NCBI RefSeq assembly: GCF_000297775.1
Contig: NZ_JH815520.1
Location: 31,803-65,323, forward strand
DNA length: 33,521 nt
Source: Sutterella wadsworthensis 2_1_59BFAA
GTDB lineage: Bacteria > Pseudomonadota > Gammaproteobacteria > Burkholderiales > Burkholderiaceae_F
Reading direction: 5' to 3'
A program made the translations under genes and the position numbers. Below, piece after piece: positions 1 to 33,521 of the stretch. Every line of letters starts with the position of its first letter. The first letter of the stretch is position 1. Under the pieces are notes generated by a model that did no database searches, was not told where the DNA came from, and saw only the letters and a list, made by a program, of their open reading frames with translations.

Positions 1-54
1 GAAACCTCAGCTTTCTAGCTTCAACTGTTCCCTTCCATTTATGTCCCATACAGA

Positions 55-89
55 TGGTCCCCAATTCTTTGTCCAAGAATCGGGGACCA
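55..89. repeat. Long near-perfect inverted repeat
   Basis: Two 15-base arms pair around a 5-base loop (70-74), with one mismatch (63 against 81). The arms begin TGGTCCCC and end GGGGACCA. No T-run follows on either strand, so it is not a standard intrinsic terminator. It lies about 80 bases past the stop of the dcuC-type gene. It could be a structured 3' end, or an element belonging to whatever lies left of the window, such as an insertion-sequence end. No coding frame is recognisable in bases 1-169. Confidence 0.5.
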
Positions 90-169
90 CATCAGGAGGA
101 CCGCCCGGGGCTTTTCTGACTTCAGGTCTCGGCCGCAGGGAGGCGCGCCCGAAGGAGAGAGGGCATTCG

Positions 170-1453
170 TCAGACGAGGAAGTAGAGCGCGCCGATCGTG
201 CAGAGCATGACGGGGATGGAGCGCTTGACGACGTCGAGCGGAGAGGCGCCCGCGATGCCTGCGATCAGGATGACGCCGGCGGCGAGCGGAGACGAGACGC
301 GGCCGAGCGTGGCGGAGACGCAGGCGATGAAGCCGAGGTCCTCGATCTTCATGCCGAACTCAAGGGCGTGCGGCGTGACGGATTCGTTGAAGGCGAACGC
401 GGCGGCGTTGCCCGAGCCCGTGATGATGCCGAGCAGGTAGGGGCCGAAGGAGGCGCCGAGCTTGGCGACGTCGGAGGAGTTCTTCAGGTAGTCGATGAAG
501 AGGCTGATGAGACCGCAACTCTTGAGGCCGGCGGCGAAGACGCCCGCGGCGATGATGAGGCCGAGGATGCTGCCGTAGCCCGAGCCCATGCCGTCGAAGA
601 ACTTCGAGCAGAGCTGCTGCGGGTTGAGGCGCGTGACGATCATCACGTAGATGAGGCCCATGAGCATGGCGGTGGCGACCGACATCTTCACGCCGGGGAA
701 GCACAGCGAGATGACGAAGAGGAGCACGACCGGCAGGAGCGGCGCAAAGGCCATCAGCAGGTTCGGCTTTTCAGGCAGGTCGGGGAGCTTCTTCTGGATG
801 TCTTCGCCAGGATGCACGCCCGTCGAGCCGAAGCCCTCCTTGCGGTAGTCCTTGAAGAGCAGGCAGACGATCATTACGAAGACGATGGAGAGCGCCGAGA
901 GGATCAGCGTCGTCGGGGCGACGTACGTGACCATGTCCATCACGGGAATGTTGGCGAGCTTGGCGACGTAGATGTTGTCGGTGGAGCCCGGAGACCAGTA
1001 GTTCGGGAGCGTCGATGAGATGATCACGGCGGCGGCCATGGCGGGACGGAAGCCCGCGCGGATCATCAGACCCACGAGTGTCGGACCGATGGCGGCGCAC
1101 AGGCCGGCGAGAGAGCCGATGGCGACCGAGGCGATGCCCGTCACGATCATGCAGCACGGCAGAAGCAGGATGCCGAGCTTGTTGAGCGGCTTCGTGAGCA
1201 GGGAAACGAGATGAAGGTCGCACTTCGTCATTGTGACGCAGGCGGCAAAGCCCATCGACGAACAGATCGAGATGATGAGCGCCGAGTTCGTCATCGACTT
1301 GTCGAACTGCTGGAAGGCGGCCATCGGATTCATCGATAGGCAGCACATCGCCAGACCCGCAATCAGCAGGACCAGCTTCGTGTCATAGCGGCGGATGAGC
1401 GCGGCGAGCGTGAGAATCACGACCGCAATGGCGCTCCAGACGTAGATCGTCAT
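170..1453 (-). CDS. dcuC: DcuC-family anaerobic C4-dicarboxylate transporter
   Basis: A 427-residue inner-membrane protein with about 12 hydrophobic segments and a charged cytoplasmic loop near residues 200-230. It has the glycine/alanine-rich stretches typical of DcuC, such as GSGNAAAFAFNESVTPHA and LGRVSSPLAAGVI near the C-terminus. The family moves fumarate, succinate and malate by exchange or efflux during anaerobic growth. At 427 residues it is slightly shorter than Escherichia coli DcuC (about 460). The start is supported by a GGAG ribosome site 10-13 bases upstream on the minus strand. It is monocistronic here, divergent from pepT across 282 bases. The exact substrate is not visible; other ion-transporter-superfamily carriers are possible, but DcuC fits best. 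Confidence 0.82.
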   Translation of the reverse strand: MTIYVWSAIAVVILTLAALIRRYDTKLVLLIAGLAMCCLSMNPMAAFQQFDKSMTNSALIISICSSMGFAACVTMTKCDLHLVSLLTKPLNKLGILLLPCCMIVTGIASVAIGSLAGLCAAIGPTLVGLMIRAGFRPAMAAAVIISSTLPNYWSPGSTDNIYVAKLANIPVMDMVTYVAPTTLILSALSIVFVMIVCLLFKDYRKEGFGSTGVHPGEDIQKKLPDLPEKPNLLMAFAPLLPVVLLFVISLCFPGVKMSVATAMLMGLIYVMIVTRLNPQQLCSKFFDGMGSGYGSILGLIIAAGVFAAGLKSCGLISLFIDYLKNSSDVAKLGASFGPYLLGIITGSGNAAAFAFNESVTPHALEFGMKIEDLGFIACVSATLGRVSSPLAAGVILIAGIAGASPLDVVKRSIPVMLCTIGALYFLV

Positions 1454-1735
1454 TTTGTTGTGTCTCCAGAACGGTTAGGGGGATTTTCTGAATCCTAGTG
1501 ATCCGCGCGTTTTTGAGCCATGGGGAGTTATGAGGAAGGTTTATGTGATTACCCTTACGTATTTTTGCGGATTATTTTGCAAAGACGGCTCCGAATCTTG
1601 CGCAGGATCGGGAAATTCGCGTTTTTGTACCACTGAGGAGGTAAGGGAGAACCCGCCTAAAAAAACGGCGGCCGTGTCGGAATAATGCACGGCATCAGTT
1701 TTTCGAACCCCTTTCAACCCTCAGGAGATTATCCG

Positions 1736-2989
1736 ATGAGCACCGTCGAGAGCATGAGCACGACCGAGCGCTTCCTGCAGTATGTTGCGTTTGACACGCA
1801 GTCCGTTCGTGAGAGCACGACCGCGCCGTCCGCCGAGAAGGAGCTTGCGCTTGCGGCGTTCCTCGTCGACGAGCTCAAGGCGCTCGGCGTCGAGGACGCG
1901 AGGATCGGCGAGGGCGGCGTGGTCTACGGATCGATTCCCGCAACGCCGGGCTGCGAGGCCAATCCCGCCATCGGCTTCATCGCCCACATGGACACATCTC
2001 CCGACGCCCCGGGCGCGAACGCGAGGCCTCAGATCGTGCGCTACGACGGCGGCGACGTGACGCTCAACGTCGAGAAGAACATCGTCTTCAGTGTCGGGCA
2101 GTTCCCCGACATCCTGAAGTACAAGGGCCAGGACGTGATCTTCACGGACGGCACGACGCTTCTGGGCGCCGACGACAAGGCGGGCATCGCCGAGATCATG
2201 CAGATGGTCGCCTGGATCAAGACCCATCCCGAGGTGCCGCATGCGCGTCTGTGCATCGGCTTCACCCCCGACGAGGAAGTGGCCCGCGGCACGGAAAACT
2301 TCGACATTCCGCTCTTCGGCGCGGCCTATGCCTACACGTTCGACGGCGGCGAAATCGGCACGCTCGAGAGCGAGAACTTCAACGCGGGCACCGCGCTCGT
2401 GACCATTAGGGGCGTGGGCGTCCATCCCGGCCTCTCCAAGGGCAAGATGGTCAATTCCGTGCGCTATGCCGCCAGGCTCATCGACCGCCTGCCGATCGAT
2501 CAGGCGCCCGAGACGACCGAGGGCCACGAGGGCTTCCTGCATCCGAACATGGCAAAGGGGACGGTGGTCGAGTCCGTCGTGCGCATTCTGGTGCGCGACC
2601 ACAACCGTGCGCTCTACGAGGAGAAGAAGGCCTTCCTCGTGAAGCTCGTCGACGAGATGAGCGCCGAGTTCCCCGAGGCAAAGTTCTCCCTCGAGATCAA
2701 GGACAGCTACGAGAACATGAAGCCCTATCTCGACAAGGCCCCGAAGGTGCTCGAGATTGTGCGCGCGGCCTATCGCGCCTGCGGCATGGAGCCGCAGGAG
2801 GAGCCGATCCGCGGCGGCACCGACGGCGCGCGCCTTTCCGTGCGCGGGCTGCCCTGCCCGAACGTGTTCACGGGCGGCATGAACTTCCACGGCGTCTATG
2901 AATGCATTCCCGTGAAGTCGCTCGACAAGGGCGCCGAAGTCGCCGTCATGCTCGCGAAAAAGTCCGCCGAGGTGACGTCGCTTCAATAA
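1736..2989 (+). CDS. pepT: Peptidase T (tripeptide aminopeptidase)
   Basis: A cytoplasmic M20 dizinc metallopeptidase that removes the N-terminal residue from tripeptides. The encoded 417 residues match the family's usual length of about 410. Metal and catalytic motifs are visible in order: HMDTSPDAP (His84, Asp86), TLLGADDKAG with the bridging Asp, DEEVARG with the general-base Glu pair, FDGGEIG, IRGGTDGARLS in the C-terminal part of the catalytic domain, and GMNFHGVYECIP with the last His ligand. An open frame extends upstream to 1685, but ATG 1736 is preferred because AGGAG (1723-1727) sits 8 bases before it. It stands alone and is followed by a strong terminator. In enterobacteria pepT is induced anaerobically; no matching site was recognised here. 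Confidence 0.95.
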   Translation: MSTVESMSTTERFLQYVAFDTQSVRESTTAPSAEKELALAAFLVDELKALGVEDARIGEGGVVYGSIPATPGCEANPAIGFIAHMDTSPDAPGANARPQIVRYDGGDVTLNVEKNIVFSVGQFPDILKYKGQDVIFTDGTTLLGADDKAGIAEIMQMVAWIKTHPEVPHARLCIGFTPDEEVARGTENFDIPLFGAAYAYTFDGGEIGTLESENFNAGTALVTIRGVGVHPGLSKGKMVNSVRYAARLIDRLPIDQAPETTEGHEGFLHPNMAKGTVVESVVRILVRDHNRALYEEKKAFLVKLVDEMSAEFPEAKFSLEIKDSYENMKPYLDKAPKVLEIVRAAYRACGMEPQEEPIRGGTDGARLSVRGLPCPNVFTGGMNFHGVYECIPVKSLDKGAEVAVMLAKKSAEVTSLQ

Positions 2990-3057
2990 GCATCAGCGGA
3001 TTGCAACAGTTTCTTCCGGTCCGGATGTGAGTCTATTCGGACAGGTGGAGTGGGGAC

Positions 3058-3091
3058 GGGGCCCGTTCGAAAGAGCGGGCCCCAATTTTTT
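3058..3091 (+). terminator. Intrinsic terminator after pepT
   Basis: Arms starting GGGGCCCG (3058-3068) and ending CGGGCCCC (3073-3083) enclose a GAAA tetraloop, with one G-T wobble. They are followed by AA and six T (3086-3091). It lies 68 bases past the pepT stop. Confidence 0.93.
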
Positions 3092-3127
3092 CCTGCCGTG
3101 CGCGGGCGGTCGTGATCCGTCGTGGGC

Positions 3128-4084
3128 TCAGGACACGCCTGCGCGCGCAATGGCTGCGCGGCCGCGCTCGGTGTAGGCGATCCAGTCCTCGCCCGTCCTG
3201 AGGGCGACGGCTTCCGCAAAGAGTCTGAGCGGCGGGCAGGCCTCCTCGCGCTCCCTGAGCGTGACGACACACATGCGCCTGGGAGCACGCTCCCAGCCAG
3301 GCATCACGGAGACGATGCGCCCCGACTCGAGCTCCTCGACAACGTGCGCAAGCGATAGATCGACGGCGATGCCTCTGTCCTCCAGGAGAAGCTCCTTGAG
3401 CGCGATCTGGTCGTGCGTGATGAAGACGTTCTTCCATTCGATGATCTCCGACTCGATCCCGTCCCTGTAGAGGCGTCTCACGGGATTGAGGTTGACGGTG
3501 CGAAGCAGCAGTCCCGTGTGGCGCGCAAGGTCGGCGGGTGTTTGCGGCGTGCCGTGTCGCCTCAGGTATGCGGGAGTCGCGAGGACGCAGGTGGAAGTGA
3601 CGTGGCAGAGGCGCACGACGAGATCCTCGGCGACGGCGGGCACGTCGCTCAGCACGATCGCGTCGACGGCGCCTGCGCGAAGCCCGGCGAGCGTCGCCTC
3701 GGGCTGGAGCACGAACGAGAGGTTCGGGTGCTCCCGTGCATAGGAGACGAGCGTCTTCGAGAAGTAGAGGCGGGAGATCTCGATCGGAGCCGCGAAGCGG
3801 ATGCGCATCTTCTCGCCCGTCGCCTGATGGAGTGCGCGCGCGTTTTCCAGGTTGCGCAGCGCGAGCTCGAACGCGGCGAGGAAGGCCCTGAGCTGCGGCG
3901 TCGGACGATAGGGACGCGTGCTTTTGTCGAAGAACGCAAAGCCCATCTCGCGCTCCATGCCCGAGACGAGGCGCGAGCACTTGGAGAGTTCGATGCCGAG
4001 CTGCTCGGCAGCGGCGGTGACGCTTCCCGTGCGTGCGGCGGCCGAGACGGCGCGCCAGGCGTTGAGGTTGTCGAGAACATTCAT
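3128..4084 (-). CDS. LysR-family transcriptional regulator
   Basis: A 318-residue regulator. Residues 1-65 form the N-terminal winged helix-turn-helix (LNAWRAVSAAARTGSVTAAA followed by the recognition helix). The rest is the periplasmic-binding-protein-like effector domain. ATG 4084 is chosen because LysR proteins normally start a few residues before the first helix; an in-frame ATG at 4105 would add seven residues but falls inside an inverted repeat that looks like an operator. Neither start has a strong ribosome site. It is divergent from the broken ferredoxin gene across 52 bases, the classic arrangement for a LysR regulator and its target. The effector is unknown. Confidence 0.85.
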   Translation of the reverse strand: MNVLDNLNAWRAVSAAARTGSVTAAAEQLGIELSKCSRLVSGMEREMGFAFFDKSTRPYRPTPQLRAFLAAFELALRNLENARALHQATGEKMRIRFAAPIEISRLYFSKTLVSYAREHPNLSFVLQPEATLAGLRAGAVDAIVLSDVPAVAEDLVVRLCHVTSTCVLATPAYLRRHGTPQTPADLARHTGLLLRTVNLNPVRRLYRDGIESEIIEWKNVFITHDQIALKELLLEDRGIAVDLSLAHVVEELESGRIVSVMPGWERAPRRMCVVTLREREEACPPLRLFAEAVALRTGEDWIAYTERGRAAIARAGVS

Positions 4085-4102
4085 AGAAACGCCGCAAGGA
4101 AA

Positions 4103-4122
4103 CATCTGACTTCAGTCAGGTG
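4103..4122. promoter_or_regulatory. Inverted repeat, probable LysR operator
   Basis: CATCTGAC (4103-4110) and GTCAGGTG (4115-4122) form 8-base arms with one mismatch around TTCA. It sits between the divergent LysR and ferredoxin starts, where an autoregulatory LysR box is expected. Its operator role is inferred from position and symmetry only. Confidence 0.45.
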
Positions 4123-4136
4123 AGGAATTGCGGCCC

Positions 4137-4554
4137 ATGCATTTCACACTCGAGTCTCTGAAGAGCGCAAGGGAAAAGGGGCCAGAAGTTCTGTCGGGCA
4201 TGATGGAGGCGCCGGGGCGTCCCGGCTTTTGGGCGCCGAAGATCGACAACGAGGCCTGCGAGGGCCTGCGGACTGTGCCCGACCGTCTGTCCGACTGCGG
4301 CGCTAGAGGAGGAAAAGCTCAACGGCGTCACGCCCATGAAGGTGAGGCCCTCGAAATGCATCGGTTGCGGTCTCTGCGTCGACATCTGCTTCAGGAACGC
4401 CGTGCAGACGCTCCCCGTCAGACATCCCGAGGAGTCGCTCGACGAAAAGCCCGTCGTGATCTACGCAGGACGAGCCGGTTCGGGCGATTCGCCCGAGGCC
4501 GTCTGGGAGGACAAGCTCAAGACGATGATCAGCGCGCCCGTCTACCGCACCTGA
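4137..4554 (+). pseudogene. Two-cluster [4Fe-4S] ferredoxin-like protein, frameshifted
   Basis: Reading from ATG 4137 (GAGG ribosome site at 4122-4125) gives a plausible N-terminus up to the first cysteine of a cluster motif (codon 4257-4259), then leaves the motif. Removing one C at 4265/4266 restores CEGCGLCPTVCPTAA, and the same frame runs on through CIGCGLCVDICFRNAV to the stop at 4552-4554. The 418-base span is 139 codons plus one base, exactly what a single-base insertion predicts. The intact product would be about 138 residues with two 4Fe-4S clusters, the second lacking the usual proline after its last cysteine. An ATG at 4336 could start a fragment with only the second cluster. Either a real mutation or a sequencing error; the electron-transfer partner is unknown. 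Confidence 0.8.
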
Positions 4555-4596
4555 CCCGTCGTCCCGTCCATTGCCGAATGACTGAAAATAGATGAG

Positions 4597-4630
4597 AAAA
4601 GCGGGCCCGCGGCATTGCCGTCGGGCCCGC
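4597..4630 (-). terminator. Terminator of the molybdo-reductase operon
   Basis: GCGGGCCCG (4601-4609) and CGGGCCCGC (4622-4630) form a perfect 9-base stem with a 12-base loop. On the minus strand it is followed by TTTT (4600-4597). It lies 26 bases past the stop of the membrane-anchor gene. Confidence 0.85.
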
Positions 4631-4655
4631 CTGCGCTTCACGCTTCAGAAGCGCA

Positions 4656-5528
4656 TTAGAAGATCACGGGGTCGTAGACGCCCGCAAAGAGGACGGACGC
4701 GCGCAGGAGGAGTGCGCCGAGGATGGCTGCGGAGCCTGCGGCGAGCTTCGCGGCGTCGCTCCTGACGAACCCGAGCGCGAAGGGCACGACGAGGCCCAGC
4801 CCGACGGCGCCACCCCAGAAGAGCAGCGCGTTTTCGCCGCCGACGAGGGATTCGGCACCCGCAACGGCGCCCGGCGTCCCGGTGGCGATCGCCACGTGCA
4901 CGAAGGCAAAGAGGATGAAGGCTTCGCCCAGGTGCGCGAGCACGGCGGTCGTACCGATCCAGCCTGCGTGCGGAAGACGTCTGCGGGACTCGAGGATTTC
5001 AACGAGACCCACCGCGCAGGAGAGGCCCGAGGCGATCCAGAGGACGGGTAGCACGGCCGTGTTCCAGAGCGCAACGCCTTCGGCCTGCGTGAGGAGGAAG
5101 CCCGAGTAGGCCGTAGCCGCAAAGCCGAGCGCGGCGTTGAAGACGAGCAGCGCATGGTTGTTGAGGAGCGCCTCGGCCTTTTCGGCGGACTTCCACGCGA
5201 GGAGAAGCTGCACGCAGCAGGCGATGCAGAGCACGGTCAGCAGGCAGATGCCAATGAACATCCAGCTGCCGCCGTTGAAGCGGCCCGTGACGATCGACTT
5301 CACCAACGCAAGAGGCAGGTTGAGCATGCGCCCGAGGTGCGAGACCACGAAGAGCGTGCCCACGATCGCGCTCACGGTGCTCGCGACGAGCACGAGCTTG
5401 GAGCGGACCCAGAAGTTTAGGAAGAGGCCCATGCCTGCGAGGCCGATGAACCAGAGGAAGAAGGCGATCGTCCAGCCCCAGTGGGCGGTCGAAGCCTGTT
5501 CGGTCAGAAGTGCGAGTTCGTAGGTCAT
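4656..5528 (-). CDS. NrfD/PsrC-family membrane anchor subunit
   Basis: A 290-residue, almost wholly hydrophobic protein with about eight to nine transmembrane helices. It belongs by length and context to the NrfD/PsrC/DmsC-type quinol-oxidising anchors of complex iron-sulfur molybdoenzymes. Such subunits pass electrons from menaquinol to the ferredoxin subunit at the periplasmic face. Its ATG overlaps the ferredoxin stop in an ATGA (5525-5528), so the two are translationally coupled. It is the last gene of the operon and is followed by a terminator. It contains no haem-binding motif. The family assignment is solid on context; the choice between NrfD/PsrC and DmsC type was made by eye. Confidence 0.82.
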   Translation of the reverse strand: MTYELALLTEQASTAHWGWTIAFFLWFIGLAGMGLFLNFWVRSKLVLVASTVSAIVGTLFVVSHLGRMLNLPLALVKSIVTGRFNGGSWMFIGICLLTVLCIACCVQLLLAWKSAEKAEALLNNHALLVFNAALGFAATAYSGFLLTQAEGVALWNTAVLPVLWIASGLSCAVGLVEILESRRRLPHAGWIGTTAVLAHLGEAFILFAFVHVAIATGTPGAVAGAESLVGGENALLFWGGAVGLGLVVPFALGFVRSDAAKLAAGSAAILGALLLRASVLFAGVYDPVIF

Positions 5529-6112
5529 TTTGTCACCACCACGAAGAAGTTGGGTTTCGTGCCTTTGTGCGGCAGGAGCTTTTCGGTCTTCGAGACGGCG
5601 ATGCGCCTCGAGATCCTGCTCTCGGGATCATTGACGTTGCCGAAGGCCCTGGCCGAGACGGGGCAGGCCGCCACGCAGGCGGGACTCCTGCCTGCCTTGA
5701 CGAGCGCCTCGCAGCCTTCGCCCATGCACTTCATCGGCACGCCCGTGTCGGGATGCGTCCAACGCACGTCGTAGGGGCAGGACGCCACGCAGTAGCTGCA
5801 GCCCACGCACAGCGACTCGTCGGTCTTGACGAGGCCGGTTTCCGGATCGCGCCAGTTGGCGCCGAACGGACACGTCGAGATGCAGGGGGCGTCCGAGCAG
5901 TGCTGGCACTGCACGAGGAGCATCTGCGGACGGCGGGCGCGTTCGAGCGTGATGCGGCGGATGTTGGAGCCGAGCCAGTCGTGGCCCGGGATGTCGCGCT
6001 CAAGGAGCTCCGGGTGGTTGGTTTCAAGACAGGCCGCAATGCAGGCCGTGCAGCCGATGCAGCGGGTCGCATCGAAGAGATGCGCCATCTGAACGTTGTT
6101 TTCCTTCGTCAT
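5525..6112 (-). CDS. Four-cluster ferredoxin subunit of molybdo-reductase
   Basis: A 195-residue electron-transfer subunit of the DmsB/PsrB/PhsB type. Four cysteine groups are visible: CIGCTACIAAC near residue 18, CQHCSDAPCISTC, CVGCSYCVASCPYDVR, and the CMGEGC...CVAACP group. Together they bind four [4Fe-4S] clusters linking the anchor to the catalytic subunit. It has no signal sequence, so it is presumably co-exported with the Tat-dependent catalytic subunit. The start at 6112 has GGGAG about 10 bases upstream on the minus strand, and only 3 bases separate it from the previous stop. Confidence 0.92.
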   Translation of the reverse strand: MTKENNVQMAHLFDATRCIGCTACIAACLETNHPELLERDIPGHDWLGSNIRRITLERARRPQMLLVQCQHCSDAPCISTCPFGANWRDPETGLVKTDESLCVGCSYCVASCPYDVRWTHPDTGVPMKCMGEGCEALVKAGRSPACVAACPVSARAFGNVNDPESRISRRIAVSKTEKLLPHKGTKPNFFVVVTK

Positions 6113-6115
6113 GGC

Positions 6116-8701
6116 TTAAGCTCCCTTGCCGATGCGGCGCACGCGCACCGAAACGTTGTTGTTGACGTTGCCGCAGGCGACCTGACTGACGCCGCCCGCA
6201 AGCCACTGGGTGTTGAGACCTTCGCGGACCCATTCGTAGGCGGGGAGAAGCTTCTTCGTGCGAATGCCCGAGGAGAAGCCGTAGGAGAAGAGCACGCCCG
6301 CCATCACGCGGTTCGTGACCGTGACGGCCGAGACGCCCCTGACGCCCGTATCGAGCCCCTCGCACTCGATCATGTCGCCCGTCTCGATGCCGAGACGTTC
6401 GGCGTCGACGGGATTCATCCAGATCGTGCGGTCGCCCGTGTACTTCGACGGGAAGGTGAACATCGCAAGACCCGAGCAGCTCGCGCCGTTCTTGCCCGAG
6501 ACGATGACGAACTCGTCGGAGACGGGCTTGGGCGCCGTGTAGGACTTGGTGGGCGCGTATTCGGGAAGCGCCATGATGCCCTTTGCGGTGGCGGCGCCAA
6601 GCACGTAGAAGCTCACGAGCTCGGCCTTGCCGGTCGGCGTCATGAGGGGAGAGCGATACGGGAAGGTCTCGTAGGCCTTGGCCTTGACGAGTGCGAAGCC
6701 CTTTTCCTCGACCTCGCGGGCGATGCGGTCGCCTTCGCCCGGTTCGGCCTTGTTGCGGCCTGCGATGAACTTCGCCCAGGCCTTGTTGAGGAGTCCTTCG
6801 TTGTACCACTTGAGCCATTCCTCGCGGGTCTTGATTTCGGCGGCGTAGCCCGCGCGCGCGGCGCGTTCGGGATACATGCGGCGGAGGATCTCGAGGAGCT
6901 GCCAGATGTCGTGGCGGGCCTCGACGCCCTCGGGCGGCGCAACGGTGGAGTCGGACTTCTGCACCCAGCCGTCGCGGGCGTAGGAGACGCCGAGGTACTC
7001 GGGATTTTCAAGGAAGAAGGTCGACGGGAGCACGTAGTCGGCCCAGTCGTTCGATTCGATCGGCATCAGGTCCTGCGAGACGATCAGCTCGAGCGACTTG
7101 AAGGCCTCGATGAGGCGCGCGGAGTTGGGCTCGCGGTGGAACATGGCGCAGCCCGTCATGATGAGGGCGCGAACAGGGTAGGGCTTGCCCGTCTTCATGG
7201 CCTCGAAGGTCGAGGAGAGCGTGCCAATGCCTTCCGGGAAGTAAAGCTTGTCGAGAGGCTTGCCCGGCGCGACCTCCCAGGTCACGCCCGTCGGGCCCGT
7301 GCACTTCGTGCCCGCCTTCTTGATGCCGACGCCGCCGAAGCCGCTGCCCTGAGTGCGGATGAGGCCGCCCTCGCGGTCGAAGCGCCCGGTGAGGAGATTG
7401 AGGATGTTCTGCAGCGCAAAGCCTTCGACGTCGTTGCCGTTGCGGCTGGAGTACCAGCCATCGTCACAGACGCCCCTGAGGCGGAAGAAGTCGCGGGCGA
7501 TCGAGACGATGCGCGCGGCGGGAATGCCCGTGAGGGCGGAGACGGCTTCGGGCGCGTACTTCGCGTTCACGTCGGCGAAGGCCTGGAGGACCGTCTTCGC
7601 GTTGACGGTCTCGCCCGAGGCGAGCTTGACGGGGCCCTGCCAGAAGAGGGCGGGACGCACGTCGGGATTTTCTTCGAAGGCGACGGGCTGGTTCTTGTCG
7701 TTGAGCCTGAGATCCATGAAGGCGACGCTGCTCGTGCGTTCGTCGATGACGGCGAAGGCGCGTGCGCGGCCGTTGGCGCGCAGGTCGGACTCGGTGATCG
7801 GGGTGAGGTCCTCGCGAACGAGATAGGGGGCGTTCGTCCAGCGGCGCATCCACTCGAAGTCGGCGAGCTTTTCCTTGAGGCCGACGTGGATGACGGCGTG
7901 CAGGAAGGCGGCGTCGGTGCCGGGCTTGACGGGCACCCATTCGGATTCGGCAAATGCGCCTTCGGGCATGCGCGGGTCGACGAAGACGAGGCGGGCGCCG
8001 CGCTCGCGTGCTTCGGCCGCCTGGGCGAAGGAGCCGGCGGCGCAGTTGAGCGTGCGTCCGATGAGAAGGAGGTAGTCGACGTGCGCGTAGTCGGGGTCGA
8101 CAGCGGCGACGCCTGCGGTGTTGGAGCCGAAGACCATGCGGCGCGCGAGCGACGAGGCCGAGTTGCAGGTCGAGGAATGATTGACGACGTTGGGCGTGCC
8201 GAGCGCGTGCGCAAACCATTTCTGGGAACCCGTGAAGGAGTGGCTCGTGAGCATGACGGCGCGTTCGCCGTCGCGCTCGACGATCGTCTTGAGCTTCGCA
8301 GCGATTTCCGTGAGAGCTTGATCCCAGGAGATCTCCTCGAATTCACCCGAGCCGCGCTCGCCCTTGCGCTTCAGGGGCTTCCTGATGCGCATCGGATGGT
8401 TCCACGCCCAGAGCGTCTGGGCGCCGCGGCCGCAGTAGCCGCGCTGGGGATGGTCGGGATTGGGCATGATGCGCACGGTCGTGCGCGAGGCGGCCTCGCC
8501 TTCGCGGCGCATGGCGAGCAGCCCGCATCGGGCGCCGCACATGCAGCATGCAACGGGATGGGCCGTCCAGCCGTCGGCCTTCATGGCGTCGACTTCGGCC
8601 TTGACGGCGGCCCAGGAAAAGCCCGAGGCCGCTGCGCCTGCTGCCGCCGCGCCGATGAGCGTGCGGCGGGAGATGCCGGGCAGGTGTTCGGTGGTCGTCA
8701 T
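6116..8701 (-). CDS. Tat-exported molybdopterin oxidoreductase, Psr/Phs/Ttr/Arr clade
   Basis: An 861-residue catalytic subunit of the DMSO-reductase superfamily. The N-terminus has a Tat motif (SRRTLIG) and hydrophobic stretch. A [4Fe-4S] site follows (Cys52, Cys55, Cys59, then Cys90 in GYCGRG). Cys179 in SSTCNSAS occupies the molybdenum-ligand position; a Cys ligand is typical of polysulfide, thiosulfate, tetrathionate and arsenate reductases, whereas DMSO reductase uses Ser and NarG uses Asp. GSGEFEEISWDQAL resembles PhsA. Length lies between PhsA (about 760) and TtrA (about 1000). ATG 8701 has GGAGAG 8 bases upstream; ATG 8734 has weaker support. The substrate cannot be fixed from sequence; a sulfur substrate is favoured by the neighbouring sulfide-oxidation genes, and arsenate is the main alternative. 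Confidence 0.85.
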   Translation of the reverse strand: MTTTEHLPGISRRTLIGAAAAGAAASGFSWAAVKAEVDAMKADGWTAHPVACCMCGARCGLLAMRREGEAASRTTVRIMPNPDHPQRGYCGRGAQTLWAWNHPMRIRKPLKRKGERGSGEFEEISWDQALTEIAAKLKTIVERDGERAVMLTSHSFTGSQKWFAHALGTPNVVNHSSTCNSASSLARRMVFGSNTAGVAAVDPDYAHVDYLLLIGRTLNCAAGSFAQAAEARERGARLVFVDPRMPEGAFAESEWVPVKPGTDAAFLHAVIHVGLKEKLADFEWMRRWTNAPYLVREDLTPITESDLRANGRARAFAVIDERTSSVAFMDLRLNDKNQPVAFEENPDVRPALFWQGPVKLASGETVNAKTVLQAFADVNAKYAPEAVSALTGIPAARIVSIARDFFRLRGVCDDGWYSSRNGNDVEGFALQNILNLLTGRFDREGGLIRTQGSGFGGVGIKKAGTKCTGPTGVTWEVAPGKPLDKLYFPEGIGTLSSTFEAMKTGKPYPVRALIMTGCAMFHREPNSARLIEAFKSLELIVSQDLMPIESNDWADYVLPSTFFLENPEYLGVSYARDGWVQKSDSTVAPPEGVEARHDIWQLLEILRRMYPERAARAGYAAEIKTREEWLKWYNEGLLNKAWAKFIAGRNKAEPGEGDRIAREVEEKGFALVKAKAYETFPYRSPLMTPTGKAELVSFYVLGAATAKGIMALPEYAPTKSYTAPKPVSDEFVIVSGKNGASCSGLAMFTFPSKYTGDRTIWMNPVDAERLGIETGDMIECEGLDTGVRGVSAVTVTNRVMAGVLFSYGFSSGIRTKKLLPAYEWVREGLNTQWLAGGVSQVACGNVNNNVSVRVRRIGKGA

Positions 8702-9123
8702 AACGATCTCTCCGGTTTCGAATGATGGGTCCAAAGGCGCCGCGGCAAAGGGTCGGAATGACGCCGCAGGCCTTTCCCCAATGATCTCAGGGAACCCTTC
8801 ACGAAAATTCGCGGGGTATCCCTATAACCTTCCGTGAATAGTGCTTCCCCGCGTCATCGTGAATCGGCGATAAACGCCCGCAGTCCTGCACGTTCGGATG
8901 TTTTGCAGAATGATGAGGCGTTCAATCGGGTAAAAAGCCGAATGTTGACATGGGTCAACCTGATGCGAAATCATGAAGTGGCTTTCGATAGGGTTTGGCT
9001 ATTAGCCGGTATTATGATGCGGGAACTGCAGGAAAAACGGCGTCAAAAACGTCGGAGTTGGGGCGGGATATTCAGTGAAAACGGAGAATGATGCGGATTG
9101 AGGAGCCGCGGGGCGTGGAAAGG
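8702..9123. other. Intergenic leader/promoter region of the molybdo-reductase operon
   Basis: This stretch holds the FNR-type box at 8945-8958 and no convincing gene. A weak 85-codon GTG-started frame at 8834-9091 (+) has no family resemblance or ribosome site. A 6-base inverted pair (CGTGAA/TTCACG) about 115-135 bases upstream of the reductase start could form structure in the leader. No clear -10/-35 pair was found. Confidence 0.4.
8945..8958. promoter_or_regulatory. FNR/ANR-type binding site
   Basis: TTGAC-ATGG-GTCAA is a perfect inverted repeat with the 14-base geometry of the FNR/ANR/DNR consensus (TTGAT-N4-ATCAA), with C/G at the fifth position. The symmetry extends one more pair to GTTGAC/GTCAAC. 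It lies 244 bases upstream of the molybdo-reductase start and no other gene is close. Oxygen- or NO-responsive activation of that operon is the natural inference. Confidence 0.5.
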
Positions 9124-9160
9124 AAAAAGGGCCCCTGCGCCATGGCGGCGCAGGGGCCCT
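9124..9160 (-). terminator. Terminator after the TDT transporter gene
   Basis: Perfect 14-base arms (9128-9141 and 9147-9160, rich in GGCCCC) enclose a 5-base loop. On the minus strand five T follow (9128-9124). It closes the transporter gene before the reductase operon begins. Confidence 0.9.
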
Positions 9161-9193
9161 GAGGGGGGGAGACGGCGGAGCCGGCTGCCTGCG

Positions 9194-10243
9194 TCAGTGT
9201 GCGGGTGCGAAGATGGCGCCCGTGCGGATGCCTCGGGCGGTGCCGAGTGCGGCGGCGGACCAGACGAAGAGCGCGAGCAGGGTGAGACCGCCCGCGACGT
9301 GAGGCAGGACCTCGAGCGCGAGGAGTTCGGAGACGCGGAAGGCGAGCACCGAGCAGGCGCCGATCGGGAAGACGAAGGCCCACCAGGAGAGTGCGAACGG
9401 AAGCTTGCCCTGACGGCGGTTGCGGATCGTCATGGAGACGGCGAGCACGAGCCACCAGAGGGCGGCGCCGAGGAAGGCGGCCGCGACGAGGGAGCCGTAG
9501 CGCAGGAGCGAGGCGTCGCCCGTGGTCTTGAGGAGCGCGAGCATCGAGAGCGGGATGACGCTCAGCGGCGCCAGGTGCACCCAGAGGGTGGGCGTCATCT
9601 TGCCCTCGACGGGGGCGCCGAGGAAGTGGCGCGCCATCGTGAGCGCGAGCAGGCCGACGTACATGAAGACGCCTGCGCCGAATCCCGTCATGTTGAGGGC
9701 GAAGGCGAGTTCGCGCAGCACGCCTTCGGAGGCGGCGGCAAGCGGGGCGCCCGCAACGGGGATCACCACGAGGCCCACGGCCGGGATGAAGTGCGCGGGC
9801 GTCACCATGCCGAGCTTGAGGCGCTCGCTCGTGAAGAGCCCGAAGAGCACCACGTAGCTCACGGCAAAGGTGCCCAGCGCACCCGTCCACCAAAGCGGCG
9901 CGATCAGGGTGGGCGAGACCCCGCGGATCGTCCACTCGGCCGCCATAACCAGCATCGCGATCGGGAAGGTCGCATAGAAGCTCCCCTCGACGGGGTGGCG
10001 CAGCTGCTCCATCACGGCGTCCCCGTGACGGATGAGGCGATAGACGGCGGCAATGCCAAGCACGGACATCATAGCAATCGCAAGCCAGTGCAGGGCGGAG
10101 GCCGCAAGGGCCACGGGGGCGGCGAGCGCGGGACCCGCGTCCGCGGCCGCGTGGGAGGCGAGGGTGAGGGCGAGGCTGGTGACGGCCGTGCCCATGACGG
10201 AGGCGAACCAGCCCGGGGCCATCGGGCGGATGAAGCGTTCCAT
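9194..10243 (-). CDS. TDT-family (TehA/SLAC1-like) anion or sulfite exporter
   Basis: A 349-residue protein with about ten transmembrane helices and the N-terminal MAPGWFASVMGTA pattern of the TDT/SLAC1 superfamily. That family includes TehA, the Ssu1 sulfite pump, the Mae1 malate carrier and plant anion channels. The open frame reaches 10477, but ATG 10243 is preferred: GGAG lies about 10 bases upstream on the minus strand, and the family's first helix starts right after. It is divergent from the sulfide-oxidation operon and upstream of the molybdo-reductase operon. That context suggests export of sulfite or another sulfur anion, but tellurite tolerance or dicarboxylate transport cannot be excluded. 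Confidence 0.75.
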   Translation of the reverse strand: MERFIRPMAPGWFASVMGTAVTSLALTLASHAAADAGPALAAPVALAASALHWLAIAMMSVLGIAAVYRLIRHGDAVMEQLRHPVEGSFYATFPIAMLVMAAEWTIRGVSPTLIAPLWWTGALGTFAVSYVVLFGLFTSERLKLGMVTPAHFIPAVGLVVIPVAGAPLAAASEGVLRELAFALNMTGFGAGVFMYVGLLALTMARHFLGAPVEGKMTPTLWVHLAPLSVIPLSMLALLKTTGDASLLRYGSLVAAAFLGAALWWLVLAVSMTIRNRRQGKLPFALSWWAFVFPIGACSVLAFRVSELLALEVLPHVAGGLTLLALFVWSAAALGTARGIRTGAIFAPAH

Positions 10244-10868
10244 GAGAAGACTCCAGAAAAGGGTTGTTGAAGGGCGTGCGGTCCTGTGGTTGCCGCTACG
10301 CTCTAAAAATTGTGGGAATGAATCGTAGACGAAAAGGCCGTCGCTCGTCAAATTCATGGAACGTAATTTTGAAGTCTCCCGATGGTTCGCCTTTCCAAAA
10401 CGCCTTTCAGAGGCGCGTTTGAGGCGAAAAATAAAAAATAAAAGGATGGGAGCGTCGGCGCCGGCGTGGCGCGACAATCGCTTGCCTCATGAGAGGCGAT
10501 CGATCCCAATGAGGCGATAAATAAAGACTAAAATGCTCTGCAAACGGAAGGTGCAAAAGCATGAGTGAGTTAGCTACTAAAGCCGACGAAATCCGATACT
10601 TTGTGATTAGATCCCCTGAAAATGCCTGTGGCAGTTGCGTTCAGGAACCATTCTCAATTGAGGACGTGGTTGGATGAACGTTCTTGAAAAATGTTGACTT
10701 GGGGTTAACCCGCAATGCGGCTGCAGATGAGGGAAAACTACAATCGAATCGTGTCGGAGAGGGCGTTTTGCCTTGATTTTGCGAGCACCTCGGATCCCTA
10801 GGCCGAAGCGCAAGGGCGGGCGCGCCTCTCCAAAGCAATTAAAACCATTTATGCAACAGGAGCTCTTC
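10244..10868. other. Divergent regulatory region, exporter / sulfide-oxidation operon
   Basis: A 625-base AT-richer region between divergent genes, with no supportable coding frame. It holds a small stem (CGCCT/AGGCG near 10401-10416), repeated GAGGCGA words between about 10430 and 10517, and a 10-base palindrome GGGTTAACCC at 10702-10711. TTGACT (10694-10699) resembles a -35 box, but no matching -10 stands at the right distance. Both transcripts must start here; the exact promoters were not resolved. Confidence 0.5.
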
Positions 10869-12218
10869 ATGCTCGGACTCTATCCGACTTGGTTCGAACC
10901 CGGCGTGGGCAGCGGCTGGATCATCGGCTTCATCGCCACGATCCACGTCCTCTTCTCTCACGCCTCCGTCGGCGGCGCGGTGCTTTTCGCCTGGCTCGCC
11001 AACTATGCGGTGAGGAGGGACAAGCCCGCCTACCTCGCCTTCATCCGCCGCTACGGCCTCTTCCTCCTCATCTTCAGCTACGTGCTCGGCTCCATCACGG
11101 GTCCGGGCATCTGGTTCGCCGCCACGATCGCGTCCCCCCGCGGGATCTCGGCGCTCATCCACTCTTTCGTCTGGCTCTGGGCGAGCGAATGGGTGTTCTT
11201 CGTCATTGAGGTGATCGGCGTCTACCTGCTCGTCTATCTTGCGGGCCGCGTGGATCCTCGCACCCACACCCGCATTTCGATCATCTTCGGTCTGGCGTCC
11301 GTCGCGACGCTCCTCGTGATCGTCGGCATCCTCTCCTTCATGCTCTGGCCGGGGCAGGCCGACTGGCACCAGACCGGCGGCGTGCTCAATGCCTTCTTCG
11401 GTGAGAACACCTTCGCCCAGATGACGGCCCGCTTCATGTTCATGCTCACCATCACGGGCGTCGTCGGCGGCATGGTCGCAGGCCGCATCGCCGACCGCGA
11501 GGAGAAGGCCATGATCGCCCGCGTCCTGTCGGGCGCCGGCATCCTCGGCGTCATCGGCGGCTGGCTCGCCTTCCGTTGGTACATGACAACGCTCCCCGAC
11601 ATCGCCTACGAGACGATGGCGACGAGGCTTCCCGAAAGCTTCGGCATGATGATGGCCGCCTCCATCGGCGTCTCCGTCCTCTACTTCCTCGTCACCGCCT
11701 GGAAGCCGCAGGTGCTCCGTCCCTGGCTCGCCGGCGTGATGACGGTCGTCATCCTCGTGCTCGGCCTCGCGCCCGAGGAGACCGCCCGCGAAATCGTGCG
11801 CAAGCCCTGGGTCGCCGGCCAGTACGTCTACGGCAACCAGCTCGTCGGCCGCGACGTCCCTGCGCTGGGCATCCGCTCCGAACTTCCGCTCATGGCCGAG
11901 AAGGGCGTTCTCGCCACGCACCCCTTCATGCCCGAGCACCTTCGCAAGGTGACGCCTGAAAACGAGGTCGAGGCCGGCCGTGCGCTTGCACTCACGCTCT
12001 GCAGCAACTGCCACTCGCTCACGTCCACCGGCATGCGCCCCCTTGAGAGCTTCTTCCCGGCCGATGCCGATCGCGCCTTCCTCGCCGACTACCTCGGTGC
12101 GGGCCTCTACCGCGGCCACTCGGTCTACATGCCGCCCGTCCCGCTTCCCGAAGCCGAACGCGGCGCCCTTGCAGCCTACATTGAATCCATCCTTCCCAAG
12201 AAAGGAGCCGCCAAATGA
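10869..12218 (+). CDS. CydA-like membrane oxidase subunit with C-terminal haem c domain
   Basis: A 449-residue protein. Residues 1-310 form about nine transmembrane helices resembling cytochrome bd subunit I: histidines 26 and 31 in the first helix (ATIHVLFSHASVGG), and paired glutamates 107 and 114 (EWVFFVIE) where CydA has its proton-channel glutamates. In the helix where CydA carries its haem b558 histidine, the sequence reads MTARFMFML, with no histidine, by eye. The C-terminal 90 residues are a cytochrome c domain (C378-S-N-C381-H382, probable Met ligand in YMPP). ATG 10869 is chosen for the GGAG at 10859-10862. The family suggests O2 reduction; the attached haem c suggests that electrons enter from cytochrome c rather than quinol (inference). 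First gene of a five-gene operon. Confidence 0.72.
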   Translation: MLGLYPTWFEPGVGSGWIIGFIATIHVLFSHASVGGAVLFAWLANYAVRRDKPAYLAFIRRYGLFLLIFSYVLGSITGPGIWFAATIASPRGISALIHSFVWLWASEWVFFVIEVIGVYLLVYLAGRVDPRTHTRISIIFGLASVATLLVIVGILSFMLWPGQADWHQTGGVLNAFFGENTFAQMTARFMFMLTITGVVGGMVAGRIADREEKAMIARVLSGAGILGVIGGWLAFRWYMTTLPDIAYETMATRLPESFGMMMAASIGVSVLYFLVTAWKPQVLRPWLAGVMTVVILVLGLAPEETAREIVRKPWVAGQYVYGNQLVGRDVPALGIRSELPLMAEKGVLATHPFMPEHLRKVTPENEVEAGRALALTLCSNCHSLTSTGMRPLESFFPADADRAFLADYLGAGLYRGHSVYMPPVPLPEAERGALAAYIESILPKKGAAK

Positions 12219-13462
12219 ATGACATGATGCTCATGGCTCTGACGGATCCCGCCGGCGCGCCCGCACACCCGCTCATCTTCCTGGTGCTCGGCGTCGTCAC
12301 CTTCGCCCTTCACCTCACGGCCGTCAACGTGATGCTCGGCACCCTCGGGCTCGCCGCCTGGGGCGCCTTCTCGAAGAACCCGTACTGGCAGCGCCTCGCG
12401 GGCGCCCTCGGCACGACCGCCAAGGTCGCCGTCGCGGTCGCCATCGTGCTCGGCGTTGCGCCGCTCCTCTTCGTGCAGGTGATCTACGACCCGTTCTGGT
12501 ACACCTCGAACGTGATCTCGGCCTGGTGGCTCCTCGGCTTCCTCGCCATCCTCACGGTCGCCTACCTCGCGCTTTACCGTTTCTACGGCCTCAACCACCG
12601 CTATGAAGCCGACGGCAGGCCCGTGCACCTCGAGGGCGCCCCGAAGGGCGGCGTCTGGCTCGCCGGCAGCCTCGTGCTGATGCTCGTCTGCGGCCTCATC
12701 ATGCACGCCGTCGTCAACCAGTCGCTCCTGCCCGCCGAATGGATGAACTGGTACGCCCCGAACGGTGAGATCGAGCCCTACGGCAGGTCGCTGCACTCCG
12801 TGACGCCCGCCCGCGTGCTCTTCTTCCTGCTCCTCTCGCTTCCCGTGACGGCAGGCTGGCTCTTCGGCATGCGCCGCTACCTCCTCTCCTCGGGCGAGAC
12901 CGACTACGGTTACGTCGACTTCATCGAGGGCCTCGCCCACGGCATGGCCCGCGTGGGCTCCGCCCTGGTGCTCCTCGCCGGCGCCGCCTGGATGGTCACG
13001 CTGCCCGAGACGATGAGCTGGTTCGCCGGCTCCGTCTGGATGTGGATCGGCCTCGTTCCGCTCGTCTACTTCGGCGCGATGAGCTTCATCCAGAAGAAGC
13101 GCGTGCTCTGCATCTTCTGCAACTACATGGCCTTCGGCATGACCCTCGTCATGACGATCGTCCTCGCCGCGCTGCGCGAAGTGCTCCGCTTCGTGACGCT
13201 CCTCGAGGGCTCGGGCTACGACGCGCTCGCCTACAAGATCACCATGGACTGGCCGAGCACCGTGATCTTCTTCACGACCTTCCTCGTTGTCGGCGGCCTC
13301 AACCTGACGTACCTTCTCTCGCTCGCCTGGAAGAGCGGCCAGACCGAAGGCGTCTACCAGCCCTCCGCCGCGCTCTCGCGCGTGGGCGTCGCCGCCATCG
13401 CCTCGCTCGTCCTCTGGGTCGCAGGCTACTTCGCGATCGGCATCGCCGTCGTCAACGGTTAA
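12215..13462 (+). CDS. Second CydA-like membrane subunit (CydA'-type)
   Basis: A 415-residue protein with about ten transmembrane helices, overlapping the previous gene by ATGA (12215-12218). By eye it parallels that gene: HPLIFLVLGVVTFALHL (His33) matches its first helix, and TPARVLFFLLLSLPVTAG matches MTARFMFMLTITGVVGG. It therefore looks like a paralogue, not a CydB. Oxidases built from two CydA-type subunits (CydAA') are known in some archaea and bacteria; assigning this gene there is inference. A CIFC pair near residue 300 is conspicuous and unexplained. It has no haem c motif. A role as structural partner of the preceding subunit is the simplest reading. Confidence 0.6.
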   Translation: MNDMMLMALTDPAGAPAHPLIFLVLGVVTFALHLTAVNVMLGTLGLAAWGAFSKNPYWQRLAGALGTTAKVAVAVAIVLGVAPLLFVQVIYDPFWYTSNVISAWWLLGFLAILTVAYLALYRFYGLNHRYEADGRPVHLEGAPKGGVWLAGSLVLMLVCGLIMHAVVNQSLLPAEWMNWYAPNGEIEPYGRSLHSVTPARVLFFLLLSLPVTAGWLFGMRRYLLSSGETDYGYVDFIEGLAHGMARVGSALVLLAGAAWMVTLPETMSWFAGSVWMWIGLVPLVYFGAMSFIQKKRVLCIFCNYMAFGMTLVMTIVLAALREVLRFVTLLEGSGYDALAYKITMDWPSTVIFFTTFLVVGGLNLTYLLSLAWKSGQTEGVYQPSAALSRVGVAAIASLVLWVAGYFAIGIAVVNG

Positions 13463-13475
13463 GGAGTCACTGATC

Positions 13476-13817
13476 ATGAACATCATCAATACGACATGCG
13501 CTGCGGTCCTGATCCTCGCCGCTGCGGCCTCCCAGGCCGCGCCGGATCCCGCCAAGCTTTCGGGCAATCCCACGGGCGAGGCGCTCGCGCACACCTGCGC
13601 CGCCTGCCACGGGACGTACGGGGAACTGAAGGGCGAGCACTTCGTGCCGCTCGCAGGCATGGACGAAGGGGAGTTCATCACCTCCATGAAGGAGTTCCGC
13701 TCCCACAAGCGCCCGTCCTCGATCATGAGCCACATCGCCGAAGGGTACAGCGATGAGGAGTTCGAACGCATGGCCCGCTTCTTCAACGGCGTCCGCATCA
13801 AGGGAGACGTGAAATGA
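13476..13817 (+). CDS. Monohaem cytochrome c, FccA-like subunit
   Basis: A 113-residue protein with a Sec signal peptide (residues 1-21, ending ASQAA), one haem c site (CAACH) and a likely Met ligand in SSIMSHIAEGYSDEEFERMA. It begins 13 bases after the membrane gene and overlaps the flavoprotein start by ATGA. Size, periplasmic location and pairing with the flavoprotein match the cytochrome subunit of flavocytochrome c sulfide dehydrogenase, which takes electrons from the flavin. Some family members have two haems; this one has one. Confidence 0.85.
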   Translation: MNIINTTCAAVLILAAAASQAAPDPAKLSGNPTGEALAHTCAACHGTYGELKGEHFVPLAGMDEGEFITSMKEFRSHKRPSSIMSHIAEGYSDEEFERMARFFNGVRIKGDVK

Positions 13818-15181
13818 AAGCCATCAACATCCAGCGCCGCCGGGTCATGACCTCGCTCGCGCTCTCCGCACTCGCCGCGGCGCCCGGCGCCTCCTGGGCC
13901 CAGGCCGCCGCCAAGGCCCTCGCACCCGCCCGTGGCGCGAGGATCGTCGTGGTGGGCGCAGGCGTGGGCGGCGCCACGGCCGCCAAGTACCTCAAGCTCT
14001 TCAACAAGGACCTTGACGTCACGCTCATCGACCGCAATCCGCACTTCATCCGCCACTACGGCTCGTCGGAACTCATCACGGGCGCCGTCACGATGGAGGA
14101 CCTCACGGTCTCCTACGACGCGCTCTCCGACCGCTACGGTGTGCGCGTGGTTCAGGACACGATCGTCGGCCTCGACGCGGACCGCAGGACCGTCATCGGC
14201 GAAAAGGGCCGCTACGCCTACGACAAGCTCATCGTCTCGCCCGGCATCGAGCTGCTCTACGAAGGCATCCCGGGCTACAGCGCCGAGCTCGCCGCGACGA
14301 AGATCCCGAGCGGCTGGATCGCGGGTCCGCAGACGCAGCTCCTCGCCGACCAGCTCAAGGCCATGCCCCAGGGCGGCACCTTCTGCCTTGTCGCGCCGCC
14401 CAATCCGTATCGCTGCCCGCCCGGCCCCTACGAGCGCGCCGCGCTCGTGACCGAGTGGTGCGCGAAGCACAACCCTAGCGCGAAGATCATCGTCACCGAC
14501 CCGAAGAACAGCTTCGTGACCGACGAGACGATGCTCCTCGGCTGGAACCGTCTCTACGGCTTCCCGATCCCTGCGGACTACAAGGCGAAGCTCGACAAGT
14601 ACGCCTCGCCCGCACGTCCCGACTGCCGCCTCGAGTGGGTGCAGGAAAAGCAGGGCGGGCGCCCGCTCGCCATCGATGCGAGCGCCATGACCGTGACGAC
14701 GGAGGCGGGCGTCATCAAGGCTGACGTCATCAACGTCATCCCGCCGATGCGCGCCGCCAACATTGCGCTCGCAATGGGCCTTGCCAACAAGACGGGCTTC
14801 TGCCCGATCGACCGCCGCACGTTCGAGAGCACGATCATTCCTGACGTCTACGTGCTCGGCGACGCCTCAATCGCCGACGCGATGCCCAAGTCGGGCTTCT
14901 CGGCCAACACGCAGGCCAAGACGACCGCGCGTGCGATCGTCGAGGAGCTCGCCGGCCGCGAGATCCCCGAGCCCGTCTGGTCCAACACCTGCTACGCGCT
15001 GGCGGGCGAGGACTACGGTCTCTTCGTCGCCGACGTCTTCCGCATCATGGACGGAAAGATTGGCCGCACCAACACGCGCGCCCGCTACCAGTACCTCAAG
15101 GCCCAGCCTGCCGAGCAGGCCCTCGCCGCCCAGTACCTCCACAGCTGGATGAACACGATCACCGCCGACAGTTTCGGCTGA
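13814..15181 (+). CDS. fccB: Flavocytochrome c sulfide dehydrogenase flavoprotein (FccB/SoxF-like)
   Basis: A 455-residue periplasmic flavoprotein with a Tat signal (QRRRVMTSLALSALAA...AQA), an FAD-binding GAGVGGATAAKYL and the terminal flavin motif VLGDASIADAMPKSGFSAN. The family's redox-active cysteines are recognisable: Cys201 in NPYRCPPGPYERA and Cys393 in NTCYALAGEDYG, with a further Cys330 in GFCPID. This enzyme oxidises sulfide to sulfur or polysulfide and passes electrons to its cytochrome c subunit, encoded immediately upstream. The C-terminal FCSD domain is present, so the protein looks complete. Sulfide:quinone oxidoreductase is less likely given the periplasmic signal and the cytochrome partner. 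Confidence 0.88.
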   Translation: MKAINIQRRRVMTSLALSALAAAPGASWAQAAAKALAPARGARIVVVGAGVGGATAAKYLKLFNKDLDVTLIDRNPHFIRHYGSSELITGAVTMEDLTVSYDALSDRYGVRVVQDTIVGLDADRRTVIGEKGRYAYDKLIVSPGIELLYEGIPGYSAELAATKIPSGWIAGPQTQLLADQLKAMPQGGTFCLVAPPNPYRCPPGPYERAALVTEWCAKHNPSAKIIVTDPKNSFVTDETMLLGWNRLYGFPIPADYKAKLDKYASPARPDCRLEWVQEKQGGRPLAIDASAMTVTTEAGVIKADVINVIPPMRAANIALAMGLANKTGFCPIDRRTFESTIIPDVYVLGDASIADAMPKSGFSANTQAKTTARAIVEELAGREIPEPVWSNTCYALAGEDYGLFVADVFRIMDGKIGRTNTRARYQYLKAQPAEQALAAQYLHSWMNTITADSFG

Positions 15182-15196
15182 TCCCGGAGAAGAACA

Positions 15197-15940
15197 ATGA
15201 ATGCAAGACTGATGATTTTGAGCGCGTTCGCCGCCCTCCCGATGCTCGCCTCGGGCGCAGCCTTTACGCCCGCCGAACTCGACAAGGCCGTGGCTTCGCT
15301 CCCGAAGGCCAACGTCATGGGCGGATTCGCCGTGCACAGCAAGCAGTTCTGCGGCTCCTGCCACGGTCCCAACGGCATTGCACCCACCGCCAACTGGCCG
15401 CACGTCGCGGGCCAGCCCTTCGAGGTCACCGCCAAGGCGCTCCTCGACTACCGCGACGGCCGACGCACGGGCGGCGCCCAGGCCGCGATCATGACGGCTG
15501 CCGCCAAGCGCCTCACCGACCAGCAGATCGCCGACGTCTCGGCGCTCTACGAGATGCTCCCCGGCCCCGACGGCAAAACGTTTGACGTGGGCAAGAAGGA
15601 TCGCACGCCCGTCGAGGGCGTCGACGTCGCAAGGCTCGTGCGCAAGGGTGATCCCGCCCGCGCGATCACGCCCTGCGCCGCCTGCCACGGCATGACCGGC
15701 AAGGGCCGCTCGAACGGCAAGGTGCCCGTCCTGCACGGACAGAACCCGACGTATCTCGCCGCACAGCTTCGCGACTATCGCGACGGACGTCGCGACAACG
15801 ACGTCCTGAAGGAAATGCGCTTCTTCGCGCAGAAGCTCACCGACGATGAAATCAACGCGCTCGCCGATTTCTACGCGGGCGAAACCGGTTGGCCGGGCGT
15901 CAAGCCCGCCAGGCCCGCGGCCAAGGCTGCGGCAAAGTAG
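15197..15940 (+). CDS. Dihaem cytochrome c4-like protein
   Basis: A 247-residue periplasmic protein with a signal peptide (residues 1-19) and two tandem class I cytochrome domains carrying CGSCHGPNG and CAACHGMTGKG, the classic cytochrome c4 layout. Each domain ends in a YRDGRR segment. It follows the flavoprotein by 15 bases. Cytochrome c4 commonly delivers electrons to terminal oxidases; here it could carry electrons from the flavocytochrome to the haem c domain of the CydA-like subunit (inference). Confidence 0.88.
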   Translation: MNARLMILSAFAALPMLASGAAFTPAELDKAVASLPKANVMGGFAVHSKQFCGSCHGPNGIAPTANWPHVAGQPFEVTAKALLDYRDGRRTGGAQAAIMTAAAKRLTDQQIADVSALYEMLPGPDGKTFDVGKKDRTPVEGVDVARLVRKGDPARAITPCAACHGMTGKGRSNGKVPVLHGQNPTYLAAQLRDYRDGRRDNDVLKEMRFFAQKLTDDEINALADFYAGETGWPGVKPARPAAKAAAK

Positions 15941-15989
15941 GCGGGAGCCGAGAAGGGGTTTGAAGCCTCCGCCTGCTGACGACAATGCG

Positions 15990-16025
15990 AGGGCCGCCTG
16001 TTGGAGATGGACGACGGGCGGCCCT
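15990..16025 (+). terminator. Hairpin after the sulfide-oxidation operon
   Basis: AGGGCCGCC (15990-15998) and GGCGGCCCT (16017-16025) form a perfect 9-base stem with an 18-base loop, 50 bases past the cytochrome c4 stop. No T-run follows, so termination is possible but not certain. Confidence 0.4.
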
Positions 16026-16163
16026 TCGCACATCCACGAACCGTGCGGGAAAACGCGGCGGCGAAAAGCCCCTCCGACGGTCTAGACTCTCTGCACCGGA
16101 CCGAGGCGGATTTCATTGAGTCGCCGTCGGTTCCTGAGAATTATCAAACATGGGAGAGCCATC

Positions 16164-16958
16164 ATGAAGCGAGCCGCCGTCATCGGCTGCGGTGCCTTGG
16201 GCACCATTCTTGTCACGAACTTTGCCAGGGCCGAGGGCTGGACGCTCACGGGCGTCATGGCCCGAACGAAGGCGCACGCCGAGGCGCTCGCCGCCAACGC
16301 GGGCTGCCGCGCAGCAACGACGCTTGAGGAGCTCCTCGCCGACAAGCCCGACCTCGTCGTCGAGATCGCGGGCATCGGCGCCGCAAAGGCCTATGGCGAA
16401 GCCGTGCTCGAAGCAGGCTGTGACTTCGTGCTCGTCTCCGCAGGCGCGCTCGCCGACGCCGACTGGAAGGCTCGCATGACCGAAACGGCGCTGCGCACGG
16501 GCCGCCGCATCCACGTCGCCTCGGGCGCCATCGGCGGCTTCGACGTGCTGCGCACGGCCGCCCTCATGGGCGTCGAGGAGGCGACCTTCGAGAGCACCAA
16601 GTCCCCGAAGAGCCTCTCGGGCGCGCCCGGCCTCATGGGCGTGGAGCTCCCCGCCGACCGCGAGACGCTCGCCTTCGAGGGCGGCGTCGAGGAGGCCGTC
16701 AGGGGCTTCCCGAAGAACATCAACGTCGCGGCCGCCACGGTTTCCGCCGCCGACGCTCCGAATGTCAGGGTGCGCCTCGTCGCCAGTCCCGGCCTCACCG
16801 TCAACACCCATCACATCGACGTGAAGGCGGGCGAGATGCACTGCGAGCTCTTCTTCCACTCCGCCTACGATCCGAAGAACCCGCGCTCAAGCACGTCCAC
16901 CGCCTGGAGCGTGCTCGCGCTTCTCAAGAACCTCGAGAGCCCGATCTCCTACTTCTGA
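16164..16958 (+). CDS. nadX: L-aspartate dehydrogenase
   Basis: A 264-residue cytoplasmic enzyme converting L-aspartate to iminoaspartate with NAD(P)+, the entry step of de novo NAD synthesis in organisms without, or besides, NadB. It has an N-terminal Rossmann fold (VIGCGALGT), the conserved FPKNINVAAA segment, and NTHHIDVKAG with the catalytic His. An open frame runs in from 16116, but ATG 16164 has GGAGAG at 16153-16158. No nadA or nadC lies nearby, so it may act in aspartate deamination or NAD synthesis. Confidence 0.88.
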   Translation: MKRAAVIGCGALGTILVTNFARAEGWTLTGVMARTKAHAEALAANAGCRAATTLEELLADKPDLVVEIAGIGAAKAYGEAVLEAGCDFVLVSAGALADADWKARMTETALRTGRRIHVASGAIGGFDVLRTAALMGVEEATFESTKSPKSLSGAPGLMGVELPADRETLAFEGGVEEAVRGFPKNINVAAATVSAADAPNVRVRLVASPGLTVNTHHIDVKAGEMHCELFFHSAYDPKNPRSSTSTAWSVLALLKNLESPISYF

Positions 16959-17051
16959 CGCGACTCCAAAACGCGCCCGCCGCCCTGCGCCGCATCGATT
17001 CAGGGTCTCAAATTGATGGTGAAACAAGTCGACATATGAGATGAGGCCGTG

Positions 17052-17092
17052 AAAAAAAAAGGCGCCTGCCCGCGGAGGGGAGGCGCCTTTTT
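17052..17092. terminator. Bidirectional terminator between nadX and htpG
   Basis: AAAAAGGCGCC (17056-17066) pairs with GGCGCCTTTTT (17082-17092), and an A-run precedes the left arm, giving a T-run on both strands. It lies between convergent genes and serves both. Confidence 0.92.
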
Positions 17093-17127
17093 GGGCTGAT
17101 GTCAGACTGCGTCCGTAAGGGCGGAGC

Positions 17128-19032
17128 TTATTTCAGCAGCAGCTCGTTCATGAGCTTCACGAACCTGGCGGGGTCCTTGACCGTGCCCTGGTCGGCGAGG
17201 GCGGCCTGATCGAGCATCAGTTCGCACCACTTCTCGAAGCCCGCCTGGTCCTTTTCGGCCTCGGCCTTCTTGAGGAGCGGGTGGGACGGGTTGATCTCGA
17301 GGGTCACCTTGTCCTCGGGGACCTGCTGGCCTGCGGCCTCGAGCATGCGGCGCATCTGCGGCGTGAGGCGCTTGTCGGCGTCGGCCACGAGGCAGCTCGG
17401 GCTGTCGACGAGGCGGGAGGAGACGCGCACGCCTTCGACGCGGTCGCCGAGCGCCTGCTTGATGCGTTCGACGAGACCGGAGGATTCGCGAACGACTTCC
17501 TCGTGCTTCTTTTCCTCTTCGCTGTCGGCGAGCTCGCCGAGCTTGAGGTCGGAGGCGGTCACGGGGATGAACTCATGACCTTCGAACTCGGTCATGCCTT
17601 GCATCATCCACTCGTCGATGCGCTGCGTCATCAGGAGGACTTCGACGCCCTTGCGGCGGAAGGTCTCGAGGTACGGGGAGCTCACGGCGGTCTCGAAGTT
17701 GCCGGCGGTGAGGTAGTAGATGTGCTTCTGCTTCTCGGGCATGCGGGCAACGTAGTCGGCGAGGCTTACGTTCTCCTCGGGCGTGCCGGCCTTGGTGGAG
17801 GCAAAGCGCAGGAGCTTGAGGACGGCGTCGCGGTTGGCGTAGTCCTCGACGGGGCCTTCCTTCATGACGGCGCCGAAGTTCTTCCAGAAGACGGCATACT
17901 TTTCCTGATCGTCCTTCGCGAGCTTGCCGAGCATGTCGAGCGCACGCTTCGTGAGGGCGCGCTTGAGCTTCTGCGTCACGCGGCTTTCCTGGAGAAGCTC
18001 GCGGGAGACGTTGAGCGGCAGGTCGGCGGTGTCGACGAGGCCGCGGATGAAGCGCAGATAGTTCGGCAGGAACTGCTCGGCGTCGTCCATGATGAAGACG
18101 CGCTGCACGAAGAGCTTGAGGCCGTGCTGCTTTTCACGCGAGTAGAGGTCCCACGGGGCTTCGGACGGCGTGTAGAGAAGGGACGTGTACTCGAGCTCGC
18201 CCTCGACGCGGTTGTGGGCCCAGCAGAGGGGATCGCCATAGTCGTGCGTGAGGTGCTTGTAGAAGGCCTTGTACTGGTCTTCCGTCACGTCCTTCGGGGG
18301 AAGCGTCCAGAGGGCGCGGGCGTCGTTGACCTGCTCCCAGGAGCCCGTCACTTCAGCCTCGACGACGTCCTTGTCGTCCTCCTTCACGGGTTCCTTCTTC
18401 TCCCAGAGGAAGACGGGCGTGGAGATGTGGTCGGAGTACTTCGTGATCGCGTCGCGCAGGCGCCACTGGCCGAGGAACTCCTTCTCGTCCTCCTTGAGAT
18501 GAAGGATGATCTCGGTGCCGCGGGCCTCGCGGGTGATGTTGCCGGAGGTGAAGGTGCCGTTGCCGTCGGACTCCCACTGCACGGCTTCCTCGGGACTCGC
18601 ACCCGCCTTGCGTGAGATGACCGTCACGCGGTCGGCGACGATGAAAGAGGAGTAGAAGCCCACGCCGAACTGGCCGATGAGCTGGGAGTCCTTCTTCTCT
18701 TCGCCCGTGAGCTGGGCCATGAAGGCTTCGGTGCCGGACTTGGCGATGGTGCCGAGATGATCGTTGGCCTCGGCAAGCGTCATGCCGATGCCGTTGTCGA
18801 TGACGGAGAGCGTGCCTGCTTCCGGATCGGCCTTGATGCGGATCGAGAAGGTCGGATCATCGGCAGTCAGCTCAGGCTTCGTGAGCGAGAGAAAGCGCAG
18901 CTTGTCGACGGCGTCGGACGCATTGGAAACGAGTTCGCGGAGGAACACTTCCTTGTTCGAGTAAAGGGACTTGGCGAGAAGACCGAGAAGCTTGGTGACC
19001 TCGGTCTGAAAACCATGTACTTCCTGTGCCAT
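17128..19032 (-). CDS. htpG: Molecular chaperone HtpG (Hsp90)
   Basis: A 634-residue Hsp90-family ATP-dependent chaperone, full length for the family. It has the N-terminal GHKL ATPase domain with FLRELVSNASDAVDKLRF (the Asn/Asp pair), DNGIGM and GQFGVGFYS motifs, then middle and C-terminal dimerisation domains. ATG 19032 (MAQEVHGFQTEV) is chosen over the open frame reaching 19071; GGAG lies about 12 bases upstream on the minus strand. A heat-shock promoter is visible upstream. Confidence 0.97.
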   Translation of the reverse strand: MAQEVHGFQTEVTKLLGLLAKSLYSNKEVFLRELVSNASDAVDKLRFLSLTKPELTADDPTFSIRIKADPEAGTLSVIDNGIGMTLAEANDHLGTIAKSGTEAFMAQLTGEEKKDSQLIGQFGVGFYSSFIVADRVTVISRKAGASPEEAVQWESDGNGTFTSGNITREARGTEIILHLKEDEKEFLGQWRLRDAITKYSDHISTPVFLWEKKEPVKEDDKDVVEAEVTGSWEQVNDARALWTLPPKDVTEDQYKAFYKHLTHDYGDPLCWAHNRVEGELEYTSLLYTPSEAPWDLYSREKQHGLKLFVQRVFIMDDAEQFLPNYLRFIRGLVDTADLPLNVSRELLQESRVTQKLKRALTKRALDMLGKLAKDDQEKYAVFWKNFGAVMKEGPVEDYANRDAVLKLLRFASTKAGTPEENVSLADYVARMPEKQKHIYYLTAGNFETAVSSPYLETFRRKGVEVLLMTQRIDEWMMQGMTEFEGHEFIPVTASDLKLGELADSEEEKKHEEVVRESSGLVERIKQALGDRVEGVRVSSRLVDSPSCLVADADKRLTPQMRRMLEAAGQQVPEDKVTLEINPSHPLLKKAEAEKDQAGFEKWCELMLDQAALADQGTVKDPARFVKLMNELLLK

Positions 19033-19107
19033 TTTTGAATTTTTCTCCAATATCAACAGCGCAATTTCCATTGCGTGCGGGCGTCACGGCGCCCGATACA
19101 CGTAAAT

Positions 19108-19135
19108 ATGGGGACGATGTGCGGATTTTCAAGGG
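19108..19135 (-). promoter_or_regulatory. Sigma-32 heat-shock promoter of htpG
   Basis: On the minus strand CCCTTGAAA (19135-19127) is followed after 13 bases by CCCCAT (19113-19108). This closely matches the RpoH consensus CTTGAA-N(13-17)-CCCCAT. The start codon lies 76 bases downstream, leaving a leader of about 65-70 bases. Confidence 0.85.
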
Positions 19136-19234
19136 CGCGATTGAAGGCGATCGTGCGTCGGAGGCGACGTGCGCTCGCGCGCGTCCCCGCAATCCTGTAT
19201 AGTCGAAAATCATTTCCCTTGAAATCGAGTCATC

Positions 19235-20191
19235 ATGATGCTCCGCCTTTCTCTCATCGCCGCCCTGTCGGCCGCCGTTCTCACGGGCTGCCAGAGCGTG
19301 CCCACCGCCGACGAGATCGACCGCATGCAGGCCCCCGACGCGCACGCAAGCCACGCCAAGAACCTGATGAAGGTCTTTGCGTTCGACATGCACGACCGCG
19401 AGGACGCGGGTCGCGGACGCGCCGTGACGGTGACGCCCGAAGAGGCCGCCGCTCCCGGCGTCGACCTGCTCACGAGCGGCGGCAGCGGATTCTTCAACGG
19501 CATGCTCGAGAAGAGCGTGATGGCCGCGGATCCGCTCGAAACCGTCCACTACTTCGGATTCGTGCCCGTGACCGAGGCCGCCGACGAGCGCGCCGTCGTG
19601 AGGCACGTCGCAGCGAAGACCGTGCAGGCCGTCGCTTCGCAGTTTGCGAAGGAGGGCTGGCGCTTTGCATGGACGAGCCCCAAGGCCGACCTGAGAAGCT
19701 TCGGCTACATGGTCACGCAGGACGTCTTCTTCGAGAAGGAGGACACGGTCTGCAGGATTCCCGCCGGGATCTCCACGCTTGAACCCGGTCGTGGCGAAGG
19801 CTGCGCCGTGACGGTCGTCGTGCGCAGCCGCGACGTCTCGAAAGGCGCCGAGCCCGACGCCACGGGCTTCGAGCCCGTGCCCGCCTGGCTTGATCCCGCC
19901 CGTCCGCACGCCTGGCGCGTGCGCTCCGCCGCGCTCGGCTCCAGAATGCCCGACGGCAGCGTCTTCCTCACGCCCGAGCGCCAGCGTTCGCTCGCGCTCG
20001 CCACGGGCAGGCACACGGGTCTTTATGCCTTTGACGACAACGGCGTGCCCTACGTCGGCTGGGAGGGTGCCGTCGAGCGCTTCGCCGTGAGCCCCGAGGC
20101 TCGTGCGGCCATCGAGGCCCAGGCCCGCAGGGCGGCCGTCCCGATGACCGACAAGGTGATGGACACCGTCAAGGGCTGGTGGCCCTGGTAG
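19235..20191 (+). CDS. Predicted lipoprotein of unknown function
   Basis: A 318-residue protein with a lipoprotein signal: a hydrophobic stretch then LTGC, so Cys19 is the likely lipidated residue; the following QS suggests outer-membrane sorting. The rest is soluble, with no recognised domain. It contains TDKVMDTVKGWWPW at the C-terminus. Two ATGs stand in tandem (19235, 19238) with a weak ribosome site. TATAGT (19198-19203) may be a -10 box. It is divergent from htpG and stands alone. Confidence 0.75.
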   Translation: MMLRLSLIAALSAAVLTGCQSVPTADEIDRMQAPDAHASHAKNLMKVFAFDMHDREDAGRGRAVTVTPEEAAAPGVDLLTSGGSGFFNGMLEKSVMAADPLETVHYFGFVPVTEAADERAVVRHVAAKTVQAVASQFAKEGWRFAWTSPKADLRSFGYMVTQDVFFEKEDTVCRIPAGISTLEPGRGEGCAVTVVVRSRDVSKGAEPDATGFEPVPAWLDPARPHAWRVRSAALGSRMPDGSVFLTPERQRSLALATGRHTGLYAFDDNGVPYVGWEGAVERFAVSPEARAAIEAQARRAAVPMTDKVMDTVKGWWPW

Positions 20192-20509
20192 GACCAAAAG
20201 TCCCTCAGGCTCATTTGACTTGAAGGCCGGCGCGCGAAGGCGTGTCGGCCTTCGTGCGTCATGGGAGGGAAGGTCGGTGCTTTTGTCCTCCTGCACAGGC
20301 CTTTTGTCGGCAATAGGCAAACCAAAATTTCGTTTGATCTCGATCATGCGGCCTAGGAGGAAGGAAGTCCTCCGCCCCGGATTCCGGGCAGAGGGCCACA
20401 GGTAGAATAACTTTCCACCAAGACGCCAGGCGGCGCCTTGAGCCTCTCGAAATCCGCACGGATTTTCGAAGATCATCCCGAAAGACAAGAAAAAACGGAG
20501 CAACCCGAA
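20192..20509. other. Hairpin-rich intergenic leader of the binding-protein gene
   Basis: No gene. Inverted repeats are GAAGGCCG/CGGCCTTC (20222-20253, possible terminator of the lipoprotein gene, no T-run), TGATC/GATCA with a 2-base spacer (about 20335-20346), GGAGGA/TCCTCC (20356-20373), CCCGG/CCGGG just after, and a long stem with one bulged T (20447-20456 with 20459-20469). The last three precede the binding-protein start and could form a structured 5' leader. Confidence 0.45.
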
Positions 20510-21262
20510 ATGTTCATGAAGAAAGCCTTTGCCGCCGTCCTCGCCACCGCCGTCCTCGTCGCCGGCGCCGTTGAAGCCAAGGACCTGCGCGTCGCCTCCA
20601 ATACCACCTTCCCGCCCTTTGAATTCGTCAACATGAAGACGCAGGAGATCACGGGCTTCGAAATGGATCTTATCCGCGCGATGGGCAAGCAGGCGGGCTA
20701 CGAGGTCAAGATCACGAACATGGCCTTTGACGGCATCATCCCGGCAGTGCTCTCCGGCTCCGTCGACGTCGGCGCCTCCGGCTTCTCCGTCACCGAGGAG
20801 CGCAAGAAGCGCGTTCTCTTCACGGAACCGTTCTACAAGTCCGGCCTGACGGTGCTCGTCGCCAAGGGCAACGAGGACAAGATCCAGGGCTTCAAGGATC
20901 TTGACGGCAGGAAGCTCGCCGTGCAGATCGGCACGACGGCTGCCGCCAAGGCCAAGGACATCAAGGACGCCAAGGTCCAGACGTTCAACAATGCGGGCGA
21001 TGCCATCCTCGAGCTCGCCAACGGCGGCTGCGAGGCCGTCATCAACGACAAGCCCGTGACGGACTACATCCTCACGCAGCAGCCGCGCCTTGCCAAGAAG
21101 GTCGTGCACCTGCCCGATATGCTCTCCGCCGACGACTTCGCCATGGTCGTCGCCAAGGATCGTCCCGAACTCGCCGCCGAACTCAACGCGGCCCTCAAGG
21201 CCCTCAAGGAAAACGGCGAATTCGACAAGCTCATGATGAAGTGGTTCGGCAAGGCGAAGTAA
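20510..21262 (+). CDS. Periplasmic amino-acid ABC transporter binding protein
   Basis: A 250-residue family-3 solute-binding protein with a Sec signal (residues 1-23, ending VEA), then KDLRVASNTTFPPFEF, the GFEMDLIRAMGK segment, and the FDGIIPAVLSGSVDV and SVTEERKKRVLFTEPFY segments shared with GlnH and ArtJ-like proteins. It binds a polar or charged amino acid; which one is not clear. Start 20510 has ACGGAG 9 bases upstream; ATG 20516 is an alternative. No permease or ATPase gene is next to it, so it is either an orphan or works with a transporter elsewhere. Confidence 0.88.
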   Translation: MFMKKAFAAVLATAVLVAGAVEAKDLRVASNTTFPPFEFVNMKTQEITGFEMDLIRAMGKQAGYEVKITNMAFDGIIPAVLSGSVDVGASGFSVTEERKKRVLFTEPFYKSGLTVLVAKGNEDKIQGFKDLDGRKLAVQIGTTAAAKAKDIKDAKVQTFNNAGDAILELANGGCEAVINDKPVTDYILTQQPRLAKKVVHLPDMLSADDFAMVVAKDRPELAAELNAALKALKENGEFDKLMMKWFGKAK

Positions 21263-21289
21263 GGCGCGTCAATCGAACCATTCTCAGCT

Positions 21290-21315
21290 GCGGCGCAAGC
21301 CTGTACATGCGCCGC
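21290..21315 (+). terminator. Hairpins after the binding-protein gene
   Basis: GCGGCGCA (21290-21297) and TGCGCCGC (21308-21315) form a perfect stem. A second imperfect AAGCCGG/CCGGCTT stem follows at about 21322-21353. No strong T-run is present. Termination is plausible. Confidence 0.45.
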
Positions 21316-21484
21316 CCGGCGAAGCCGGTCGTCCCTCGCAGACGGCCGGCTTTGTCGGTTTCGGGTTCTGATGGCGGACTTTTTCCAAAACGTTTGTGCG
21401 GCGGCTAAAATAAGGCCCAATGACCCAGATGAAGACCTTGCCTTCGCCGTGAAGGCGGATCTTTCGACCAGAAGGAGCCCGGCC

Positions 21485-22297
21485 GTGAGCGCCTCCGCCC
21501 AACCGACCTTTGCTGGCACCCGATGCCTTCCCATTGAAGACTACTTCCACCGCATTCCGCTCGTGCCGTGGATCTGCCCGCCGCTCCATCCCGAGCTTCT
21601 GAGGCTTCTTGAGAACATCGGGCAGGAGGCCGTGCTCGCGCCCGGCGCGCAGATCTACCGCGAGGGCGAACCCGTGAGCCGTTTCGCGGTCGTCAAGAAG
21701 GGCCTCGTCGCGCGCAAGCTCGGCACCTACGGCGCAAAGTCCGACAATCAGATCGGCCTCGCGGGGCCCGGCAACATCGCCACGGGCAACCTCAACATCT
21801 TCTCGCACCGTCCCGCAGTCGGCGCCTACGAGGCCATCCTGCCCACCTCCATCGTCTGGTGCGAGCACCGGGAGTTCTTCGAAATCGCCAGACGCAATCC
21901 CGATCTCTTCATGCTGCTCGCCACTCAGTGCGAACTCTCAATGCTCTCCGACCGCCTTGCCTTCGCCTGTCTCACGCTCCTGAACTCCGAGCAGGCGATG
22001 AAGGTCGTACTCCTGAGCTGGACGAGCCATTTCGGGCACCTCGAAGGCGACGAGGTGATCGCGCCGCGAGTACTCACCCGCAGCATCATCCGCAGCGTGC
22101 TGGGCTGCTCCATGGGGTGGGTCGACCGCCTGGCGGCCGAGTGGAGGCGAAACGACGTGCGCCGCGTCGAGGGCGGCATCGTGCACTACAGGCTCGACAT
22201 CCTGCAGGAGGCCAACGAGATCCTTTGCGATCTGGAGGAGAAGGTGAGCGGACTGCCGAGACCGCGCGACGTGAGACGATACTGGCAGCGCTCATGA
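21485..22297 (+). CDS. Crp/Fnr-family transcriptional regulator, divergent member
   Basis: A 270-residue protein with a cyclic-nucleotide-binding-like beta-roll (about residues 45-150, including REGEPVSRFAVVKKGLV) and a C-terminal helical DNA-binding region (TRSIIRSVLGCSMGWVDRLAAEW) that departs from the usual Crp helix-turn-helix. No FNR-type cysteine cluster is visible, so direct iron-sulfur O2 sensing is unlikely. GTG 21485 is preferred over an upstream ATG at 21371 because AAGGAG lies 8 bases before it and the extra N-terminus has no family resemblance. Its targets are unknown. Confidence 0.7.
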   Translation: MSASAQPTFAGTRCLPIEDYFHRIPLVPWICPPLHPELLRLLENIGQEAVLAPGAQIYREGEPVSRFAVVKKGLVARKLGTYGAKSDNQIGLAGPGNIATGNLNIFSHRPAVGAYEAILPTSIVWCEHREFFEIARRNPDLFMLLATQCELSMLSDRLAFACLTLLNSEQAMKVVLLSWTSHFGHLEGDEVIAPRVLTRSIIRSVLGCSMGWVDRLAAEWRRNDVRRVEGGIVHYRLDILQEANEILCDLEEKVSGLPRPRDVRRYWQRS

Positions 22298-22387
22298 TCG
22301 TCCCGTGCGGCGAAAGTGCAGGGGAGGAGCGCGGAGAGGATCTGCGCTAAGCTAATCTCTTCAGACTTTTGCTTGCAGGAGAAGATC

Positions 22388-22975
22388 ATGGCCGTCATCG
22401 TTACCCGAGACATAGAAACGCTGCTCGGCAAAATGAGAGTGGGAGCCTGCGAAGGCGCGCTGGTGTTTGCGCTCTGGCTCACGGGAGAGCCCGAAAGAGT
22501 GGAGCGCATCATCGCCCGTACGGCAGGGCGATGCGGCGCCGGGGCGGTCTTGCAGGGCAACTCGTCCCTCATCGACGAGGCCGAGGTGCAGATCATGGAG
22601 TACCTCGCGGGCCGGCGCACGATCTTCGAGCTTCCCATTCGTCTTCACGGCACCGACTTTCAGCGGCACGTCTGGCACGTGCTGACCGACATCAACTACG
22701 GCTGCGCCACCACCTACGGCATGCTCGCCCTCATGGCGGGATGCGAGGGTGGCTCGCGCGCCGTCGGCTCGGCCGTCGGCGCCAATCCCCTGCACGTCAT
22801 CATTCCATGCCACCGCGTGGTCGAGAAGTCCGGCAGGATAGGCGGCTATGCGGGCGGCGGGACGGTGAAGTTCGAGCTCCTCGCGCGAGAGGGAAAGGTG
22901 GTGAGCGTCAATGCCGTGCCGGGGCGGGGTTTCACGAGACTCATCGCCGACGCCATCCCGAAGGTGATGGGGTGA
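22388..22975 (+). CDS. ogt: Methylated-DNA--protein-cysteine methyltransferase
   Basis: A 195-residue Ogt/MGMT repair protein that removes alkyl groups from O6-alkylguanine in a suicide reaction. The active-site motif IIPCHRVV is present with its Cys, as are the DNA-binding helix (TTYGMLALMAG) with GGSRAVGSAVGANP and the downstream GGYAGGGTVKFELL segment. The N-terminal ferredoxin-like domain is divergent. ATG 22388 follows an AGGAG ribosome site. There is no fused Ada domain. Confidence 0.93.
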   Translation: MAVIVTRDIETLLGKMRVGACEGALVFALWLTGEPERVERIIARTAGRCGAGAVLQGNSSLIDEAEVQIMEYLAGRRTIFELPIRLHGTDFQRHVWHVLTDINYGCATTYGMLALMAGCEGGSRAVGSAVGANPLHVIIPCHRVVEKSGRIGGYAGGGTVKFELLAREGKVVSVNAVPGRGFTRLIADAIPKVMG

Positions 22976-23082
22976 CGCCCGCCGCCTCTCTCCGAAGGAG
23001 GGGATGGTGCCGTTCTTAAGGCTAGCCTCAGACTGTGTTCACTAAGATCCCCTTTTTTCACAGGCGATCAGGAGAGATGCAC

Positions 23083-23484
23083 ATGACTGAGGCGAATTCT
23101 CGCATGGCAAGACTTGAGACCGATCCCGTCCTTCGCGAGGAGGCGGAGACGATCCGAATCATGACGGCGATGTATTGCAGGGACCGCCACGGCACGTCGG
23201 GGCGCCCCGACGGGCTCTGTCCCGAATGCAGCGCCTTCCTCGCGTATGCGCTCAAGCGCCTTGCGTGCTGTCCGTACGGTGCGTCGAAGCCCGTCTGCGC
23301 CAAGTGCCGCATCCATTGTTATCGCGCAAAGGAGAAGGCGCAGGCGCGTGAGGTCATGCGCCATGCGGGGCCGCGTCTTGCGGCATCGCATCCCGTGCTT
23401 TCCATCAGGCATCTTGTGAAGAGCCTCACGGTGAAGGCGCCCGAAAAGCCGAGGAACACTGCGGCGAAGAAGGAGATGGCATGA
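23083..23484 (+). CDS. ygbA: YgbA-family protein (nitrous oxide-stimulated promoter family)
   Basis: A 133-residue protein matching the YgbA family, which in enterobacteria is linked to NO stress. Conserved features include MTAMYCRDRHG and the cysteine set CPECSAF, RLACCPYG, KPVCAKCRIHCY, which suggests a metal or cluster site. The first of two in-frame ATGs (23077) is too close to the AGGAG at 23070-23074, so 23083 is preferred. Its stop overlaps the next start, so the two genes are coupled. Confidence 0.85.
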   Translation: MTEANSRMARLETDPVLREEAETIRIMTAMYCRDRHGTSGRPDGLCPECSAFLAYALKRLACCPYGASKPVCAKCRIHCYRAKEKAQAREVMRHAGPRLAASHPVLSIRHLVKSLTVKAPEKPRNTAAKKEMA

Positions 23485-23810
23485 TGAGGAAGGTGCTGCT
23501 CTCGATCCCGCCCGCGCTCTCGACGCTGCTCTTCTGCGCGCATCTTCTCTACCACGGCGTGCCGCTTGCGGCTGCGGCCGCGCCGCTTGGCGCACTCATC
23601 CTTCTGGCCGTGAAGGGTGCGGGCGCCACGCGCCTTCTCGCACTTCTTCACGTGCTCTTTGCCTGCGAATGGGCGAGAGCCGGCGGGAAGATCGTCATGC
23701 GAAGGCTCGAGACGGGCGGTTCGATTCATCCTGCGCTTGAAATCATGGCGGGCGTGACGCTCTTCACGATTCTGGCAGGCTGGTGCTCGCTCGCAAGGCA
23801 TCGGGATTGA
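23481..23810 (+). CDS. Small membrane protein coupled to ygbA
   Basis: A 109-residue protein with three to four hydrophobic segments (about residues 5-25, 28-45, 50-65, 85-105) and no recognised family. Its ATG overlaps the ygbA stop in ATGATGA, so it is almost certainly co-expressed. It ends just before a strong terminator, which defines ygbA plus this gene as an operon. A role connected to YgbA is inferred from coupling only. Confidence 0.72.
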   Translation: MMRKVLLSIPPALSTLLFCAHLLYHGVPLAAAAAPLGALILLAVKGAGATRLLALLHVLFACEWARAGGKIVMRRLETGGSIHPALEIMAGVTLFTILAGWCSLARHRD

Positions 23811-23817
23811 GGAGTTG

Positions 23818-23852
23818 AAAAAGGCGGTGCAGGAAGATGCACCGCCTTTTTT
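23818..23852. terminator. Bidirectional terminator after the ygbA operon
   Basis: Perfect 14-base arms (23818-23831 and 23838-23851; AAAAAGGCGGTGCA and its complement) enclose a 6-base loop, with a T-run on each side. It serves the convergent genes. Confidence 0.96.
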
Positions 23853-23885
23853 GACGAGCAGGTCGGACAGTCGCCAGGGAAAGTC

Positions 23886-24599
23886 TCAGCTCCTGACGGC
23901 GTCGGCCTCGTCGAGCCACTTCATGACGCCCTTGACGTCGCCGAGATCAAAGGCCATGGTCTGGGCGGGCGCGCCGAAGAGGTCGAGGCGGACGTAGAGC
24001 TTCCTTGCGGACGCAAGGTCCTTGAGGAAGGTCTTGTCCTGAAGAAGGACGGCGCTGCCGCCCATCAGGGCGCGGAGCGGCAGGGCGCGGGGCCTGCTCT
24101 CGTCGAACTGAACGAGGACGCGATCCGAGAAGGAGCCCACGACGGCGGGCTCGAGGTTGAGGAAGGCATGGACGTCGCCCTTCTTTTCCTTGGCGAGGAC
24201 GAGAACGGGCTGCACGCGCTGGAAGAAGGCGGAGACGGCATTGTGGCTCAGGAGCTCGGCGCTGCGGGCCTGATCGCCCTCGGCGGCGTCGGGCCTGTCG
24301 TAGACCGTCCAGCCGCCTTCAAAGGCGGGAAGGCCGTCGGCCTGCGTCTTTTTGCCCGACTTTCCGGAATCGGTCGAAGGCGTCCCGGCCTTCGACTTCG
24401 AAGCGTCGCCCGAGGAAGCGCCGGGTGCGGTCTTCAGATCCGCGAGACATTCGTAGAGGCAGGTGATGAAGGCGGTGTCGTCCGGGGACTGCCTGCACTT
24501 GAGACAGGAGGCGGGAATGGCGTCGAGCGCCGAGGCGGCGCCCGGAAGAGCAAGAAGGCCCGCAAGGGCGGCGGGTGTGAAAAGCGTCCTGAAGTTCAT
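23886..24599 (-). CDS. Secreted protein of unknown function, VasI-like C-terminal part
   Basis: A 237-residue protein with a Sec signal (residues 1-24, ending ASA). It has two cysteine pairs near the N-terminus (CLKC, CLYEC), a Ser/Lys/Gly-rich low-complexity linker (about residues 58-87), and a C-terminal domain. That domain's WTVY...FLNLEPAVV...VQFDES...MAFDLGDVKGVMKWL pattern recalls the VasI/TagO family of type VI secretion accessory proteins. No other type VI gene is in the window, so the resemblance may reflect fold only. No clear ribosome site precedes the ATG. Confidence 0.6.
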   Translation of the reverse strand: MNFRTLFTPAALAGLLALPGAASALDAIPASCLKCRQSPDDTAFITCLYECLADLKTAPGASSGDASKSKAGTPSTDSGKSGKKTQADGLPAFEGGWTVYDRPDAAEGDQARSAELLSHNAVSAFFQRVQPVLVLAKEKKGDVHAFLNLEPAVVGSFSDRVLVQFDESRPRALPLRALMGGSAVLLQDKTFLKDLASARKLYVRLDLFGAPAQTMAFDLGDVKGVMKWLDEADAVRS

Positions 24600-24786
24600 G
24601 ATGATGCGGAAAGTTGAGTCGTTCGCATTGCGAGTGAGGTCATTCTAAGCACGCGGCGTCGCGCCCGAGCGTGCGCGTAACGAATGCTGACAGACCTGAC
24701 CGTTGGGAAACGCATGACGCGGCCGGCACGCCGCGGGGCATTCGGTGGCGGAGTTGCATATGGGTCATCTACAATATGAATGAATT

Positions 24787-24806
24787 TCTACTCCTGCAGG
24801 AGTAGA
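24787..24806. promoter_or_regulatory. Perfect 20-base palindrome over the GntR leader
   Basis: The sequence is fully symmetric (core CTCCTGCAGGAG) and ends 10 bases before the gntR start codon, next to GAGGAG (24805-24810). The right arm also contains an AGGAG. As an operator it would allow autorepression; as RNA it would fold into a hairpin beside the ribosome site. TACAAT (24770-24775) may be a -10 box, without a clear -35. Confidence 0.65.
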
Positions 24807-24816
24807 GGAGGCGCAA

Positions 24817-25614
24817 ATGACCGTGAAACACAAGAATGAGGAAACGCACATGCTGAGGAAGACGGGGAGGCGTCTTGCCGTTGCGAGATGCCCGCTCTAC
24901 GAGCAGGTGAGGAATGTGCTGGTCGAAAGGCTTCGGCATGGGGACTGGCATCCCGGCGACAGGCTTCCGACGGAGTCGGTGCTTGCCGAGGAGCTCGGCG
25001 TATCGCTCGGCACGCTCAGGCGAGCCGTGGAGCTTCTGGTTGAGGAAGGTGCGCTCATCCGCAGGCAGGGTGCGGGCACGTTTGCGGCGACCCTTGCGAC
25101 GGTGGCCGAGGAGAACAGGTTCCAGCCCTTCGAGAGTTTGGACGGCAGCACGCGTTTCGACTTCAGGCGGCTCGTCTTGCTTGAGGAGGCGCCCTGTCCG
25201 GCGGAGGCTGCGGCGGGGCTCGGGATCCGGGCGGGCGACACGGTGATCCACATGGTGAGGCACATGGTCAAGCGCACGCCCGAGGGCGAGCGCATTGCGG
25301 CCTCGGACGAGATCTTCCTGCTGCCCGAATTCTTCCCCGGACTCACGGCCGAGCGCTACCGCAGGGGCTACAGGCCCGACGACTCGATCTACAGGTTCTA
25401 TGCGCGCGAAATGGGCGTGGTGATCACGAGCCAGCGCTGCGCGGTGAGGTACGAGTGCGTGAAGGGGAGCGAGGCCGTGCGGCTCGCCGTTCCCGATCCG
25501 ATGCCCGTGCTGAGGTTTGCGCGCATCTCGATGGCCTTCGGGCACCTGCCCGTCGAGTACCGCATCTACAGGCTCGATGCGGAGAATTCGCAGATCTGCT
25601 TCGCGCTGCCGTAG
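24817..25614 (+). CDS. GntR-family regulator, HutC/UTRA type
   Basis: A 265-residue regulator. An N-terminal winged helix (about residues 25-90) has the signature PLYEQVRNVLVERL, GDRLPTESVLAEELGVSLGT and EEGALIRRQGAGTF. A C-terminal UTRA ligand-binding domain (about 105-260) follows. The start is supported by GAGGAG 6 bases upstream. It stands alone, so its target operon is not evident; the palindrome in its own leader is the likely operator. Confidence 0.9.
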   Translation: MTVKHKNEETHMLRKTGRRLAVARCPLYEQVRNVLVERLRHGDWHPGDRLPTESVLAEELGVSLGTLRRAVELLVEEGALIRRQGAGTFAATLATVAEENRFQPFESLDGSTRFDFRRLVLLEEAPCPAEAAAGLGIRAGDTVIHMVRHMVKRTPEGERIAASDEIFLLPEFFPGLTAERYRRGYRPDDSIYRFYAREMGVVITSQRCAVRYECVKGSEAVRLAVPDPMPVLRFARISMAFGHLPVEYRIYRLDAENSQICFALP

Positions 25615-25642
25615 GAAGGCACGTTTCTGAAGGGGGGAATGG

Positions 25643-25680
25643 AAAACGGCCCGGACGCCATACAGGCGACAGGGCCGTTT
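25643..25680. terminator. Bidirectional terminator between gntR and DMT genes
   Basis: AAACGGCCC (25644-25652) pairs with GGGCCGTTT (25672-25680) around a 19-base loop. A-run and T-run flanks serve both convergent genes, more strongly on the minus strand. Confidence 0.75.
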
Positions 25681-25712
25681 CTCAATGTCGAAGGTCTTTT
25701 CGCGGCGGGGCC

Positions 25713-26741
25713 TTACGCGGCCTCGCCCTCAAGCTTTTCCTCAGGCTTCGCGGCCTTCGACGGGGCCGCGCACGCTTTTTTTGATTCGTCCTCCTTCTTG
25801 GCGGGGGACTTGCCGAAGACGTAGAGGGAGCACATCACGCCCACGAGCAGGATCGTGAAGCCGATGACCATCGTGATGGTGGGCCATTCGCCGCGCCAGA
25901 TGAGGGCGTAGACGACGGCGGAGATGCTCTCGAAGACGATGAGCTGGCCGCCGAGGCCGGAGGGCAGGCGCTGGGACATCTGGTTCCAACAGAGCATGGC
26001 GACCCAGCTGCAGAGCAGGCCGATCATGAGGGCCACGCCGAGGAAGCGCAGCGGCGTTTCACCGAGAAGCGACACCGAGGTGTCCATCCAGCCGCACGGC
26101 CAGGCGAGGATCGCGAAGGCGATCATGACGACGGGGAGCACCGTGACGCCCTGCAGGGCCGTCCAGGCGGACGAGCTGTGCTTCGGGTGGGCGAGAAGCC
26201 ATTCGCCGTTCATGATGGAGAACCAGGTCCAGGAGATCACGGCCGCGATGCCGAAGAGCACGCCGATCCAGAAGTCGAGGCCCGTGGAGCCCGAGGAGGT
26301 GATGTACTGGAATTCGGTCCAGTTGGCGATCACGAGGCCGAAGAAGATGAGCACGAGCGGCGGCGTGATGGAGCCCCACGAGAGGCCACGGCCCTCGCGC
26401 TGATAGCGCACGTTCGCCACGATGGCGACGAGCACGGGAATGACGGCCATGAACATGCCGGCAAGCGGAGCGCCCGACATGCGGATGCAGACGGTGATCA
26501 GGCTGTAGAAGACGACGTTGCCGAAGAAGGGAAGCCGGAAGGCTTCGATGATGTCGGGCTTCGTGAATCGCTTGAGGTCCTCCTTCATGAAGAACATGAA
26601 GGGCAGCGACACGAGGCCGAAGGCGATGAATCGCCCGAGGGCGACGAGAACGGGGTTGTACTGCGGTAGAAGAAGGGGCGCAATGTAAATGAGGCCCCAG
26701 AGAGCACCCGCAGCGATGCCAAGCAAAACGCCGATGAGCAT
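25713..26741 (-). CDS. DMT-superfamily (EamA) transporter
   Basis: A 342-residue inner-membrane protein with ten predicted helices in two EamA repeats (about residues 3-145 and 155-300), ending in a charged Lys/Glu-rich tail. The first helix carries GIAAGALWGLIYIAP and the family's GRFIAFGL. These carriers export amino acids or other metabolites; the substrate is unknown. The start has no good ribosome site; the preceding leader is unusually hairpin-rich. Confidence 0.88.
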   Translation of the reverse strand: MLIGVLLGIAAGALWGLIYIAPLLLPQYNPVLVALGRFIAFGLVSLPFMFFMKEDLKRFTKPDIIEAFRLPFFGNVVFYSLITVCIRMSGAPLAGMFMAVIPVLVAIVANVRYQREGRGLSWGSITPPLVLIFFGLVIANWTEFQYITSSGSTGLDFWIGVLFGIAAVISWTWFSIMNGEWLLAHPKHSSSAWTALQGVTVLPVVMIAFAILAWPCGWMDTSVSLLGETPLRFLGVALMIGLLCSWVAMLCWNQMSQRLPSGLGGQLIVFESISAVVYALIWRGEWPTITMVIGFTILLVGVMCSLYVFGKSPAKKEDESKKACAAPSKAAKPEEKLEGEAA

Positions 26742-26940
26742 GGGTTGACGATTACCGGTGCTTGCGTCCGTCTTTCACCCGGACGCGGTCCGTAACGGGC
26801 GACTGGTGTGAAAGGGATGGCGCCGCCCGTGCTTGACCCGGGTGGGCGCGCCCGCGCTCCTTTCGGAACCCGCCTGACGCTTCCCCGCCGGGCTGCCGGG
26901 AAGGTATCTTTTCCCGGCGCGACCGCCTCAATCCGCAACA
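26742..26940 (-). promoter_or_regulatory. Structured 5' leader of the DMT transporter, unassigned
   Basis: Reading toward the gene (minus strand) it holds an 8-base perfect stem (GCCGGGAA/TTCCCGGC, 26895-26918), an outer GAAAGG/CCTTTC pair (26859-26864 with 26810-26815) enclosing GC-rich inner arms, and two mutually exclusive stems sharing 26780-26786: GCGTCCG/CGGACGC (26764-26786) and CGGAC/GTCCG (26780-26792). Alternative pairing just before a start codon that lacks a ribosome site is riboswitch-like. It does not match the FMN, TPP, cobalamin, SAM-I or guanidine-I cores by eye. Confidence 0.35.
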
Positions 26941-27465
26941 GCCTTCTTCTGGTCTGAACGGCTGTTCAATGCGCTTGTTTTGGTCAGCCTCATGCTAACA
27001 AAAATGCGGGAAATACGCGAGATGCATTTAGGGGAAGTCCTTAGGTACTTCGCGTAATCCCTAGGGACGAGGGGATTCTGCTGATTTTTGGCGGAAAAGT
27101 GCAAAGAAAAACTCAGTAAAAATACGCAATCATGAGTCGAAAACGCAACTTTATTTCAAAGTGTAACGTCGGTTACCGTGAGGAAAGGGGCGTTGAGGGG
27201 TCAAAACGCCTGCGGCGTCGTCTTTCCATGTCCTGTCAAGAACTGTGGTAGTGACGTATAGGCCTGAACGGGAATTCAGTGGGAGGTGATTCGGATGCGG
27301 GTTTGTTCTCTCCCGCATTGCGCCTGTCGATAGTAGGATGATAACGAAGGGCGACAAAGTGCGCCCTGTGCTCGCCCGCGTCCCGTCGGGGCGAAGGGCG
27401 GAATCTCCGGATGCGGCCTCAGGAGAAGTCGGCTCGTCTGGAGTCAGTTTGAGGAGGAATTTACC
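26941..27465. other. Long upstream region of the flavoprotein gene
   Basis: A 525-base AT-richer stretch without a convincing gene. It contains CCCTAGGG (about 27058-27067), an inverted GTAAC/GTTAC pair (about 27163-27176), and TTGA-GGGG-TCAA near 27195-27206, which is two bases too short for an FNR site. The flavoprotein's ribosome site GAGGAGGA stands at about 27450-27457. No promoter was resolved. Confidence 0.45.
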
Positions 27466-28977
27466 ATGACCGATCTTTCCCGCCGTCATCTCATCCAGGG
27501 TGCAGTCGCCGCCGGTGCGGCTCTTGCAGGCTCCACCGTCGCCGTCGCCTCTCCGAAGCAGAAGTGGGACGAAGTCGTCGACGTGATCGTCATCGGCTCG
27601 GGTTTTGCCGGTCTTGCCGCCGCCATTGAGGCGAAGAAGGCGGGCGCGAACGTCGTCGTTCTTGAAAAAATGGCCACGTTCGGCGGCAACTCGATCATCA
27701 ACGGCGGCATTCTGACCGCCACGGGCTGCCCGCAGCAGAAGCTCCACAAGATCGAGGACTCGGTCGAGCTGCTTGAGAAGGACATTCTCACGGCCGGCAA
27801 CTACATGAACTACTCGAGCAAGGTCCGCTATCTGGCCGAGCATGCGCTCTCCAACTATGAATGGACCGTCAAGGAACTCGGCGTGCAGTACCTGCCCGAC
27901 GCCATCGGCCAGGAAGGCGGTCACTCCGTTCCGCGCTACGTCACGACGACGAACGGCTCGGGTTCGGGCATCGTTACGAAGGAACTCGACAAGTGCAAGG
28001 AACTCGGCATTCCGCTGCGCAACCGCGTGTTCGTCGAACACATCATCCGCGGTGACAACGGCGTCGAGGGCGTTCAGGTCCGCGAAGGCTACCGCTTCCC
28101 GAAGGCCGACTCTGGCAAGGTGAAGACGATCCGCGCGACGAAGGGCGTGGTGCTCTGCTACGGCGGCTTCTCCGCCGACGTGAAGTTCCGCATGTTCCAA
28201 GATCCGAAGCTCAACGAAACGCTCGATACGACGAACCAGCCGGGCGCCACGTCCGAAATGTGGCGTGAAACGTCCGCCATCGGCGCCCTCCAGGTCCAGA
28301 ACGACTGGATCCAGTGTGGCCCGTGGGGTTGCCCGCGTGAAAAGGGCATGGGCATCGGCTGGCAGTTCAACCAGACGGCCGCCGCCGAATACGGCCTCTG
28401 GGTCAACGCCGAAGGCAAGCGCTTCGTCAACGAGCTCGCCAACCGCAAGGTCCGCGCCGACGCCATCATGGTCGAACAGGCCAACGGCAAGAAGTGCTTC
28501 GCCATCTGCAACGAACCCAACGTGCAGCCGCTCAAGAAGCAGCGCCCGGGCTTCCTTGAAAAAATGCTCGAACGCAAGATCGTCGAGAAGTACGACTCGC
28601 TCGAAGCCCTCGCCAAGGCCGCCGGCATCAAGGCCGACGCCCTCAAGGCACAGGTCGAGGAATTCAACAAGGTCGTGAAGGCCAAGGCCGACCCGGTCTG
28701 GAGCCGCTACATCAACAACGACCAGGTCCCGCTCGTCGAAGGTCCGTGGTACGTCTGCGAACTCCAGCCCAAGGTCCATCACTGCATGGGCGGCCTCGTC
28801 ACGGACGACAACTGCGAAGTCCTCGACGTCCGCTCCGACAAGCCGATCGGCCATCTCTTCGCCGCCGGCGAAGCGACGGGCGGCGTGCACGGTGCAGTGC
28901 GCCTCGGCTCCGTGGCCATCCTTGACTGCCTCGTCTTCGGCCGCCTCGCCGGCCAGAAGGTCGCCGCCATCAAATAA
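27466..28977 (+). CDS. Tat-exported fumarate-reductase-like flavoprotein, altered substrate site
   Basis: A 503-residue periplasmic flavoenzyme. It has a Tat signal (SRRHLIQGAVAAGAALAGS), an FAD motif GSGFAGLAAAIEAKKAG, and the capping and C-terminal domains of soluble fumarate/urocanate reductases. Conserved catalytic positions are Arg327 (ELANR, equivalent to Shewanella FccA Arg402), the HH pair 438-439 (HHCMGG, His504) and Arg479 (GAVRLG, Arg544). The fumarate-binding QAHPT motif is replaced by QCGPW (283-287), and the TEAVRG segment is also lost, so the substrate is probably not fumarate. There is no haem domain, and no cytochrome partner is adjacent. It likely reduces an enoate or related acceptor in anaerobic respiration. 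Confidence 0.85.
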   Translation: MTDLSRRHLIQGAVAAGAALAGSTVAVASPKQKWDEVVDVIVIGSGFAGLAAAIEAKKAGANVVVLEKMATFGGNSIINGGILTATGCPQQKLHKIEDSVELLEKDILTAGNYMNYSSKVRYLAEHALSNYEWTVKELGVQYLPDAIGQEGGHSVPRYVTTTNGSGSGIVTKELDKCKELGIPLRNRVFVEHIIRGDNGVEGVQVREGYRFPKADSGKVKTIRATKGVVLCYGGFSADVKFRMFQDPKLNETLDTTNQPGATSEMWRETSAIGALQVQNDWIQCGPWGCPREKGMGIGWQFNQTAAAEYGLWVNAEGKRFVNELANRKVRADAIMVEQANGKKCFAICNEPNVQPLKKQRPGFLEKMLERKIVEKYDSLEALAKAAGIKADALKAQVEEFNKVVKAKADPVWSRYINNDQVPLVEGPWYVCELQPKVHHCMGGLVTDDNCEVLDVRSDKPIGHLFAAGEATGGVHGAVRLGSVAILDCLVFGRLAGQKVAAIK

Positions 28978-28985
28978 GGCCTGAC

Positions 28986-29005
28986 GCTCCGCCTCAGGGC
29001 GGAGC
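28986..29005 (+). repeat. Stem-loop 1 after the flavoprotein gene
   Basis: GCTCCGCC and GGCGGAGC form a perfect 8-base stem with a TCAG loop, starting 9 bases after the stop codon. It has no T-run and may protect the 3' end of the message. Confidence 0.5.
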
Positions 29006-29016
29006 CCCCTGAACCC

Positions 29017-29038
29017 CGTCCTGCGCCGCAGCAGGACG
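29017..29038 (+). repeat. Stem-loop 2 after the flavoprotein gene
   Basis: CGTCCTGC and GCAGGACG form a perfect 8-base stem with a 6-base loop (GCCGCA). It has no T-run. Confidence 0.5.
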
Positions 29039-29043
29039 CCTGA

Positions 29044-29083
29044 AGCGCCCGAAGGTCCCAGGCCTCCGGGCGCTCTTCATTTA
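29044..29083 (+). terminator. Stem-loop 3, probable terminator of the flavoprotein gene
   Basis: AGCGCCCG (29044-29051) and CGGGCGCT (29067-29074) form a perfect 8-base stem with a 15-base loop, followed by a T-rich CTTCATTTA. It is the third hairpin in about 90 bases. Confidence 0.6.
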
Positions 29084-29313
29084 CGTCTCCCTGAACGCCT
29101 CCGAACGGTCCCGCCGAATCCGTCGTTCGAAAAATCAATAGTCTCTTGGGTAGGGCAGATATGCCTTGATTGAGGTAAACTATTGGGAAACATTCTCATG
29201 CAAGCGCGAAAAAAAGGAACGGCGGGGCGAAAGGCCCGCCGTGCGCAGGGAAATCCTGTGAAAAGCGAGGCGCGCCGCATGACGTCACAACAACAATGAG
29301 AAGACGACACAAC

Positions 29314-30216
29314 ATGACTGTGATGCACACCGAGGCCGAGCGCCTGGCGATGATCAGGGAGGCGCTCGAGCGCCTCACGGCGGCCGCGACGGGCCTTTTC
29401 GAGGACTGGCAGCAGGCGAGGAGCTTCCTCCCGTCGGGCTGCAGGAAGCTGATGGAGGACCTGACGTTCGAGCAGGCCTCCTGGCTTGGGCGCTTTGAGC
29501 GCGAGGCGGGCGAGGGCACGTCCTTTTCGGCGCTCGAGAGCTTCGAGGGCTTTGCCGCCAACGTGCGCAGGCTCGTCTCCGAGCACGCCGCGAGCCCGCT
29601 TGCGCTCGTGGGCGAAGTCTTTGAGAGCGACGACGAGGAGCGCCTCTTCTTCCGCCGCTGGAAGAACTTCCTTGACGCGGGCATCGGCACGATCGCGCGC
29701 AGCTTCGTGATCGACGACATCATCTTTGCGGGCCAGATCGCCGCGAGCATGCGTCTCGTGGGCCTGCTGCGCCGCATCACGGCCGAGTGGGCGCATCTCT
29801 CGCCCGAGCATCGCCACCAGCTCGGCATCGACTTTCGCGAAAACGCGCAGGCGCTGAGCGACGCCTACGGCACCGCCTCGAGCGCCGACTTCATACTGAT
29901 GAAGGACCGCTGTGCCGACCGCCTCAAGGGGGAGTTCGAGGGCTTTCTCGAGGCGGCCGATCACCCCGTCGACGAGACCGACAGGGACGCCGTGATCTTC
30001 CGCGCCGCTTCCGAACGCTTCTCCAAGGGCGTTATCGCCACCGTCAAGAGCGTGGTCACGCAGTGCGAGCGCGGCGGCCCCGAGGCCGTGCGCGCCTTCG
30101 GGCTCACGCTCGACGCAGGCCGCATGTTCCTCGAGCTCCCGGGCGGCGACGAGACGGCAGAATACTGCCGCCGCACGCTTCTTCCGAGGCTCGAGCGACT
30201 CCTCGAGTCGGTCTGA
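29314..30216 (+). CDS. Helical protein of unknown function
   Basis: A 300-residue soluble, Glu/Arg/Ala-rich protein, predicted almost wholly alpha-helical, with no signal peptide or membrane segment. No family was recognised. ATG 29314 is preferred over 29296 because GAGAAG (29298-29303) lies 10 bases before it. It follows the flavoprotein gene and its hairpins, apparently with its own promoter. TorD/DmsD-type maturation chaperones are also helical but shorter (about 200 residues), and no signature of them is seen. Confidence 0.65.
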   Translation: MTVMHTEAERLAMIREALERLTAAATGLFEDWQQARSFLPSGCRKLMEDLTFEQASWLGRFEREAGEGTSFSALESFEGFAANVRRLVSEHAASPLALVGEVFESDDEERLFFRRWKNFLDAGIGTIARSFVIDDIIFAGQIAASMRLVGLLRRITAEWAHLSPEHRHQLGIDFRENAQALSDAYGTASSADFILMKDRCADRLKGEFEGFLEAADHPVDETDRDAVIFRAASERFSKGVIATVKSVVTQCERGGPEAVRAFGLTLDAGRMFLELPGGDETAEYCRRTLLPRLERLLESV

Positions 30217-30302
30217 CCTCATCCCGGATCGAACAATGAGACGCCCGCAAGGACACGCGGTCCTGCGGACGTTCGTGCATCTGCCTTTCCCTGATTCCGG
30301 TC

Positions 30303-30779
30303 TCAGCCCGCGATGGGCGAGAGGCCGATGAGGACCGTCGAGATCCAGAAGGGGAGCGTCGCCATGGCGGCGAGCGTCTGGGCGGTCGTGACGTTGGCGA
30401 CCGACGGGGCGTCGCCCTTCATCGAGGCCGTCATCACGTAGCAGCTCTGTGCGGTGGGAAGCGCCGCAAAGAGGATCGCGACGCCCGCCTCCACGGGGTC
30501 GAGGCCCGCGAGCGTGACGGCACCCCAGGCGATGGCGGGGACCGCAAGCAGGCGGCAGACGACGGAGGTCGTGATGAGCGCGAGGTGATCCCTGAAGTCA
30601 TGGAGCCTGAGGCCCGCGCCGATGCAGAGGAGTCCCATCGCCAGCGAGTCGTTGCCCAGATGCGCGAGGAAGGTCGTGGCGGTCTGCGGGACCGTGAGGC
30701 CCGATGCCTTGACGAGAAGGCCCGCCACGGTCGCGATGATGAGCGGATTGGTCAGCACCTTGCGAAGCGTCTGAGAAGG
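30303..30779 (-). pseudogene. AEC-family (auxin efflux carrier) transporter, N-terminal half missing
   Basis: The frame encodes only the C-terminal half of an AEC carrier: five to six helices beginning LRKVLTNPLIIATVAGLLV, with the family's GLLCIGAGLRL and LPTAQSCYVM. Full proteins are about 300 residues with ten helices; only about 155 remain. The family-like sequence can be followed upstream to roughly 30779 and then gives way to unrelated residues and a stop in the terminator of the aminotransferase gene. A GTG at 30758 could start a 151-residue product. The missing half is not present in another frame, so this is a 5' deletion remnant, not a frameshift. Confidence 0.75.
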
Positions 30780-30816
30780 CTCTGCATGGCGCTGTTGAGG
30801 TACGGAAATAGGATGA

Positions 30817-30855
30817 GAAAAAGCGGCCTGAAGACATCATGGCCTTCAGGCCGCT
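30817..30855 (-). terminator. Terminator after the aminotransferase gene
   Basis: AGCGGCCTGAAG (30822-30833) pairs perfectly with CTTCAGGCCGCT (30844-30855) around a 10-base loop, with TTTTT following on the minus strand (30822-30817). Confidence 0.93.
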
Positions 30856-30887
30856 GCATGGACAGGCGGGAAGCTGCCGAACAGCGC

Positions 30888-32159
30888 TTATTCGGCGGCG
30901 CCCTCCTTCTTCCTCGGTGTGGCGGGTTCTTCCTTCACGGGATGTGCGGCGCGCCAGGCGGCGAGGTATTCGGCAATGCGGCTGATGGCCTCGCGCAGCT
31001 GGGGCTCGTGCGGCAGGAACACGACGCGGAAGTGATCGGGATGCGGCCAGTTGAAGCCCGTGCCCTGCACGAGCAGGACGCGCGTGGCTTCAAGGAGCTC
31101 CTTGAAGAACTGGCGGTCGTTCTCGATCGGGTAGATCTTCGGATCGAGCCTCGGGAACATGTAGAGCGAGCCCTGGGGCTTGACGCAGGTGACGCCCGGA
31201 ATCTGCGTGAGGAGCTCCCAGGCGAGGTCGCGCTGAACGCGCAGGCGGCCGCCCTCGCAGACGAGGTCGTTGATCGACTGGTAGCCGCCGAGCGCGGTCT
31301 GGATCGCCCACTGGCCCGGCACGTTGGCGCAGAGCTTCATGTTGGCGAGCATGTTGAGGCCCTCAATGAAGTCGCGGGCGGGCAGCTTGTTGCCCGAGAT
31401 GATCATCCAGCCCGCACGGTAGCCGCAGGCGCGGTAGGCCTTGGAGAGCGAATTGAACGTGATCGTGAGGACGTCGGTGGAGAGGCTCGCGATGGCGATG
31501 TGCTTCGCATCCTCGTAGAGGATCTTGTCGTAGACCTCGTCGGCGAAGATGATGAGGCCGAACTCGCGGGCGATGTCGACGAGCTTGAGAAGCGTCTCCT
31601 TCGGATAGACGGCGCCCGTCGGGTTGTTCGGGTTGATGATCACGATGCCGCGGGTCCTCGGGGTGATCTTGGCGCGGATGTCGTCAAGATCGGGCTGCCA
31701 ACCGTTCTCCTCGTCGCAGAGGTAGTGCACGGGGGTGCCGCCCGAGAGGCTCGTGGTGGCTGTCCAGAGCGGATAGTCGGGCATCGGGATGAGGAGTTCG
31801 TCTCCTTCGTCGAGCAGCGCGTTCGTCGCGAGCGAGATGAGGTCCGAGGCGCCGTTGCCGAGATAAATGTCGTCGAGCGTCACGCCCCTGATGCCGAGCT
31901 CCTGCGTGTAGTGCATCACGGCCTTGCGGGCGGCGAAGATGCCCTTGCTGTCGGAGTAGCCCGCGGAGTTGGGCAGGTTGAGGATCATGTCTCGCTGGAT
32001 TTCCTCGGGGACCTGGAAGTCGAACGAGGCGAGATTGCCGATGTTGAGCTTGATGAGCTGCTGGCCCTGGGCCTCCATCTCCTTGGCGCGGTCGACGATC
32101 GGGCCGCGGATGTCGTAGAGGACGTTGTTGAGCTTCTTGGATTTCTTGATGAGCTTCAT
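30888..32159 (-). CDS. alaA: AlaA-type pyridoxal-phosphate aminotransferase
   Basis: A 423-residue class I/II aminotransferase matching AlaA/YfbQ in the start (MKLIKKSKKLNNVLYDIRGP) and motifs. AlaA makes alanine from pyruvate and glutamate. The PLP Schiff-base Lys is Lys240 (NSLSKAYRACGYRAGW). INPNNPTGAVYP, ADEVYDKILYEDAKH and the C-terminal FRVVFLP (Arg for the carboxylate) are present. A charged tail (KEEPATPRKKEGAAE) extends beyond the usual end of about 405 residues. Upstream is only a weak GGA ribosome site. Confidence 0.9.
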   Translation of the reverse strand: MKLIKKSKKLNNVLYDIRGPIVDRAKEMEAQGQQLIKLNIGNLASFDFQVPEEIQRDMILNLPNSAGYSDSKGIFAARKAVMHYTQELGIRGVTLDDIYLGNGASDLISLATNALLDEGDELLIPMPDYPLWTATTSLSGGTPVHYLCDEENGWQPDLDDIRAKITPRTRGIVIINPNNPTGAVYPKETLLKLVDIAREFGLIIFADEVYDKILYEDAKHIAIASLSTDVLTITFNSLSKAYRACGYRAGWMIISGNKLPARDFIEGLNMLANMKLCANVPGQWAIQTALGGYQSINDLVCEGGRLRVQRDLAWELLTQIPGVTCVKPQGSLYMFPRLDPKIYPIENDRQFFKELLEATRVLLVQGTGFNWPHPDHFRVVFLPHEPQLREAISRIAEYLAAWRAAHPVKEEPATPRKKEGAAE

Positions 32160-32289
32160 GAGGTTTTCCGGCGGAGTTTCAAGCGGGGGAAAGGCCGCTC
32201 GTCAATGGCGGCGTCGAACTTCAAAGTGTACGCGCAAAGGCGACGCCGTGTGCGTGAAGGCGGCGTTTTGCTTGCATCCTGATGCAGTT

Positions 32290-32321
32290 CGGCCCGCCGT
32301 TTCGTTGAAAACGGCGGGCCG
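32290..32321 (-). terminator. Hairpin after ribB
   Basis: CGGCCCGCCGTTT (32290-32302) pairs perfectly with AAACGGCGGGCCG (32309-32321) around a 6-base loop. There is no T-run on the minus strand, so it may be a weak or factor-assisted terminator. Confidence 0.6.
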
Positions 32322-32366
32322 TCGTGAAGCCGGGAGTAGACGCGGTGCGTCGTGCGTGTCCAGAAT

Positions 32367-32981
32367 TTAGGCGCGGGCGCGGATCCAGGCCTGGAGGTCG
32401 GCGATCGTGATGAAGGTCATGTCGTGCCTGCGGGCGAACTCGATGAGTTCGGGCGTGCGCATCATCGTGCCGTCGTCGGCCATGATCTCGCAGCACAGGC
32501 CGCAGGGCGCGAGGCCCGCGAGGCGGCACAGGTCGACGGTGGCTTCGGTGTGGCCGTTGCGCACGAGCACGCCGCCCGCCTTGGCGCGCAGCGGGAACAT
32601 GTGGCCGGGGCGGCGGAAGTCCTCGGGACGGGCGTCGGGGCGAAGGGCGGCGAGCGCCGTGTGGGAGCGCTCGAAGGCGGAGATGCCCGTCGTCGTCTCG
32701 ACGTGGTCGATGCTCACCGTGAAGGCGGTCTCGTGGTTGTCGGTGTTCTTCGCGACCATCGGCGCCAGGCCGAGCCTGTCGCAGAGCTCGCCCGACATGG
32801 GCATGCAGATGAGGCCGCGGCCGTGGACGGCCATGAAGTTGATGTTCTCGGGCGTGGCAAACTCGCCCGCACAGATGAAGTCGCCTTCGTTTTCACGATC
32901 GGGATCGTCGGTGACGAGGATGATCTTGCCGGCGCGAAGGTCTTCAAGCGCCTTTTCAATGGTGTCGAACGCATGGGTCAT
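32367..32981 (-). CDS. ribB: 3,4-dihydroxy-2-butanone 4-phosphate synthase
   Basis: A 204-residue monofunctional RibB converting ribulose 5-phosphate to the four-carbon precursor of riboflavin and formate. The acidic metal-binding motif [35 protein letters not shown] and [10 protein letters not shown] with GHTEATVDL are all present. There is no fused GTP cyclohydrolase II domain. AAGGAAG lies about 10 bases before the ATG. Expression is under an FMN riboswitch some 190-320 bases upstream, so flavin abundance should repress it. Confidence 0.96.
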
Positions 32982-32997
32982 GACGTGTCTTCCTTGT

Positions 32998-33016
32998 CCG
33001 AAGCCAAGGGCTTCGG
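32998..33016 (-). promoter_or_regulatory. Hairpin at the ribB ribosome site (possible expression platform)
   Basis: CCGAAGCC (32998-33005) and GGCTTCGG (33009-33016) form a perfect 8-base stem with a 3-base loop, directly before the AAGGAAG ribosome site on the minus strand. It could be part of the riboswitch output acting on translation, or a pause/processing hairpin. Confidence 0.45.
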
Positions 33017-33172
33017 TTCTCTAGAGGATTGAAGGCGGGATGGGGAGCTTCCGCTCAAGGAAGAGACGAAGGCGCCCCGAACCCGGTGGTGGCCGAACGT
33101 TCAGGGCGACGGCAAAGGGCGCAGGCGCGGGCACGCGCATGCCGGACGCAGGCACGCGTCCGCCTTTGACCT

Positions 33173-33300
33173 GCATCTTCTTACATCCGGACTGTGACCG
33201 TCGGCCCAGGAGTTTCACCTGATCATGCGCTTCCCCTGAGGGAGAGGCGCTCGCGGGCTGTACCGCCGGTAGGGACTTTCACCCTGCCCTGAAGATTGCA
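33173..33300 (-). promoter_or_regulatory. FMN riboswitch (RFN element)
   Basis: On the minus strand the aptamer reads through the RFN signatures in order: CTTCAGGGCAGGGTGAAAGT, CCGGCGGTACAGCCCGCGAG, a variable P3-type arm, GGTGAAACTCC, GGGCCGACGGT and GTCCGGATG. P1 closes with TCTTC (near 33294) against GAAGA (near 33176). It lies in the ribB leader. About 190 bases separate it from the start codon; this stretch holds several GC-rich hairpins and no obvious U-tailed terminator, which favours translational or Rho-dependent control (inference). Confidence 0.96.
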
Positions 33301-33307
33301 GAGCGAA

Positions 33308-33336
33308 TTTATACGGAAGGGAAGGGACGATGTCAA
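33308..33336 (-). promoter_or_regulatory. Consensus sigma-70 promoter of ribB
   Basis: On the minus strand TTGACA (33336-33331) is followed after 17 bases by TATAAA (33313-33308). Transcription would start about at the first base of the FMN aptamer (33300). Confidence 0.92.
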
Positions 33337-33394
33337 GAAAACGGGCGTTCGCGGAAACGAAAACGGGCGTTCGCCCGAAGGTGAACGCCCGTTT
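33337..33394. repeat. 16-base direct repeat plus inverted copy upstream of the ribB promoter
   Basis: GAAAACGGGCGTTCGC occurs at 33337-33352 and 33359-33374, period 22, and AAACGGGCGTTC of the second copy pairs with GAACGCCCGTTT at 33383-33394. The hairpin is followed on the minus strand by TTTTC, so it may terminate a gene lying right of the window. The extra direct copy abuts the ribB -35 box and could instead mark a regulator site. Confidence 0.6.
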
Positions 33395-33476
33395 GAGGCT
33401 TGGATTCCGTTGTTCGAAACCGCGTGTTAGTATGAAAGCGGAAGCGCCGGAAACCAAAAAGAAAAAACACCCCCGG

Positions 33477-33495
33477 TAGGAATACTCGATTCCTA
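33477..33495. repeat. Small inverted repeat near the right edge
   Basis: TAGGAAT (33477-33483) and ATTCCTA (33489-33495) enclose a 5-base loop. The last 120 bases of the window hold no recognisable gene; this could be an operator or part of a leader for a gene to the right. Confidence 0.3.
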
Positions 33496-33521
33496 TGTTG
33501 ATGGGGCATTACTATGGACTC

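Follow-up and report, generated by a model that had tools for sequence, protein, structure and literature searches.

The window analysed here is a stretch of 33,521 nucleotides from Sutterella wadsworthensis 2_1_59BFAA (contig NZ_JH815520.1, positions 31,803 to 65,323 of the forward strand). Within it, positions 10869-15940 hold five collinear genes on the + strand, here called A-B-C-D-E:

Gene A, 10869..12218, + strand: CydA-like core followed at the C-terminus by a heme c domain; putative OR-C-type oxidase subunit at which O2 is reduced
Gene B, 12215..13462, + strand: second membrane subunit with a CydA fold, paralogue of A
Gene C, 13476..13817, + strand: FccA-like monoheme cytochrome c (CxxCH at 13596-13610)
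Gene D, 13814..15181, + strand: FccB-like flavoprotein
Gene E, 15197..15940, + strand: cytochrome c4-like diheme cytochrome, putative shuttle (CxxCH at 15350-15364 and 15674-15688)

Genes A and B overlap by 4 bases, as do C and D, whereas gaps of 13 and 15 bases separate B from C and D from E, respectively, in agreement with an earlier note on this DNA that described five tightly packed genes with 4-base overlaps or gaps under 16 bases. An AGGAG-like stretch lies 5' of every start. The further claim that the genes act as one unit is favored by this spacing and by a gene order conserved in 23 of 40 loci (see below), but a consensus scan gave no promoter-like sites; it also gave three terminator-like sites against 3.6 expected. 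Since the promoter scan was empty, the claim rests on spacing and conservation, from which we infer co-transcription of A-E. A polysulfide/thiosulfate-reductase-like gene set is located 2.1 kb upstream of the operon, on the opposite strand.

Gene A matches the CydA family PF01654 with 22.7 bits (E 4e-5), just below the cut-off of 26.2, over about half of the model, the match stopping at model position 200 of 418. When its profile was compared by hhalign with 2, and then 4, canonical CydA sequences, no or weak matches were obtained, whereas 29 canonical sequences gave a match of 95% probability (E 2e-8) over the four core helices. The confident alignment stops at CydA residue 238, before the Q-loop (K252/E257). 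The predicted fold of gene A is likewise nearest to cytochrome bd subunit I, with TM-scores of approximately 0.5-0.6 for A and B. Additionally, gene A carries at its C-terminus a heme c domain that was absent from the earlier note (CxxCH at residues 378-382, 12000-12014), and the matches listed from a PDB sequence search with the gene A profile (60 of 119) concern this cytochrome c domain.

Alignment A1 of gene A comprises the window and 33 of the 40 loci; the genes at L045, L059, L064, L067, L071, L072 and L073 were omitted because they are cut or interrupted or contain long fusions. H26, E107, E114, E308 and R311 are invariant in its 34 rows. H26 aligns with CydA H19 and E114 with CydA E107. 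E308 and R311 fall on CydA E445 and R448 with a score of 20.7, which none of 100 column shuffles reached (maximum 17.6); this match is confined to a short motif outside the confident alignment (hhalign 11%, E 0.003). H19, E107, E445 and R448 are heme-ligand and proton-path residues of the bd O2 site. Conversely, the column of the b558 histidine H186, which is His in all 29 canonical CydA sequences, is His in 1 of the 37 gene A rows with a letter at that place.

Neither Pfam nor NCBIfam contains a family that matches gene B, and a PDB sequence search with its profile returned no matches. Profile comparison relates it to gene A (96%, E 5e-9), its predicted fold is nearest to cytochrome bd subunit I, with CydB chains ranking lower, and its His33 is invariant in 39 of 39 rows of alignment A2 (38 of the 40 loci plus the window; L045 and L072, in which no B is seen, were left out). 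With canonical CydAB, gene A shares the core helices, the equivalents of H19/E107/E445/R448 and the predicted fold, whereas the A/B pair shows no H186 counterpart and no CydB-family match, and has the heme c domain added. A canonical quinol bd oxidase was rejected as an identity for A/B, given the missing H186 counterpart and the missing CydB partner.

Retention of the O2-site residues, loss of the b558 histidine and the presence of a heme c make gene A resemble the little-studied OR-C group within the cytochrome bd superfamily rather than the quinol oxidases. OR-C enzymes, reportedly described by Murali, Gennis and Hemp in 2021, are said to combine a CydA-like core devoid of the b558 histidine with a fused heme c and a second CydA-like subunit. 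A/B shares all of these traits, together with the O2-site residues, and differs from the OR-C oxygen reductases in that a likely physiological donor, an FccB-like dehydrogenase with two cytochromes, is encoded in the same operon; no report of donor genes in an OR-C operon was found in the open-licence literature. Where the earlier note spoke of a bd-like oxidase, the family assignment holds, but the enzyme is not of the usual quinol type and looks cytochrome c-fed, with a heme c of its own.

An alternative is that A/B is not an O2 reductase at all, its bd-like heme pair serving another acceptor (NO, H2O2) or relaying cytochrome c electrons elsewhere. Several gene A homologues occur in records named Desulfobulbus, Desulfocapsa, Deferribacterales and similar, carriers whose metabolism is presumably anaerobic, and no characterized A/B-type enzyme is described in the literature examined, which was in part excerpts. 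The lost low-spin b558 histidine of A and the CydA-type fold of B, with no CydB match, point the same way. However, the O2-site and proton-path residues of A are invariant, and the linkage to a dehydrogenase is recurrent, within the window's family even in genomes where no heme-copper oxidase was detected, which makes this alternative quite improbable.

Another branch of the superfamily offers a comparison (family names as in PMC10839748, excerpt). Like A/B, OR-N CydAA' of Nitrospinota belongs to the bd superfamily, with two CydA-like subunits proposed and use of cytochrome c, the latter being assumed with experimental confirmation still lacking (PMC10839748). OR-N nevertheless forms a separate family, and the available part of that article describes no link to a sulfide dehydrogenase. 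More generally, no electron donor is proven, in the literature examined, part of it in excerpt, for the types of the bd superfamily that lack a quinol site, and the present operon names a testable one by placing an FccB-like dehydrogenase and two cytochromes beside such an oxidase.

The best PDB matches of gene C are the FccA heme subunits 3vrd_A and 1fcd_C, and those of gene E are cytochromes c4 (6q2u, 8uf3, 1etp). Gene E has the two CxxCH motifs and tandem heme c domains of cytochrome c4, but it adjoins an FccB-like gene. The usual partner of cytochrome c4 is a cbb3-type oxidase, none of which was detected in the Sutterella genome of the window. Gene D, in turn, scores 128 bits against PF21706 (cut-off 27) and 59 bits against PF09242 (cut-off 26). 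Pfam, PDB, profile and fold matches thus back the earlier identification of FccA-like, FccB-like, c4 and two CydA-like products.

Both D and C are homologous to the subunits of FccAB (1fcd, 3vrd, 5n1t), and D has kept both redox cysteines, C201 (14414-14416) and C330 (14801-14803), as well as the (R)CPPGPYE motif, in full RCPPGPYE. The two cysteines are invariant in the 13 rows of alignment A3 (12 of the 23 D loci plus the window) and the pair is present in every AB-linked D row, whereas one other flavocytochrome c sulfide dehydrogenase (FCSD) row, L021, is without the second. The operon differs from FccAB in that it also contains genes for a c4-like cytochrome and a membrane oxidase, and in that the cytochrome subunit is monoheme, a form also known in some FCSD (PMC12010331, excerpt). 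A further difference concerns the covalent-FAD cysteine, a feature of known FCSD enzymes (PMC12010331). In the window it is replaced by H81 (14054-14056), and all 27 distinct AB-linked D rows have His or Pro in its place, whereas it is kept in all four rows of a sister clade that lacks AB and in all 12 other FCSD rows. Because of this missing cysteine, gene D is called FccB-like rather than a standard FCSD. The AB-linked D rows form one clade (support 100/99) in a tree from which can_L022 and can_L026, each of <=400 aa, were omitted together with four duplicates of the genes of L035, L037, L038 and L039. Loss in the AB-linked rows and retention elsewhere suggest that the flavin environment was altered on exactly the AB-linked branch.

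The absence of the covalent-FAD cysteine means that the substrate or potential of D may differ from that of known FCSD. It is therefore conceivable that the chain is the same and AB reduces O2, but that D oxidizes another form of reduced sulfur (polysulfide, persulfide, thiol) instead of free sulfide, in line with the reductase-like gene set upstream. This is unlikely, given that the RCPPGPYE motif and the pair of redox cysteines are retained in D, such cysteines being those that take up and oxidize sulfide in known FCSD enzymes (PMC12010331). Nor is it settled what FCSD as such does, as the sulfide oxidation rate was the same in knockouts (PMC10892978, excerpt).

All five genes are present, in the same order, in 23 of the 40 loci found with gene A, and no locus that carries all five (23/23) departs from this order. 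Seventeen of these complete loci belong to Comamonadaceae, Burkholderiaceae, Sphaerotilaceae or, for L049, an unassigned family, and two belong to Chromatiaceae; the five-gene operon extends beyond Sutterellaceae. Two genome surveys relied on a D-clade limit of E <= 1e-200, which was chosen after a gap had been seen in the values (1e-210 versus 1e-158 and weaker). The D clade was found in 6 of 399 genomes in the first, with gene A adjacent in all six, and in 7 of 117 in the second, with gene A carried by all seven. With genome G429 common to both, this amounts to 12 distinct D-clade genomes, all with gene A; in 11 of them A and D are adjacent on a single contig, and in the twelfth a contig end comes between them. 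In the opposite direction, 6 of 18 distinct A-bearing genomes are without D (2 of 8 in the first survey and 4 of 11 in the second).

The earlier note had asked whether homologues of the two membrane genes lie mostly away from fcc genes. The surveys do not bear this out, as every D-clade genome has A, yet AB occurs without D in 14 of the 40 loci. AB without D is also seen at L125-L128 (L126 is cut inside B), and sister C-D-E without AB at the first copy of L122 and at L123, L124 and L129; one genome has, at L083, a copy of A-B-E from which C and D are missing. The 14 loci and the A-B-E copy indicate that AB has no fixed tie to sulfide. The separate occurrences of AB and of C-D-E would also suit the view that these are independent modules that are neighbors by chance or through loose linkage, but the single clade of linked D genes, the survey linkage and the conserved order make that highly improbable, and it was rejected as a likely explanation.

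The window genome gave no match to either subunit I of heme-copper oxidases or a bc1-type cytochrome b, and neither COX1 nor cytochrome b (PF00033) was matched in any of the seven A-bearing genomes among 67 genomes of the family. Absence of COX1 is, however, widespread in this family: it is missing in 40 of these 67, of which 33 are also without gene A. With no heme-copper oxidase or bc1 detected in the window genome, a closed sulfide-to-O2 branch is likely. A bd-type acceptor is plausible because sulfide poisons heme-copper oxidases: E. coli bd oxidases were uninhibited at 58 uM H2S, whereas bo3 had an IC50 of 1.1 uM (PMC8657789, excerpt).

As read from these genes, the operon probably specifies a closed chain in the periplasm that carries electrons from sulfide to oxygen, with substrate, electron path, O2 acceptor and energy coupling all putative. 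D would oxidize sulfide in the periplasm by means of C201/C330 and FAD and hand the electrons to the heme of C, and the diheme E would ferry them to the C-terminal heme c domain of A. The electrons would then reach the heme pair in the membrane part of A, whose partner subunit would be B, and O2 would be reduced to water at A with protons drawn from the cytoplasm, in the fashion of cytochrome bd. A and B would thus constitute a bd-family cytochrome c oxidase (OR-C type), for which D, C and E would be dedicated donors. The order from sulfide through flavin and cytochrome c to a bd-like oxidase, already proposed in the earlier note, is the best reading of the gene set, its catalytic steps being putative.

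On evenly balanced odds, an OR-C-type oxidase gained a sulfide dehydrogenase of its own, so that a single operon holds a quinone-independent sulfide:O2 chain that also serves bacteria without detectable heme-copper oxidases or bc1, and, on joining, the flavoprotein lost its covalent FAD link and was retuned to feed the oxidase. No description of the five-gene operon was recognized in the open-licence literature, covered mostly as titles and the beginnings of abstracts, and with this scope the neighborhood may already be in print. If the proposed chain is correct, it would provide bacteria that lack heme-copper oxidases or bc1 with a sulfide-tolerant route for removing sulfide and traces of O2 jointly. 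For the bench, a concrete prediction is offered by the altered residue at the FAD-binding position, on the branch along which the two modules came together.

The five genes of the operon proposed in the earlier note are present in the window, all on the forward strand:

10869-12218, +, A, first gene, putative oxidase subunit (CydA-like core plus heme c domain)
12215-13462, +, B, second gene, putative oxidase subunit (second CydA-fold membrane protein)
13476-13817, +, C, third gene, FccA-like cytochrome
13814-15181, +, D, fourth gene, FccB-like flavoprotein
15197-15940, +, E, fifth gene, c4-like diheme cytochrome

Overlaps of 4 bases join A to B and C to D, and gaps of 13 and 15 bases separate B from C and D from E; operon status is based on this spacing and on conservation, since a scan of 10400-16200 found no promoter-like sites. 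On the reverse strand, divergent from the operon, lie a TehA/SLAC1-type transporter gene (PF03595; 9194-10477) and, ~2.1 kb from the operon, a set of the thiosulfate/polysulfide-reductase type (NrfD-like membrane protein, 4Fe-4S protein and PhsA-like molybdopterin oxidoreductase; 4656-8734). Because of this proximity, sulfide production and sulfide removal may be neighbours in the window.

The chain from sulfide to a bd-like oxidase read by the earlier note stands in its main lines, the oxidase being better described as a cytochrome c-fed, OR-C-like enzyme of the bd superfamily. A has eight hydrophobic segments and, C-terminal to them, a heme c domain that contains CxxCH. It matches the first half of PF01654 at 22.7 bits, below the cut-off of 26.2, but profile comparison with 29 canonical CydA sequences gives 95% (E 2e-8, residues 19-235), and the closest structures to its AlphaFold model (mean pLDDT 82) are cytochrome bd subunit I, with TM-scores of ~0.5. 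H26 and E114 of A align with H19 and E107 of CydA. E. coli CydA is described as having a leucine inserted at position 101 (PMC8951039); provided that A lacks this insertion, its E107 would occupy the E99 position. The motif E308xxR311KP of A aligns with E445xxR448QP of CydA and scores 20.7, which none of 100 column shuffles reached (highest 17.6), although hhalign gives the same match just 11%. H186 of CydA is a ligand of the low-spin heme b558, and among A homologues this column holds His in 1 of the 37 rows with a letter, whereas H26, E107, E114, E308 and R311 are invariant in 34/34 aligned rows. Thus, A keeps the dihaem O2-site residues and has lost the b558 histidine, whose electron-entry role is probably taken over by the heme c domain. 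B has no match in family profile searches; it is related to A by profile comparison (96%), weakly to CydA (50%, E 2e-4), and its predicted structure has the CydA fold (mean pLDDT 88). This anatomy, i.e., a CydA-like core without the b558 histidine, a heme c domain and a second CydA-fold subunit, corresponds to the OR-C type. The three families of the superfamily are named qOR, OR-C and OR-N, cytochrome c being given as the likely donor of OR-N (PMC10839748). A CxxC-N motif in B (residues 299-302, window 13109-13120) is confined to the six Sutterellaceae rows among 39 aligned and is not a heme c site.

On the donor side, D carries both domains of flavocytochrome c sulfide dehydrogenase (FCSD) and its top three hits in the PDB are the flavoprotein chains of FCSDs (5n1t, 1fcd, 3vrd), while the nearest PDB relatives of C and E are FccA subunits and cytochrome c4, respectively. 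In known FCSD enzymes, a conserved cysteine is reported to link FAD covalently (PMC12010331). Aligned with 1fcd, D has H81 at this position, and all 27 distinct D rows linked to A and B have His or Pro there. The residue is Cys in 14 other FCSD loci of the family among the matches listed, and in 4/4 sister C-D-E modules without A and B (for L122, the first copy), each encoding a monoheme cytochrome, an FccB-like protein and a diheme cytochrome:

L122, 5660-8016
L123, 6376-8726
L124, 5286-7636
L129, 6432-8797

In the D tree, linked, sister and other FCSDs each form one clade (supports 100/99, 98/91 and 99/99). Since the linked clade lacks the cysteine that sister and other FCSDs have, it would most simply have been lost on the branch where C-D-E joined A and B. 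D retains both redox cysteines and is named FccB-like rather than a standard FCSD because the covalent-FAD cysteine is absent. The role of FCSD itself is described as unsettled, knockouts oxidising sulfide at an unchanged rate (PMC10892978). Two of the four sister modules (L129, L123) have canonical cydAB, whole or in pieces, nearby.

A contig scan with A as query gave 40 loci, 23 of which hold A-B-C-D-E complete and in order: four from Sutterellaceae (Duodenibacillus), two from Chromatiaceae (Thiocapsa, Thiohalocapsa) and 17 from Comamonadaceae (Hydrogenophaga, Rhodoferax, Limnohabitans, Paenacidovorax), Burkholderiaceae, Sphaerotilaceae (Rubrivivax albus) or unassigned (L049). A is interrupted in two of the 23, its reading frame being broken in L059 (6984-8330), while in L064 (8001-11999) the gene is split, with ~2.9 kb of other sequence between its parts; B-C-D-E remain in both. 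D is absent from 14 loci, of which six encode a c-type cytochrome besides A and B (L055, L056, L058, L060, L065, L066) and eight hold A and B alone (L061, L063, L067-L071, L073; L071 is cut right after A); three more reach the contig end before the D position (L036, L045, L072). In both Chromatiaceae loci, B and D are separated by two heme stretches resembling C rather than a single one (L043 10843-11433, L048 8070-8552), either two cytochromes or one diheme FccA. In a Halothiobacillus-like record, a Tll0287-like protein (PF11845) with one CxxCH, which may be a sensor or donor, lies immediately upstream of A-B (L055 7108-7683). In Desulfocapsa- and Desulfobulbus-type records (L067 3451-5985, L073 7995-10544), the A frame is far longer and has 8 CxxCH, giving a multiheme variant of A.

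Since these loci were collected through A, genome surveys are the fairer linkage test. A survey of the order (399 genomes) found A in eight (E <= 1e-15) and the D clade in six (E <= 1e-200), with A within ~3 kb of D on the same contig in 6/6; the other two A genomes lack D (L080, L081). A second survey covered 117 genomes from the family to which G429 belongs, a genome common to both surveys; here the D clade occurs in seven, all with A; A and D share a contig in six, and G526 has the end of B beside C-D-E at a contig end. Four of the 11 A genomes there lack the D clade (G518, G520, G543, G609). With G429 counted once, there are 12 distinct genomes with the D clade and 18 with A; all 12 carry A, adjacent in 11 and contig-split in G526, which does not refute the proposed link of FccB and CydA homologues. 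Of the 67 genomes in the window's own family, seven have A, namely the source genome and six of ten in one other genus; it was found in none of 11 other genomes of the window's genus, a patchy pattern that may reflect lateral acquisition or several losses.

Two older modules seem to have been joined in the operon, since A-B is also seen without D (record names Desulfobulbus, Desulfocapsa, Deferribacterales and Zixiibacteriota) and C-D-E without A-B. In the A tree, D-linked rows group with the contig-cut L036 in a single branch (100/99). In both the A and D trees, Chromatiaceae copies branch inside or beside Comamonadaceae-type copies, which makes transfer between families, in either direction, likely. 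G028 has, besides a full operon, a second copy with A-B-E and neither C nor D (L083 2200-5659), suggesting that A-B together with the c4-like cytochrome can function with a different donor. Each part of the operon is of a familiar type. Among the literature matches listed, no description was found of the combined operon, of its distribution, of its association with an altered FccB clade or of the putative donor assignment.

None of the seven A-bearing genomes of the window's family matches COX1 or cytochrome b (PF00033), whereas 27/67 and 18/67 family genomes, respectively, do; COX1 absence is not specific to A carriers, as 33/60 family genomes without A also lack it. The source genome (98% complete, with a single canonical CydA outside the operon) yielded no bc1-type cytochrome b and no heme-copper oxidase. 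In a search that covered COX1, PF00033 cytochrome b and CydA homologues, A/B is the sole candidate oxidase for cytochrome c found there, so the putative sulfide-to-O2 branch is likely to be a closed one. E. coli bd oxidases are reported to be insensitive to H2S, whereas some 1 uM suffices to inhibit bo3 (PMC8657789); if A/B, a distant relative, behaves alike, this would give a rationale for coupling a sulfide dehydrogenase to an acceptor of the bd type.
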